A stretch of 64,000 nucleotides of DNA from Gammaproteobacteria bacterium (lineage in GTDB: Bacteria > Pseudomonadota > Gammaproteobacteria > Eutrophobiales > Eutrophobiaceae). The position numbers and the translations under genes are program-made. How positions within the stretch are numbered: the first letter of the stretch is position 1; each line of letters starts with the position of its first letter. This document shows, one piece after another, positions 1-64,000 of this stretch. The stretch spans positions 1 to 64,000 of the forward strand of contig JAJFKL010000018.1 in NCBI GenBank assembly GCA_021773235.1, in the 5' to 3' direction. Below the pieces are notes generated by a model. That model made no database searches and was not told the origin of the DNA. It was given only the letters and a program-made list of their open reading frames with translations.

Positions 1-70
1 ACTTCTAATTAACACAGGTGGCTGATATATATTTATCACTGCCACACTGTATTTATACATCAGGCTGTTT

Positions 71-1864
71 ATGAACAAACCAAAGATTCTGATCGTAGAC
101 GATGAACGATTATTTCTGAATATCATCGTAGATTTACTCAAGGATGACTACGAGACTTTCACAGCTAAAAATGGTAATGAGGCTCTTGAATATATCAAGA
201 GTGAATCTCTACCAGATCTTATTATCCTAGATATTGTCCTGCCTGATATGGATGGTTTTGAAGTTTGTAAGCACTTCAAGAAAAGTAAACATACCTGTGA
301 TATTCCAATTATTTTTCTGACCATAAAATCAGATGTTGACGATGAAACCAAGGGGTTTGAAGCTGGCGCAATAGACTACATCACCAAACCAATTAGCCCG
401 GCTATTCTAAAGGCTCGAGTCAAGACGCATATTGCATTGATGCAAGCACATAAGAAGCTTGCACAACATGCTCTGGATTTAGAGAGAACTGTTGCAGAAA
501 GAACACGCGAATTAACCAATGAAATAGAAGAACGCAAAACCATAGAAACGCAATTACGTTTTCTGGCCAATTATGACTTACTCACTAAACTTCCAAATCG
601 AATTCTGTTTAGAGAACATCTAGATCAATCAATCAAACAAGCGCAGCGAAACAAAAGTTCTGTCGCATTACTATTAATAGACATCGATGGCTTTAAACAT
701 ATTAATGATAGCTTGGGTCATCATCAGGGCGATGTACTTCTACAAGCAGTAGCAGATAGATTAAGTGTTTGTATCAGAGATGTCGATCAAGTCGCTCGTT
801 TAGGCGGCGATGAGTTTACTGTCATTCTTGCTGAAACGACGGACAAGAAAAGTGCCGCCCTTGTTGCTGAAAAAATAATTAAGACTATATCAAATCCTAT
901 ACAGCTCGATCGACAGGAAGTTTATATCAGTGCTAGCGTAGGCATAACATTGCTTCCTAAAGATACAAGTGACCCCAGTACATTACTGGGTTATGCAGAT
1001 ATGGCGATGTACGAAGCCAAGGCCAAAGGTAAAAATGCTTATGAATTCTACACATCACGATTATTAAGCCGTGTTCATACACGTGTTGATATGGAGAAAG
1101 AATTGCATAAGGCTATAGGCACAAAACAACTACAACTCTACTACCAGCCAATCTTTAAAACACAGCACGGTGAACTCTATGGCGCAGAAGCTTTAATCAG
1201 GTGGAAGCATCCTGATCGGGGGTTAATATCACCGGTAGAATTCATACCTATAGCTGAAGATAGCGACCTTATTCTACAATTAGGGGAATGGGTATTAGAA
1301 GAAGCTATTAAAACAGCTGCACACTGGAATAAAGTTGGTGAAGAAAGTGAGTTTCATATTGCAGTTAATATGTCATCCAGACAATTTCAGCAGGACAGCA
1401 CAAGTATAGAATTAGTAGATCAATTTTTATCTGAATTCGACCTATCCCCTCACCTTTTGAACCTTGAGATCACAGAAAGTCTGATGATGGAAGACCGGCA
1501 TAAGGTTATTAACAAACTTAATGCATTAGATAAGATAGGCGTTGGATTATCTATTGATGATTTCGGCACAGGCTATTCTTCATTAAGCTATATTCGCCGT
1601 TTCCCGATTAATACCATCAAGATAGATAAATCATTTATTCACGACATCACGCTTGATTCCGAAGACGCGACCCTCATCACTGCTATAATTGCTATGGCAA
1701 AAAACCTGGGGATGAATGTCGTTGCAGAGGGAGTTGAAACTGCAGAACAATATCGTTTTCTACAAGATCATGGTTGTGACATTGTGCAAGGCTATTACTT
1801 TTGCAAACCTGTTCCACAAGACAAATTTGAAAAAGATTTTTTTAAGCTGCTGCAATCGGTATAA
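71..1864 (+). CDS. Receiver-GGDEF-EAL cyclic-di-GMP signalling protein
   Basis: A 597-residue cytoplasmic response regulator that likely makes and/or breaks cyclic-di-GMP. Residues 1-120 form a receiver domain with acidic pair D10/D11, phospho-acceptor D54, T84 and K106. A helical, probably coiled-coil linker (about 120-165) leads to a GGDEF domain with intact GGDEF at 245-249, preceded by an RxxD sequence five residues upstream that matches the allosteric inhibitory I-site. The EAL domain has E373-A-L and downstream DDFGTGYSSL, EGVET and QGYYF motifs, so both catalytic halves look intact. No membrane segment is visible. It stands alone; a partner kinase is not in view upstream. Which activity dominates cannot be read from sequence. 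Confidence 0.95.
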   Translation: MNKPKILIVDDERLFLNIIVDLLKDDYETFTAKNGNEALEYIKSESLPDLIILDIVLPDMDGFEVCKHFKKSKHTCDIPIIFLTIKSDVDDETKGFEAGAIDYITKPISPAILKARVKTHIALMQAHKKLAQHALDLERTVAERTRELTNEIEERKTIETQLRFLANYDLLTKLPNRILFREHLDQSIKQAQRNKSSVALLLIDIDGFKHINDSLGHHQGDVLLQAVADRLSVCIRDVDQVARLGGDEFTVILAETTDKKSAALVAEKIIKTISNPIQLDRQEVYISASVGITLLPKDTSDPSTLLGYADMAMYEAKAKGKNAYEFYTSRLLSRVHTRVDMEKELHKAIGTKQLQLYYQPIFKTQHGELYGAEALIRWKHPDRGLISPVEFIPIAEDSDLILQLGEWVLEEAIKTAAHWNKVGEESEFHIAVNMSSRQFQQDSTSIELVDQFLSEFDLSPHLLNLEITESLMMEDRHKVINKLNALDKIGVGLSIDDFGTGYSSLSYIRRFPINTIKIDKSFIHDITLDSEDATLITAIIAMAKNLGMNVVAEGVETAEQYRFLQDHGCDIVQGYYFCKPVPQDKFEKDFFKLLQSV

Positions 1865-2028
1865 GTTACTTATAAATCTACTTCTGCCGCTCTTTTCGTT
1901 CATCTTGTATTAATTAAAATAAAGGCTATTCAGAGCATTGAGCGATTTCTGCATCTGAGTTCTATCGTACTACACCCATTCCAGATCATTGTTCTTCCAT
2001 CTCTACTTACTTACATCTCTTTTGGCAG

Positions 2029-2034
2029 TATAAT
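2029..2034 (+). promoter_or_regulatory. Putative -10 box upstream of fumarase
   Basis: A perfect TATAAT lies 36 bases before the fumarase ATG. A convincing -35 hexamer at normal spacing is lacking; TTACTT at 2007-2012 with a 16-base spacer is the best candidate. The rest of the 206-base gap shows nothing I recognise. Confidence 0.3.
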
Positions 2035-2070
2035 TGAAGCCAAGAACCATTAATTGAACCGAGTACAACA

Positions 2071-3588
2071 ATGACCGTAATCAAACAAAACGACTTGATC
2101 GAGAGCGTAGCTGACGCCCTTCAATATATCTCCTACTACCATCCGCTAGACTTTATTCAGGCGGTGAATGCCGCCTATGAGAAAGAAGAGTCAAAAGCCG
2201 CCAAAGATGCCATGGCGCAAATACTAATCAACTCAAGGATGTGTGCCGAAGGTCATCGTCCCATTTGCCAGGATACCGGTATCGTCACCGTTTTTGTAAA
2301 AGTCGGCATGGATGTGCAATGGGATGCCGAACTCTCTGTAGAAGATATGGTTAACGAAGGCGTAAGAAAGGCCTATAACCATCCTGATAATAAATTACGC
2401 GCCTCCATCATGTCAGATCCGGCTGGCGCACGAATAAATACCGGCGATAATACACCGGCCGTTATTCATATGGAGATTGTTAGTGGCGATAAAGTCGATA
2501 TTCAGGTTGCCGCCAAGGGTGGTGGTTCTGAAGCAAAATCAAAATTTGTTATGTTGAACCCATCAGATGATATTGTTGACTGGGTCGTTAAGACAGTACC
2601 CTCTATGGGCGCTGGTTGGTGCCCGCCGGGTATGCTCGGTATAGGTATAGGTGGAACCGCAGAGAAAGCGATGGTCATGGCAAAAGAGTCATTGATGGAT
2701 CCCGTAGATATACACGAATTAAAGGCGCGTGGCCCGAAATCAAAAATAGAAGAATTACGTCTTGAGATCTATGAGCAAGTAAATAACTTGGGTATAGGTG
2801 CTCAAGGCCTTGGCGGCCTAACGACCGTACTTGATGTAAAGATAAATGATTACCCGACTCACGCAGCAAATAAACCAGTAGCGATGATCCCAAACTGCGC
2901 AGCAACGCGTCATACACATTTCATTCTGGATGGCGCAGGCCCAGCATTACAAACACCGCCGAATCTGGAGGACTGGCCCAAAGTAACTTGGGACGTTGGC
3001 CCTTCTGCCAGACGTGTCGATCTTGACACCGTTACTTCAGAAGACATAAAACAATGGCAACCAGGAGAAACCGTATTACTTTCTGGAAAAATGTTAACCG
3101 GTCGCGATGCAGCACATAAAAAGATTCAGGACTTATTCGACAAAGGTGAACCATTGCCCGATGGTGTTGATTTTAAAAACCGCTTTATCTATTACGTCGG
3201 CCCAGTAGACGCTGTGCGCGAAGAAGTCGTTGGCCCAGCGGGCCCTACAACTGCAACACGTATGGATAAATTTACTGAAATGATGCTGGATAAAACCGGC
3301 TTGATTGGTATGGTCGGCAAAGCAGAACGCGGCCCGATGGGTATTGGTGCCATTAAAAAACATAAAGCGGTTTATCTCATGGCTGTCGGCGGCGCTGCAT
3401 ACCTTGTATCAAAAGCGATAACCGATTCTAAAGTGATTGCCTTTCCAGAATTAGGTATGGAAGCCATTCATGAATTTGAAGTGAAAGACATGCCCGTGAC
3501 TGTGGCGGTCGATGTTAATGGCAATTCAGTACATCAAACCGGCCCACAAGAATGGCAAAAAATTATTTTGGAAAGAAAATCGGCCTAG
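2071..3588 (+). CDS. fumA: Class I (iron-sulfur) fumarate hydratase
   Basis: Interconverts fumarate and malate in the TCA cycle, using an oxygen-sensitive [4Fe-4S] cluster in the cytoplasm. The 505 residues hold the alpha-type N-terminal and beta-type C-terminal regions fused in one chain, as in E. coli FumA, though about 40 residues shorter. Cys66 (in PICQDTG), Cys184 (in WCPPGM) and Cys276 (in PNCAATR) have nearly the same spacing as the cluster ligands of E. coli FumA. The ATG start follows a gap with a TATAAT box. It appears monocistronic; a hairpin follows the stop. The only close alternative in the family is L(+)-tartrate dehydratase, which is normally two separate subunits. Confidence 0.95.
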   Translation: MTVIKQNDLIESVADALQYISYYHPLDFIQAVNAAYEKEESKAAKDAMAQILINSRMCAEGHRPICQDTGIVTVFVKVGMDVQWDAELSVEDMVNEGVRKAYNHPDNKLRASIMSDPAGARINTGDNTPAVIHMEIVSGDKVDIQVAAKGGGSEAKSKFVMLNPSDDIVDWVVKTVPSMGAGWCPPGMLGIGIGGTAEKAMVMAKESLMDPVDIHELKARGPKSKIEELRLEIYEQVNNLGIGAQGLGGLTTVLDVKINDYPTHAANKPVAMIPNCAATRHTHFILDGAGPALQTPPNLEDWPKVTWDVGPSARRVDLDTVTSEDIKQWQPGETVLLSGKMLTGRDAAHKKIQDLFDKGEPLPDGVDFKNRFIYYVGPVDAVREEVVGPAGPTTATRMDKFTEMMLDKTGLIGMVGKAERGPMGIGAIKKHKAVYLMAVGGAAYLVSKAITDSKVIAFPELGMEAIHEFEVKDMPVTVAVDVNGNSVHQTGPQEWQKIILERKSA

Positions 3589-3630
3589 TTATATATTTAA
3601 CGCTTATCAATAAACAAGTTGCTCAAGTTC

Positions 3631-3653
3631 GACGCGCGAAAAGCGCGCGCGTC
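3631..3653. terminator. GC-rich hairpin between convergent genes
   Basis: GACGCGCG and CGCGCGTC form an 8-bp stem around a short A-rich loop, between the ends of the convergent fumarase and RRM genes. It is far more GC-rich than its surroundings. No T-tract follows on either strand, so intrinsic termination is only possible, not clear. Confidence 0.35.
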
Positions 3654-3700
3654 TCAGCTCAAACGTTTGTACTACAAAACCTAAAATAATTAAACCTTAA

Positions 3701-4009
3701 TCACATCTTCTTTTTCCAAATAGAGTTTTCTGGTTTAACTTCACCCTCACTTTTCACAGCTTGTTCTTCTTTTGTCTCTGCTTTTTTAACACGGATCTTA
3801 CTACCATCCACTTCTTTGCCATTCAGGGCTTTCATCGCTGCTTTGGCCTCACCTTGCATAGGCATTTCGATAAATCCAAAACCCTTGGAGCTTCCTGTCT
3901 CATTATCCATAACTAAAGAACAAGACTGTATTCTTCCATAAGTCTCAAACATTTTCTGGAGTTCTGCTTCTGTAGTAGTACGGTCAAGATTGCGTATTAG
4001 TAGTTTCAT
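3701..4009 (-). CDS. Small RNA-binding protein with one RRM domain
   Basis: A 102-residue protein whose first ~80 residues form a single RNA recognition motif. RNP2 is seen as LLIRNL near the N-terminus and RNP1 as KGFGFIEM around residues 42-49. The C-terminal tail (about 80-102) is charged and rich in Lys and Glu. This matches the bacterial stand-alone RRM family common in proteobacteria and cyanobacteria, presumed to bind single-stranded RNA in the cytoplasm; some members are cold-induced, but nothing here shows that. It is monocistronic and convergent with fumarase. The RNA target is unknown. Confidence 0.9.
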   Translation of the reverse strand: MKLLIRNLDRTTTEAELQKMFETYGRIQSCSLVMDNETGSSKGFGFIEMPMQGEAKAAMKALNGKEVDGSKIRVKKAETKEEQAVKSEGEVKPENSIWKKKM

Positions 4010-4170
4010 AGTTTAACGTGATGTATTTGAGTGTTTTACGGATTATCATAAACTGATGTGTGAGTTTATCGCATTTTTAGATAAGGTGTTTCAGGGTTTC
4101 GGTAGTACGTTCCTTCTGCAGTTTGACATATAATAATCAACATATTCACCTGAGCTCTATCACGAACAAT

Positions 4171-4722
4171 ATGAATCTATCAGATCGAATTATATACATG
4201 TTTTTAAAGGGTATTTTATTAATACTGTCTCTCTTCTGTTTAAGCGCTTGCGAGTCAGAAATCGAATCGACAGATAATAAACCTGTCATATCTAATACTG
4301 CCCAGAAAGAAACGGTCATTCAGCAAAAAGAGACGCCGATTATAGCAGAGCCGGAAATTGAAAATAAAAGTTACTTGTTTGATATTACTGATCACAGCCT
4401 TGAGGAACTTGAAGCCTTGTTAGTCAGAGCAGAGGAAGTCTCTCAAGCTCACCCTGCTGACTTTGAAGACCTTGAGATTGTCATGATCATACATGGTCCC
4501 GATATTGATTTATTTACAAGCCAGAATTATGTTGAAAACAAACATCTTATCGATCTAGCTGCTCGTTTAGATGCCTATGATGTCATTGATATGAAAGTTT
4601 GTGAAAAAACCATGTCACTACACGGCGTTGACCGAGATGATCTCCCATCGTTTATCGAACCTGTTCCCTATGCTCCAAGTGAAATTAAAGAACGCTTACA
4701 AGATGGCTACATAAATCTTTAA
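4171..4722 (+). CDS. Putative lipoprotein of unknown function
   Basis: A predicted exported lipoprotein: a hydrophobic stretch is followed by the lipobox LSAC, with the lipidated Cys about 27 residues from the chosen start. The mature part begins with a Ser/Thr/Glu/Lys-rich linker, then an acidic globular region of about 120 residues. I chose the ATG at 4171 rather than the longer TTG at 4123, because that TTG abuts a TATAAT (4129-4134) that would serve as a -10 box. The ATG at 4198 is also possible. The region around ...IVMIIHGPDI... resembles small DsrE-like or intracellular-sulfur-oxidation-type proteins, but this is weak. It is followed after 30 bases by a thioesterase gene. Confidence 0.7.
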   Translation: MNLSDRIIYMFLKGILLILSLFCLSACESEIESTDNKPVISNTAQKETVIQQKETPIIAEPEIENKSYLFDITDHSLEELEALLVRAEEVSQAHPADFEDLEIVMIIHGPDIDLFTSQNYVENKHLIDLAARLDAYDVIDMKVCEKTMSLHGVDRDDLPSFIEPVPYAPSEIKERLQDGYINL

Positions 4723-4752
4723 ACCAAACCTGTCTTTTTACTGGAATCATAT

Positions 4753-5268
4753 ATGGCTAAACAAGAAAAAAGTCTACACATGACAATATTGATGACACCC
4801 GATATGGCCAATTTTTCTGGAAATGTTCATGGCGGAGCAATATTAAAGCTACTAGATCAAGTCGCTTTCGCCTGTGCTGCTCGGTATTGCAAAAGTTATG
4901 TTGTAACCTTGTCTCTTGACCAAGTCACGTTTAATCAACCTATAAAAGTTGGTGAACTGGTTTCATTTCGCGCACATGTGAACTATGTAGGTAATAGTTC
5001 GCTTGAAGTCGGAGTCAAGGTCTTCGCAGAAAATCTAGAGACACAAAATAATCGACATACGAATTCCTGTTACTTCACTATGGTTGCCATGGGTAAAGAT
5101 GGCAAACCTATCAAAGCACCTAAGATTGAAATAAATACAGAATTTGAACAGAAATTATTTGAAGCCGCTTTGATGCGTAAGGAAGCGAGAATAGAACTAT
5201 ATAAAAAGAACAAGGAATTAACTGCAGAAATTCCGGATTATAATTCTGATATTATGACTGACGAATAA
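4753..5268 (+). CDS. Hotdog-fold acyl-CoA thioesterase (YciA/BACH type)
   Basis: Likely hydrolyses acyl-CoA to free fatty acid and CoA. The 171-residue protein has the motif N-x-x-G-x-V-H-G-G-x-I-L near residues 20-32 followed by LLDQVAF, which is the active-site helix region of the BACH/YciA hotdog family, and the YVVTLSLDQVTF strand that follows. The C-terminal ~40 residues are helical and charged beyond the usual core. It sits 30 bases after the lipoprotein gene in the same direction and converges on thiL. Chain-length preference cannot be inferred. Confidence 0.9.
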   Translation: MAKQEKSLHMTILMTPDMANFSGNVHGGAILKLLDQVAFACAARYCKSYVVTLSLDQVTFNQPIKVGELVSFRAHVNYVGNSSLEVGVKVFAENLETQNNRHTNSCYFTMVAMGKDGKPIKAPKIEINTEFEQKLFEAALMRKEARIELYKKNKELTAEIPDYNSDIMTDE

Positions 5269-5273
5269 GGACT

Positions 5274-6233
5274 TTAACTAAAATGTCGGTAGGCATTGGC
5301 TTTAATTCTATAGAGTTCATCATTTTCATCAAATAAACTGAGTTCTGATAATTGATTAGTGATTGTACCAATACAATAGATTGGACAAATAGATTCTAAT
5401 TCATTTAATACTGCGTCAGGTATCCCTGATGGAAGCGTAAAACATAATTCATAATCATCTCCACCGGTTAACGCCATTTCAATAGCCTTATCCTTATCTA
5501 GTTTTTCCAAGCTATCAGAGTAGGGAATTGTTGCTAGTTTTATATCAGCTCCAACCTTGCTCGCTTTTAATATATGACCAAGATCAGCTAATAAACCATC
5601 CGATATATCAATACAACTTGTAGCGATATTCCGCAAAGTAGTTCCTGTTTTCATTCTAGCTTCAGGCCGGTGTAAACGTTGAATTTCTTCTTTGGTCGCT
5701 GCTGGATATAACTGACTGTCTTCAATACTCTTAAATGCATACGCCGCAGCACCCAACTTACCAGTGACGTATATCGCGTCGCCAGGGTTGGCGCCACTAC
5801 GTATCAAGGACTTTCCTTTCGGATTAATACCATGTATCTGCACTGTTATTGATAATGGCCCTTTAGTCAGATCACCGCCTATTAACACCAGAGCATTTTC
5901 TGCTGCTAATGTATTAAAGCTTGATGCAAACTTCTCTATCCAGCCCAGATCTTTGTCTGGCAACGTCAAGGATAGACTTATCCAGCGTGGTGATGCACCC
6001 ATAGCGGCAATGTCACTCAAATTAACGGAAAGTGATTTAAAGGCAATATCTTCGGAAGGTGCATTCTCAAAAAAATGAACTCCTGCAACTAGCGTATCCA
6101 TGGACATCACTAGTTCAGAATCATCGGGGACATTAATAATAGCTGCATCATCGCCTATACCCAAAGCAAGATCGCCCTTACTAGTGGGATGAGCGTCTTT
6201 AAAGAAACGTTCTATTATTTCAAATTCGTTCAT
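5274..6233 (-). CDS. thiL: Thiamine-monophosphate kinase
   Basis: Phosphorylates thiamine monophosphate to thiamine pyrophosphate, the last step of cofactor synthesis. At 319 residues it is close to E. coli ThiL. The N-terminal metal/ATP motif GIGDDAAI, the DTLVAGVHF segment, the GGDLTKGP loop and the CIDISDGLLADLGH stretch are all in place, as in the AIR-synthase-like kinase fold. It is the last gene of the rib-nusB-thiL run on the minus strand, 36 bases after nusB, the same order as in E. coli. The pgpA gene that often follows is absent; a thioesterase gene converges instead. Confidence 0.97.
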   Translation of the reverse strand: MNEFEIIERFFKDAHPTSKGDLALGIGDDAAIINVPDDSELVMSMDTLVAGVHFFENAPSEDIAFKSLSVNLSDIAAMGASPRWISLSLTLPDKDLGWIEKFASSFNTLAAENALVLIGGDLTKGPLSITVQIHGINPKGKSLIRSGANPGDAIYVTGKLGAAAYAFKSIEDSQLYPAATKEEIQRLHRPEARMKTGTTLRNIATSCIDISDGLLADLGHILKASKVGADIKLATIPYSDSLEKLDKDKAIEMALTGGDDYELCFTLPSGIPDAVLNELESICPIYCIGTITNQLSELSLFDENDELYRIKANAYRHFS

Positions 6234-6269
6234 GAAAAATACATTCTCGGGAACGTATAAGAGATGTGA

Positions 6270-6725
6270 TTAACTGGCGTTGCTGATTTCTGTTGAGCGC
6301 AAGTCTTTGGCAACTTTATCGAGAATACCATTGATATATTTGTGAGATTGATCTGCGCCAAACATTTTGGCCAATTCAATTGATTCATTAACAATAATAC
6401 GCCAGGGGATTTCAAGATGATGTTCCAGTTCATAGCAACCAATATGTAAAATAGCACGCTCGATTGCATCTAGTTCATTCACTGGCCGGTCGATTAAATC
6501 GCCAAGTCTTGAATCAAGTTCACCACTATGTTTGATAGTGCCTCTTAATAACAGTTTAAAATATTCAACGTCTGTTTTTGCTAATGTCTGTTCGTCACTT
6601 TCAAACTCGGCAATGACATCACCAACATCTTTGCCTGTCATAAACCATTGGTATAATGCCTGAACTGTATTTCGTCTAGCCTTGATACGTGCACGTTTAC
6701 TAATTGCAGTCACATTGCTATTCAT
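6270..6725 (-). CDS. nusB: Transcription antitermination factor NusB
   Basis: An all-helical RNA-binding protein that, with NusE (S10), binds boxA in rRNA leader transcripts and supports antitermination. The 151-residue sequence has the usual N-terminal RKARRNTVQALYQW-type helix (here ARIKARRNTVQALYQW) and the C-terminal RIIVNESIELAKMFG helix. Its ATG overlaps the ribH stop in an ATGA arrangement, so the two are almost certainly translationally coupled. Position between ribH and thiL is the conserved proteobacterial order. Confidence 0.97.
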   Translation of the reverse strand: MNSNVTAISKRARIKARRNTVQALYQWFMTGKDVGDVIAEFESDEQTLAKTDVEYFKLLLRGTIKHSGELDSRLGDLIDRPVNELDAIERAILHIGCYELEHHLEIPWRIIVNESIELAKMFGADQSHKYINGILDKVAKDLRSTEISNAS

Positions 6726-7201
6726 GATTTTATTTTTTCCAGTACACCAATCATCTCTAATGCTGCTGCGGCTGCTTCTGAACCTTTATTACTCTCTTCA
6801 TCACCGGCTCTATCCATAGCTTGCTCTGAATTGTCTACGGTTAATACACCAAAGATTACCGGCACACCTGAATCAATCGCTAATTGCCCAATACCACGCG
6901 TGCATTCATTAGAGATAAAATCGAAGTGCGGCGTTTCACCTCTAATAATGGCCCCAAGCGTTATGATTGCATCAAATTCATTTTGATCGAGTAATCCTTG
7001 AACAGCAACAGGGATTTCAAATGCCCCTGGTACTTTAACAGCTGTAATAGCTTCATTATTAATACCACTAGAATTAAGTGTCTTTACTGCTCCGTCATAC
7101 AAACGGTCGACAATGAAACTATTAAATCGGCTGGCAACAATCGCAATCTTTACCGCGCCGGTATAAGTATCGTTTTGTTCTATTAATGTTATTTTAGACA
7201 T
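6722..7201 (-). CDS. ribH: 6,7-dimethyl-8-ribityllumazine synthase
   Basis: Condenses 5-amino-6-ribitylaminouracil with 3,4-dihydroxy-2-butanone-4-phosphate to lumazine, the penultimate riboflavin step; forms an icosahedral or pentameric shell. The 159-residue chain has ASRFNSFIVDRL near the N-terminus, the GAFEIPVA motif, and AIIRGETPHFDF with the catalytic His. It lies 13 bases after ribB and overlaps nusB by 4 bases in the riboflavin operon. Confidence 0.97.
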   Translation of the reverse strand: MSKITLIEQNDTYTGAVKIAIVASRFNSFIVDRLYDGAVKTLNSSGINNEAITAVKVPGAFEIPVAVQGLLDQNEFDAIITLGAIIRGETPHFDFISNECTRGIGQLAIDSGVPVIFGVLTVDNSEQAMDRAGDEESNKGSEAAAAALEMIGVLEKIKS

Positions 7202-7214
7202 AGTTTATTATTTA

Positions 7215-8321
7215 TCAGTTCACGTACTCAACCACTTCCAGACCAAAGCCCGACAAAGCATGTATCCTCTTTGGCGCACTAAGTACACGCATTTTTCTGA
7301 CACCTAAATCAGAAAGAATTTGCGCGCCCAGTCCAATGGTTCGTAAATCTTTACTGTTTTTTGTGTTTTTTGTTTCTACCTTCTGTGTATCAGTTTTATA
7401 CGATTCAATCTGCTTGATTAACTCCATCGGTTCATATTGATTACATAATATGACTAATACACCAGATTCTTCTTTAGCAAGTCGTCGTAATACATCATCG
7501 ACTGGCCAACCTCGATCTTTAGCAAGACTGCCTGTGAGATCTGAAATAGGATTCTCTAGGTGAACTCGAACCAATGTCGGTGTACCGGGATCTAACTTTC
7601 CTTTAACCAAAGCCAAATGTAATTTCTTTTCGACCTTGTCCTGATAGGCATGTAATACAAACTCACCATATTCTGTCGGAAAAACAGTTTCAGTCATATG
7701 CTCAACTGTTTTTTCATTCTCAATACGATAGCGAATTAGATCAGCAATAGTGCCAACCTTTACCCCATGTTCTTTAGCAAACTTTTCCAAGTCTGGTCGC
7801 CTTGCCATAGTTCCATCGTCGTTTAGTATTTCAACTATCACTGCTGATGATTCTAATCCGGCAAGCCTTGCCAGATCACAACCCGCCTCAGTATGACCCG
7901 CGCGCGATAACACGCCACCGGCTTGTGCCATCAATGGAAAAACATGACCCGGTTGTACTAGGTCAGTTGGTTTTGCATCGGGATCTACTGCCTTTTGAAT
8001 TGTAAGCGCGCGATCCGCAGCAGAGATTCCAGTAGTAACCCCCTCTGCAGCCTCGATTGATACCGTAAAATTTGTTCCAAAATTTGAATTAGAATTACTT
8101 GTCATTAACGGTAGGTTTAATTTTTGGCAATGCTCACCAGTTAAGGTTAAACAGATCAAGCCTCGACCATACCGAGCCATAAAGTTGATATCTTCCGAAC
8201 GGACACATGATGCCGCGATGATCAAATCGCCTTCGTTCTCGCGATCTTCATCATCCATTAAAATGACCATACGGCCATTGCGGATTTCATCAATAATTTC
8301 TGACGTGGTATTAAGTGACAT
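7215..8321 (-). CDS. ribB: DHBP synthase with degenerate GTP cyclohydrolase II domain (RibBX type)
   Basis: The N-terminal ~205 residues are a complete 3,4-dihydroxy-2-butanone-4-phosphate synthase, which converts ribulose-5-phosphate to the riboflavin four-carbon precursor. The acidic metal loop ([12 protein letters not shown]), [11 protein letters not shown] and the [11 protein letters not shown] segment are all seen. The C-terminal ~160 residues are related to GTP cyclohydrolase II, but the zinc-binding segment normally reading G-D-x-F-G-S-x-R-C-D-C-G is replaced by [16 protein letters not shown]. The three ligand cysteines and the catalytic arginine context are gone. This half therefore should not open GTP, and a separate ribA is expected elsewhere. 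Databases would often label it RibBA. It sits between ribE and ribH. Confidence 0.93.
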
Positions 8322-8363
8322 AATATTTCTTTAATTTTCCAAGCAACTGGTAACTATACATCA

Positions 8364-8954
8364 TTATTTTACTATTAACTGATCTAGATATCTCGCAATC
8401 AGGTCAACTTCAATATTCACTTGGCTCCCTGCTTCGTATTTCGAGAATATTGTTTCAGATAACGTATGCGGAATGATATTGACACTAAAGGTGTTTTCTT
8501 CGACAGCATTAATGGTCAAACTAACTCCATCGACTGTCACTGATCCCTTTTTTGATAGATATCGACTTAATGCGGTTGGGATTTCAATTGTATAGCGTAC
8601 TGAACGAGCATCATCAGCCATATCTAAAACCTTACCAATTCCATCTACATGGCCGCTGACCATGTGACCATTAAGTCGATCAGATAACTGCATTGCCTTT
8701 TCCAGATTGATACAGGAACCAACTTCCAATTTTGAAAACGTTGTCAATTTCAATGTTTCATTTGATAAATCAGCCGTGAAGGAATCATCTTCTTTATCGA
8801 TTATTGTTAAGCATGCACCATTGACGGCAACGCTATCACCAACTTTTAAATCCGATAGATCCATATTGCCTGTTTTAAAGACAAAACGACTATCAGAACC
8901 GTGTTGATCAATAGCGTTAATTTTTCCTGTAGTCTGAATAATGCCTGTAAACAT
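8364..8954 (-). CDS. ribE: Riboflavin synthase, alpha subunit
   Basis: Dismutates two lumazine molecules into riboflavin and a pyrimidine that is recycled. The protein (196 residues) begins with the conserved MFTGIIQTTGKI and has two tandem lumazine-binding barrels: residues ~1-90 (VNGACLTI) and ~95-190 (VDGVSLTINAV). The second repeat follows a SGHVDGIG segment. It lies 8 bases after ribD and 42 bases before ribB. The symbol ribC is used for the same enzyme in some species. Confidence 0.97.
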   Translation of the reverse strand: MFTGIIQTTGKINAIDQHGSDSRFVFKTGNMDLSDLKVGDSVAVNGACLTIIDKEDDSFTADLSNETLKLTTFSKLEVGSCINLEKAMQLSDRLNGHMVSGHVDGIGKVLDMADDARSVRYTIEIPTALSRYLSKKGSVTVDGVSLTINAVEENTFSVNIIPHTLSETIFSKYEAGSQVNIEVDLIARYLDQLIVK

Positions 8955-8962
8955 AATATAGA

Positions 8963-10054
8963 TTAATCTTCGAGTGTTAATGTAAAACGCAGGTCTTTTC
9001 CTACTTGCCTTACGTCAGTTATGTCTAGATGCTGCGCGTCACTGAGTTTTTCGATCTGTTTTAATTTTACTAGTGGATTAGCATCATTACCAAGTAATAC
9101 TGGCGCCATATAGATGATCAATTCGTCAACTAAGCCTTGCTCAATCAATACACCTGAAAATGTCGAACCTGCTTCAACCATAAGCTCATTAATTTCAAAC
9201 TCATTTGCTAGATGCATAAACACATCTTTCAACCATGTCTCAGTCTTTGGTAGACAAACAACTTCGGCGCCACGCTTTTCTAGTGCATGAATGCGTTCAT
9301 TATTATCATCCTCTGTGTAGATAATGATTTTCTCAGGAATGTTAAATATCTTTGCTTGTTGTGGTGTTTTAAGTGCCCTATCCACGATGACACGAGTCGC
9401 ATTTTTAAATTCAAAGTCCAATCCTCGCGCATTTAATAAGGCATCATCTTGAATCAGCGTTTCGACACTGGTTAAAACGGCACTACTTGCCGCACGCAAA
9501 CGATGCACGTCACGTCGCGACAATTCAGAACTAATCCACTGACTCTCTCCATTAGCCAAAGCAGTACGTCCATCCAGACTCATTGCCATTTTGCATCGTG
9601 TATAGGGCAACTGCTGTGTCATACGCTTGATAAAGCCTAGATTTAGTTTACGCGATTCAACTTCTAACAAACCTTGACTGACGCTTATGCCTGCATCTTC
9701 AAGTTTTTTAATGCCCGTACCTGCAACAAGCGGATTAGGATCGGTCATAGCAATAACGACAACAGCGACCTTTGCATTGATTAATGCTTCAACACAAGGT
9801 GGTGTCCGTCCATGATGAGAACAGGGCTCAAGCGTTAAATAGACAGTAGCACCTACTGCATCATTACAATTATTAAGCGCATTTATCTCGGCATGTGCTT
9901 CGCCCGCTACTGCGTGCCAGCCTTCTGATATAACTTGGTTATCTCTAGTTACAACACAACCGACTCGTGGGTTTGGATCACAGGTATAGCGCCCACGCTT
10001 TGCCAGTTGTATAGCACGGGACATAAATTGAAAATCTTGTGCTGTCCACGTCAA
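8963..10054 (-). CDS. ribD: Bifunctional riboflavin deaminase/reductase
   Basis: Carries out two consecutive steps: deamination of the GTP-derived pyrimidine and reduction of its ribosyl side chain using NADPH. The N-terminal zinc deaminase domain shows AHAEINAL and the [11 protein letters not shown] zinc motif; the C-terminal reductase (from about residue 145) begins [14 protein letters not shown]. Length (363) matches E. coli RibD. The start used is a TTG overlapping the nrdR stop by 4 bases; an in-frame ATG ten codons downstream (10024) is an alternative and would still keep the domain. Second gene of the nrdR-rib operon. Confidence 0.96.
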
Positions 10055-10563
10055 TTCTCATCACCATCGCTATCAAGAAAATCGAGTTGACTCTTTTTTA
10101 GCTCGGGAGGAAGTTCATGTTCGAGACGTTCTATTTCTTCTAGAAAAGCGCGCACGTCTTCAAAACTTCTATAGACTGAGGCAAATCGAACATAGGCAAC
10201 CTGGTCCATACCGCGTAATTGCTCCATGACCCAATCACCAACCCGAATTGATTTAACCTCTCGATCACCTGTCGCACGTAATTTGTGCATTATATTTGAG
10301 AGAGCAAGTTCTACTTTTTCCATCTCAACAGGTCGTTTTTCAATAGCACGTAAAATACCACCGCGGAGTTTCTCTTCCTTGAATGGCTCCCGTCGACCGT
10401 CTGATTTAATAATACGAGGAAAATTGAGTTCAGCGGATTCGTAGGTGGTGTAGCGTTCTTTACAATTTGTACATTCGCGACGACGACGGATTTGATTTCC
10501 TTCACCAACAAGACGTGAATCGATGACACGTGTATCAGGATCTGCGCAAAAAGGGCAATGCAT
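10051..10563 (-). CDS. nrdR: Transcriptional repressor NrdR
   Basis: A nucleotide-sensing repressor of ribonucleotide reductase genes. The N-terminal zinc ribbon has [15 protein letters not shown] and [12 protein letters not shown] (two CxxC pairs), followed by an ATP-cone domain from about residue 49 ([11 protein letters not shown]). The protein is 170 residues, with an acidic extension after position ~150. It is the first gene of the run leading into ribD, which is a common arrangement in gammaproteobacteria. It would act on NrdR boxes upstream of nrd genes, which are not in this window. Confidence 0.97.
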
Positions 10564-10599
10564 CTACTACCTACCTATTTCAGGTTCAAAAATGAATAA

Positions 10600-10631
10600 G
10601 GGATTGCCTGAAAATTATATCAGGCAATCCC
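10600..10631 (-). terminator. Rho-independent terminator of glyA
   Basis: A perfect 12-bp stem (GGGATTGCCTGA with TCAGGCAATCCC) around an 8-base A/T loop lies 28 bases past the glyA stop. Read on the minus strand it is followed by TTATTCATTTTT. It separates glyA from the nrdR operon. A second perfect 8-bp inverted repeat (10652-10659 with 10668-10675) straddles the glyA stop codon itself. Confidence 0.65.
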
Positions 10632-10658
10632 CCAAACAAACAGACACTTACATGACGA

Positions 10659-11927
10659 TTACTTTAAATCGTCATTTGACTCATACAATGGTCGACTCTT
10701 GCAAAGTGTTAAAACTTCACCTTTAACACGTTCGATAACAGACTCATCACCCATGTTATCCATGATGTCACAAATCCAGGTAGCAACTTGTTTACAATCA
10801 GCTTCATCAAAACCACGTGTCGTAATAGAAGGCGTACCAACACGTATACCACTCGTCACGAAAGGTGATTGTGGATCATTTGGAACAGCATTCTTGTTAC
10901 AAGTGATATGTGCACGACCCATTGCGGCATCAACTTCTTTACCGGTTAGACCTTTTTCAACCATATCAACCAGGAATAGATGATTGTCAGTACCACCAGA
11001 AACAATCTTTAAACCTCGTTCAACAAAGGTCTCTGCCATTGCAACTGCGTTCTTTTTAACTTGTTGAATGTAAGTCTTAAATTCTGGTTCCATACATTCT
11101 TTGAAAGCAACTGCTTTAGCTGCAATCGTATGCATATGCGGGCCACCTTGATAAGCAGGAAATACCATGAAGTTGATCTTCTTTTGTATTTCCTCATTAG
11201 CCTTACCCATGATTATTCCAGAACGAGGACCGCGTAATGTCTTGTGTGTTGTCGATGTCGTGACATCAGCAATCTGCACTGGGCTTGGATATTCACTAGT
11301 AGCAACGAGTCCAGCTACATGCGCAATATCAGCAACCATGATGGCACCAACCTTGTCAGAGATCTCACGGAAGCGTTCCCAATCAACAACGCGTGAATAA
11401 GCAGAAAAACCGGTCATTATTAATTTTGGCTGATGTTCCAATGCCATTTCTTCGGCCTGGTCATAATCAATATAGCCCTTGTCATCCAGTCCATACTGAA
11501 CCGCATCATAAACACGACCCGATACATTTACTGAAGCACCATGAGTTAAATGGCCACCATGAGCGAGACTCATGCCCATGATCTTGTCACCTGGATTGAT
11601 CAATGCCAGATAGACAGCACCATTAGCTTGAGAACCTGAATGCGGTTGTACATTAGCCCAATCAGCGCCAAATAATTCGCAAGCACGATCAATGGCTAAT
11701 TGCTCAGCAACATCAACATACTCACAACCACCGTAGTAGCGTTTGCCTGGATAGCCTTCAGCATATTTATTGGTCAGCACCGAACCTTGGCATTCTAATA
11801 CCCGTGGGCTGGTCATATTTTCTGATGCAATTAACTCGATATGCTCTTCCTGGCGGCGCCGCTCTCCTTCCATTGCGGCAAAGAGTTCATCATCATACCC
11901 TGCCACTTTACTGTCTTTAGTAAACAT
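10659..11927 (-). CDS. glyA: Serine hydroxymethyltransferase
   Basis: PLP enzyme that converts serine plus tetrahydrofolate to glycine plus methylene-tetrahydrofolate, the main source of one-carbon units. The 422-residue chain shows [12 protein letters not shown] near the N-terminus, the [11 protein letters not shown] loop, and the PLP-lysine motif [14 protein letters not shown]. It is monocistronic, with a terminator after it and a 535-base divergent region before it shared with cyaA. A palindrome pair at 12041-12068 lies about 115 bases upstream of the start and might be an operator. Confidence 0.97.
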
Positions 11928-12040
11928 ACATTTCCCTCAATTATTAATTAAAAATCTTTGAAATTAGTGAATTTTATTCGTAGTACCTGACACTGTTTAC
12001 CTATTATTATTTACAGCGAATGGCTCAAGTTTTGTCTGGA

Positions 12041-12068
12041 TAAACTACGCTAGTTTAAATATCGATAT
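12041..12068. promoter_or_regulatory. Adjacent palindromes, candidate operator of glyA
   Basis: TAAACTA-CGC-TAGTTTA (12041-12057) is a perfect dyad with a 3-base centre. It is followed at once by the perfect palindrome ATATCGATAT (12059-12068). The size and symmetry would suit a dimeric repressor or activator. I do not recognise the motif, and no consensus for a named regulator is met. Confidence 0.35.
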
Positions 12069-12108
12069 AGTGGTGCTTTCACTAGCCTACTTATATTTTG
12101 CGCACCAA

Positions 12109-12131
12109 AATTATTATTATTATTATTATTT
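12109..12131. repeat. ATT trinucleotide microsatellite
   Basis: About seven uninterrupted ATT units in the divergent glyA-cyaA region. Slippage here could change promoter spacing between strains, but it is not inside any gene. Confidence 0.8.
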
Positions 12132-12462
12132 GTGCCCTAATCGACCTGCCCGTTGATACATCATACCTTTTCAAGCAGACGCGAATATTAACAAAACCTT
12201 TCAGCCAATGCATTGATGACTGCAAGCTAATTTCACTCAACTTTCAATAGTCTAAATTTTATTAAAATTTATCTCTGTTTTTCCTCTTATGTCTTTGAAT
12301 AATATATGTTTTTATTATACGTGAAATAGTTATTTTTTATGAAGATATTTCGAAAGCTGCCGATAACTAACTAAGACTCCAAGATACTGGAGATTGCAAA
12401 TATGGACATAACAGTTTACCCGGATTGTAGTAATAATATTATATATAACAATGAGATAGCGC

Positions 12463-15294
12463 ATGTCCGCCAGTCCAGAACAAGACTTAACACCCGATAT
12501 TGGTAGCATAGAAGCCCATTTTCTTAAGATTAATCAGCAACGAATTGAACTGACGCGCCAAGGGCTCAGTGATCGACAAGCCAAATTTATTGAGCTTTTA
12601 CCGCTGCTTTTCCATGAAAATAACCCCAGTTTGCCAGGCTATATTAACGACACTACGCCAGCAGGTATCTCCGAATATGCCCCAGAACAATCGACAATAA
12701 AAGTCGCCAAAGGCTTTTTTAAGGATTACAAAGTAACACGCCGAGCACGCCGGAATAAGGATTTACACGGTATCTATTTTATGGGCAGCAGTGGTTCAAT
12801 AGCATATAACAGTAAAAGTGACTTTGATGTCTGGTTACTGCATTCCACAACATTAGATGCAGATGCCATAGATCTTGTTCAACAGAAATCCTATGCAATT
12901 GAACAATGGGCCGAAAAAGTCCTGCATCTTGAAGTCCACTTTTTTGTCTTTTCAGCAGAAGAATTTAAACACGGGGTACAACAGGGACTGTCTTCAGAGA
13001 GTAGTGGTTCTGCACAACACTATCTATTACTTGATGAATTTTATCGTTCAAGTTTATTAATCGCTGGAAAAATCCCTACCTGGTGGCTTGTGCCTCCAGA
13101 ACATGAAAAAAACTACGATGCCTATATCCAAGAACTAAGCGATCAAGACAAGATTAAGCTATCAGACAGTATTGATTTTGGTTCTGTTGCAGATGTACCC
13201 GCATCAGAATTTTTTGGCGCAGCAGTATGGCAACTTTATAAAAGTATTCATTCACCATACAAATCATTGATGAAACTTCTCTTGATGGAAGTTTATGCAA
13301 GTGAATATCCTTCAATATCATTATTAAGCATGATGTTTAAAGATGCCGTCTATCAAGGCGTCGACACACTCGATGACCTTGACCCCTACTTGATGATGTA
13401 TAAGAAGGTTGAAGAATATTTAATGGTTAGAAATCAACGTGAACGTCTCGAACTATTTCGTCAATGTTTTTATGTGAAAATAAAAGAACCGCTTAGTCAC
13501 GAAGTTAAAAAGAAAAGCTGGCGTAGAGATCTATTCAAGCAAGTTGTACTGGATTGGGGCTGGACACAAGAACAATTCAAGATAATGGATGCTAAAAAAG
13601 AGTGGCAAATTGATATGATTGCCCAGCAAAGAAATCGTTTAATGAATGCTTTAACCGAAAGTTATCGTTTCCTCTCCGCATTTGCCCGACAAAACACAGA
13701 AGTCTCTCGTGTCAGCCAGACTGAATTAAACGTCCTTGGGCGAAAGCTCTATGCCGCATTTGAACGTAAGACGGGCAAGGTAGACATAATCAATCGTGAG
13801 AATGATAGCGGCATGAATTATTCTAAAATCACGATTTATCAAAAGAAAAACCAGGCAGGAAAAGACAGTTGGCAAATGTATCAAGGGCATATTAGTGCAC
13901 ATGAGATAAATGATTATGACCCTATTAAACGCACACACAGTGTCATCGAATTAATTGCATGGGCATATTTCAATAAAATCATTGATTCACACTCGGCAAT
14001 ATCACTCAATAATAGTGATGCTCTAACTGTCAAGGAACTCAGACAACTATTAGTCTCTTTTGAAGAAGAGTTTCCATCACGACAATTACCTGAAGCTGAT
14101 TTTAATAATTTAAATCAACCAGCACAGGTACAACATGCCTGTGTTTATATAAACGTTGGTCACGTCCCACAAGCTGGCGCAAAAGAAAGCGGTCATCATG
14201 TCTCCAGTATCAGGGATAATATACTTAGTTATGGTGGCCAACATAATAATCTCGCGTATAGTTTTGATTTAGTAATATGCACAACATGGGAAGAGTTACT
14301 AACTTTTAGGTTTGAAGGAACTGATGCGCTGTTGCAATGCATATGTGAATACTTACGCTGGACTCCACTTGGAGGTGCATCTAGACCACCTAAGCTCAAT
14401 GCATTTAGTTATTCTTCGAGTTATGGGCCAAAGATCACACGGAGAACCGAGGAGATTATTCAAAGTGTCGCTACTGAATATTATGGAAAGCAATTATATG
14501 AAAACACACGATATGTGATTGTAATTGAAGATTCTCATCATATGCTTTTCAACGAAGAAGGTAGCCTTCGGCATAAATACATTGGTTCCAAAGCTCATTT
14601 GTTACGGAGCCTAGCTGCACCAAACAACAAATTTAGCCCTGTACTATTCGAAAATAAAACACATGGGAATAAAGTTACTCAGGAAATATTTAAATACAAT
14701 AAACCTGAACGTATCCAACTATTCTTTTCAACTAGTGACAATATGGCTGATATCTACATCATTGATGAAAATGGATCTTTGTTTTTTCAAACCATACCAT
14801 TTCATGATAGTAAGGCACTAATTAACCATTTTGAATTGTTTTTCAAGTCTACAATCAATCGCCGAACATTTTTAATCTTAGATGCAGAGTCAAACATTGA
14901 AAATCTGGAGATTGAATTTTATTCAATCCATTATGATAAAACTAAAACATTACAGCTAAAGAAACTAGAACATCAAGATAAAGAAAGTGATCGTGGATTC
15001 TTTAATATTCAAGTTATCGGCAGTCCGGATGATGAACATAATTCTCTGGTTGTCTTTTGCGAAGATAAAGAATTTTCCTATATCGAGTTTGGAAAGGAAT
15101 TATTCAATGTCGTTGCAAATCACATTATAAAACAACGTGCTAATGGTCTAAAATATCCTATCTATATTACCGACATTGACATCTCCCGCGGACTTATAAA
15201 TCAAATTGAATCGAACAGTTTACAAACCATACATTATCTAAATTATAAAAAGCGTATTGAAGACAAGCTCAACCAAGCTATTGCCACTAGCTGA
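12463..15294 (+). CDS. cyaA: Class I adenylate cyclase
   Basis: Makes cyclic AMP from ATP in the cytoplasm for CRP-type regulators. Class I is the enterobacterial type, almost confined to gammaproteobacteria. The nucleotidyltransferase signature lies at residues 108-124, G-S-S-G-S then S-x-D-F-D-V-W, with likely metal ligands D120 and D122. The N-terminal catalytic region is followed by a long C-terminal region that in E. coli mediates glucose/PTS control. At 943 residues it is about 95 longer than E. coli CyaA, mostly C-terminal. It stands alone with a long 5' region; the next gene starts 76 bases later. Confidence 0.95.
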   Translation: MSASPEQDLTPDIGSIEAHFLKINQQRIELTRQGLSDRQAKFIELLPLLFHENNPSLPGYINDTTPAGISEYAPEQSTIKVAKGFFKDYKVTRRARRNKDLHGIYFMGSSGSIAYNSKSDFDVWLLHSTTLDADAIDLVQQKSYAIEQWAEKVLHLEVHFFVFSAEEFKHGVQQGLSSESSGSAQHYLLLDEFYRSSLLIAGKIPTWWLVPPEHEKNYDAYIQELSDQDKIKLSDSIDFGSVADVPASEFFGAAVWQLYKSIHSPYKSLMKLLLMEVYASEYPSISLLSMMFKDAVYQGVDTLDDLDPYLMMYKKVEEYLMVRNQRERLELFRQCFYVKIKEPLSHEVKKKSWRRDLFKQVVLDWGWTQEQFKIMDAKKEWQIDMIAQQRNRLMNALTESYRFLSAFARQNTEVSRVSQTELNVLGRKLYAAFERKTGKVDIINRENDSGMNYSKITIYQKKNQAGKDSWQMYQGHISAHEINDYDPIKRTHSVIELIAWAYFNKIIDSHSAISLNNSDALTVKELRQLLVSFEEEFPSRQLPEADFNNLNQPAQVQHACVYINVGHVPQAGAKESGHHVSSIRDNILSYGGQHNNLAYSFDLVICTTWEELLTFRFEGTDALLQCICEYLRWTPLGGASRPPKLNAFSYSSSYGPKITRRTEEIIQSVATEYYGKQLYENTRYVIVIEDSHHMLFNEEGSLRHKYIGSKAHLLRSLAAPNNKFSPVLFENKTHGNKVTQEIFKYNKPERIQLFFSTSDNMADIYIIDENGSLFFQTIPFHDSKALINHFELFFKSTINRRTFLILDAESNIENLEIEFYSIHYDKTKTLQLKKLEHQDKESDRGFFNIQVIGSPDDEHNSLVVFCEDKEFSYIEFGKELFNVVANHIIKQRANGLKYPIYITDIDISRGLINQIESNSLQTIHYLNYKKRIEDKLNQAIATS

Positions 15295-15328
15295 TTACTC
15301 AACTTACAGGAGAATCTAGCTACAGACT

Positions 15329-15361
15329 GAAGTATAATTATCGACCTAATTTACATACTTC
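15329..15361 (+). repeat. Inverted repeat overlapping the ATPase gene leader
   Basis: GAAGTAT (15329-15335) and ATACTTC (15355-15361) are perfect complements with a 19-base loop. The left arm overlaps a TATAAT (15333-15338) and the right arm abuts the GGTGAA ribosome-binding sequence of the downstream gene. It could be an operator or could mask translation; both readings are speculative. Confidence 0.35.
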
Positions 15362-15370
15362 GGTGAAGCC

Positions 15371-16243
15371 GTGTCTGAAACAAATAAATTAATAAAGCGA
15401 TTGGATTCGCTGCTAAATAAGTTAGACCCTTATATTCCTGATTTACCAGAAGGTGTCATTGACTTTGATGGTGGTGCATATCGATGGCAGAGCTATGGTC
15501 ATAGTGGCCTTTTTCATAAAATTCATCGTCCCACTAATATTAACTTGGCTGATTTACAATGTATCGACCGGCAGAAGGGAGATATCGACCGAAATACTCA
15601 ACAATTTCTGGCAAACTTACCAGCAAACAATGTCTTGTTATGGGGACCAAAAGGCACGGGGAAGTCATCACTAATAAAAGCCTTATTAAATGAATACCAA
15701 TCACGAGGCCTGAACCTAATTGAAGTCGATAGAAATGACCTAGGTGATTTAAGGACGATTATAGAAGTACTCAGTAGCAAACAAGCTCATTTTATTCTTT
15801 ATTGTGATGATCTCTCGTTTGAAGCTGACGATCCAAGTTATAAAGCCATTAAAGTCGTCTTAGATGGATCACTCAGTAGCACTCCAAAGAATATCCTAAT
15901 CTATGCTACTTCGAACCGCCGACATTTATTACCTGAAATGATGAGCGATAATGTTGCCAGTAAAAATAGTCATGGTGAATTACATCTAAGCGAATCCATA
16001 GAAGAAAAATTATCGCTCTCTGAGCGCTTCGGTGTATGGCTTGCATTTCACCCTTTTAATCAACAGCAATATTTAGTGATCGTTGATTACTGGTTAAAAA
16101 AATTAGATTATCAAAATAACGACCTCGATATTGTCAGAAAAGCATCTCTAAAATGGGCACTTGAACATGGTTCACGTAGTGGCCGTTCCGCCTGGCAATT
16201 TACCCAGGATTGGGTGGGACGCCATCAATTAAAGAATAAATAA
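15371..16243 (+). CDS. DUF815-type P-loop ATPase
   Basis: A 290-residue AAA-like ATPase. Walker A is GPKGTGKSS (residues 92-100), and a Walker B-like strand ILYCDDLSFE follows about 55 residues later. DUF815 members are widespread but have no well-established function. The start is GTG with a GGTGAA ribosome-binding sequence 6 bases upstream. Its TAA stop overlaps the ATG of hpt by one base, so it heads a tight four-gene run (this gene, hpt, methylthioinosine phosphorylase, CPXCG protein). The operon context does not reveal its job. Confidence 0.9.
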   Translation: MSETNKLIKRLDSLLNKLDPYIPDLPEGVIDFDGGAYRWQSYGHSGLFHKIHRPTNINLADLQCIDRQKGDIDRNTQQFLANLPANNVLLWGPKGTGKSSLIKALLNEYQSRGLNLIEVDRNDLGDLRTIIEVLSSKQAHFILYCDDLSFEADDPSYKAIKVVLDGSLSSTPKNILIYATSNRRHLLPEMMSDNVASKNSHGELHLSESIEEKLSLSERFGVWLAFHPFNQQQYLVIVDYWLKKLDYQNNDLDIVRKASLKWALEHGSRSGRSAWQFTQDWVGRHQLKNK

Positions 16244-16788
16244 TGAAATCAATAACAACCGAACAAGCTCAAAAAGCACTTGATAATGCTGAGCTGCTAT
16301 TTAATACAGAAGATGTCGAGACGGCTATAACATCAATGGCGCTGGCAATTACGACAGCATTATCGCACAGTAACCCTTTAGTACTGCCGGTAATGAATGG
16401 CGGCTTAGTCCTAGGCGGAAAATTAATCTCACAACTAAATTTTCCCTTACAGATCGATTACATCCATGCAACACGTTATCGCGGAGAAACTAGCGGTAGC
16501 GAATTACAATGGTTAAAGAAACCGGGAGACTTAACAGATAGAGTTGTTTTATTAATCGACGATATTTTAGATGAAGGCATCACTCTTGCTGCTCTAGTGG
16601 AATATTGTTACGAAGCCGGTGCCGAAAAAGTACTAACGGCTGTACTAGCAGAAAAGATTCTCGAGCAAGACAAGCCGATTCAACATGCTGATTTCACCGG
16701 ATTACACGTCCCTAATCGTTATGTCTTTGGCTACGGAATGGATTACTATGAATACCATCGCAACTTGGCAGGAATCTACGCAGTATGA
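16243..16788 (+). CDS. hpt: Hypoxanthine-guanine phosphoribosyltransferase
   Basis: Salvages hypoxanthine or guanine to IMP or GMP using PRPP. The PRPP-binding motif is VVLLIDDILDEGIT with acidic pair D106/D107; the usual DTG is DEG here, as in several proteobacterial homologues. Length is 181 residues. It overlaps methylthioinosine phosphorylase by 4 bases (ATGA). That is meaningful: the downstream enzyme releases hypoxanthine, which this one recaptures. Specificity for hypoxanthine over guanine or xanthine is inferred from context, not from residues. Confidence 0.92.
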   Translation: MKSITTEQAQKALDNAELLFNTEDVETAITSMALAITTALSHSNPLVLPVMNGGLVLGGKLISQLNFPLQIDYIHATRYRGETSGSELQWLKKPGDLTDRVVLLIDDILDEGITLAALVEYCYEAGAEKVLTAVLAEKILEQDKPIQHADFTGLHVPNRYVFGYGMDYYEYHRNLAGIYAV

Positions 16789-17528
16789 GTAAAATCGCAA
16801 TCATAGGTGGCAGCGGACTAACCGAACTACCCGGCTTAGAGATCATTAATAAAATCGAATTGGACACCCCATGGGGAAAGCCTTCTGCACCGATTACCGT
16901 CACAAAAGTAAATGGGATTGAAGTATTGTTCCTGCCGCGCCACGGCAATCCTCATACGATACCGCCACATAAAGTAAATTATCGTGCAAACCTTTGGGCA
17001 TTAAACGAAAACAATATTAGCGAGATCATAGCTGTTAATGCTGTAGGGGGTATTACCGAGGCATTGACCCCTTGCCGAATTGTCATTCCTGATCAACTTA
17101 TTGATTATTCCCATAGCCGTGCGGATTCTTTTCACGAAGAAAATCTAAGCGAGGTTAAGCATATCGACTTCACACATCCTTATTCAAACACTCTACGGCA
17201 AAAATTAATAGATGCTGCAGCAGACACTAAACTTGATATTGTTTCTACGGGAACCTATGCCGTTACTCAAGGACCTAGACTCGAAACAGCAGCAGAAGTT
17301 AAACGGTTAGAGAGTGATGGCAACGATATTGTAGGCATGACGAGTATGCCTGAAGCCAGCCTCGCCAGAGAATTAGATATTGACTACGCATGTTGTGCAC
17401 TAGTCGTTAACTGGGCTGCGGGTAAGACAGATGACATCATTACCATGGAGATTATAGAAAATAATCTAAAAGAAGGATTAGGCAAAATACAAAGTTTAAT
17501 CTCGACAGTCATCAAAAATAAACAATGA
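16785..17528 (+). CDS. S-methyl-5'-thioinosine phosphorylase
   Basis: PNP/MTAP-family enzyme that splits a nucleoside with phosphate. The 247-residue sequence has the GGSGL phosphate loop at residues 8-12, PRHG (RHG phosphate site), NAVGGI, TYAVTQGPRLETAAE and GMTSMPEA. It most resembles the Pseudomonas-type methylthioinosine phosphorylase, shorter than human MTAP. The reaction gives hypoxanthine and methylthioribose-1-phosphate. Genetic context supports this: hpt immediately upstream, and mtnA and mtaD at 35-37 kb. The alternative is plain MTA phosphorylase; many annotations say MTAP. Confidence 0.88.
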   Translation: MSKIAIIGGSGLTELPGLEIINKIELDTPWGKPSAPITVTKVNGIEVLFLPRHGNPHTIPPHKVNYRANLWALNENNISEIIAVNAVGGITEALTPCRIVIPDQLIDYSHSRADSFHEENLSEVKHIDFTHPYSNTLRQKLIDAAADTKLDIVSTGTYAVTQGPRLETAAEVKRLESDGNDIVGMTSMPEASLARELDIDYACCALVVNWAAGKTDDIITMEIIENNLKEGLGKIQSLISTVIKNKQ

Positions 17529-17716
17529 ATCGCTTATCAAATAAAAATATAAACTGCCCTTATTGCGGTGAAAAGATAGAGTTAGTAATTGATTGCAGCG
17601 TTTCTGAACAAGATTATATTGAAGACTGCGAAGTCTGTTGTAGACCTATAAACTTATCGATATCTGTCGATGAAAAAGGACGGCCTGCTGTCTATCCTAG
17701 ACATGAAAATGAATAA
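17525..17716 (+). CDS. CPXCG-motif cysteine-rich small protein
   Basis: A 63-residue zinc-ribbon-like protein with CPYCGE near residue 12 and a second pair CEVCCRPI about 25 residues later, so probably one bound zinc. It belongs to a widespread small proteobacterial family of unknown function. It overlaps the preceding stop by 4 bases (ATGA), which makes it part of the same operon. Confidence 0.88.
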   Translation: MNRLSNKNINCPYCGEKIELVIDCSVSEQDYIEDCEVCCRPINLSISVDEKGRPAVYPRHENE

Positions 17717-17740
17717 AAATTAATGTTTGTATAATTTAAT

Positions 17741-18211
17741 ATGAAACAACTTTTCCTGATTTTAATAATATTTACTTTAGCCGCTTGTGAACAAGACGGA
17801 CTCATTTGGGCTGATCTCAATGCGGAGATACAAGAAAAATTTCCTGATGTAGAACGTATTTCTGTGAGCGAGTTAAAAGCAAAAAACCTTAAAGATGTGA
17901 TACTCGTAGATGTTAGAAAGCAAGAAGAGTTTGCAGTGAGTCATATCCCCAGCGCAGTCAACCTGGAAGACCCGTTCGACATCGCTGATCTAGCATCTCA
18001 GTCAGATAAAAGTATCGTGGTCTATTGCTCGGTCGGTTACCGTTCAGCAGCAGTCGTACAAGAACTAAACAACCTCGGAATTACAAACGCAACAAATCTG
18101 GAAGGTTCACTCTTTGAATGGGCTAATGAAGGTCTACCCCTTGTAAATGAAGCCGGCAATACGCGTGAGGTACACCCCTATGATGAATATTGGGGGCAGT
18201 TACTAGATTAA
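17741..18211 (+). CDS. Rhodanese-domain lipoprotein
   Basis: A predicted lipoprotein: short hydrophobic signal ending in lipobox LAAC with Cys at about residue 16, then a single rhodanese domain. The active-site loop is C96-SVGYRS, preceded by VILVDVRKQEEFAVSHI, both typical. It would act in the periplasm on sulfane sulfur or thiosulfate, or as a sulfur carrier; the substrate is unknown. It starts 24 bases after the CPXCG gene and may be cotranscribed. It ends 20 bases before the convergent csiV. Confidence 0.88.
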   Translation: MKQLFLILIIFTLAACEQDGLIWADLNAEIQEKFPDVERISVSELKAKNLKDVILVDVRKQEEFAVSHIPSAVNLEDPFDIADLASQSDKSIVVYCSVGYRSAAVVQELNNLGITNATNLEGSLFEWANEGLPLVNEAGNTREVHPYDEYWGQLLD

Positions 18212-18231
18212 TAGAAAACCTTATCTATAAA

Positions 18232-18927
18232 CTAATCACCAGACCTAAGTCTGCTCACTTGTAGAATCACACCAAACATTGGATGGTCAAAATAGTGGAT
18301 CTCATTAAGTTTAATCTTGCGCGTTTCTTTAAGTTTTATAACTGTTTTATCTGAAGTACCAACGAAAGATTCTTCACTAGTGCGAAGGATTTTATTCTCA
18401 GCAGGAAGGTCCTTGAAATACGACAAATCAATATCGGCATGTAAATAAAACCCACTCCTTATCCTGATTGATCCATCTAGAATTCTATTAAGCTGTATTA
18501 ATTCATCAATAAATTCAGGTTCATCATCTATATTATTTGTTTCAGCAACAGGAATTGAAGGATTACCATCTAACCGTTGCAAATGGATGTAACGTGATTG
18601 CCGACGTTGTGTAGCGGGTTGTTGCCATGATAAATGTATTAATGGTCTATATTGACTAGACAATTTGAAAATGCGTTGGACACCGTTTAGGCGATTACGA
18701 CCTTTATCCAAAATCATATAGGGAATAAGGCCATCAGTCGTGTCAGTAGCTTGTAATTCAACCAGATTATCTCTCACCTTAAATATTTCATTTTGCCACT
18801 GTTCGCCATCAAGGTTTGGATTGAGCCTATCAAATACAACAACTTCAACCTGATACCAGGATGCTGCTGTTACAATATTTGAAAAGATAAAAAGTAATAT
18901 TAAAAGACTAAATTTGATGTGATTCAT
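18232..18927 (-). CDS. csiV: CsiV-family periplasmic protein
   Basis: A 231-residue secreted protein. The N-terminal hydrophobic signal ends near TAAS, followed at once by WYQVEVVVFDR, the hallmark opening of the CsiV family. In Vibrio, CsiV is a peptidoglycan-binding outer-membrane-associated protein that helps control cell wall synthesis with LpoA/PBP1a. Here it lies 7 bases after mfd on the minus strand, the common gammaproteobacterial neighbourhood. Confidence 0.87.
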   Translation of the reverse strand: MNHIKFSLLILLFIFSNIVTAASWYQVEVVVFDRLNPNLDGEQWQNEIFKVRDNLVELQATDTTDGLIPYMILDKGRNRLNGVQRIFKLSSQYRPLIHLSWQQPATQRRQSRYIHLQRLDGNPSIPVAETNNIDDEPEFIDELIQLNRILDGSIRIRSGFYLHADIDLSYFKDLPAENKILRTSEESFVGTSDKTVIKLKETRKIKLNEIHYFDHPMFGVILQVSRLRSGD

Positions 18928-18934
18928 ATGCCTA

Positions 18935-21900
18935 TTATGCCGCGATTTTTAGTGCAATTTCATTAAAAAGATATTCTAAGATATGCAATCTCGATTCAGC
19001 GTCAGGTAATTCTTTGCTAATCCTCAGTTTGTCCTGTCCATCGAGTTTGTAACTACTCGGATCTGATTGAATTAACTGAATAATACGACCTGGATCTATA
19101 TTAGCGTCTGGCATGAAGAATATTCGGCCACCGCTCAATCCCATATCAATTTTACGAATTCCCAACGGGCGAGCTAATTGCTTGAGATTACTCACTTCAA
19201 ACAAGTTCTTAATCGCATCTGGTAATAAACCAAACCGATCTATCATTTCTTCTTTTAACTCATCCAATTCTGAACTCGATTTAGCACTGGCAATGCGCTT
19301 ATACATAATCAAACGCATATGTACATCTGGTAGAAAATCTTCAGGGATCAAAGCAGGTATATGTAAATCAATCTCTGCACCATGATCAAGCGGGCGGTCT
19401 AGTTCAGGCTGTTTACCTTCTTTCATAGCGTGTACCGCCCTATCTAAGAGCTCCATGTACAGACCAAACCCTATCTCTTGTATATGGCCACTTTGTCCTT
19501 CACCTAAAATCTCACCCGCGCCTCTTATTTCAAGGTCATGTGTTGCCAGTGTAAAACCAATTCCTAATTCTTCTAATGCTTCTATCGCTTCAAGTCTTTT
19601 CACTGCATCCGCAGTCATGGCTTTCCGAGGTGGGACAATGAGATAGGCATAGGCACGGTGGTGCGAACGCCCTACTCGCCCACGTAATTGATAGAGTTGA
19701 GCCAAACCAAATTTATCTGCTCGGTTGATAATAATCGTATTTGCCGATGGGACATCGATGCCTGTCTCGATGATTGTGGTACAAACCAGAACATTAAATC
19801 GTCGATGATAGAAATCGAGCATTATCGATTCAAGCTGTTTCTCTGGCATTTGTCCATGTGCAAATTCTACTCGTGCTTCTGGTAAAAGCTTACCTATCTC
19901 CTCAGCCGCTTTTTCTATGGTCTTCACTTCATTATGTAAATAGAAGACTTGTCCACCTCGTTTTATTTCTCGCAACATGGCTTCCTTCAATAAGACATCA
20001 TTACGTTCTCGGACAAAGGTTTTTACCGCGAGTCGTCGTGCTGGAGGTGTCGCTATAATGGAAAGTTCTCGTAAATCCGATAACGCCATATTCAATGTCC
20101 TGGGGATTGGCGTTGCCGTTAACGTTAATACATCGATTTCTGCGCGTAGTGATTTGAACTTTTCTTTTTGTCGTACCCCAAAACGATGTTCCTCATCAAT
20201 AATAATTAAACCCAGGTTTTTAAAGTTAATATCATCTTGTAAAAGTTTATGCGTACCGATCACTATGTCGGCTTTACCATCGGCCATTGCAGATAAGGCA
20301 ATATCTTGTTCTTTTTTTGATCGAAAACGTGATAACAATTCTATGCGTACTGGCCATTCAGAAAATCGATCAACAAAATTTTGATAATGTTGCTGTGCTA
20401 ATAAGGTCGTCGGTACTAATAAAGCCACTTGTTTTCCATTTTGGACAGCAATAAAAGCTGCACGCATCGCGACTTCTGTTTTACCAAAACCTGCATCACC
20501 ACATACAAGCCTGTCCATAGGCTTGTCATTGCGCATGTCTTCTATCATGGCTTGTATAGCATCATATTGACCGGGTGTTTCTTCAAAAGGAAAATTTTGT
20601 GCAAAGGCAAAGTATGCATCTTGGTCAAATTCGTAAGACTGACCCTTTCTTGCCGCACGTCGTGCATGTAACTCCAATAATTCTGCTGCAACATCATAGA
20701 CTTTCTCTGCCGCTTTACGCCGCGCCTTCTGCCATTGTCCACTGCCTAGTTTATGCAACGGGGCATGCTCTGGATCGACGCCGGTATAGCGCGAGATTAA
20801 TTCTAATGCTGCGACCGGCACATAAAGCTTATCGCCTTCTGCATATTCAAGATGAATAAATTCACCGGGTATACCACCTGCGTCTATGGTAACTAATCCA
20901 CAATAGCGACCGACACCATGATCTTCATGTACAACAGGTGCACCCACACTTAATTCTGTTAGGTTACGGACGACTGCTTCTGCATCCTGTTGCTTGCGCT
21001 TACGCAAGCGTCGTTGCATAACGCGCTCACCAAATAATTGCGCTTCCGTTATGATGGCAATATTAGGCTCATGCATTATCAAGCCATTCTCAATTGGCAT
21101 GATAGCAATACCGAATTCAACGTCGCCATGAAGAAAACTATCCCAAGTTTCTACTTTCGCTGGTGCTCCACTAAGCTTGAACAATTCCATGATCGTCTCA
21201 CGACGACCTTGGGTTTCTGCTGCAATCAAGACACGTCCATCAAACTCACTTAAAAAATGTTTGACCAATGCAAGAGGTTCTTTTGCTCGGGCATCTATAG
21301 AAAGATTGGTTGGTAGTTCAGAATCAAATTCTATAAAATCAGAACTGGATTCAGACGACAAGTTTGCTATATGTACTTGTGGATAAAGTTTAAACGCCGT
21401 ATAGAGATCGTTAATATTAAGGAAAATATCTCGTGGCGGTAATATGGGTCTTTCTACATCGTAGCGCTCTTGCTCATAACGCGACTCAATATCTTCCCAA
21501 AATGTTTCTGCAGCTGCTTTAACACCCTCATCTAAAACAAGAATTGAATCATCGGCTATATAGTCAAATAAGATACTGGTATCTTCATAAAAAAGTGGCA
21601 AATAATATTCGATCCCTGCTGGCGCTAGTGATTGGCTAACGTCACGGTAAATGGGACATTGGGCCGGGTTACCTTCAAATCGCGCGCGCCAGTTCGCACG
21701 AAAACGAGCGATCCCTTCATCAACCAATGCAACTTCTCTAGCTGGTAAAACACGTATCGATTCGACTTTATCAATCGAGCGTTGTGTCTCAATATCAAAA
21801 GTACGAATACTATCAACTTCATCATCAAACAAATCAATACGATATGGATTAATAGCGCCCATAGGAAATATATCGAGCAAAGACCCTCGTTTTGAAACTT

Positions 21901-22408
21901 CACCATGTTCAGTAACTTGATCAACAAAACGATAACCTTGTTGATTTAATTGTTTTCTAAAATCCTCAAGCTTGATTGACTGCCCGACATCTAAAACCAG
22001 ACTGTTTGAAAATAAATAATCGCTAGGTAATAAACGATGCATGACTGTTGTTATAGGTACAACCAAGATACCCTGCTTTGTATTGGGTAAATTAAACAAC
22101 GTCTGTAAACGATCTGAGATGATATCTTGATAGGGAGAAAATAGATCATAAGGCAAAGTCTCCCAATCGGGGAAAGTTATGATTGGAATTGAATTACGAT
22201 CTTTAATGTAAACATTCAGTTCATTGATAAGGTTAACGGCACTTATAGTATCTGCAGTGATAACAATGATTGGTTTTTGTGTTTGCGTTGCCATATTGGC
22301 AATAGCAAGTGACCGTGCACTACCATATAAACGCGACCAATTTATTCTCGACTGCCCGGACTCTGGCAGTTTTGGAGACAATACATTTTGTCGAACGAAC
22401 TCGGTCAT
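18935..22408 (-). CDS. mfd: Transcription-repair coupling factor
   Basis: An ATP-driven translocase that removes RNA polymerase stalled at DNA damage and recruits UvrA. The 1157 residues show the full domain order: UvrB-homology region, an RNA-polymerase-interacting domain starting about residue 490 (VHEDHGVGRYCGL), Walker A GDAGFGKTEVAMRAA, DEEH box DEEHRFGVRQKEK, the helicase C domain with QLRGRVGRS, and a C-terminal TRCF domain. Length matches E. coli Mfd (1148). Followed by csiV. Confidence 0.98.
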   Translation of the reverse strand: MTEFVRQNVLSPKLPESGQSRINWSRLYGSARSLAIANMATQTQKPIIVITADTISAVNLINELNVYIKDRNSIPIITFPDWETLPYDLFSPYQDIISDRLQTLFNLPNTKQGILVVPITTVMHRLLPSDYLFSNSLVLDVGQSIKLEDFRKQLNQQGYRFVDQVTEHGEVSKRGSLLDIFPMGAINPYRIDLFDDEVDSIRTFDIETQRSIDKVESIRVLPAREVALVDEGIARFRANWRARFEGNPAQCPIYRDVSQSLAPAGIEYYLPLFYEDTSILFDYIADDSILVLDEGVKAAAETFWEDIESRYEQERYDVERPILPPRDIFLNINDLYTAFKLYPQVHIANLSSESSSDFIEFDSELPTNLSIDARAKEPLALVKHFLSEFDGRVLIAAETQGRRETIMELFKLSGAPAKVETWDSFLHGDVEFGIAIMPIENGLIMHEPNIAIITEAQLFGERVMQRRLRKRKQQDAEAVVRNLTELSVGAPVVHEDHGVGRYCGLVTIDAGGIPGEFIHLEYAEGDKLYVPVAALELISRYTGVDPEHAPLHKLGSGQWQKARRKAAEKVYDVAAELLELHARRAARKGQSYEFDQDAYFAFAQNFPFEETPGQYDAIQAMIEDMRNDKPMDRLVCGDAGFGKTEVAMRAAFIAVQNGKQVALLVPTTLLAQQHYQNFVDRFSEWPVRIELLSRFRSKKEQDIALSAMADGKADIVIGTHKLLQDDINFKNLGLIIIDEEHRFGVRQKEKFKSLRAEIDVLTLTATPIPRTLNMALSDLRELSIIATPPARRLAVKTFVRERNDVLLKEAMLREIKRGGQVFYLHNEVKTIEKAAEEIGKLLPEARVEFAHGQMPEKQLESIMLDFYHRRFNVLVCTTIIETGIDVPSANTIIINRADKFGLAQLYQLRGRVGRSHHRAYAYLIVPPRKAMTADAVKRLEAIEALEELGIGFTLATHDLEIRGAGEILGEGQSGHIQEIGFGLYMELLDRAVHAMKEGKQPELDRPLDHGAEIDLHIPALIPEDFLPDVHMRLIMYKRIASAKSSSELDELKEEMIDRFGLLPDAIKNLFEVSNLKQLARPLGIRKIDMGLSGGRIFFMPDANIDPGRIIQLIQSDPSSYKLDGQDKLRISKELPDAESRLHILEYLFNEIALKIAA

Positions 22409-22419
22409 TGAATTATAAA

Positions 22420-23121
22420 TTACGCGACTGAATTTATTTCAGCATTTATGGCGTTTAAAGCTTCAAGTGGATCATCTGCTTTGGTAATCGGGCGACCAAT
22501 AACCAGATAATGACTACCAGCAACAATAGCTTCAGCTGGTGTCATAATGCGTTTTTGATCATCGCTGCTTGAGTTAACTGGGCGAATGCCCGGAGTTACC
22601 AGGCAAAATTCTTTACCTAACTCAGCACTTAGATGTTTTGCCTCTTTTGCGGAACAAACAACGCCATCCAGCCCAGATGATTTTGTTAACTTTGCTAATA
22701 ACATTACCTGCTTATCAACAGAATTAGATATGGCAATCTCTCTTAGATCTTCATCCGCCATGCTGGTCAGTACGGTAACGGCAATAAGTAACGGTTTATG
22801 TGTACTTTTGTCTAAAGCTTCACACGCTGTTTCCAGCATAACTCGACCACCAGAGGCATGAACATTGAGCATCCAGACCCCCAAATCTGCAGCAGCACGA
22901 CAGGCACTGGCTACGGTATTTGGTATATCGTGATATTTAAGATCGAGAAATACATCAAACCCCGTATTAATAAAACGCTCGACTAAAGCTGGCCCTTCGC
23001 GAGTAAAGAGTTCTTTACCAATTTTAAGTTTACATGCTGTTGGATCCAACTTTTGACAAAGCTCTGTTGCTTGTTTTGCATCAGGGAAATCCAATGAGAC
23101 TACTACACGACTATTATTCAC
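22420..23121 (-). CDS. pyrF: Orotidine 5'-phosphate decarboxylase
   Basis: Final step to UMP in pyrimidine synthesis. It has VVVSLDFPD, then [13 protein letters not shown] with the catalytic Asp-Lys-x-x-Asp pattern, and VTPGIRP plus VIGRPIT at the phosphate site. I chose GTG at 23121, because GGAG sits 6 bases before it and the upstream in-frame TTG codons lack a good site; this overlaps the lapB stop by 8 bases. Length is about 233 residues, like E. coli PyrF (245). The lapB-pyrF adjacency is conserved in gammaproteobacteria. Confidence 0.95.
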
Positions 23122-24289
23122 CTGCAACTCCAAAAACGGGTTTTACCGTATCCCAGCTTTTACAACCGGGACATAACCAATGCAGTTGTTTTGCATCAAA
23201 GCCACAACTGCTGCATTTATACATCGCTCTTCCTTCTATCAACTGAGCGGTTAGATCTTTAATCGTTTTAAGGTGATCCTGTGTTTCACCTTCAGACTTG
23301 GACAAGGTATATTCGATCAAGCGATCAACACCTTTAACCGTAGGCCGACTTTTCAATTCATCAGAGATAAAGCGAATTGCGGCATTTTCCCCTTCACGTT
23401 CAGCAATTAACTCTGTCAACATTAACAAGGAACTGATGCCACCATAGATATTAACCAGCATCCTCAAGTATTCAACAAATTCATCGACGCGATCTAACTT
23501 TCGGTAGCAATCAAACAACGGGCCGATAATTTCAGTAATATAATCACTGTCCTGTGATTCAACACGTTTATATGACTTAATCGCCAACTTGTCTTTACCA
23601 ATTCTTTGATTCATTTGTGCTTCAATTAAACTGGCACGCACACAATTGGGATAAAAACTAATTGCTCGCCGAATATTTTCTTTAACAACACGCATATTAC
23701 CTTCGAGCAATGCTGAATCCGCACGCTCACAATAAAACTGAGCAATCACAGGGTTTAATTTATTACCCGATATGAGCTCCAGTTTTCTGGCGATATTAAT
23801 CGCATTTTCCCAATCTTTTTCTTGTTGGTATATTTCCAGTAATTCAGTGTAAGCCTGATATAAATGTAGATCAGACTCTACTAATTCAAGGAATAAACCC
23901 TCAGCCCGATCGAGTAAGCCTGAGCGCATATAATCCATACCCAGTTCAAGTAAGGCATGCGCACGTTGTTCTCTATCTAAAGTTGGGCGGGCAATCAAGT
24001 TTTGATGAATTCGAATAGCTCGGTCTACTTCTCCACGTCTACGAAATAGATTCCCTAGAGCAAGATGGGTTTCCACTGTTTCACTGTCAACTTCAAGCAT
24101 ACGAATAAAGACTTCTATAGCTTTATCGGGTTGTTCATTCAATACGAAATTCAAGCCTTTAAAATATTCTGGATGCATTGAACTTGAAGACTGATTGTTT
24201 TTTGAATTTCCCCTACGTCGCCCTATCCACCATCCGCTCAAAGCGGCAATAGGCAGTAGTAACCAAAGCAGGTTCATTTCAGTTGGCAT
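23114..24289 (-). CDS. lapB: LPS assembly protein LapB
   Basis: An inner-membrane TPR protein that promotes FtsH degradation of LpxC and so balances LPS synthesis. One N-terminal membrane anchor ([19 protein letters not shown]) is followed by multiple TPR-like helical repeats and a C-terminal rubredoxin-type zinc site, CSSCGF ... CPGC, near residues 355-375. Possible starts are TTG 24292, ATG 24289 and ATG 24277; the ATG at 24289 best fits the AGGG upstream. It lies 5 bases after lapA. Confidence 0.95.
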
Positions 24290-24294
24290 CAATA

Positions 24295-24582
24295 CTAATC
24301 CCTGACCGGCATAACCCGGAGATTATTAATCTCTTTTTCACTATTTTTAATTTGCCTCTCAAGCATTATCTTATCTCGTTTCAACTTGATGATAATAGGT
24401 AAACTGGCTAGTACACCAAGCATCGAACCAAAAAATAAAACGAGAACAACCAACCATGACATTGGTAAACTAATTACATCGACATAATAATTTAGCTCTA
24501 TTAGTTGATTATTTTTCAGGTGAAAGGCCAATCCAATCAACAAAATAACAAAAACAAGAATCAATTTGGCAATACGGGACAT
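24295..24582 (-). CDS. lapA: LapA-domain inner-membrane protein
   Basis: A 95-residue protein of the LapA/DUF1049 family. Two hydrophobic segments (about residues 5-22 and 41-64, the latter WLVVLVLFFGSMLGVLAS) are followed by a basic/coiled C-terminal helix. It works with LapB in LPS assembly control. It is 5 bases before lapB on the minus strand; a 236-base gap separates it from ihfB. Confidence 0.92.
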   Translation of the reverse strand: MSRIAKLILVFVILLIGLAFHLKNNQLIELNYYVDVISLPMSWLVVLVLFFGSMLGVLASLPIIIKLKRDKIMLERQIKNSEKEINNLRVMPVRD

Positions 24583-24818
24583 ATCATCTCCATCGTTAAT
24601 ATCCAGCTCAATTTAATAAACTCAAACGCAATAGACTATAAAAATAGTTATAGCACGTAATCGGATTATCGATTAGTCACAAAGAAAAGTATTTAATATT
24701 TTATCCTTGATTTCAAACAGGACAGATAATTAAGACACACTAGTCAATCTGCCTGGGCATGACAAGATTTACAAAAGAGGGATGACTCAGGTAGAACTAA
24801 TTAAGAATGCAGGTCTAA

Positions 24819-25118
24819 TTAGTCAGTAATAGGACTGTGGCAGTTATTTACCCTTTCACGCATCTGTTTACCAGGCTTGAAATGAGGGACATGTTTAGCC
24901 GGTAATGAGACAGGTTCGCCTGACTTAGGATTACGTCCTACTCTGGGTGGACGATAATGTAGTGAGAAACTACCAAACCCGCGAATCTCAATACGCTCTC
25001 CATTTGAGAGCGTAGATGACATATGCTCGAGTATAGTTTTTACCGCCAACTCAACGTCCTTATAAGCCAGTTGAGACTGCCGTCTTGCCAATATTTCGAT
25101 AAGTTCAGATTTTGTCAT
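24819..25118 (-). CDS. ihfB: Integration host factor, beta subunit
   Basis: Forms the IHF heterodimer that bends DNA at specific sites. The 99-residue protein begins [11 protein letters not shown], and carries [24 protein letters not shown]-type sequence around residues 41-64, with the DNA-intercalating Pro arm (GRNPKSGE). It is slightly longer than E. coli IHF-beta (94). The position after rpsA is the classic arrangement. A 108-base gap before it may carry its own promoter. Confidence 0.96.
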
Positions 25119-25226
25119 GCTTCCAATCTCGGTTAGTGTGTGTTTGATCCCTGCTCAAAACACGTCCAAGCCATTGTTATTATTCCTAAATCCTATCAGA
25201 AGATGGGTCTTTTGTAACAGTAATTT

Positions 25227-26897
25227 TTAATTATTGTCCAAATGTTCCTTCAAAAGGTCACCTAATTTAGCTCCACCACCAGACTCAGGAGCATATTCCT
25301 TGACTGTCGCCTGCTCATCATCTGAATCTTTTGCCTTGATTGACAGGTTGATTGTGCGCTTTTTACGGTCAATAGCTGTGATTTTCACTTCCAACTCTTC
25401 GCCTTCTTTAACAACAGAACGCGCATCATCAACAACCTTTTCAAGGGATATTTCACTTGCCTTCATAGAGCCTTCAACACCATCACCTAAGGTGATATTG
25501 ACATACTTTACGTCAACACTTTGTACAATACCCTTTACAATCGTTCCTTTTGGATTTTCAGCAACGAAATTTGAGAACGGGTCTTTTTCCAATTGCTTCA
25601 CGCCGAGAGAAATACGTTCTCTTTCAGCATCAACAGCCAGAACAACGGTTTCAACTTCTTCACCTTTGCTAAAATTACGGATTGATTCATCTGCATTTTC
25701 AGCCCAAGAAACGTCTGATAAGTGGACTAAACCATCAATGCCACCGTCAAGTCCGATAAAAATACCGAAATCGGTAATCGATTTGATAACACCAACAACA
25801 CGATCACCCTTATTGTGTGTTGCCGCAAATTGTTCCCAAGGATTAGACTGACATTGTTTCATGCCAAGAGAAATACGACGACGTTCCTGGTCAATATCGA
25901 GAATAATGACATCACATTCTTGCCCGATATGAACCAATTTTGAAGGATGTACATTCTTATTAGTCCAATCCATTTCTGAGACGTGGACTAAACCTTCAAC
26001 ACCTTCTTCTAGCTCTACAAAACAACCATAATCGGCCAGATTGGTGACCTTACCATGTAAGCGAGCACCTTCTGGATAGCGTCGAGTTAAGTCTAACCAT
26101 GGATCTTCACCCATTTGCTTCAAGCCAAGGGATACGCGATTCTTCTCGCGATCATATTTCAAAACCTTAACTTCTATTTCGTCACCGATATTGACAATTT
26201 CGCTTGGGTTTTTAACGCGTTTCCAAGCCATATCAGTAATATGTAACAGACCATCAATACCGCCCAAATCAAGGAATGCACCGTAATCGGTAAGGTTTTT
26301 AACAACACCTTTAACCAAAGCACCTTCCTTCAAGGATTCCAGCAATGCATCACGTTCAACACTGCTTTCCGTCTCAACAACAGCTCGACGCGAAACAACA
26401 ACATTGTTTCGTTTTTGGTCAATCTTTATAACTTTAAATTCGAGTGGTTTGCCTTCCAGATATGAGGTATCACGGACAGGTCTAACATCAACTAATGAGC
26501 CCGGTAAAAAGGCACGGACTTTATCAACATCAACAGTGAAACCACCTTTAACACGTTCAGTAATAACACCAACGATGGTGGCATTATCTTCATGCGCTTT
26601 TTCAAGCACCGTCCAGGCAATCTTACGTTTTGCTTTTTCACGAGAGAGGCGGGTAACACCATAACCATCTTCGATGGAATCCAATGCAACATCAACTGTA
26701 TCGCCAAGGGCGACCTCGAGCTCACCGTGCTCGTCAAAAAATTGATCTATTGGGATGATTCCTTCGGATTTGAGACCAGCATTGACTATGATGGTATCGT
26801 TGTTGACGTCTACGACTACGGCACTGATTATCGCGCCGGGACGCATTTTTGATTCTATTTGGCTTTGTTCAAATAATTCCGCAAAACTCTCGCTCAT
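25227..26897 (-). CDS. rpsA: 30S ribosomal protein S1
   Basis: Binds mRNA and promotes initiation on structured or weak-SD messages. 556 residues with six S1 (OB-fold) repeats, matching E. coli S1 (557). Repeats 3-6 show the clear pattern K-x-x-x-D-x-G-x-F-x-x-L...D-G-L-x-H (for example [15 protein letters not shown] and [16 protein letters not shown]). It follows cmk by a 134-base leader with three hairpins, consistent with S1 autoregulation as in E. coli. The ribosome-binding sequence (AGGA, 11 bases out) is weak, as usual for rpsA. Confidence 0.98.
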
Positions 26898-26916
26898 GAA
26901 AGGTAATTCCTGAAAC

Positions 26917-27022
26917 CCTGCTATGACTACGGCAGGATGTATCTGTTAAGAACATCTTTAAAAATGTACTATTTTTAAAAGGTGTTCGTTGTTAATTTTA
27001 AGCTAAGCACTCATCGCGAGTG
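26917..27022 (-). promoter_or_regulatory. Three-hairpin rpsA leader, putative S1 autoregulatory element
   Basis: In transcript order: hairpin I at 27022-27008 (CACTC/GAGTG, 5 bp), hairpin II at 26987-26950 (about 16 bp with one bulge and one G-T wobble), and hairpin III at 26936-26917 (CCTGC/GCAGG, 5 bp). A/U-rich single strands separate them, and the start codon follows 19 bases later behind a weak SD. E. coli rpsA has a comparable three-hairpin initiation region bound by S1. The similarity is architectural; I did not see the GGA loops described there. Confidence 0.5.
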
Positions 27023-27031
27023 ATTAACCGC

Positions 27032-27724
27032 CTATTCTGACAATCCAGGAATCGTGTTTCGCACTAATTCTGAGATATTTGCCAAGACTGCATCGATATC
27101 AAGTGTGCTGGTATCAATTACAATCGCCTCGTCTGCCGGTTTTAATGGCGATGCTGCACGTGTGCTATCACGTTCATCTCGCTCTGCTATAGCATCGGAA
27201 AGGTCGCGGAGATTAGCATTAATACCCTTCTCCTTCAACTGTTTATGACGCCTTTTGGCCCTTTCCTCGGCACTGGCTGTCAAATATATCTTCAATGTCG
27301 CATCTGGAAAGACCACTGTGCCCATATCCCGACCATCGGCAATCAATCCGGGGGCTTGATGAAACGCCCTTTGCCTTGATAATAAAGCCTGGCGAACCTT
27401 TGCAATCGGCGCTATGACAGAGGCCGCATTACCACAAGCTTCAGTACGAATTTCATCAGTTACCGTGAGACTATCCAGCTCAACATTCACTAAAGAACCC
27501 GCTCCTGCAACCTTAAATTCAACATTCAAATTTTCTGCCAAGTCCTCAAGTGATGCTTCGTCATCGCTATTAATTCCTTTTTTTTCTGCCGCCAACGCTA
27601 ACACCCGATACAGTGCACCACTATCCAAGAAGTGCCACTGCAACCAGTCAGCAAGATAACTACAGATAGTGCCTTTGCCTGTACCACTTGGGCCATCAAC
27701 AGTAATTACGGGTGCTTTAGACAT
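27032..27724 (-). CDS. cmk: Cytidylate kinase
   Basis: Phosphorylates CMP and dCMP. P-loop GPSGTGKGT at residues 11-19, an inserted NMP-binding domain, and IADGRDMGTVVFPDA are typical. 230 residues, as in E. coli (227). It overlaps the aroA stop by 8 bases, so it is coupled to the aromatic genes upstream and precedes rpsA. Confidence 0.97.
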   Translation of the reverse strand: MSKAPVITVDGPSGTGKGTICSYLADWLQWHFLDSGALYRVLALAAEKKGINSDDEASLEDLAENLNVEFKVAGAGSLVNVELDSLTVTDEIRTEACGNAASVIAPIAKVRQALLSRQRAFHQAPGLIADGRDMGTVVFPDATLKIYLTASAEERAKRRHKQLKEKGINANLRDLSDAIAERDERDSTRAASPLKPADEAIVIDTSTLDIDAVLANISELVRNTIPGLSE

Positions 27725-29030
27725 AACTGATATTCATGCCCGCTTTTTGAGCCAGTTCGACAAATCCTGGAAAAGAAGTTGCTACATTTTCGCAATCGTT
27801 AATGACTATAGACTCTTTAGAAACAAGACCAGCGACAGCAAAGGCCATAGCAATTCGATGATCACCATGACTATTAACAGTCCCGCCTTTAAACTCGCTT
27901 TCTTGAATAATCATACCGTCTTCAGTGTCTTCAGCCTTAACGCCTGTCGCAATAAAACCGTCTAACATCGATTGAATGCGATCACTTTCCTTCACGCGCA
28001 ATTCTGCCGCTCCAGACAAGCGAGTTTCTCCTTTAGCACAGGCCGCAGCGACAAAGATTACCGGGAATTCATCTATTGCAATCGGCACCAATTCTTCAGG
28101 AATATCTATCCCACGTAACTCACTACTCTTTATATGTATATCTGCTACTGGTTCGCCAGATTGTTCTCGCTCATTTTCAAGTTCTATATCTGCACCCATT
28201 AAATCCATTATCTTTAGCATTGCGTCACGGGTAGGATTAATACCGACATTCTCAAGCACCAAATCTGAATCAGGCGCTATTGTCGCTGCCACAATAAAAA
28301 AGGCGGCTGAAGAAAAATCCGCTGGAATATTAATATCTGTTCCTATAAGCCTATCTGCCTTGCCAATGGATATACGGTTTTGATCTCTTGTGATTGGATG
28401 AGAAAAAGCACTGAGCATTCGCTCAGTGTGATCGCGAGTAGCACGGTTTTCAATAATGGTTGTGGTTCCATCAGCATATAAGCCGGCCAACAGTAAACAG
28501 GATTTTAACTGTGCACTAGCAACGGGTAATTCATATTCGATCCCTTGCAACTGGTTATCACCAGTTATGTTTATAGGTAAAGTACCTTGTTCGGTACAAC
28601 TAATCTCTGCATTCATGCTACGTAATGGCTTAATAACTCTCATCATAGGTCTTGTCATTAACGACTTGTCGCCTATTAATTCAGAATCAAAATTTTGACC
28701 CGCTAATAAGCCTGTCATTAAACGGACAGATGTACCTGAATTACCCAGGTCAATTGAACTACTGCTCTTCTTTAAACCATTAAGCCCAACACCATTAACA
28801 TGAACAAGCTTGCCATCATTTTTTATTTCAACACCCATTTGTTGAAACGCCTTTGCTGTTGCCAATGTATCTTCACCTTGTAGGAAACCGTTAACCCTTG
28901 TTTCACCTTCCGCAATAGCACCCAACATCAAGGCTCGATGTGAAATGGATTTGTCACCAGGTACAGTGAGCCGACCAGAAATCACACCACCCGGTTTAAC
29001 TTGAAAACTGGAATCGTTATTTGAACTCAT
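27717..29030 (-). CDS. aroA: 3-phosphoshikimate 1-carboxyvinyltransferase (EPSP synthase)
   Basis: Sixth step of the shikimate pathway: transfers enolpyruvate from PEP to shikimate-3-phosphate. 437 residues with PGDKSISHRALML near the N-terminus (PEP/substrate Lys and Arg), LGNSGTSVRLMTGLLA, and the C-terminal VKESDRI and HGDHRIAMAFAVAG motifs. It begins 9 bases after tyrA and overlaps cmk. In some pseudomonads tyrA and aroA are fused; here they are separate. Confidence 0.98.
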   Translation of the reverse strand: MSSNNDSSFQVKPGGVISGRLTVPGDKSISHRALMLGAIAEGETRVNGFLQGEDTLATAKAFQQMGVEIKNDGKLVHVNGVGLNGLKKSSSSIDLGNSGTSVRLMTGLLAGQNFDSELIGDKSLMTRPMMRVIKPLRSMNAEISCTEQGTLPINITGDNQLQGIEYELPVASAQLKSCLLLAGLYADGTTTIIENRATRDHTERMLSAFSHPITRDQNRISIGKADRLIGTDINIPADFSSAAFFIVAATIAPDSDLVLENVGINPTRDAMLKIMDLMGADIELENEREQSGEPVADIHIKSSELRGIDIPEELVPIAIDEFPVIFVAAACAKGETRLSGAAELRVKESDRIQSMLDGFIATGVKAEDTEDGMIIQESEFKGGTVNSHGDHRIAMAFAVAGLVSKESIVINDCENVATSFPGFVELAQKAGMNISYV

Positions 29031-29039
29031 TTTGGATAG

Positions 29040-29918
29040 TTATTTTGACCGTTCTCTGGATTTGGTAAATTGATCTCTGGCTTGCTTTGCACGTTTAAAT
29101 ATCGATAACAATTGTTCACTATCAGAATGCTCAATAGCATTTTTGATCTCACTGATATGCTCAGAGAAAAGTTCTAATGAATTTAATAATGCATCTCGGT
29201 TAGAAAAACAGATGTCATGCCACATCTCAGGACTACTAGAAGCAATTCGCGTGAAGTCCGCAAAACCACCTGCAGCATATTTAAAGATCTCTTCACGTTC
29301 TTGCATACCCGCCAAACAATCAACCAAGGCATAAGCCAGCATATGGGGTAAATGGCTAGTCGCCGCAAGTACGTCATCATGGTGTTTAACATCAAGATCA
29401 ATCACATCTGCACCAACGGCTTGCCACATTTCAGTGATCAACTTATGCGCTGAGGTATCAGTTTCTGCTAGTGGTGTAAGTATTACGCGATGGTCGATAA
29501 ACAACTCTGAAAACGATGCCTCAACACCACTTTGTTCTGTACCTGCAATAGGATGACCTGGAACAAAGCGTGGAAATTGTTCACCCATGACTTTTTGAGC
29601 AGCACTGACGACACTACCTTTGGCACTACCCACATCGGTTAACACTGCATTTGGTTTTAGTGACGAAACAATTTGCGGAAGTATTTTTTCTGTGGTCGAT
29701 AGCGGCGTACCTATAACAACCACATCAGCACCAGCAACTGCCTCATCAATATTTAATGAATAATCATCGATAACATCTAATTCGATTGCCTTCTTTAAGG
29801 TGTCCTCATTACGATTGCAACCCGTAACGCGATTAACCAGTTTTGCTTTACGCAAGGCGCGCGCAAGTGAACCACCAATAAGTCCCACACCAATAATTGA
29901 TAGATGATCGATTAGCAT
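29040..29918 (-). CDS. tyrA: Prephenate dehydrogenase
   Basis: Oxidatively decarboxylates prephenate (or arogenate) on the tyrosine branch. The 292-residue protein begins with a Rossmann NAD(P) site, IGVGLIGGSLARALRK, and has GHPIAGTEQSGVEAS, the conserved substrate-site segment. There is no chorismate mutase domain, so it is the monofunctional type. Four bases separate it from hisC. Whether it prefers prephenate or arogenate cannot be decided. Confidence 0.95.
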   Translation of the reverse strand: MLIDHLSIIGVGLIGGSLARALRKAKLVNRVTGCNRNEDTLKKAIELDVIDDYSLNIDEAVAGADVVVIGTPLSTTEKILPQIVSSLKPNAVLTDVGSAKGSVVSAAQKVMGEQFPRFVPGHPIAGTEQSGVEASFSELFIDHRVILTPLAETDTSAHKLITEMWQAVGADVIDLDVKHHDDVLAATSHLPHMLAYALVDCLAGMQEREEIFKYAAGGFADFTRIASSSPEMWHDICFSNRDALLNSLELFSEHISEIKNAIEHSDSEQLLSIFKRAKQARDQFTKSRERSK

Positions 29919-29921
29919 TTC

Positions 29922-31025
29922 TTATGCAGCCATAATTTTAGTGAGTTCATTTATAAATCTCGTGTTTTCTGATTCCAAACCAATACTAATACGTAAATGA
30001 TTAGGCATTCCATAGTTTGCTACAGGACGTACAATCACACCGGCTTTGAGTAATGCTTGGTAACAGTCATCTGCCGGTTGTTTTAAATCAACACAGATAA
30101 AATTTCCTTTTGATGGAATAAACTCCAAATCCAACTCATCAAATGCATTGATTAGTGCCTGCATTCCGCTTTGATTTACTTTAACACTACGCTCTATATA
30201 TTGGTCGTCTTGCAATGCAGTCTCGGCTGCAACTAATGCCAAGCTATTATTATTAAACGGTTGGCGTACACGATTTAACAAGTTGGCTATGTCTGGATGA
30301 GATAGTCCATAACCCACTCGAAGACCTGCCAGACCATAGGCCTTGGAAAATGTACGCGTAACAATCAGATTACTAAAGTCATTCAACCATAAACTAGCGT
30401 CAGGGTAATCCTCCTCAGCTGAGGCATATTCAAAATAGGCTTCATCGACTAAAACAATGACATGGTCTGGAATATTCTCCAGCAGATGTCTCAAATGTTC
30501 ACTATTAATCCATGTCCCAGTCGGATTATTTGGATTTGCAATAAACATTAATCGCGTTTTATTGGTAATCGCAGCCAACATAGCGGGTAAATCATGGCCC
30601 CATTCATTAGCAGGAACAACGATATGTTCTGCACCCACTGCCTGAGTCACTATGGGATAAACCGCAAATGAATGCTGCGAGTAAATAACTTGATGTTCAG
30701 TATTAACTAAAGCACGTGCCACCATTTCCAAGATATCATTTGATCCATTACCTAATGTAATGCGATTCATATCTATATTATGCTTGTCGGCAAGGGCCTT
30801 CTTTAACACAAACCCATTCCCATCGGGATAGCGTGATAAATCTTTTGTCGATGCAATAGCATCCAATACTTTTTGACTTGGTCCTAAGGGGTTTTCATTA
30901 GACGCAAGCTTTATGATCTCGTCTAAGCCTAGCTCTCGTTGTAACTCGTCTATAGGTTTACCAGGATGGTAAGGCTGAAGTCCAGCAACACCCGATGTAG
31001 CAAGCGAGAATAAATCACAAGGCAT
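29922..31025 (-). CDS. hisC: Histidinol-phosphate aminotransferase
   Basis: PLP enzyme of histidine synthesis; homologues in this operon position often also transaminate aromatic keto acids. 367 residues with LASNENPLGPS near the N-terminus, NPNNPTGTW and the PLP-lysine region TRTFSKAYGLAGLRVGY. It lies between pheA and tyrA, which suggests a role with prephenate/phenylpyruvate products as well as histidinol phosphate. The context role is inference. Confidence 0.95.
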   Translation of the reverse strand: MPCDLFSLATSGVAGLQPYHPGKPIDELQRELGLDEIIKLASNENPLGPSQKVLDAIASTKDLSRYPDGNGFVLKKALADKHNIDMNRITLGNGSNDILEMVARALVNTEHQVIYSQHSFAVYPIVTQAVGAEHIVVPANEWGHDLPAMLAAITNKTRLMFIANPNNPTGTWINSEHLRHLLENIPDHVIVLVDEAYFEYASAEEDYPDASLWLNDFSNLIVTRTFSKAYGLAGLRVGYGLSHPDIANLLNRVRQPFNNNSLALVAAETALQDDQYIERSVKVNQSGMQALINAFDELDLEFIPSKGNFICVDLKQPADDCYQALLKAGVIVRPVANYGMPNHLRISIGLESENTRFINELTKIMAA

Positions 31026-31033
31026 AAGACGGC

Positions 31034-32119
31034 CTACAATACAGCTTTAGGGTAAGACCCTAACAATTTAACCATTGCTGCATGTTCTTCTAACTCAAGT
31101 AATGCTTTTTTAACTGGCTGATCATCAGCATGACCTTCAATATCAACGAAGAAAACATAATCCCACATCTCACGACGTGAGGGTCTTGATTCAATCCTTG
31201 TCATGCTAACGTCATTATCAGCAAAGCAACTCAACATCTTATGCAATGCTCCGGGTTTATTGGGTGCGGAAAAGATCAAAGAGGTCTTGTCATGGCCGCA
31301 TGCACTGCACTCTTCTTTACCAATAACTAAAAAGCGAGTCGTATTGTCAGGCTGATCTTCAATGTTGCTGGCAAGATTATTTAACTGATATAACTCACCT
31401 GCAGCACTGCTTGCTATGGCAGCAACATGCTGTTCATTACTGGTAATACGAGCTGCTTCAGCGTTACTACTAACTGCAATGCGTTCCGCCTTATTTAAAT
31501 GTGTATCCAACCATGCTCTACATTGTGCTAATGCTTGTTGATGTGAATAAACGATCGTTATTTCTTCAAAAGACTCATCTTTACTTAACAGGTGATGATG
31601 TATTCGTAATTCCACTTCACCACAAATTGTTAAACTAGAATGATTCAGCATATCTAATGTGTGATTCACGACACCTTCGATTGAATTTTCAACCGGCACT
31701 ACACCATAGTTTGATGCGCCCGACTCTACTTCACGGAATACTTGATCAATAGTAGCGAAGGCAGTCGTATTAACAGAATGACCAAAGTGTTTTAGTGCTG
31801 CGGATTGAGTAAATGTCCCTTCCGGTCCCAGATAGGCTATGTCTAGTTGTTGTTCCAATGCGAGGCAGGCCGACATGATCTCACGGAAAAGTCGCGCCAT
31901 CTCTTCTTCAGAAAGTGGACCTTTATTTTGTTCTATTACTTTTTTTAATATTTGAGCTTCACGTTCAGGACGATAAAAGTTTGCGGGTTCTGCTGATGCA
32001 TTTTTCACCTCTGCAACATCTTGTGCCAAACGTGCGCGATTACTGATTAGATCAATCAATTGATTATCTAATGCATCTATATCAACACGCAGTTGTGCTA
32101 GTTTTTTATCATCGGACAT
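31034..32119 (-). CDS. pheA: Bifunctional chorismate mutase / prephenate dehydratase (P-protein)
   Basis: Converts chorismate to prephenate and then to phenylpyruvate. Domains: AroQ chorismate mutase (about 1-90, LRVDIDALDNQLIDLISNR), prephenate dehydratase (from about 95, YLGPEGTFTQSAA, with TTRFLVIG near 265), and an ACT regulatory domain with GALHKML and ESRPS, the Phe-feedback motifs. I use the ATG at 32119; two codons upstream is only a TTG. No phenylalanine-rich leader peptide is evident in the 185-base gap before it. Confidence 0.97.
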   Translation of the reverse strand: MSDDKKLAQLRVDIDALDNQLIDLISNRARLAQDVAEVKNASAEPANFYRPEREAQILKKVIEQNKGPLSEEEMARLFREIMSACLALEQQLDIAYLGPEGTFTQSAALKHFGHSVNTTAFATIDQVFREVESGASNYGVVPVENSIEGVVNHTLDMLNHSSLTICGEVELRIHHHLLSKDESFEEITIVYSHQQALAQCRAWLDTHLNKAERIAVSSNAEAARITSNEQHVAAIASSAAGELYQLNNLASNIEDQPDNTTRFLVIGKEECSACGHDKTSLIFSAPNKPGALHKMLSCFADNDVSMTRIESRPSRREMWDYVFFVDIEGHADDQPVKKALLELEEHAAMVKLLGSYPKAVL

Positions 32120-32304
32120 GGTCAAACACCAGATTATTTCTTATATTATTTTCCAAGTGTGACAGGATACGGTAGAGACAAGCAGTTGTTAAGGAGTCCC
32201 TTGTGTATTTGTACTATTTTTCATGAATCTGAACATATGGAACGTCTTATTGCTGAGAATTCATCGCAAAGACTCTAGCTGTAACGAGATTGCCTTACAA
32301 GAAA

Positions 32305-34872
32305 TCAGCTTTCTTCTTGGCCTTCTTGTTGATCCTCTTCTCCATATTCAACGATACGTTCGAGACCAGCTAGATGTTCTGTATCACTCAAATTGACCAA
32401 TCTTACGCCTTGAGTATTGCGGCCGAAGACAGAGATGTCTTTAACCGGTGTCCTTATCAGAGTACCTTGATCACTAATCAACATAATCTCATCATCATTC
32501 TCAACTGACACAGCGCCAACGACATTGCCATTTCGTTCTGATACTTGAATGGATATAACACCCACACCACCACGTGATTTCTGAGGATAATCCTCAACCG
32601 CAGTACGTTTTCCATAACCATTTTCTGTGGCTGTCAAAATCGTCACTTCTTTGTTTTCAACAATGATTAATGAAATAACATTTTGGTCTTTAGTCAAACG
32701 AATTCCGCGAACACCTTTTGCAGTTCTACCTGTTGCACGGACATGAGATTCTGGAAAACGTACGACCTTACCCGTATTACTAAACAACATAATATCGTGT
32801 TCACCATCAGTAATCTCAACACCAATAAGCTTGTTACCATCGGCTAACTCTATCGCACGTTTCCCACTTGGGCGTGCTCTCGCAAATTCGGCCAGAGAAG
32901 TTTTCTTTACGGTGCCATCTGCCGTTGCCATAAAGATAAATTTATTTTCTTCATATTCGCGTATAGGCAATATGGCATTGATCTGTTCGCCATCTTCTAA
33001 AGGCAATAGATTAATGATGGGTTTGCCACGGGCACTACGGCTAGCTTGAGGTAAATCATAGACCTTAAGCCAATAGACTTTTCCTCGATTAGAAAAGCAC
33101 AAGATCGTGTCATGGGTACTGGCAATGAATAATTTATCGATAAAGTCTTCATCTTTAACTGAGGTTGCTGACTTACCGCGTCCACCACGTTTTTGTGATC
33201 GGTAAGTATCCATCGGCTGTGATTTAGCATAACCCGCGTGAGAGAGCGTTACGACGACATCTTCTTCCGTTATAAGATCTTCCATACTCAGATCTTCCTG
33301 AGTGTGAACGATCTCTGTTTTTCGTTCATCACCATAACGTTCCAGAATGTCTTTCAATTCATCACGTATAACTTCCATTAAACGTTCAGGCCGAGAGAGA
33401 ATATCCAGTAAGGCTGCAATAGCATCTAATAACTCACCGTATTCTTTTAAAATCTTATCTTTCTCTAGACCGGTTAGCTTTTGTAAGCGTAACTCAAGAA
33501 TTGCCTGCGCCTGCACAGGAGAGAGTCGATAACCTGCTTCAGTAAGACCGTATTCCTTAGATAAGTTGTCTGGTCTAGATGCATCAGCACCGGCGCTCTT
33601 CAACATTTCAACGACAGCACCTGATTCCCAGGTTTCTGCTAATAGAGCAGTCTTGGCTTCAGCTGGACTAGCAGACTGCTTAATAAGTGCAATGACAGGA
33701 TCGATATTAGCTAATGCAACTGCCAACCCTTCTAGTACATGAGCTCGCGCTCTTGCCTTTCTTAATTCAAAAAGACTACGCCGGGTAACTACTTCACGAC
33801 GATGACTAATGAAGGCTTCCAATAAATCCTTTAGATTCATCAACCGTGGTCGATTATCAGCTAATGCCACGATATTGATGCCGAATACAGATTGCATCTG
33901 AGTAAACTTATACAAATTATTAAGGATAACTTCTCCGACTTCACCACGGCGCAATTCAATGACAACGCGCATACCATCTTTATCAGATTCATCGCGTAGT
34001 TCACGGATACCGGTTACTTTCTTGTCTTTAACCAGATCGGCAATCTTTTCAACTAATCGCGCCTTGTTAACCTGATAAGGAAGTTCGTGAATAATAATCT
34101 TGCTACCTGAGTCATTCTCTTCAATCTCAGTGCGCGCGCGGACATAAATGCGACCACGTCCAGTTTCATAGGCCTCTCTGATACCCGATGAACCATTAAT
34201 AATGGCTGCGGTTGGAAAATCAGGGCCAGGAATATGCTGCATTAATTCCGGGATAGTTAATTCTGGGTTTTCAATCAAGGCCAAACAGGCAGATACGACC
34301 TCAGTCATATTATGCGGCGGAATATTGGTCGCCATACCCACGGCAATACCACTGGAACCGTTTACAAGCAGGTTCGGGATACGGGTCGGCATGACCACAG
34401 GTTCATGCTCAGAACCATCATAGTTCGGGGCAAAATCGACCGTTTCTTTATCGAGATCTTCTAAAATTTCATGCGCAATACGCGACATGCGCACTTCAGT
34501 GTATCGCATTGCGGCAGGAGAATCACCATCAACTGAACCGAAGTTACCTTGTCCATCGACCAATACATAGCGTAAGGAAAAAGGCTGAGCCATACGTACC
34601 ATCGTGTCATAAACGGCGGTATCGCCATGTGGATGATATTTACCAATAACATCACCCACGACACGGGCTGATTTTTTGTAGGGTTTGTTATAATCATTAC
34701 CCATTTCTTTCATCGCAAACAGAACGCGACGATGCACCGGCTTGAGACCATCACGGACATCAGGCAGGGCGCGACCTACGATAACACTCATGGCATAGTC
34801 CATATAGGACTGCCGCATTTCGTCTTCTATATTGACATGCGAAAGCGCACGGGCGAAATCAGAATCGGACAT
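32305..34872 (-). CDS. gyrA: DNA gyrase subunit A
   Basis: The breakage-reunion subunit of gyrase, introducing negative supercoils. 855 residues. Active Tyr is Y124 in AAMRYTE. The quinolone-resistance region is HPHGDT85AVYD89; Thr in place of the E. coli Ser83 is a natural variant seen in other genera. A GyrA-box (QKRGGRG) opens the C-terminal DNA-wrapping domain, which shows repeated beta-pinwheel blades, and the tail is acidic. It is followed by pheA after 185 bases, with serC missing from its usual place between them. Confidence 0.98.
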
Positions 34873-35001
34873 AAATTATTGATGGAAAAGGGAGCAAAAA
34901 AGGCCTTAATATCTAGTTATTTTTCAAGACGAAATCTTAACATATTTCAGCCATTTACCCTACCATAATTTTACTTTTTAATAGCTGTTTTCAGGCCTAA
35001 A

Positions 35002-36057
35002 TTATCCGAATAATGCAAGCATTTTTTCAGTATCCGGATTATGCACAATTCCCTTTTCTGTAACGATGACATCGACCAATTTTGCCGGGGTAATATCGAA
35101 TGCAGGGTTAATGGCCTCGATGTCATTTGGGGCTATACGGGTGCTCTTAAAGTCCGTTACTTCTTCAGTGCCTCTATTTTCGATTGGTATATCTACACCA
35201 GATTCAATATCCATATCAACCGTCGATGATGGCGCCACAACCATCACTTTTACACCGTGATAATAGGCAGAAACCGCATGCGAATAGGTGCCGATCTTAT
35301 TTGCGACATCACCATTAGCAGCAATCCGATCTGAACCTACTATAAGCCAGGCTATTTTGTTATTTTCCATCACACTTGCAATGGCAGAATCAATCACCAA
35401 GTTCACAGGGATTTGATCCTGTTGTAATTCCCAACTAGTCAATCGCGCTCCTTGGAACCAGGGACGAGTTTCAGATGAAAATACATTTTTGATAGATCCA
35501 TTTTTAAATGCCGTTCGAATAACTCCCAGGGCAGTACCATAACCACCAGTAGCCAATGCTCCCGCATTACAATGAGTGATCACCTGACTATTAGCCACTA
35601 TTAACTCAGCACCTAAACGTCCCATCTCATGATTTGCGGCTATATCTTCTTCATGAATACATATGGCAGTTTCCAATAAGACTGGTTCAGGATCTCCCTC
35701 TATTGAATCAAAGACCTTCTTCATCTCTGCAATGGCCCAATGCAAATTAACCGCGGTGGGTCTCGCCGCAGCTAGCGTCTCAATATCGGCTTCTATCTTT
35801 TCTCGCCATGACTCCTCAGCTTCCTGCCAAGCCGTCCGTGCGGCTAATACAACCGCATAGGCTGCAGCAATACCAATTGCTGGTGCCCCGCGAACAACCA
35901 TATCTTTAATAGCCGCTGCCACAGCAAGCGCTGAATCGTAATCCAGATAGTTTATCTCTCTGGGTAATTTCCTCTGGTCTAATAAGGTCAACATCCCTGC
36001 ATTCCACTTCACGGCAGAAAATGTTTCAGCTGGAAATTCTAAATTATCGTCGTTCAA
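35002..36057 (-). CDS. mtnA: Methylthioribose-1-phosphate isomerase
   Basis: Isomerises methylthioribose-1-phosphate to methylthioribulose-1-phosphate in methionine salvage. The 351-residue protein has VRGAPAIGIAAAYAV, the catalytic Cys segment THCNAGALATGGYGTALG, and GSDRIAANGDVANKIGTY with the catalytic Asp. The start is TTG with AGGA 9 bases before it; the next in-frame ATG would delete conserved sequence. It is divergent from mtaD with only 59 bases between chosen starts, so the two likely share a regulatory region. Confidence 0.95.
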   Translation of the reverse strand: MNDDNLEFPAETFSAVKWNAGMLTLLDQRKLPREINYLDYDSALAVAAAIKDMVVRGAPAIGIAAAYAVVLAARTAWQEAEESWREKIEADIETLAAARPTAVNLHWAIAEMKKVFDSIEGDPEPVLLETAICIHEEDIAANHEMGRLGAELIVANSQVITHCNAGALATGGYGTALGVIRTAFKNGSIKNVFSSETRPWFQGARLTSWELQQDQIPVNLVIDSAIASVMENNKIAWLIVGSDRIAANGDVANKIGTYSHAVSAYYHGVKVMVVAPSSTVDMDIESGVDIPIENRGTEEVTDFKSTRIAPNDIEAINPAFDITPAKLVDVIVTEKGIVHNPDTEKMLALFG

Positions 36058-36116
36058 TTCGTTTTATCCTGTTAATGACTTATGATGGTGAAAAAACCAA
36101 GGATACCTTTTTCAAG

Positions 36117-37427
36117 ATGAATGTTGATACCTTAATTCATGCCAGATGGATTATACCTGTTGAACCGGCAAATACCGTCTATGAAAATTATTCAATCGCG
36201 ATCAAAGACGACAAGATTGAAGGGATACTTCCCACAGATGATGCGCGTAAGAAGTTTTCGGCAACAGAAGAACATAATCTGGATCAACACGCACTTATTC
36301 CCGGCTTGATCAATGCACATACCCATGCAGCTATGACCTTGTTACGCGGCCTGGCTGATGACCTGCCTTTAATGGAATGGCTCAATGAGCATATCTGGCC
36401 TGCTGAGCAGAAATGGGTTAATCCTGAATTCGTCAAGGATGGTACAGAAATCGCCGTAGCCGAAATGATCCGTGGCGGTACCACCTGCTTTAACGATATG
36501 TATTTCTTTCCCGATCAAACAGCAGAAGTTTGTGCTAATGCTGGCATGCGTGTCGTCATCGGTTTAATCCTGATCGACTTCCCCACCGCATGGGCAAATG
36601 ATCCTGATGAGTATCTCCTCAAAGGCGAACAAGTACACGACACCTATAAACATAACCCTCTGGTAAATACCGCCTTCGCACCACATGCGCCCTACACTGT
36701 TTCAGACGAACCGCTAAAACGTGTCTATGTACTTGCAGAAGAACTCGACATCCCGATTCATATGCACATCCATGAAACTGCATTTGAAGTTGAACAAAGT
36801 ATCGAACAACACGGTAAACGCCCTCTGCAACGTTTAACCGAACTTGGTGTTATCAGTCCACGCATGTTGGCCGTACATATGACGCAATTAGAACAGACTG
36901 AAATAGAAGAACTAGCCAAACTCAGTGTTAGTGTTGCACATTGCCCTGAGTCTAATCTAAAACTCGCCAGCGGCTTTTGCCCCGCAGCACAATTACAAAA
37001 CGCAGGAGTAAACGTTTGCATCGGCACCGATGGCACTGCCAGTAATAATGATCTGGATATGATCGGTGAAATGCGCACAGCCGCCATACTCGCCAAAGGC
37101 GTCGCTAGCGACAGCACCGTCTTGGATGCTCATACCACATTAAAGATGGCCACACTCAATGGCGCTAAAGCACTTGGTCTAAACGACGCAATCGGTTCAT
37201 TAAAAAAAGGCAAACAAGCCGACATCGTCGCGATCAACCTCGACCAACTAGAAACCGCACCAATGTACGAACCACTATCGCAAATCATCTACGCCGGTAA
37301 TCGAGAACAAGTCAGTGACGTTTGGATAGCAGGCAAACAAGTCTTGAAGAACCGAGAATTAACCACGATGGAATATTCCCGCTTGATGGAGAAAGCGAAG
37401 AGTTGGGAAACCAAAATTAAAGGATAA
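36117..37427 (+). CDS. mtaD: 5-methylthioadenosine / S-adenosylhomocysteine deaminase
   Basis: Amidohydrolase (TRZ/ATZ family) that deaminates MTA to methylthioinosine and/or SAH to S-inosylhomocysteine. Metal ligands are visible as NAHTHAAM, the H of MHIHE, and GTDGTASNN (Asp). I start at the ATG 36117 (MNVDTLIHARW), giving 436 residues, the family length; the longer frame to 36021 overlaps mtnA and has no good ribosome site. With the methylthioinosine phosphorylase at 16.8 kb and mtnA next door, it supports the MTA-to-methylthioinosine route. Confidence 0.93.
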   Translation: MNVDTLIHARWIIPVEPANTVYENYSIAIKDDKIEGILPTDDARKKFSATEEHNLDQHALIPGLINAHTHAAMTLLRGLADDLPLMEWLNEHIWPAEQKWVNPEFVKDGTEIAVAEMIRGGTTCFNDMYFFPDQTAEVCANAGMRVVIGLILIDFPTAWANDPDEYLLKGEQVHDTYKHNPLVNTAFAPHAPYTVSDEPLKRVYVLAEELDIPIHMHIHETAFEVEQSIEQHGKRPLQRLTELGVISPRMLAVHMTQLEQTEIEELAKLSVSVAHCPESNLKLASGFCPAAQLQNAGVNVCIGTDGTASNNDLDMIGEMRTAAILAKGVASDSTVLDAHTTLKMATLNGAKALGLNDAIGSLKKGKQADIVAINLDQLETAPMYEPLSQIIYAGNREQVSDVWIAGKQVLKNRELTTMEYSRLMEKAKSWETKIKG

Positions 37428-37476
37428 GAAAGAATTAGCCGATAGTGTCTCTATATTAATGGATTAAATTTTAGAG

Positions 37477-37848
37477 ATGAATAAACACGAAACCAAAACA
37501 ATCGACAACCGTTTTAATTATGGATTACGTCGACTTTCAGATCGGCTTTTTTATGCCCGAATAAAAGCAAAGTTGTCACATGAAGATGTGGCCAAAATTC
37601 GAAATATAACTGCAAAGACAGTCAAGCGATGGGAAACTCGTTCAGGTGCTCCAAAAAGCCAGAACCTAATTATGGAATTGGCCGAGATCTATAATATTTC
37701 ATATCTCTGGTTATCTTTCCGATATGGAAATGAAGAATACTATTTTGACCAAGGATTTGAACCTGAGTACATTAATGAACTGTGGCACAACCTCGATAGA
37801 GAAAAACAAAAATCTACTATGGTCCATCTTCAAAAACTGATGTCATAA
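37477..37848 (+). CDS. Small helix-turn-helix DNA-binding protein
   Basis: A 123-residue protein with an XRE-type HTH around residues 23-65 (LSHEDVAKIRNITAKTVKRWE), followed by a helical C-terminal part of unknown fold (LWLSFRYGNEEYYF). It starts 49 bases after mtaD and converges on rnt. It is likely a transcription regulator; a toxin-antitoxin role is possible, but no partner gene is adjacent. The target is unknown. Confidence 0.75.
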   Translation: MNKHETKTIDNRFNYGLRRLSDRLFYARIKAKLSHEDVAKIRNITAKTVKRWETRSGAPKSQNLIMELAEIYNISYLWLSFRYGNEEYYFDQGFEPEYINELWHNLDREKQKSTMVHLQKLMS

Positions 37849-37866
37849 GAAAATATAACTTTGAGA

Positions 37867-38526
37867 CTAATCAATCTTAAACATCCCCGAATACTCATTC
37901 CATATATTAACAATTTCACAAAACAATAACGCCGTTTGTTCTGCATCATAACGTGCTGAGTGAGCTTCTTTAGTATCCCATTTCAGTCCGGCTTCTTCTG
38001 CCGCGCGTGCCAATACCGTTTGCCCATAAGCAAGACCAGCCATAGTCGCAGTATCAAATGTACTGAAAGGATGAAATGGATTGCGCTTGATCTGTGTACG
38101 TTCAACAGCCGCGTTTAGAAAACCCAGATCAAATGATGCATTGTGTCCCACTAATATGGCGCGACTGCATTTATGTTCTTTTATTTTTTTTCGTACCGGT
38201 TTGAATACTTCATGCAAGGCTTCAGTCTCGCTAACAGCGATCTGTTTGCGAAAAGGATGGTTCGGATCGACGCCAATAAAATCGAGTGAGGCTTGATCGA
38301 GATTAGCTCCTTCGAATGGATTGACGTGCTTGGAAACAACTTCATCGATACACCATTGATGCTCTTCATTGACCGTCACCGTTACGGCTGCAATTTCTAG
38401 TAGCGCATCGGTGGCTGCATTAAAGCCGGCTGTTTCCACATCAACTATGACTGGTAAAAAACCACGGAATCTTTTTGCAACCGGCGATTTATTCGGCGTT
38501 GCTTCCTTTATTTCTTCAGTTGCCAT
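37867..38526 (-). CDS. rnt: Ribonuclease T
   Basis: A DEDD-family 3'-5' exoribonuclease that trims tRNA and other stable RNA ends. Strong similarity in layout to E. coli RNase [30 protein letters not shown]-type Exo I motif (D, E), [12 protein letters not shown] (Exo II) and [11 protein letters not shown] (Exo III), over about 219 residues. I use the ATG at 38526, which has GGAGG 9 bases upstream; the ATG at 38532 is only 3 bases from that site. The start and ribosome-binding sequence lie inside the end of pyrC. Confidence 0.96.
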
Positions 38527-39542
38527 GAGCATGTCCCTCCAGCGCGAAAGGGGACAATTTCTTCATTCCCAAACGGGAAGATCTCGGGAATAGTTTGTTC
38601 TTCTTTTACTAATGTCATTTGATCTGTATTTCGTGGTAAATCGTAGTAGTCCGCACCATAGTGGCTGGCGAAGGCTTCAAGTTTATCGAGTTGTCCTGCC
38701 GCATCGAATGCTTCGGCGTATATCTCCAGTGCGTTAGGTGCGGAATAGATGCCGGCGCAACCACAACTGGTTTCTTTCGTATCTCGTGCATGCGGCGCAC
38801 TATCGGTACCGAGAAAAAATTTCGGATTACCACTGGTTGCCGCTGCCGACACCGCCTGTCGATCATCTTCTGCCTTTAATATAGGCAGGCAATAATGATG
38901 CGGCTGCAAACCACCTTTAAATAAATCATTTCTATTTAAGAGTATGTGTTGCGGTGTAATTGTTGCAGCAATTTCTTCATTTGATTCCATAACAAAATCA
39001 GCCGCGGCGCGTGTCGTAATATGTTCAAAGACTATCTTAAGTTCCGGGAGATCTTTTACCAATGATGTAAGCACCTTATCGATAAAAACGGCTTCACGGT
39101 CAAAAACATCGACTTCCTCACCAGTGACTTCACCGTGTACTAAGAGTGGCAAGCCACTTTTCATCATTGCTTCAAGGGCTGCATAAGTTTTCTTTATATC
39201 CGTTACACCTAGATCGGAATTGGTCGTCGCACCGGCAGGATAATATTTTAATGCCTTAATAATATTCGACTCTGCTGCTGTCTTTATCGACTCTACTGAG
39301 GTGTTATCTGTAAGATATAAGGTCATCAGCGGTTCGAAATTATATTTTTCATCGACACACTGTAAGATACGTTCCCTGTAGGCCAATGCCATTTCTGTAT
39401 TAACCACGGGTGGTTTAAGATTAGGCATGACAATCGCGCGCAAAAATTGCGCTGCGGTATGATTCACAACACTGGATAATGCAACGCCATCACGCAGGTG
39501 GAGATGGAAATCGTCAGGTTTTGTTATGATTAATGTCTGCAT
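38508..39542 (-). CDS. pyrC: Dihydroorotase
   Basis: Zinc amidohydrolase that cyclises carbamoyl-aspartate to dihydroorotate. The HLHLRDG motif gives the two metal-binding His near residues 13-15; the bridging carbamylated Lys is in the KYYPAG segment at about residue 98; GTDSAPHA holds the catalytic Asp. 344 residues, as in E. coli PyrC (348). Its 3' end overlaps rnt by 19 bases. Confidence 0.97.
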
Positions 39543-39608
39543 AGCTGGATGAAATTATTACATATTAAAGATGAAAGGTATCTACACACTTTATAAAGAG
39601 AGAACAAT

Positions 39609-40649
39609 ATGGAATTCACAACGTTAGGTAACACCGACATCAAAGTCAGCCGTATTTGTCTCGGTACGATGACTTGGGGTGAACAAAATACTGAAGCCGA
39701 AGCACACCAGCAATTGGATTATGCAGTGGATGCCGGAATTAATTTTATTGATACCGCTGAAATGTATCCGGTACCACCCACAGAAAAAACCCAAGGTCTC
39801 ACTGAAACCTATATTGGTACCTGGCTAGCGAAAAGACAGGACCGTGATAAATTGATTATTGCTAGTAAGGTTTGTGGGGATGAATCATTCGTTGACTATA
39901 TGCGCGAAGGTCACGTCAAACTGGATAAAAAGAACATCCATCAGGCATTAGATGCCTCTTTAAAACGATTGCAAACAGATTACATCGATCTCTATCAAAC
40001 GCATTGGCCAGATCGCGATACTAATTACTTTGGCAATTTAGGTTATTACCATGCCCCGGAAAAAGACGGCACTGCAATTGCTGAAACATTAGATGTACTG
40101 GATGGACTGGTGAAAGAAGGCAAGATTAGGATGATTGGTATTTCTAATGAAACGCCATGGGGTTGTGCAGAGTATCTTCGCGCTGCTAGTGACCTCAATT
40201 TACCAAGAATAGTCAGCATCCAAAACCCCTATAACCTATTGAACCGAACATTTGAAATTGGTCTTTCAGAATTTTCTCACCGTGAACAGACGGGCTTGCT
40301 GGCCTACTCGCCGCTCGCCTTTGGTGTTTTGAGTGGTAAATTTTTAAACGGTGCCAGACCCGCAGGCACACGGCTGGTGTTATGGGATCGTTTCAGTCGC
40401 TATTCAAACCCACAGGCCGACGCGGCAACCGCAGACTATGTCAAGTTGGCACAAGAAAATGAGTTGAATCCAGCTCAAATGGCATTGGCTTTTGTGAACA
40501 GCCGCCCTTTTCTGACCAGTAACATTATTGGTGCCACCTCAATGGAGCAACTAAAAAGTAATATCGAGAGTATCGATATCAAACTTCCGAAAAAAATCAT
40601 CAAAGCAATCGAAGCTATCCATGAAAAAACACCAAATCCTTCTCCTTAA
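39609..40649 (+). CDS. tas: Aldo/keto reductase (Tas-like)
   Basis: NADPH-dependent oxidoreductase, 346 residues. Catalytic tetrad: Asp and Tyr in FIDTAEMYPVPP, Lys in IIASKV, and His in YQTHWPDRD. The PPTEKTQG-x-TE loop after the Tyr and overall length match E. coli Tas, originally noted for complementing a tyrosine requirement; the real substrate is unclear. An AGAGAG lies 6-8 bases upstream of the ATG. Its end overlaps the next gene by 29 bases. Confidence 0.93.
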   Translation: MEFTTLGNTDIKVSRICLGTMTWGEQNTEAEAHQQLDYAVDAGINFIDTAEMYPVPPTEKTQGLTETYIGTWLAKRQDRDKLIIASKVCGDESFVDYMREGHVKLDKKNIHQALDASLKRLQTDYIDLYQTHWPDRDTNYFGNLGYYHAPEKDGTAIAETLDVLDGLVKEGKIRMIGISNETPWGCAEYLRAASDLNLPRIVSIQNPYNLLNRTFEIGLSEFSHREQTGLLAYSPLAFGVLSGKFLNGARPAGTRLVLWDRFSRYSNPQADAATADYVKLAQENELNPAQMALAFVNSRPFLTSNIIGATSMEQLKSNIESIDIKLPKKIIKAIEAIHEKTPNPSP

Positions 40650-41031
40650 TATAGTCATTACCTTAAGTTGTGGTCTGGTTTCTCCCACGGCCTTTGCATC
40701 AGAGTCTGAGGAGATATGGTTATATGTGTTTTTAATACCCGTTTATTTTGTATTAGCGCTGCAATCACTCTTGGGGTTGTTTATGGTGGCAATGAAACAA
40801 TTCAATTCTAGGAAATCTATCTTAGTAACCATTATCCCGGCAAGTTTGTTGATGATAATAGGAATATTCATCACGCTTTATTTCCAATCCTCAAATGAAT
40901 TATGGGGGCTCCTCTCAATATACTTGGTATTTGCCCTGTTTATATTTGTACTACCACCCATTCAATACGTAATTTTAAATAAACCCAACGAGAACTCTGA
41001 AGAAGAGTTAAAAGAAGACCTCGGAAAATAA
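40621..41031 (+). CDS. Small membrane protein of unknown function
   Basis: 136 residues. An N-terminal signal-like hydrophobic stretch ending ...PTAFAS is followed by about three membrane helices (near 32-52, 64-86 and 94-116) and an acidic, Glu-rich tail. Family not recognised. Its start codon lies 29 bases inside the end of the aldo/keto reductase gene in another frame. The signal sequence fits this start well, so I believe the overlap. No clear ribosome-binding sequence; translation may be coupled. Confidence 0.7.
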   Translation: MKKHQILLLNIVITLSCGLVSPTAFASESEEIWLYVFLIPVYFVLALQSLLGLFMVAMKQFNSRKSILVTIIPASLLMIIGIFITLYFQSSNELWGLLSIYLVFALFIFVLPPIQYVILNKPNENSEEELKEDLGK

Positions 41032-41110
41032 AGGTATCGACATTTACTACCTGACTATTTGAATCAGAATTAGACCGTTATAATTGGCTCAAACAAACTG
41101 CTAATCCATG

Positions 41111-41116
41111 TATAAT
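41111..41116 (+). promoter_or_regulatory. Putative -10 box upstream of purB
   Basis: TATAAT 33 bases before the purB ATG. A second TATAAT is at 41079-41084. Neither has a good -35 hexamer at 16-18 bases, so this is tentative. Confidence 0.3.
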
Positions 41117-41139
41117 CTTGGGTCATAATCAATTAATAA

Positions 41140-42525
<1,386 letters not shown>

Positions 42526-42551
42526 GAAGAACTTCAGGGCAGGAAGCGAAA

Positions 42552-43067
42552 ATGAATAATCTTGATGAATACATCCTGGGAGAATCCACCAGTGAAGCCA
42601 TCAGAGTCGAATCACGCCAGGATAATGCGGTTGCGGCACTCGCACTGGTAAAACAATGCAAATTGAATCTCGCCATTATTTCCCATGAACTGGATCCATT
42701 CGTCTATGATCAACCTGAATTTGTCGAAGCCGTCAGGCAATTGGCATTAAAAGGTCGAAATGTCGATATTCGTATTCTCGCCTTCGAACCTGAGTTAATT
42801 GTCCGTAAAGGTCATAAACTCGTTGATTTAGCAGGAAAAATCAGCAGTTATATCGAAATACGTAAACCTTCGTCACAATATAAAAAATTCAATGAAGCGG
42901 TGCTTATTGCCGATGAAGTAGGATACCTGTTTCGAGAAAGCGTGGAACGATATAAAGGAACGGTAAACTTCAATGGCCGTCGCGAGTCGAAGTATATGTT
43001 AGAGGTATTTAATAGTATGTGGGCAACATCCAAACCCGACCCGAACTTTAGAAGGATGCATATTTGA
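42552..43067 (+). CDS. Uncharacterised purB-linked protein (PLD-like fold suspected)
   Basis: 171 residues. The pattern of AALALVKQCKLNLAIISHEL, then FVEAVRQLALKGRNVDIRIL and the short acidic/basic end resembles half of a phospholipase-D-like fold, but the HxK catalytic motif is not seen. In other gammaproteobacteria a homologous region is found alone or after an acetyltransferase domain. No signal peptide. It follows purB and overlaps the secretin-like gene by 4 bases. Function unknown. Confidence 0.75.
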   Translation: MNNLDEYILGESTSEAIRVESRQDNAVAALALVKQCKLNLAIISHELDPFVYDQPEFVEAVRQLALKGRNVDIRILAFEPELIVRKGHKLVDLAGKISSYIEIRKPSSQYKKFNEAVLIADEVGYLFRESVERYKGTVNFNGRRESKYMLEVFNSMWATSKPDPNFRRMHI

Positions 43068-43927
43068 AAAAATTAGTCTTAGAGTGTTTGTTAATCTGCA
43101 TCATTAGCAGCCCGGTTGCTATGGCGGAATCGATGAAGATCGAGACCATCCCCATGAAAAACAGACAAGTTGAAGATGTCATCCCGATTCTCAAACCCTT
43201 AGTTGTTGAAGGCGGCACCGTAACTGGAATTAATAACAAATTAATCGTTAAGACCACGCCTTCAAACCTCAAACAAATAAAGCAAGTCCTGGCACAGATA
43301 GATAATGCCCCGCGTCGTTTGATGATCAGCGTTAAACAAGATGTCGATGGTAATCTCAATGTTGAGGAGAGTGGTGTATCCGGGCGTTATAGCACTGGAG
43401 ATGTCACGATAGAATCGCCCGACACGGGTCGTGGCGGGACAATCATTCAGGGTAAAGACAGCGATGGGAATGTCGTTCGCTACCGCCAATTGGAAACCCG
43501 ATCGCGGCTAGAAGACAGAAATGTTTTTCGCGTTCAAGCATTAGAAGGTAACCCCGCCTATATCAGTACCGGACAATCTGTTCCCATACCTAATCAAACT
43601 ACTTTCGTTACCGGAGGTGCAGTAGTCGTTCAAGATGGTGTCGAATATCGAGATGTGGAATCCGGCTTTTATGTTCTGCCCAGACTCCAGGGCGATAACG
43701 TCACACTATTGATATCACCCAAGTTATCCCGCGTCAGCCCTAATCAAGCGGCAATATTTGATATTCAAAACGTAGAAACCACTGCGAGTGGTCGATTGGG
43801 AGAATGGATACCAATCGGTGGAGCCACCCAACATTACAATGATAGCTCAAAAAGAAACTTGATTAGCACAAAACGTCGCGGCCAAGAACAGAGAAATGTT
43901 TTAGTTAAAGTCGAAGAAATTAAATAG
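43064..43927 (+). CDS. Secretin-like exported protein without a secretion system nearby
   Basis: 287 residues. A signal peptide ends near AMAES. Then comes a short N-domain of the NolW/secretin type (about 24-90: VEDVIPILKPLV ... KQVLAQIDNAPR) and a C-terminal beta-rich segment whose VFRVQALEGNPAYISTGQSVP and GFYVLPRLQGDNVTLLI motifs resemble a shortened secretin domain. It is too short to be a standard secretin channel of type II/III systems or pili. It starts at TTG with GAAGGA 7 bases upstream and overlaps the previous stop. Likely periplasmic or outer-membrane associated; function unknown. Confidence 0.78.
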   Translation: MKKLVLECLLICIISSPVAMAESMKIETIPMKNRQVEDVIPILKPLVVEGGTVTGINNKLIVKTTPSNLKQIKQVLAQIDNAPRRLMISVKQDVDGNLNVEESGVSGRYSTGDVTIESPDTGRGGTIIQGKDSDGNVVRYRQLETRSRLEDRNVFRVQALEGNPAYISTGQSVPIPNQTTFVTGGAVVVQDGVEYRDVESGFYVLPRLQGDNVTLLISPKLSRVSPNQAAIFDIQNVETTASGRLGEWIPIGGATQHYNDSSKRNLISTKRRGQEQRNVLVKVEEIK

Positions 43928-43985
43928 AACTTTAATCTCTTTCGAAGCTTATAAGCTAAGAAAAATTTCTACCCTTAAATATTGC

Positions 43986-44804
43986 TTATTTATGTGGATG
44001 AAATGAAAAATCTGAGACTTTCTCTAAACCTTCAATGTTAATATCATTACTTTGATGAACACATAACATGTTCACTGAAACAACATTCGGATATATATTT
44101 TCTATATCTCCATAATGATTTTCAGGGTTGAATATCGTAGGCATATGCCAATACATCCGATAACCCAGGCTATCAATAAAGTGCATCAATGATTCAGACT
44201 CTTCGACTCTATCATTTTCTAAATATAAATAGGGCTTAAACTTTTGAATCAATTGCCTTCCACCCTTAAGAACCTCATTTTCCATCCCTTCTACATCAAT
44301 TTTAATTAATGCCAGTCTAGGTATAGAGATAAAACCATCTAGAGTGTAGCAGTTTACTTGTTGCCCTAAATTTTCACCCAACAATGAAAGGCCTCCAAAA
44401 TTACCCTGCTTACAAGGGTCGAGATCAGGAACATTAATGACACCATTTTCAGCAGCCAGAGCAGCTAAATGACATTCAACATTTTGTAAGCTATTAATAG
44501 CTACATTTGCACAAAGTGTCTGAAAGACTAAGCGTTGAGGTTCAAAAGCAACTACTCTCCCATGCTGTCCAACATGTTTAGCAAGCCCAATTGTATGCGT
44601 TCCAATATTAGCTCCAACTTCAATTACGACATCACCTACCGAGCAGAGTTTCTTAAATAACTCCATTTCTAAAACAGAGTACTCTCCATATTTCTCTATT
44701 GATTTACCGATATAAATATCATTCTTGTTATATAAATAATATCCTTCGACGCCTTCAGCAAGCTGATTGTATCCTTCTGTATTCAAAATATGATTTCGTG
44801 ACAT
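43986..44804 (-). CDS. FkbM-family methyltransferase
   Basis: A 272-residue SAM-dependent methyltransferase. Motif I is DVVIEVGANIGTHTIG, then VVAFEPQRLVFQTLCANV, and LIKIDVEGMENEVLKGG, the signature run of the FkbM family, which methylates hydroxyls of glycans or secondary metabolites. There is no glycan or antibiotic cluster here, so the substrate is unknown. It looks more AT-rich than the flanking purine genes and is an isolated minus-strand gene between two plus-strand operons, consistent with acquisition by transfer. Confidence 0.88.
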   Translation of the reverse strand: MSRNHILNTEGYNQLAEGVEGYYLYNKNDIYIGKSIEKYGEYSVLEMELFKKLCSVGDVVIEVGANIGTHTIGLAKHVGQHGRVVAFEPQRLVFQTLCANVAINSLQNVECHLAALAAENGVINVPDLDPCKQGNFGGLSLLGENLGQQVNCYTLDGFISIPRLALIKIDVEGMENEVLKGGRQLIQKFKPYLYLENDRVEESESLMHFIDSLGYRMYWHMPTIFNPENHYGDIENIYPNVVSVNMLCVHQSNDINIEGLEKVSDFSFHPHK

Positions 44805-44864
44805 TATTTAGCTTCCCAATAAAGTTTATATTCTATTTTATTTGTTTTTTTACTACGTTACATC

Positions 44865-44912
44865 ATGAGAGGACCACCAATGAGTGGTTTAGTGGTGTAA
44901 ATGGACTCTCAT
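44865..44912. promoter_or_regulatory. Structured inverted-repeat element upstream of purL
   Basis: ATGAGAG (44865-44871) pairs exactly with CTCTCAT (44906-44912). Inside, ACCAC can pair with either of two GTGGT copies, giving alternative hairpins. It lies in the 245-base divergent region between the FkbM gene and purL. No T-tract follows, so it is not a clear terminator. Could be an operator, an RNA leader structure or chance. Confidence 0.35.
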
Positions 44913-44978
44913 CGGCATAATAATGCTTGTCTAGGGTGATATGTCATTAAAAATGCGGTAACTATGTAAAAAATAATT

Positions 44979-45008
44979 TTCGCATGAAGCCTCATTGGCT
45001 GATAAAAT
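44979..45008 (+). promoter_or_regulatory. Putative sigma-70 promoter of purL
   Basis: TTCGCA and TAAAAT separated by 18 bases, 41 bases before the purL ATG. Four of six and five of six matches to consensus. Confidence 0.35.
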
Positions 45009-45049
45009 AATCGCTCTAATTTCTTCATCAAATAAGATCCAAAGATTTA

Positions 45050-48000
45050 ATGTTAATACTACCCGGCGGTAACGCCCTTTCTGACTTTCGTGTAAATAAG
45101 CTTCTTTCTGCCTTGCAATCATGCGTACCGGCAATTAGCTCTGTTGAATCAAACTATGTTCACTTTGCCGAAACGAGTGCTGAGCTTGGTCAGAAAGAAA
45201 CAAGTCAACTTGATGCCCTGCTGAGTTACGGCGCAGAGGCTAAGAACACTTCTGATAATTCATTCAATCTCATTGTTATTCCAAGACCCGGCACGATCTC
45301 TCCCTGGTCTAGTAAGGCAAGTGATATTGCTCATAACTCGGGATTAAATAAGGTTAGTCGTATTGAACGCGGTAGGGTTTACTCATTTCAGTTAAGTGAA
45401 GGAAACGATCTTAATGAAGAACAAATCGCAGAACTCAAACCGCTGCTACATGACCGTATGACAGAAATTCTCATCCATAATGAAAATGATGCCTCTGCTT
45501 TGTTTGCTATGACTGAACCTGCCGAGTTGAAACAGGTTGATATCATGGACGGAGGTATGGCTGCATTGGAAACAGCCAATATTGAAATGGGCTTGGCTTT
45601 ATCAAAAGAAGAAATAGAATACTTATTCACCTCTTTTGAGAAGTTGGGACGTAATCCAAGTGATGTAGAATTAATGATGTTTGCACAAGCCAACTCTGAG
45701 CATTGCCGGCATAAGATATTCAACGCTGAATGGACGATTGATAATGTTAAACAAGAACATTCCTTGTTTAAGATGATCAGACAAACCCATGAGGCTAATC
45801 CTGGTAACGTACTCTCTGCTTACCATGATAATGCTGCCGTTATGACTGGTTTTAATGGCGCACGATTTTTTACGGATCCGAGTAATCATCAGTATGGCTA
45901 TCATGATGAAGATATCCATATCTTGATGAAAGTTGAGACGCATAACCACCCAACTGCAATATCACCCTACCCTGGTGCCGCGACCGGTTCTGGTGGGGAA
46001 ATTCGCGACGAAGCAGCAACCGGACGTGGTGCAAAACCAAAGGCCGGTCTATGTGGCTTTGCCGTATCAAATTTAAAGATCCCCGGATTTGAACAAGCCT
46101 GGGAATCAGACAATGGCAAACCAGATAGAATTGTTTCAGCGTTGGATATTATGCTTGAAGGACCAATTGGTGCAGCGGCCTATAATAATGAATTTGGTCG
46201 TCCGGCATTGTGTGGCTATTTTCGTACCTATGAGCAACGAAAAGATGAATCTTTAATTTACGGTTATCACAAGCCGATCATGCTTGCTGGCGGTTACGGC
46301 ATGGTTCGCGAATCAGATGTACATAAGCAAGACATTCCTACAGGCGCAAAGCTAATAGTATTGGGTGGTCCGGCAATGTTGATTGGACTTGGTGGTGGTG
46401 CTGCATCATCAATGGCTTCAGGCTCTAGTGACGCTTCCCTCGATTTCGCTTCGGTACAACGCGATAACCCGGAGATGGAACGACGCTGTCAGGAAGTCAT
46501 CGATCGATGTTGGGCATTGGGTGAAAACAATCCAATTATTAGTATTCATGATGTTGGTGCTGGTGGTCTATCCAACGCCATGCCTGAACTCGTTAGTGCG
46601 AGTAACCGTGGCGCGAAATTAGAATTACGCGAGATTCCAAATGATGAACCCGGCATGTCGCCGATGGGCGTTTGGTGTAATGAATCACAAGAACGATACG
46701 TTCTTGCAATTGCTGCTGAACAACTTGACCACTTCAAGTCACTTTGCAAACGAGAACGCGCACCCTATGCGATTCTCGGTGATGCAACTGAAAAAGAACA
46801 ACTCGTATTAAATGATTCTCACTTCAATAATCAAGCCATTGATATACCAATGTCTGTATTGCTTGGCGAGATGCCAAGTATGCAACGCGATGCGCAGAGT
46901 GAAACTACTCAGTATTCTGAATTTGATACTTCAACATTAGATTTACAAGAATCAATTGACCGAGTTCTACAATTACCTACAGTCGCTAGTAAAAGTTTTT
47001 TAATTACGATTGGTGATCGTTCGATATCTGGTTTGGTAGTACGCGACCAGATGGTCGGTCCCTGGCAAGTACCCGTAGCAGATTGCGCTGTTACCAGCTC
47101 ATCCTATTTTGACTACATAGGAGAAGCAATGGCTATTGGTGAACGTGCCCCGCTTGCACTTACCAATGCAGCTGCTTCCGGAAGAATGGCAATTTCTGAA
47201 GCCATTATGAATATAGCTGCAGCGCGCATTCTCAAATTAGAAGATATTGCGCTTTCAGCAAATTGGATGGCAGCTTGTGGTGAACCTGGTCAAGACGCAA
47301 AACTCTATGCCGCTGTTGCAGCTGTTAGAGATCTCTGTAAAGAACTTGGCATTGCTATTCCGGTTGGAAAGGATTCATTGTCGATGAATACGGTTTGGTC
47401 TGAAAATAATCAGCAACGAAAAGTAACATCGCCTTTGTCATTAAATATCACGGCATTTGCCCGGGTCGCAGATGTGCGCCAATCACTGACGCCTCAATTA
47501 CAACAAGATGATGACACGATTCTACTTTATATTGATTTAGCTAATGGTAAACAGCGTCTCGCTGGTTCTGCCCTATGTCAGGTGTATGAACAATTCGGTA
47601 GTGAAACTCCTGATCTCGATGATTCAACTTTACTAATCGGCTTTTTCCAAGCCTTACAGATTCTGAATGAATCAGATTATATTCTTGCATACCATGATCG
47701 ATCGGACGGTGGCTTGTTTGTTACTTTGGCTGAAATGACCTTTGCAGGGCATACCGGGATTGATATTGAACTTGAAGATACTGAGAACATCATTGCCAAT
47801 TTATTTAATGAAGAACTCGGTGCTGTCATTCAAATTAAGAGAGAGGATGAACAAAGTGTAAAACAAACCTTTGTGAATGCGGGCATCGATGAACAAGCAC
47901 TGCATACTATTGGCACAGTCAATAGTGATTATAAGCTTAGACTCAAGCAAGGTGAATCTCTCATTCTAGAATCACCCATTAATGAGTTACATAAAAAATG

Positions 48001-48916
48001 GTCCTCTACCAGTTTTCAAATTCAATCACTACGCGACAATCCTGAATGTGCACAACAGGAATTTGATGGCATAGGTAGTAAGCTTGATTCCGGCTTGTTT
48101 GTCGACACAACATTTGAGCTCAAAAGTAATCCACTTGCCTTTATCAACACCAATGCAAAACCAAAGATGGCAATACTGCGAGAGCAAGGCGTTAATGGAC
48201 AATTAGAAATGGCTGCTGCATTTGACCGTGCTGGATTTGAATGTATTGATGTACACATGCAAGACTTGATCGATGGCCAAATAAAACTTGAATCGTTTAA
48301 TGGGCTGGTTGCCTGTGGCGGATTCTCTTATGGTGATGTCTTGGCTGCTGGTGGTGGTTGGGCAAAATCTATTTTGTACAATGACAAGATCAGTAAGATG
48401 TTCGAAATCTTTTTTAACCGCACCGACACAGTTGCGCTTGGCGTCTGCAATGGTTGCCAGATGATGTCGCAGTTGCGTGATTTAATCCCCGGCGCTTCTG
48501 ATTGGCCTGACTTCCTGCGGAATCAATCTGAACAATTTGAAGCGAGACTGGTAATGGTAGAAGTCATGGATTCACCTTCTGTTTTATTCAACGACATGGC
48601 AGGCTCTAAAATTCCTGTCGTAGTTGCTCATGGTGAAGGACGCGTTTCATACAAGTCTAAAGAATTAATTTCTAATGCCGCCATGCGCTATATAGATAAC
48701 TCTGGGCTATCGACAGAAAGTTATCCATTCAACCCTAATGGCTCCATTAATGGGTTGACCGGGCTCACCAACGATGATGGCCGCATTACCATCATGATGC
48801 CCCATCCGGAACGTGTCTTCTTACGTAAACAATTCTCTTATTTACCTTCACAATGGAACAATGAATATAGTCCATGGATGAAGATGTTTTTGAATGCACG
48901 AGAATGGTTAAGTTAA
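45050..48916 (+). CDS. purL: Phosphoribosylformylglycinamidine synthase
   Basis: Large single-chain type that converts FGAR, glutamine and ATP to FGAM in purine synthesis. 1288 residues, as in E. coli (1295). N-terminal domain opens with LPGGNALSDFR; the linker is followed by FGAM synthetase domains with VETHNHPTAISPYPGAATGSGG-type sequence at about 300, and KPIMLAGGYGM. A C-terminal class I glutaminase carries the Cys in GVCNGCQMM and His/Glu in PHPERVF. Monocistronic, with a promoter-like pair upstream. Confidence 0.98.
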   Translation: MLILPGGNALSDFRVNKLLSALQSCVPAISSVESNYVHFAETSAELGQKETSQLDALLSYGAEAKNTSDNSFNLIVIPRPGTISPWSSKASDIAHNSGLNKVSRIERGRVYSFQLSEGNDLNEEQIAELKPLLHDRMTEILIHNENDASALFAMTEPAELKQVDIMDGGMAALETANIEMGLALSKEEIEYLFTSFEKLGRNPSDVELMMFAQANSEHCRHKIFNAEWTIDNVKQEHSLFKMIRQTHEANPGNVLSAYHDNAAVMTGFNGARFFTDPSNHQYGYHDEDIHILMKVETHNHPTAISPYPGAATGSGGEIRDEAATGRGAKPKAGLCGFAVSNLKIPGFEQAWESDNGKPDRIVSALDIMLEGPIGAAAYNNEFGRPALCGYFRTYEQRKDESLIYGYHKPIMLAGGYGMVRESDVHKQDIPTGAKLIVLGGPAMLIGLGGGAASSMASGSSDASLDFASVQRDNPEMERRCQEVIDRCWALGENNPIISIHDVGAGGLSNAMPELVSASNRGAKLELREIPNDEPGMSPMGVWCNESQERYVLAIAAEQLDHFKSLCKRERAPYAILGDATEKEQLVLNDSHFNNQAIDIPMSVLLGEMPSMQRDAQSETTQYSEFDTSTLDLQESIDRVLQLPTVASKSFLITIGDRSISGLVVRDQMVGPWQVPVADCAVTSSSYFDYIGEAMAIGERAPLALTNAAASGRMAISEAIMNIAAARILKLEDIALSANWMAACGEPGQDAKLYAAVAAVRDLCKELGIAIPVGKDSLSMNTVWSENNQQRKVTSPLSLNITAFARVADVRQSLTPQLQQDDDTILLYIDLANGKQRLAGSALCQVYEQFGSETPDLDDSTLLIGFFQALQILNESDYILAYHDRSDGGLFVTLAEMTFAGHTGIDIELEDTENIIANLFNEELGAVIQIKREDEQSVKQTFVNAGIDEQALHTIGTVNSDYKLRLKQGESLILESPINELHKKWSSTSFQIQSLRDNPECAQQEFDGIGSKLDSGLFVDTTFELKSNPLAFINTNAKPKMAILREQGVNGQLEMAAAFDRAGFECIDVHMQDLIDGQIKLESFNGLVACGGFSYGDVLAAGGGWAKSILYNDKISKMFEIFFNRTDTVALGVCNGCQMMSQLRDLIPGASDWPDFLRNQSEQFEARLVMVEVMDSPSVLFNDMAGSKIPVVVAHGEGRVSYKSKELISNAAMRYIDNSGLSTESYPFNPNGSINGLTGLTNDDGRITIMMPHPERVFLRKQFSYLPSQWNNEYSPWMKMFLNAREWLS

Positions 48917-48987
48917 GTCAATGGGTGATTTCGCGTAACCTTCAATCAACAAAACCTCAAACGACAATTTATTTCTCTTTATCTTCG

Positions 48988-49016
48988 CTGACATAGATTA
49001 GGCCATGCGTTAGAAT
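48988..49016 (+). promoter_or_regulatory. Sigma-70 promoter upstream of the Smr gene
   Basis: CTGACA and TAGAAT with a 17-base spacer, each matching consensus at five of six positions. Transcription would start near 49023, 25 bases before the Smr ATG. As rpfC1 begins 26 bases after the Smr gene, this promoter may drive both. Confidence 0.55.
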
Positions 49017-49047
49017 TGTGCTTTATGGCAGGCTCTAATTCATCATC

Positions 49048-49590
49048 ATGAAGAAATCTTCCGGCATATCAGACGAAGATAGCGCGCTATTTCGCAAATC
49101 TGTTGGTGATGCAAAACCACTAAAGCAAGATAGTTTTATTGCTGATAAACCTAGGCCAAAAGCTCACCCTGCAAAAACGGAAGCCGACAACCTTGCTGTC
49201 ATTGAAGAAATGAGTAATGCTGATTTTGATTCCAGTATATTAGAACGAGGTGATGAGCTTATTTATACAAGCCCCGGAGTTCAAAATAATATATTAAAAA
49301 AATTACGCCGTGGTCATTATAAGATTGAAGCAGAATTGGATTTACATGGCATGACCGTTGATAGTGCTAAAGTTGCATTAACTGATTTCCTTAAACAATG
49401 CACAGTGCGATCTCAACGCTGCGTTAGGATTATTCATGGCAAAGGCCTAGGATCTATTAATAAAAAACCAGTCATAAAAAACAAACTTAACCAATGGTTG
49501 CAAAAAATGGATATTGCACAAGCTTTTTGCTCAGCAAGACCTGCTGATGGTGGTACCGGGGCAATATATTTGTTATTAAAACGTAAATAA
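49048..49590 (+). CDS. Smr-domain protein
   Basis: 180 residues. The C-terminal Smr domain (about 95-180) shows ELDLHGMT and IIHGKGLGS, then the ARPADGGTGAIYLLL end, typical of the small MutS-related nuclease-like family (E. coli YfcN/SmrA-B type). E. coli SmrB cleaves mRNA at collided ribosomes, but this one could be either SmrA or SmrB. The N-terminal ~90 residues are charged and probably disordered. It ends 26 bases before the first hybrid kinase. Confidence 0.9.
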   Translation: MKKSSGISDEDSALFRKSVGDAKPLKQDSFIADKPRPKAHPAKTEADNLAVIEEMSNADFDSSILERGDELIYTSPGVQNNILKKLRRGHYKIEAELDLHGMTVDSAKVALTDFLKQCTVRSQRCVRIIHGKGLGSINKKPVIKNKLNQWLQKMDIAQAFCSARPADGGTGAIYLLLKRK

Positions 49591-49616
49591 CTAGCAATAG
49601 CCGGAGTTAAATATCG

Positions 49617-52151
49617 ATGAAGGAACATGATAATAAAACACTACTATCTTTTTTTAAGGATCGCCCTGATAGTGAACTTGAACAAAGCGCTATTAGAATA
49701 GTTCTTTTGTTTCTATTAACCGGCTACTTTTATTACTTCAGAGATTCAATTAGTCAATTCTCTCACCTATCGAAATTAATGCCTGTTTCAATAAGTGTAG
49801 CTTTAGTATTTTTTATCATAACCAGCGTTTCAAACAACACCTCCATGCCACGAAAAGTAATATCAATTATTCTCGATATGAGTGTACTTTCGTACATGAT
49901 ATATTTAACTGATTATGTTGGCTTACCTTTAATTTTTATTTATCTCTGGATATCTTTTGGGAATGGATTTCGGTTTGGAAATAAATGTCTATTGATAAGT
50001 GTGCTGTTTAGCATTATTGGTTTTAGTCTGGTTTTAACATATAACGAATATTGGCAAGGGTTAAAAAGTCTAGGCTATGGCGTTATTTTTGCGTTGATGA
50101 CCTTGTCATTGTATGTGTCATTTCTGATCACAAAATTACACACCACGGCTAATGATGCCAACACTGCTAATGCTGCCAAAAGTCAATTCCTTGAGAATAT
50201 GAGCCATGAAATACGTACGCCTCTAAACGGAGTGATAGGAATGAGTTCATTACTTTCAAGCACTGAACTGACCAGCAAACAGAATGAGTTTGCTTCGACT
50301 ATCAATGTTTCTGCAAAAACATTATTAGCTCTCATTAATGATATTTTAGACATATCGAAAATAGAGGCAGGAAAGATGACAGCTGAGTCTGTCGACTTTG
50401 ATCTTTACGCCATGGTCAATTCAATTGCAGCAATGTTTATAGCACAAATAAAAAGGAAAGGATTAGTCTTCAATATACATATATCGCCTGATACGCCTTT
50501 CTTATTGCATGGTGACAAACAACACTTAAGACAGGTCATTATTAACCTTATTGGCAATGCGATTAAATTTACTAATAAAGGTTCTATCGAAATATTTGTT
50601 ACCCCTGTCAAAATTTCAGATAACCATGTAACTATAAGAATTGAAGTGATTGATACCGGCATTGGTATTGCTGATGAAGACAAGCCAAAAATATTTGAGA
50701 AATTCACACAGGCGGATAACTCAATCACGCGTAATTATGGTGGTACTGGTTTAGGCATGGCTATAGCTAAACAATTGGTTGATAAAATGAATGGCCAAAT
50801 AGACTTCAGCAGTCAATTAAGCGTAGGCTCCAATTTTTGGTGCGAAATTACTTTTAATAGAAAATCTACGCTAACTGAAGAAAAGACCTCTTTACCTTAT
50901 TTTAAAGATGAAAAACTATTGATAGTCAACTCACAGAGAGAACACAGTCAGGTAATTGAAAAACATTTGTCAGAATGGGGAGTCTTATTTGAATACGCAA
51001 TTGATGCCCGTGAAAGCTTTGAGAAAATATTGCACGTATCGAGCAATAACAAACCCTACCGTCTTATTCTCGTGTTTAATAAATTTCTGAATGCCAACGC
51101 AATACAACTCATATCTAAAATAAAGGAAAAATCCAATTACCTTAATCATGCCTTTATATTAGTTAACGATCATAATCTAAGTGATATAAATAATGCTGAG
51201 CTGTTAAAAGCAGGGTATAACTCAATCATTAAGAATAATTCTGAAAGATCTATCTTAATTAGAGCATTACATGCCTCTATCGCAGGAATAAGTCCAAATG
51301 GATTAGAAAACAAATCGGACTATATCTCCAAACAAAATACCCTCTATAAACCGAATAATAGAAAGCTGAATATTCTTGTCGGTGAAGATAACGAAACAAA
51401 TCAAAAAGTAATTAAGAATATTCTTGAATATGGCCATCACATGGTAACTCTGGCTGATAATGGTGAAATAGTGCTTGATATCCTTGAAGACAATGACTTC
51501 GATCTTATTATTTTAGATATGCATATGCCACTTATGAGTGGTCTTGAGGCTGCAAAAATATTTCGTTTCATGCGCCCTGACAAAATAGATACACCGATAA
51601 TGATGCTGACGGCTAATGCTACACCAGAAGCCATCAAGGAATGTAAAGAAGCAAATATCGATGCTTATTTAACAAAGCCAATCGAACCCGAAATATTATT
51701 ACAAAATATATCCTCATTGGTAGAACAAAATAATAACACTTCAGATTTGTATGAAAAACCACTCAATGTTATTAATATTAATGAATCAGATAATATTAGT
51801 ATATTAGACACTGATGTCTTAGAGACTATTTACACGATGGCAAAGGAAGAAAGTTTCATGAGAAATTTAATTGATGACTATCTTTGTGATGTCAAAAAAA
51901 ATATAGACCAAATTATCTCTTCTATGCATGACGCTAACTTTAAGAAGGTTGCTGATCTTTCACATACAGTGGATGGCAGTTCACGTTCAGTTGGCGCAAA
52001 AAAACTTTCCAGATTAGCAGATAAGATCTTTAAATTAGCTCAGTCTGAACAACAACAGGCAATGAAAAACAAAATCACTGATTTAAAAATGCTTTATGAA
52101 GAAACTGCAAGCGCATTAGAAAGATTTTTGGATAATAAAAAATCTGCATAG
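49617..52151 (+). CDS. rpfC: RpfC-type hybrid sensor kinase, copy 1
   Basis: A membrane hybrid kinase, 844 residues. Order: short cytoplasmic N-terminus with D18-S19-E20 (the triplet in the DSF-sensing N-terminus of Xanthomonas RpfC), about five membrane helices (27-170), dimerisation domain with phospho-His H197 in MSHEIRTPLNG, HATPase (DTGIGI, GGTGLGMAI), a receiver-like domain without Asp (about 430-555), a true receiver with D634, and a C-terminal Hpt domain with H783 (HTVDGSSRS). Xanthomonas RpfC has the same plan minus the extra domain. A good ribosome site (CGGAG) precedes the ATG. Assigned as DSF receptor; ligand is inferred from family. Confidence 0.88.
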   Translation: MKEHDNKTLLSFFKDRPDSELEQSAIRIVLLFLLTGYFYYFRDSISQFSHLSKLMPVSISVALVFFIITSVSNNTSMPRKVISIILDMSVLSYMIYLTDYVGLPLIFIYLWISFGNGFRFGNKCLLISVLFSIIGFSLVLTYNEYWQGLKSLGYGVIFALMTLSLYVSFLITKLHTTANDANTANAAKSQFLENMSHEIRTPLNGVIGMSSLLSSTELTSKQNEFASTINVSAKTLLALINDILDISKIEAGKMTAESVDFDLYAMVNSIAAMFIAQIKRKGLVFNIHISPDTPFLLHGDKQHLRQVIINLIGNAIKFTNKGSIEIFVTPVKISDNHVTIRIEVIDTGIGIADEDKPKIFEKFTQADNSITRNYGGTGLGMAIAKQLVDKMNGQIDFSSQLSVGSNFWCEITFNRKSTLTEEKTSLPYFKDEKLLIVNSQREHSQVIEKHLSEWGVLFEYAIDARESFEKILHVSSNNKPYRLILVFNKFLNANAIQLISKIKEKSNYLNHAFILVNDHNLSDINNAELLKAGYNSIIKNNSERSILIRALHASIAGISPNGLENKSDYISKQNTLYKPNNRKLNILVGEDNETNQKVIKNILEYGHHMVTLADNGEIVLDILEDNDFDLIILDMHMPLMSGLEAAKIFRFMRPDKIDTPIMMLTANATPEAIKECKEANIDAYLTKPIEPEILLQNISSLVEQNNNTSDLYEKPLNVININESDNISILDTDVLETIYTMAKEESFMRNLIDDYLCDVKKNIDQIISSMHDANFKKVADLSHTVDGSSRSVGAKKLSRLADKIFKLAQSEQQQAMKNKITDLKMLYEETASALERFLDNKKSA

Positions 52152-52444
52152 CTTTAAACTAGCATCAAATACACCAATTTTGGCTAAATTAATTTAGAAG
52201 GATTTTCTCTAAATATATGCATGTTGAGTATTTAGTCGGATATTACCTAGTTTAAGATTTCGATAACGCAGACAGATATCAAATCAATACTCTAAAAATC
52301 AGATATCGAGCAAGATTAATTACTAATAATACGCAGATATAGAACTTAATAGTGGTTTATCAGTTATTAAAACGTGCATCAGTGACTAGAGTTGTATTAA
52401 TATTCAATTAATTATAAGAACCATCAAAATTCAGGGAATTCGAC

Positions 52445-53512
52445 ATGATGTCATCGCACCTGAGTAACGTCGCCAAAACTACAACTTCATCAATAATCTA
52501 CATTGTCGATGATGAGACTGTTAGCCGAATGTTACTGAGCAAAACTATTGAAAATATTGATTCTGGAATAACTGTAAAGTCATTCCAAAGTGCACCTGCG
52601 GCACTTGCAGCAACTGAGACATCCCCGCCCGATCTGATTATTACTGATTACAAAATGCCTATCATGGATGGTATTGAATTCACCAAGCGAATTAGACAAC
52701 TGCACAATTGTAAAGATATCCCTATTATCATGGTAACCATCATTGATGACCGTTCAGTACTGCATAATGCATTACAAAATGGTGTCACAGAATTCCTCAA
52801 CAAACCTTTTGATAAGATTGAATGCGAAGCAAGGTGTAAAAATCTATTACAGCTAGGAAAACGTCAAACAAAATTAAAGCAGCGTAGCTTTAAACTTGAA
52901 AAAAGGATCAGCGAAACTACTGAAGAAATACTTCTTCGAGAAAAAGAAACATTAATACGTTTAACGAGAGCATGTGGGTTTAAAGATTGTATAACAGGTG
53001 AACACCTACTCAGAATCGGCAGAATCAGCAAGATTATTGCACTGGAATTAGGCTTTGATGAGGCATATGCAGAAATTTTAGAAACAGCCTCTCCGTTACA
53101 TGATATAGGGAAACTAGCTATACCTGATAATATCTTAATGAAAAAAGGTAAGCTGACTATACAAGAGTTTGACGTCATGAAAACGCATACAACCATCGGC
53201 TATGAAATACTTAAGGATAGTCCATCACCTTATTTACAAACAGGTGCTTTAATTGCTCTTAATCACCACGAAAAATATGATGGTAGTGGTTACCCAAATA
53301 AAATATCGGGCAATGATATTCCTGTAGAAGCCAGGATTGTTACCGTTGCAGATGTATTTGACTCATTAAGCAATCACCGACCTTATAAAAAAGCCTGGCC
53401 GATGAATGAAACTATTGATTATTTAATTGAACAACAATGCAAGCACCTTGACCCCGAGTGTGTAAAGGCATTAGTAAGTAGAATTAATGATGTAAATTTA
53501 CCATCTAAATAA
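52445..53512 (+). CDS. rpfG: RpfG-type response regulator with HD-GYP phosphodiesterase domain
   Basis: Degrades cyclic-di-GMP when phosphorylated by the RpfC relay. 355 residues: receiver domain with acidic pair D22/D23, phospho-acceptor D68 and K120; helical linker (about 135-170); HD-GYP domain with H219-D220-I-G-K and HHEKYDGSGYP (274-284), so catalytic residues are intact. The plan is that of Xanthomonas RpfG. AGGGAA 8 bases upstream of ATGATG is a good ribosome site. It lies between the two kinases and 29 bases before rpfC2, so those two are likely cotranscribed. The 293 bases before it are AT-rich with no clear feature. Confidence 0.9.
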   Translation: MMSSHLSNVAKTTTSSIIYIVDDETVSRMLLSKTIENIDSGITVKSFQSAPAALAATETSPPDLIITDYKMPIMDGIEFTKRIRQLHNCKDIPIIMVTIIDDRSVLHNALQNGVTEFLNKPFDKIECEARCKNLLQLGKRQTKLKQRSFKLEKRISETTEEILLREKETLIRLTRACGFKDCITGEHLLRIGRISKIIALELGFDEAYAEILETASPLHDIGKLAIPDNILMKKGKLTIQEFDVMKTHTTIGYEILKDSPSPYLQTGALIALNHHEKYDGSGYPNKISGNDIPVEARIVTVADVFDSLSNHRPYKKAWPMNETIDYLIEQQCKHLDPECVKALVSRINDVNLPSK

Positions 53513-53541
53513 ATTACAAAAAATGACTTGATCGTTTATCA

Positions 53542-56097
53542 ATGAATAATAATTTAATTACATTAGTTCAGTCTCGACTACAAAATCGTGAAGATTCTGA
53601 ACACATACAAACGGTTATCAGGTTTGCCATGGGGGTTACTTGGCTACTATATATATCGTGGTTAAATCGATATACAAACATTGATTCTGCGGCTGCGACA
53701 ACAACATCATGTCTATATATTGCTTGCTGTCTGCTTAATTTGGTCTGGATAGTAATTACTCCGAAACAGCTCCCTATTCGTCGCTACCTAAGCATTGTTT
53801 TGGATATAGCATTTGCATCATTTGCATTTTATCTTCTGGGCGAATATGGCGCACCCTTAATAGGGGCCTATTTATTTCTAATATTCGGATATGGCTTTCG
53901 ATACGGAAATAAGTATTTATATATAAGTACCGCCATTAGTATTGCTGGAATTTCTTTAGTGATGATATACAGTCCTTATTGGCAAAAGGAAATTATGCAC
54001 GGATACGGTGCAATTATTTCAATTACGATCCTATCTGCTTATGTATCAACATTAATATCACTACTGCATAAATCGATTAATGCAGCCAATTCAGCAAATG
54101 AAGCTAAAAGCCAATTCCTAGCAAATATGAGTCATGAAATTCGCACGCCGCTTAATGGTGTAGTGGGGATGAGTTCGTTGCTGTCAACAACTGAGCTAAA
54201 TAGTAAACAAGAAGAATATTCATCGACCATTAATGCTTCTGCCAAAACATTGTTAGCATTAATCAACGATATTCTTGATATTTCGAAGATAGAGGCGGGT
54301 AAAATAACGATAGAAAAAGTAGAATTTGATCTGCATGCTCTTGTTAACTCAACCGCAAAAATGCTTTCCCCTCAAGCAGTCATTAAAGGATTAAAGTTCA
54401 ATATACATATATCACCTGAAATCCCTTATTTGGTGTGTGGTGATGAACAGCATTTAAGACAAGTTATTATTAACCTTATTAGTAATGCTATTAAATTCAC
54501 GCAAAAGGGTTCTATTGAAATCTATTTATCATTAGTCTCAACAAATGAAAACAAGGCTAGAATAATGTTTGAAGTCATTGATACAGGTATTGGTATCGCT
54601 GATGAATCAAGATCAAATATATTTGATAAATTTACCCAAGCAGATGCTTCTACAACCCGTAATTTTGGTGGTACTGGACTTGGGATGGCCATTGCTAAAC
54701 AGTTAGTCGGTGCAATGAACGGCGAAATAGATTTCACCAGTGTGCTTGGAGAAGGCTCAACATTTTGGTTTAATTTAGAATTTGAACAACAGGATATATT
54801 GTCAGAAGAAAACCATTCTCTAGATCATTTTTCTGGTACGCATTTATTAATCATCAACCCAATAAAAGATAAATACCAAACTATTCAGGAACATCTCTCA
54901 TTGTGGCCAGTATTATATGAACAATCAGACCGTGCTAAAGATGCGATAGATATGATTGTAACTGCAAACTCTGAAAATAATCCGTTCAATGTCATTCTTG
55001 TTTTTAAAAAATATCTTGATACTGACCCGATTAACTTTATCAATCAGTCAAGAATAAAATCAAGCTTCAAAGATCATTCATTCATACTCATTAATGATGA
55101 TGATCTACCAGAGCCCGTCATATCTGAGTTACTACAAGCAGGTTATTCATCCATGATACGTAGCAATCTTGATAGAACAAAGTTCTTCAGGGCATTGCAC
55201 GCCGTTATTTCAGGTGATAACGCGATATCATCAAATAATAGCATTCGTAAATCTGAAGATAATTCACCCAGCAATTCTTTGGCAAAGAGACTGAAGATAC
55301 TTGTTGGTGAAGATAACAAGACAAACCAGCAAGTAATCAAGAGCATTCTTGAATATGGTAACCATCATGTAACACTAGCCAATAATGGTGAAGAAGTATT
55401 AGATATACTGGAAGATAATATATTTGATCTAATTATTCTTGATATGCAAATGCCTGTTATGGGTGGAATAGAAGCTGCAAAAATATATCGTCAGATGTAT
55501 CCAGAAAAGCGAGATATTCCTATATTGATGCTAACTGCTAATGCCACAAAGGAAGCTCATGATGCTTGCAAGGAGGCAAAACTAGATGCTTATTTAACTA
55601 AACCTGTTGAACCTGACAAACTTATCAAGGTTATTACTTCTCTTGTTGCTGATAAAAATAATGATGCTTTAGTTGAGAGTAATGAAATATTAAAAGTTGT
55701 TGATATTAACAACCCCAATAATTCTCCACTAATTGATAATGTCTCTTTGGAATCATTAGCTTCAATGGCCAGTGACTCATCATTTATGAAAACCTTGATA
55801 GAAGGTTACATACGAGACACAACTAATTCTATAGCACAAATGTCTCTGTTTTCTTCTAATAATGATTTTAACAAATTATCTGAACTAGCCCATAGTGTCG
55901 ATGGAAGTTCACGTTCAATTGGAGCAAAGAGACTGTCAAGAATTGCCGATTCAATATATAAACAAGCTCAATCCAGACAACATAAATTAATTTTAAATAA
56001 TCTGGAATTGATAAATAGCGTTTTTGAAGAAACACATACTGAATTAAACTTATTTCTTTCAAAGTCTGCTACATCAACTTCACAACAAAATAGTTAG
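53542..56097 (+). CDS. RpfC-type hybrid sensor kinase, copy 2
   Basis: Paralogue of the copy at 49.6 kb with the same order over 851 residues: N-terminal D18-S19-E20, about five membrane helices, phospho-His H198 in MSHEIRTPLNG, HATPase, a receiver-like domain without Asp (about 430-560), receiver with D634, Hpt with H784 (HSVDGSSRS). The two copies are collinear; the membrane/sensor part has diverged much more than the kinase part. This suggests tandem duplication and possible specialisation, for instance to different fatty-acid signals. Weak ribosome site. It ends 68 bases before the convergent desaturase gene. Confidence 0.88.
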   Translation: MNNNLITLVQSRLQNREDSEHIQTVIRFAMGVTWLLYISWLNRYTNIDSAAATTTSCLYIACCLLNLVWIVITPKQLPIRRYLSIVLDIAFASFAFYLLGEYGAPLIGAYLFLIFGYGFRYGNKYLYISTAISIAGISLVMIYSPYWQKEIMHGYGAIISITILSAYVSTLISLLHKSINAANSANEAKSQFLANMSHEIRTPLNGVVGMSSLLSTTELNSKQEEYSSTINASAKTLLALINDILDISKIEAGKITIEKVEFDLHALVNSTAKMLSPQAVIKGLKFNIHISPEIPYLVCGDEQHLRQVIINLISNAIKFTQKGSIEIYLSLVSTNENKARIMFEVIDTGIGIADESRSNIFDKFTQADASTTRNFGGTGLGMAIAKQLVGAMNGEIDFTSVLGEGSTFWFNLEFEQQDILSEENHSLDHFSGTHLLIINPIKDKYQTIQEHLSLWPVLYEQSDRAKDAIDMIVTANSENNPFNVILVFKKYLDTDPINFINQSRIKSSFKDHSFILINDDDLPEPVISELLQAGYSSMIRSNLDRTKFFRALHAVISGDNAISSNNSIRKSEDNSPSNSLAKRLKILVGEDNKTNQQVIKSILEYGNHHVTLANNGEEVLDILEDNIFDLIILDMQMPVMGGIEAAKIYRQMYPEKRDIPILMLTANATKEAHDACKEAKLDAYLTKPVEPDKLIKVITSLVADKNNDALVESNEILKVVDINNPNNSPLIDNVSLESLASMASDSSFMKTLIEGYIRDTTNSIAQMSLFSSNNDFNKLSELAHSVDGSSRSIGAKRLSRIADSIYKQAQSRQHKLILNNLELINSVFEETHTELNLFLSKSATSTSQQNS

Positions 56098-56118
56098 ATT
56101 AATTCATCGGCATTGGTA

Positions 56119-56146
56119 ATTAATGAGGCTTCCTTGTCTCATTAAT
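56119..56146. terminator. Hairpin between convergent rpfC2 and desaturase genes
   Basis: A perfect 9-bp stem ATTAATGAG/CTCATTAAT with a 10-base loop. Being symmetrical it could end transcription from both sides. The stem is AT-rich and no long T-tract follows, so efficiency is uncertain. Confidence 0.45.
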
Positions 56147-56165
56147 ACAATACTAATCTAAATCA

Positions 56166-57242
56166 TTAAGCCGCTTCTGCGTAATCCAGTTCTCCGACTA
56201 TCAATGTGTTAGAACTGGTTGGGTTTCCCTCAAAATCAATCCATAGATGATTTCCATAATCATATAACTTGCATTTTTTCATCGTTAAAAGAAAGTTGAT
56301 TAGTGAGAAATCCATAGTAATTAAATCCTCTTCACACAACTCACATAAAACTGTCTGCGCTTTGGACAAGTTGTAGAGTGGCACTCTCGGATCAACATGG
56401 TGTGCAGTGTGCTCCATTGCATTATGACTAATCAGATTATACCAATGCGGGTATTTTATATGTACAGTAACATCTTCGTTACTGCCATATACTTTACTCT
56501 CTTCTATGGTCTTAAACCATGGAACAGTTTCATGTGTATGATGTTGATATACGGTCACTCCTATCAAGAAATTGCTTACTAAAAACGGAATGACTAGTGC
56601 TATTAATAATACTTCTAACGGATTTGTATGTGCGACGTGCACTCCCAGATAAATAAGTGCTATCGTAAAGGAAACCATATAGGTAAACACAAGAATAAAG
56701 TCCAGATAATAAGATATATTCTGCTGTCTAACAATTCGTTTGTACGGAAAAAACTTGTCTTTCCACCAACGCTCAATCATGTAGTTAAAACAAATACCAT
56801 ACGGAGAGCGATATAGACGTTCCATTATTTTTCTACTTGTTGAAAAACCGTCATAGTCTTCTTTTGATAGAGGAGACCATGAATTCAAACCTTTAATATT
56901 AGGTGTTTGATGATGTGCACGATTGTGAGCGATTAACCATAAACTGTAGTTATGAAATGATGGTAAAAAAGCTATGCGACCTATTATAGAATTCCACATT
57001 CGGTTAGATGTGAAACTATCATGTGCCGCATCATGTGAAACCAGAAACAGTGTCCCTATTCTAAGACCTGCTAAAACACCACATACTATCCGTAATATAA
57101 GACTTTCAAACATGATTGCACCAGCTATCGCTAGTGCATAGATTGTGAGATCCGAAAAAAATATAAATAATGCAAGTTTGTTTGATGGCTTTGCATACTG
57201 TTTTATTGCGTAACGTAACTCTTTCGTATTTAAATTCTTCAT
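56166..57242 (-). CDS. Membrane fatty acid desaturase
   Basis: A di-iron integral-membrane desaturase, 358 residues from the ATG chosen at 57242 (AGGTGA 5 bases upstream; the frame continues to a GTG at 57251). Three His boxes are seen: HDAAH (70-74), HNRAHH (106-111) and HTAHH (278-282), with hydrophobic pairs of helices between them. Residues between boxes 2 and 3 include an extra HHTH. Substrate and position of the double bond are unknown. It starts 46 bases after rpfF on the same strand, so it is probably cotranscribed, and may shape the signal or its precursor. Confidence 0.9.
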   Translation of the reverse strand: MKNLNTKELRYAIKQYAKPSNKLALFIFFSDLTIYALAIAGAIMFESLILRIVCGVLAGLRIGTLFLVSHDAAHDSFTSNRMWNSIIGRIAFLPSFHNYSLWLIAHNRAHHQTPNIKGLNSWSPLSKEDYDGFSTSRKIMERLYRSPYGICFNYMIERWWKDKFFPYKRIVRQQNISYYLDFILVFTYMVSFTIALIYLGVHVAHTNPLEVLLIALVIPFLVSNFLIGVTVYQHHTHETVPWFKTIEESKVYGSNEDVTVHIKYPHWYNLISHNAMEHTAHHVDPRVPLYNLSKAQTVLCELCEEDLITMDFSLINFLLTMKKCKLYDYGNHLWIDFEGNPTSSNTLIVGELDYAEAA

Positions 57243-57288
57243 TATTGTCACCTATTTCTAAAACTTGTTTAATTTTTCTATTTAAAAA

Positions 57289-58194
57289 TCAAGATACACT
57301 AACTTTTGAATACTCATGTTGATACTCTGTCTCGTATCTTTTCTGGCTACGTAACAAACGGTTAATTGTGCGAATATCTTTCTCAGAAATATCAAAAACT
57401 GTATCAACCCAGGAATTACAACAAATATCCATAAGTTCTTGTTGATCATAATTATTTATACCCTGAACGATTTTTTGCATCGCCATATTCCCATTCCAGT
57501 TTTTATTATGGTTTTGGACATAGGAATAAACAGCTTCTTCACCTTGATGATCATCGACAAGAATATCTACAATACCCATGTCATAGAGCTCTTCCGCACT
57601 ATATAAATTTCCGCTAGAAATTAATTTATGTGCTTTGTTCAACCCTACTCTTGATGAAAGTGTTTGAAATGCACCCATACCTGGAAAACAATTAAACAAT
57701 ATTTCAGGAAAACCCATCATTGCCGAACGTTCAGCAATGATTACATCACCTGACAAAGCTATTTCAAAACCACCACCAAGCGCATTACCTCTTACCAAAG
57801 AGATAGTGACAATAGGTAAATCAAAATTTGTCATTATTGGGTAGATTGCTTTTATACAGTTAGCAGCGTACTTCTCCAGAGCGATCTTATCTTGGTTCTC
57901 AATGCAATTTAAAAAATGATTGAGGTCACCTCCTAAACTAAATATTCCATCTGCGTGTGAATCAAGAACATGATACTTAACTGTTTGAAGTTCCCCATCA
58001 ATTGGTAACTGCCCATTATTTATTTCAATACATCGATGTAAGGAACGAATGTCATCAACTAATTGTGGCGTTACACATGGTTTTGGAAAGGCATCAAGAT
58101 AGACCCAGATTATTCCGTCGTCTGCATCAAATTCATAATTGATGTGTTCGAGTTTATTTATTGTATTTTTTAAACTGAAATTTAACGTATTCAT
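57289..58194 (-). CDS. rpfF: DSF synthase RpfF (crotonase family)
   Basis: A 301-residue crotonase-fold enzyme. E144 (in GGGFE) and E164 (in GFPE) are 20 residues apart, as are the catalytic Glu141 and Glu161 of Xanthomonas RpfF. FSLGGDLNHF forms the oxyanion-loop region, and the FPGMG segment follows. RpfF dehydrates 3-hydroxyacyl-ACP to the cis-2 form and releases the free acid (DSF). An ordinary enoyl-CoA hydratase lacks this residue pattern and has shorter N- and C-terminal parts. GGGAG upstream of ATG is a good ribosome site. Chain length and branching of the product cannot be told. Confidence 0.92.
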   Translation of the reverse strand: MNTLNFSLKNTINKLEHINYEFDADDGIIWVYLDAFPKPCVTPQLVDDIRSLHRCIEINNGQLPIDGELQTVKYHVLDSHADGIFSLGGDLNHFLNCIENQDKIALEKYAANCIKAIYPIMTNFDLPIVTISLVRGNALGGGFEIALSGDVIIAERSAMMGFPEILFNCFPGMGAFQTLSSRVGLNKAHKLISSGNLYSAEELYDMGIVDILVDDHQGEEAVYSYVQNHNKNWNGNMAMQKIVQGINNYDQQELMDICCNSWVDTVFDISEKDIRTINRLLRSQKRYETEYQHEYSKVSVS

Positions 58195-58279
58195 AGTAAT
58201 CTCCCATTGTGTTTGACTTACTGATTTAGTTAATTGAAAACAGAGTCATTACAACAGGCTTAATGCCATAACACGAAAT

Positions 58280-58305
58280 GATCCGAAATCGTTTAACGAT
58301 GGATC
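58280..58305 (-). repeat. Inverted repeat between ispF and rpfF
   Basis: GATCC ... GGATC with inner ATCG/CGAT around TTTAA, one arm having a 3-base bulge. It lies 86 bases before the rpfF start and 51 past the ispF end. Either an ispF terminator without a T-tract or an operator of rpfF. Confidence 0.35.
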
Positions 58306-58355
58306 AAACTTAAAAGACTAAATTGAAATTTAAAAGAAAAGAATTTTCAGGAAAA

Positions 58356-58829
58356 CTATGAAGAAGTTATTAAAACGACAGCATAAACAGCAATACCTTC
58401 ACCACGACCAACAAAACCCATTTTTTCAGTCGTCGTCGCTTTAATATTTATATCTGTATTTTTTGCATCAAGATCTGTAGATAGATTTTTTTGCATTGAA
58501 GAAATATGGCCAGCCATCTTTGGTGCTTGCGCCAAAATAGTTATGTCTGCATTACCCAACACAAATTTATTTTTTTTCATTAAATCATAAACTTGCTGTA
58601 ACAAAATTCGACTATCAATATTTTTTAATTCTGGATCTGTATCAGGAAAATGTGATCCAATATCACCTAAACACATGGCTCCGAGTATCGCATCGCAAAG
58701 TGCATGTATCACCGCGTCTGCATCAGAATGACCTTCCAAACCTTTTTCATAGGGAATAGTGACACCACCTAAAATTAAAGGTCGGCCTTCAACAAGACAG
58801 TGAGCATCGTAACCATGTCCTATTCGCAT
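58356..58829 (-). CDS. ispF: 2-C-methyl-D-erythritol 2,4-cyclodiphosphate synthase
   Basis: Fifth step of the non-mevalonate isoprenoid pathway. 157 residues with RIGHGYDAH at the N-terminus (metal Asp and His), [15 protein letters not shown] (metal His) and [10 protein letters not shown], all conserved. It starts 5 bases after ispD ends. In most gammaproteobacteria truD or surE/pcm follows; here rpfF does. Confidence 0.97.
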
Positions 58830-58834
58830 TATTT

Positions 58835-59536
58835 TTATATCATCCTATCTAGGTACGTTTTTAGTGATTCAAGATCATCTTTATGGGTTAGTTTCATGTT
58901 TTCTTGGTGTCCATGAACAAGCAATGGTTTATATCCCAGTCGTTCCATCGCCATAGATTCATCAGTTACAACTATTTTATTCTTAAGAGCGTCTTCTATA
59001 GCCGACAAAAGTTTCCCATATTTAAACATCTGTGGAGTCTGCGCATGCCAAAGCGATTCGCGTTCTACCGTTTTATCTATTTCACCCGTGTCATTTGCGC
59101 GCTTCATAGTATCCCTGCATGGCATTGCCAGTATTCCCCCGACATCATGCGTTCGTAACTCAATGATCAGTCGGTCAATCGCTGACTGGTTCAGACAAGG
59201 CCTAGCTGCATCATGAACCATAACCCAATCATTATTATCTGCTTTACCCGTTAGAACCTGTAAACTATTTAACACTGATTGGTAACGTTCTTCTCCGCCT
59301 GGTGCTGTCACTACTTTATCATGTTTAGATATTGACAATGTTGGCCAGAACACATCTTCCTTTGAGATTGCTACTATTATCTTTTCGATTTCTTCACGAT
59401 GAATAAAACATTCAATCGTATGTTCAATAATCATTTTATTATTGATCGAAATATACTGTTTTGGTTTATCAACGCCCATGCGTGACCCTACTCCTGCAGC
59501 AGGTATCACTACCCAGTATTTTGAACTATCTGACAT
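58835..59536 (-). CDS. ispD: 2-C-methyl-D-erythritol 4-phosphate cytidylyltransferase
   Basis: Third step of the non-mevalonate pathway, forming CDP-methylerythritol. 233 residues with [14 protein letters not shown] (CTP-binding loop), KPKQYISI, and [10 protein letters not shown]. Lies 5 bases after ftsB and 5 before ispF, the standard order. Confidence 0.97.
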
Positions 59537-59541
59537 GACTC

Positions 59542-59838
59542 TTAATTAGTATTGGTTTGAGAGCCTGAATAATCTACAATTTGATAAAATGTTTCATCGT
59601 ATTTGATCATTCCCATCTCACTTCGTGCACGTTCTTCAATCGCGTCATGGCCTTGTTTAAGGTCATGGACTTCTGCTGCTAATGATAAATTCCTTTCTTT
59701 GAGGTTGTCATTTTCTTGCTCTACTGTGCTGATCTGATTCTGAAGATGATGTACTTCGGTCAAACTGCCATTACCGAACCATAGCCGATACTGTAATAGT
59801 ATTAGCAATATAACGAATAGAGCAGTAGTCAGTTTCAT
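59542..59838 (-). CDS. ftsB: Cell division protein FtsB
   Basis: A bitopic inner-membrane division protein, 98 residues: one N-terminal membrane helix (about 4-20) followed by a coiled coil (about 28-68) and a short C-terminal part around RARSEMGMIKYDE that in E. coli contributes to FtsL/FtsQ interaction. Position between eno and ispD is diagnostic. Starts 31 bases after eno ends. Confidence 0.95.
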   Translation of the reverse strand: MKLTTALFVILLILLQYRLWFGNGSLTEVHHLQNQISTVEQENDNLKERNLSLAAEVHDLKQGHDAIEERARSEMGMIKYDETFYQIVDYSGSQTNTN

Positions 59839-59869
59839 TTATAGTGTCAAACCCAAATTATATTTCACA

Positions 59870-61174
<1,305 letters not shown>

Positions 61175-61183
61175 TTACTTAAT

Positions 61184-63662
<2,479 letters not shown>

Positions 63663-63835
63663 TTAGAGGGAGACGTATTGCTCGGTTTAATTAAACCGAT
63701 TTGTAGGGTAAAAAATAGCCTAAATAGCATCATATTCAGGGGAAATAATGCTAACAGAATCAGAGCTAAGACACCATCATAGAAATGCACTAATGACTAT
63801 TCAGAGCATTAAAATCTGGAAATCCTTAGTTCATT

Positions 63836-64000
63836 TTAATGACTAACAACCCGATAATGTTTTTCAATATCTTCCTGAGTAATAATGCCGTAAATACGGT
63901 CGGCGGATGCTCCTAACTTTCGGGTCACATACAAAGCTTCTGCATCGGTATCATTGATTTGCTGTTGAGCGTGCTGCAACGTGGACTCAAGACTCACCTT
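63836..64000 (-). CDS. C-terminal end of a CBS-domain protein (partial)
   Basis: The last 54 codons of a gene that runs off the right edge. The sequence ...EALYVTRKLGASADRIYGIITQEDIEKHYRV is the second half of a CBS pair (beta-strand, then the GIIT-x-x-D turn). Such C-terminal CBS domains are found in ClC chloride channels, Mg transporters and others; a ClC-type transporter is plausible but not shown by the visible part. Confidence 0.75.
   Translation of the reverse strand, partial: KVSLESTLQHAQQQINDTDAEALYVTRKLGASADRIYGIITQEDIEKHYRVVSH

Follow-up and report, generated by a model that had tools for sequence, protein, structure and literature searches.

A putative DSF-type quorum-sensing locus with two RpfC-family kinases around one RpfG and a desaturase linked to rpfF

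How could a fatty-acid signalling system work when two receptor kinases flank a single response regulator and a desaturase stands behind the signal synthase? The question is raised by five adjacent genes, rpfC1, rpfG, rpfC2, a desaturase gene and rpfF, in a stretch of 64,000 nucleotides from a gammaproteobacterial contig (JAJFKL010000018.1), hereafter the window. An earlier reading of the letters without database searches, the sequence-only reading, had described these genes as a diffusible signal factor (DSF) cluster with a doubled receptor. Here, we consider it probable, if well short of certain, that the locus encodes a DSF-type quorum-sensing system in which two receptors, RpfC1 (C1) and RpfC2 (C2), feed one c-di-GMP phosphodiesterase and to which the desaturase is dedicated. 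We read it as a DSF system that would be diversifying its signal and its receptor.

Table 1 Features of the rpf locus, with positions in the window.
Feature	Position	Strand	Length or source
13-bp direct repeat GTTATTAAAACGT, copy 1, end of smr, to the left of C1	49572..49584	+	
rpfC1 (C1), hybrid histidine kinase, RpfC family, first receptor	49617..52151	+	844 aa
C1 codons 16-23, RPDSELEQ, fit to five DSF-sensing residues of Xcc RpfC	49662..49685	+	pattern scan
13-bp direct repeat GTTATTAAAACGT, copy 2, between C1 and rpfG	52363..52375	+	
rpfG, REC and HD-GYP response regulator, predicted c-di-GMP phosphodiesterase	52445..53512	+	355 aa
rpfC2 (C2), hybrid histidine kinase, RpfC family, second receptor	53542..56097	+	851 aa
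C2 codons 16-23, REDSEHIQ, five DSF-sensing residues as in C1	53587..53610	+	pattern scan
Membrane fatty-acid desaturase	56166..57251, likely start 57242	-	361 aa
rpfF, crotonase of the DSF synthase family, catalytic Glu pair	57289..58194	-	301 aa

All five ORFs are open over their full listed length, and their domains fit the names that the sequence-only reading had given them. The desaturase gene follows rpfF on its strand after a gap of 37 bp, and this pair is convergent with rpfC2. On its other side, rpfF adjoins an ispF-like ORF. The cluster occupies a site between purL-smr and ispF-ispD-eno that is used throughout the family. Since a survey of gene neighbourhoods found the arrangement kept whole or in part in related genomes, it is not a product of chance. 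Scans of the window with Rfam and for tRNA genes gave no match. Promoter-like sites in the window were not in excess (39 found, 48.4 expected from shuffles), and terminator-like sites were only slightly so (9 against 5.2, with a standard deviation of 2.6).

RpfF has the crotonase fold. Its best PDB match is the RpfF structure 3m6m (E 5.3e-47), and it passes the PRK08788 cut-off with 315.6 against 177 bits. It stays below the cut-off of the NCBIfam RpfF equivalog (NF053515), with 198 against 550 bits, so its product may differ from known DSF. Residues E144 and E164, which align to the Glu residues of 3m6m, are invariant in 26 sequences. A tree of 30 RpfF-type rows, taken from the 67 available, and 23 hydratase rows, two of them identical, split the two kinds with a support of 100/100; loci L071 and L072, which share their contigs with G003 and G022, were excluded. 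The tree puts the RpfF of the window on the DSF synthase side and rules out an ordinary enoyl-CoA hydratase. No rpfF was present in the ORF listing of loci L051 and L055.

Both kinases contain HisKA, HATPase_c, REC and Hpt domains (Pfam), and a simple hydropathy scan, set against the five N-terminal transmembrane helices of RpfC, finds about five stretches in C1 and about four above threshold in C2. Their sequence identity is 53% (441 of 838 columns), while the kinase of the genome that is next best by score reaches 32% over residues 172-843. The REC stretch of C2 matches the RpfC chain 3m6m_D (E 5.4e-19). In a quick tree with long control branches, 38 rpf-locus kinases, with which C1 and C2 group, stand apart from ten controls (BarA, ArcB, TorS and RcsC of E. 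coli and six other kinases of the window's genome) with SH-aLRT values of 99 to 100. The kinases are thus RpfC-like, as the sequence-only reading had them, and a BarA type is ruled out. Residues R15, D17, S18, E19 and Q22 of Xcc RpfC are described in passages of PMC5391125 as needed for DSF sensing, and the corresponding R-x-D-S-E-x-x-Q residues are found in C1 and C2. The strict pattern R-x-D-[ST]-E-x-x-Q occurs in 13 of the 38 rpf-locus kinases and in none of the ten controls, some of which are cut. The other 25, some of them incomplete, lack it, among them L098, L102 and L104, which belong to Lysobacteraceae or stand close to them; the motif therefore does not reliably identify an RpfC. RpfG consists of REC and HD domains (Pfam) with the HD-GYP motifs HDIGK and HHEKYDGSGYP, and its best PDB match is the metal dependent phosphohydrolase 4mcw (E 2e-51). 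The RpfG of genome G006 is without the HD-GYP half.

The sequence itself shows to which families RpfF, RpfC and RpfG belong, which catalytic and DSF-contact residues they keep, in what order the genes stand, that desaturase and rpfF are linked in this family, and how parts of the locus were lost or diverged; the pathway that we propose is a prediction. RpfF would convert 3-hydroxyacyl-ACP to a cis-2-unsaturated fatty acid, and this putative signal would exit the cell and bind the N-terminal, membrane-proximal segment of both RpfC kinases. Phosphate would pass in C1 and in C2 to REC, then to Hpt, and from both kinases to the single RpfG, which would then break down c-di-GMP. Co-transcription within the locus is presumed. 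The desaturase most likely either introduces a second double bond into the signal or its precursor or compensates for the drain on lipids by RpfF.

The desaturase, rightly seen by the sequence-only reading as an addition to the cluster, belongs to the family FA_desaturase (PF00487, E 4.1e-26) and has the His boxes HDAAH, HNRAHH and HNAMEHTAHH; its PDB and NCBIfam matches are weak. Met 4 is invariant in nine family sequences, which makes the ATG three codons downstream of the listed GTG the probable start. Homologues occur in nine of the 53 family genomes, and all nine adjoin rpfF. In other families, a desaturase stands beside an RpfC in only one of the six genomes inspected. The titles and abstract openings of the open PMC papers found by searching do not describe a desaturase next to rpfF, nor do the desaturase passages of most of those papers that mention rpfF, desaturase and diffusible signal factor together. 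The linkage within the family suggests that the desaturase is a dedicated part of the DSF system, most likely in a signal or lipid role. It is also a candidate for the enzyme behind DSF relatives that carry additional double bonds; the main text of PMC4542539, on how DSF-family signals originate, CDSF with its second double bond among them, does not contain the word 'desaturase'.

It is quite possible, and we incline only slightly against it, that this enzyme serves membrane lipid repair, offsetting the fatty acid release by the RpfF thioesterase in a role like that of RpfB. The cluster is indeed without rpfB, as had been claimed. RpfB counters the RpfF thioesterase in Xcc, according to passages of PMC4504480, and a passage of PMC8659556, citing earlier work, says that an Xcc rpfF mutant changes fatty acid desaturase expression. 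Of the 25 family genomes in which RpfF-type matches occur, however, 16 show no desaturase match, at least one of them (G007) being cut by a contig end. Furthermore, the window's genome has FadD-like ligases, unlinked to the locus (best identity 34%, in an assembly that is 81% complete), so the function of RpfB may be carried out elsewhere.

The two RpfC 'copies' that the sequence-only reading saw bracketing RpfG are a true doubling, but they did not arise by local copy and paste. C1 clusters with the kinase at position 1 in G004 and the remnant of G001 (95/91 on 178 columns), and at full length with C1 of G004 (90/90). A topology that joins it to the C2 copies from G000, G009 and G006 fails the AU test (p-AU 0.010), which rules out a recent tandem duplication of RpfC. 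A single clade of position-2 kinases is rejected as well (p-AU 0.034), the intact kinase copy of G001 being closer to the C1 group. By these trees, the C1 lineage is common to two sister species, in which it is shortened or broken, and the second receptor probably predates their split from the species of the window. An additional receptor may have allowed the lineage to respond both to its own fatty acid and to a former one or one from a neighbour while the synthase changed. The titles and abstract openings of the open PMC papers found by searching do not describe two full RpfCs flanking RpfG.

This history of loss and divergence could mean that C2, RpfG and RpfF alone make up the working system and that C1 is a redundant relic, on the way to being lost and kept in this genome by chance. 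The two closest genomes, G009 and G006, cleanly lack C1, which is to that extent dispensable; in G004 it is shortened to 708 aa and its motif is degenerate, in G001 it is a remnant, and two RpfC-type kinases around RpfG are found in only two of the 53 family genomes. G003 has lost the cluster except for a truncated rpfF. In the window, by contrast, all 844 codons of C1 are open, it keeps the phospho-acceptor motif SHEIRTP, its DSF residues and the motifs of REC and Hpt, and divergence from C2 peaks at third codon positions (0.58, against 0.36 and 0.28 at the other two). A relic is possible, though we rather doubt it.

The synthase varies more than its surroundings. The RpfF of the window is only 40-44% identical to that of G004, G011 and G001, while enolase is 89-90% identical, and the AU test rejects a single clade for the RpfFs of the genus (p-AU 0.00012). 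The test does not reject a tree that puts the window's RpfF into the desaturase-linked group (p-AU 0.158), so fast divergence instead of replacement is possible, and import from a desaturase-less group is not claimed. Across 11 genomes, RpfF distance correlates with RpfC sensor distance, given the flanking genes (r 0.72, P 0.0002). With two near-copies dropped, the correlation is weaker (r 0.56, P 0.023), and for the full kinase it loses significance (r 0.43, P 0.059). The value is equal with C1 or C2 of the window (r 0.56 each), so it does not single out either as the partner of RpfF. These comparisons suggest that RpfF has been swapped or is hypervariable within the genus, between conserved flanking genes, and that its divergence tracks the RpfC sensor in this small data set.

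C1 and C2 might differ in ligand, sensing between them the cell's own signal and a DSF that is foreign or belongs to the past, with RpfG as their common output at a stage of switching specificity. The variable RpfF would agree with this, as would a C1-C2 identity of 38% in the sensor against 71% in both the kinase core and REC. Single orthologues have sensors with equally low identity (45% for G011, 40% for G004), however, so the low value is no proof of new specificity, and RpfF may have diverged fast instead of being replaced. We regard different ligands as somewhat unlikely. A fuller signal switch is more speculative still and, in our estimate, improbable: RpfF and the desaturase would produce a DSF of modified form, such as a dienoic one, that is peculiar to the lineage, and the two RpfCs would differ in specificity, the present signal being read by one and an ancestral signal or that of a neighbour by the other, and would share one RpfG, with synthase, desaturase and sensor changing together across the genus while the regulator and surroundings stay fixed. 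If true, the locus would be a fatty-acid counterpart of peptide pherotypes. Under any of these readings it bears on how fatty-acid quorum sensing alters its signal without losing communication: the fixed chromosomal site, the variable synthase and receptor, the doubled receptor at several stages of decay and the linked desaturase offer testable natural intermediates.

That there is no DSF system here, the kinases being general hybrids like BarA or TorS and RpfF an ordinary hydratase, is highly improbable: the top NCBIfam scores of both kinases are to BarA and TorS over the post-sensor part, but these scores fall below the cut-offs (for BarA, 413 bits for C1 and 433 for C2 against 890), and the trees put kinases and RpfF with rpf-locus proteins.

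Compared with known systems, the two-receptor DSF system that we favour is a variant of a widespread plan. Clusters of rpfG-rpfC and rpfF with a single receptor are common: RpfF-type matches occur in 25 of the 53 family genomes, and of 369 genomes sampled from the class, 57 have an RpfC match that extends into the sensor. The system, which the sequence-only reading took to be not commonly described in this lineage, is thus not rare in such lineages. Clusters of rpfF, rpfG and rpfC were reported, in passages of PMC4504480, for Methylophaga, Thiobacillus, Methylobacillus and Leptospirillum, the last three being known to us from this literature only. A Methylophaga contig (L078) likewise has rpfG-rpfC convergent to rpfF, but with one RpfC and no desaturase match. 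The locus shares RpfF, RpfC, RpfG, the HD-GYP output and the RpfC DSF-contact residues with rpfF and rpfGHC of Xanthomonas, and the rpfC-rpfF convergence is kept, as the sequence-only reading had noted. It differs in the two RpfCs around RpfG, in the desaturase behind rpfF and in the lack of rpfB and rpfH. The kinases of the window are also longer than those of L102 and L104 (717 and 714 aa), with about 130 extra residues before REC that have no Pfam match. Five acidophile genomes with two distinct RpfCs and one RpfG per strain, reported in passages of PMC9040811 that do not state whether the two flank RpfG in one cluster, resemble the window in receptor number. In Stenotrophomonas maltophilia, according to passages of PMC4517397, rpfF and rpfC vary between the alleles rpf-1 and rpf-2, probably by exchange between lineages. 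Each strain there has one allele pair, whereas the genome of the window has two RpfCs, and in its genus RpfF varies more than RpfG and the flanking genes.

The five ORFs of the cluster have exactly the coordinates and strands that the sequence-only reading had assigned to them (ORF listing). According to the ORF coordinates, smr and C1 are separated by 26 bp, C1 and rpfG by 293 bp, rpfG and C2 by 29 bp, and the desaturase and rpfF by 37 bp; C2 and the desaturase are convergent, with 68 bp between them. The left flank consists of an ORF that we take to be purL-like and of smr, whose product has an Smr domain (Pfam) and scores below the NCBIfam SmrA and SmrB cut-offs. The right flank has a presumably ispF-like ORF, followed in our Pfam assignments by ispD, a DivIC/FtsB-type gene, enolase, a DAHP-synthase-family gene and CTP synthase.

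Features of the rpf cluster in the window and in the compared genomes (G, genome; L, fetched locus).
Feature	Source	Position	Remark
C1 (rpfC1)	window	49617-52151	+
rpfG	window	52445-53512	+
C2 (rpfC2)	window	53542-56097	+
desaturase	window	56166-57251	-
rpfF	window	57289-58194	-
13-bp direct repeat	window	49572-49584 and 52363-52375	brackets C1: end of smr, and between C1 and rpfG
protein near window start	window	71-1864	best NCBIfam matches GGDEF-EAL and receiver proteins; possible further c-di-GMP enzyme
missing in G009	window	49610-52147	almost exactly the C1 gene
missing in G006	window	49600-52359	C1
missing in G006	window	about 53011-53542	HD-GYP half of RpfG
missing in G003	window	about 49597-57447	up to smr
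rpfF remainder	G003, L042	9236-10081	close relative; residues 1-246 only
RpfG remainder	G006, L041	13849-14418	REC-only protein; deletion ends at C2 start
extra genes between rpfF and ispF	G044, L047	10352-13180	151-aa ORF and distant hybrid kinase
second rpfF-rpfC pair	G035, L064	2823-5437	separate contig, besides the syntenic pair
desaturase and RpfC	G384, L160	7526-11305	contig C20; divergent, at contig end
two RpfC-like kinases near RpfF	G399, L169	8843-14854	contig C7; another family; 701 aa on +, second in two ORFs on -
RpfC between smr and ispF-containing ORF	G171, L166 and L167		another family; no rpfF listed there; second rpfC faces rpfF on separate contig

The closest solved relative of the window RpfF (P0005) is RpfF 3m6m (PDB search, E 5.3e-47); the following three matches comprise one named RpfF and two with general crotonase or hydratase names. 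Both residues of the catalytic Glu pair are invariant across 26 aligned sequences. The 30 RpfF-type rows placed in a tree, out of 67 available, separate at 100/100 from 23 rows of ordinary crotonases; the window RpfF is therefore set apart from ordinary enoyl-CoA hydratases, as the sequence-only reading requires. The protein misses the NCBIfam RpfF equivalog cut-off (198 vs 550 bits) and passes that of the broader model PRK08788.

C1 and C2 each contain HisKA, HATPase_c, REC and Hpt domains (Pfam). BarA and TorS hold the top NCBIfam ranks for both, yet far below cut-off. In a 48-row quick tree, 38 rpf-locus kinases, including a distant extra kinase from G044 (G044b), split with SH-aLRT 99-100 from 10 controls (E. 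coli BarA, ArcB, TorS and RcsC and six other kinases of the window's genome, some cut by the fetched stretch), so the kinases are, as had been proposed, RpfC-like rather than BarA-type. RpfC of the Xanthomonas reference system (Xcc) senses diffusible signal factor (DSF) via R15, D17, S18, E19 and Q22 (PMC5391125). Residues 16-23 are RPDSELEQ in C1 and REDSEHIQ in C2. The strict pattern R-x-D-[ST]-E-x-x-Q occurs in 13 of the 38 rpf-locus kinases and in none of the 10 controls, some of which are cut. Among the 25 rpf-locus kinases that lack it are several incomplete rows as well as three, L098, L102 and L104, from or near Lysobacteraceae. RpfG combines REC with an HD-GYP domain that carries the complete motif (Pfam, motif scan). 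Both C1 and C2 carry the residues predicted for sensing and relay. Trees, domains and motifs uphold the RpfF, RpfC and RpfG family memberships, and on these sequence grounds the reading of the locus as a DSF (rpf-type) cluster is supported.

A search of 96 genomes gave RpfF-type matches (E 1.9e-33 or better) in 31; of the 53 Eutrophobiaceae genomes among them, 25 have one. The ORF listing shows rpfF in 29 of the 31 loci fetched around them; in 23 of these, an RpfC-like gene faces rpfF, directly or across the desaturase. The other six are truncated (G003), broken (G031), at contig ends (G017, G007) or distant (G064, G067). In the 24 family loci with rpfF, one flank contains ispF, ispD or eno in 21 cases and the opposite flank contains smr or purL in 19, several of the misses being contig ends. 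From the facing genes and recurrent flanks, a cluster with one receptor is the ordinary, syntenic arrangement in Eutrophobiaceae. With this frequency, and with rpf clusters known outside xanthomonads (PMC4504480), the rarity of the system had been overstated. In the class-wide sample, where two candidates per genome were scored, 71 of 369 genomes have an RpfC match at 1e-100; at least one match starts before query residue 155, inside the sensor part, in 57 of them.

The window desaturase, whose addition to the cluster is confirmed, has PF00487 and the histidine boxes but matches PDB and NCBIfam entries weakly. Homologues (E 1e-10 or better) occur in nine of the 53 family genomes, one per genome, and all nine directly adjoin rpfF by coordinates. 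Class-wide, 12 of 369 genomes have a homologue. We compared stretches from six genomes of five other families. Five (G159, G080, G060, G223, G078) gave no rpf homologue by tblastn; in G384 a 42%-identical desaturase adjoins RpfC, and no rpfF or rpfG was found in that stretch. Given these stretches, the linkage is a feature of Eutrophobiaceae and perhaps extends to the family of G384.

Two RpfC-type kinases around RpfG, as claimed for the window, were found only there and in the sister-species genome G004 (53 family genomes, E 1e-80 or better). Another sister-species genome, G001, has a C1 remnant with a stop, 81% identical to G004 C1. Window C1, G004 C1 and this remnant form one group (95/91*) in a tree of 178 columns; in the full-length tree, window C1 groups with G004 C1 at 90/90 and with G004 C1 and the intact G001 copy at 94/98, without a star in either case. 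A grouping of window C1 with the C2 copies from the window's genome (G000) and its nearest genomes, G009 and G006, was rejected (p-AU 0.010). The flanking-gene tree (11 rows) places G000, G009 and G006 together, next G004 with G001, and G011 outside. Since C1 groups with G004 C1 and the flanking genes branch in this order, C1 would most simply be older than the G000/G004 split. G004 C1 has 708 aa and its DSF motif is now KPDNAQQQ; among 12 genus genomes examined, only the window has two full-length receptors that both keep the strict motif. The G399 locus is apparently an independent double-receptor locus.

Between G000 and G004, G011 or G001, enolase is 89-90% identical but RpfF only 40-44%; between G004 and G001 the values are 93% for enolase, 75% for RpfG and 43% for RpfF. 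The G011 RpfF shares 72% identity with the RpfF of G017, which belongs to another genus. A single clade for the RpfFs of the genus was rejected (p-AU 0.00012), as was the window RpfF group with G011/G007 (p-AU 0.00115); joining the window group to the desaturase-linked RpfFs was not (p 0.158). Median distance ratios relative to ispF/ispD, within vs outside the genus (pairs in brackets), are 2.99 (15) vs 1.17 (15) for RpfF, 2.14 (15) vs 1.77 (10) for position-2 RpfC, 2.25 (10) vs 1.78 (6) for the desaturase, 1.61 (10) vs 1.37 (3) for RpfG and 1.64 (15) vs 1.80 (10) for smr.

Pairwise RpfF distances, given the flanking-gene distance, were correlated in small sets (11 genomes unless stated, otherwise 9 or 8) in which they are near saturation. 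RpfF distance tracks that of the RpfC sensor (r 0.72, P 0.0002), of whole RpfC (r 0.62, P 0.0002) and, more weakly, of the kinase core (r 0.40, P 0.004), but not clearly that of smr (r 0.12, P 0.18). With near-copies kept (8 genomes), it correlates with the desaturase (r 0.73, P 0.006) and not clearly with RpfG (r 0.32, P 0.055). The retest without the near-copies G009 and G006 covered the sensor (r 0.56, P 0.023; likewise r 0.56 with window C1 in place of C2), whole RpfC (r 0.43, P 0.059), the kinase core (r 0.25, P 0.17) and smr (r -0.11). With G024 also removed, the values are r 0.64, P 0.026 for the sensor and r 0.27, P 0.18 for whole RpfC.

By homology to the Xcc model (PMC4504480), RpfF would release a cis-2-unsaturated acid, the RpfC kinases would sense it, and phosphorylated RpfG would degrade c-di-GMP; two inputs to one output would be the simplest reading of the two receptors. 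In the titles and abstract openings of the open literature searched, no locus was found that combines an RpfG flanked by two RpfCs with a desaturase linked to rpfF. RpfC/RpfG have been noted in a vent gammaproteobacterium (PMC4136832), RpfC is split into two genes in L. ferriphilum (PMC8357829), and two RpfCs occur in each of five acidophile genomes (PMC9040811). In S. maltophilia, rpfF/rpfC exist in two variants, with probable exchange between lineages (PMC4517397).
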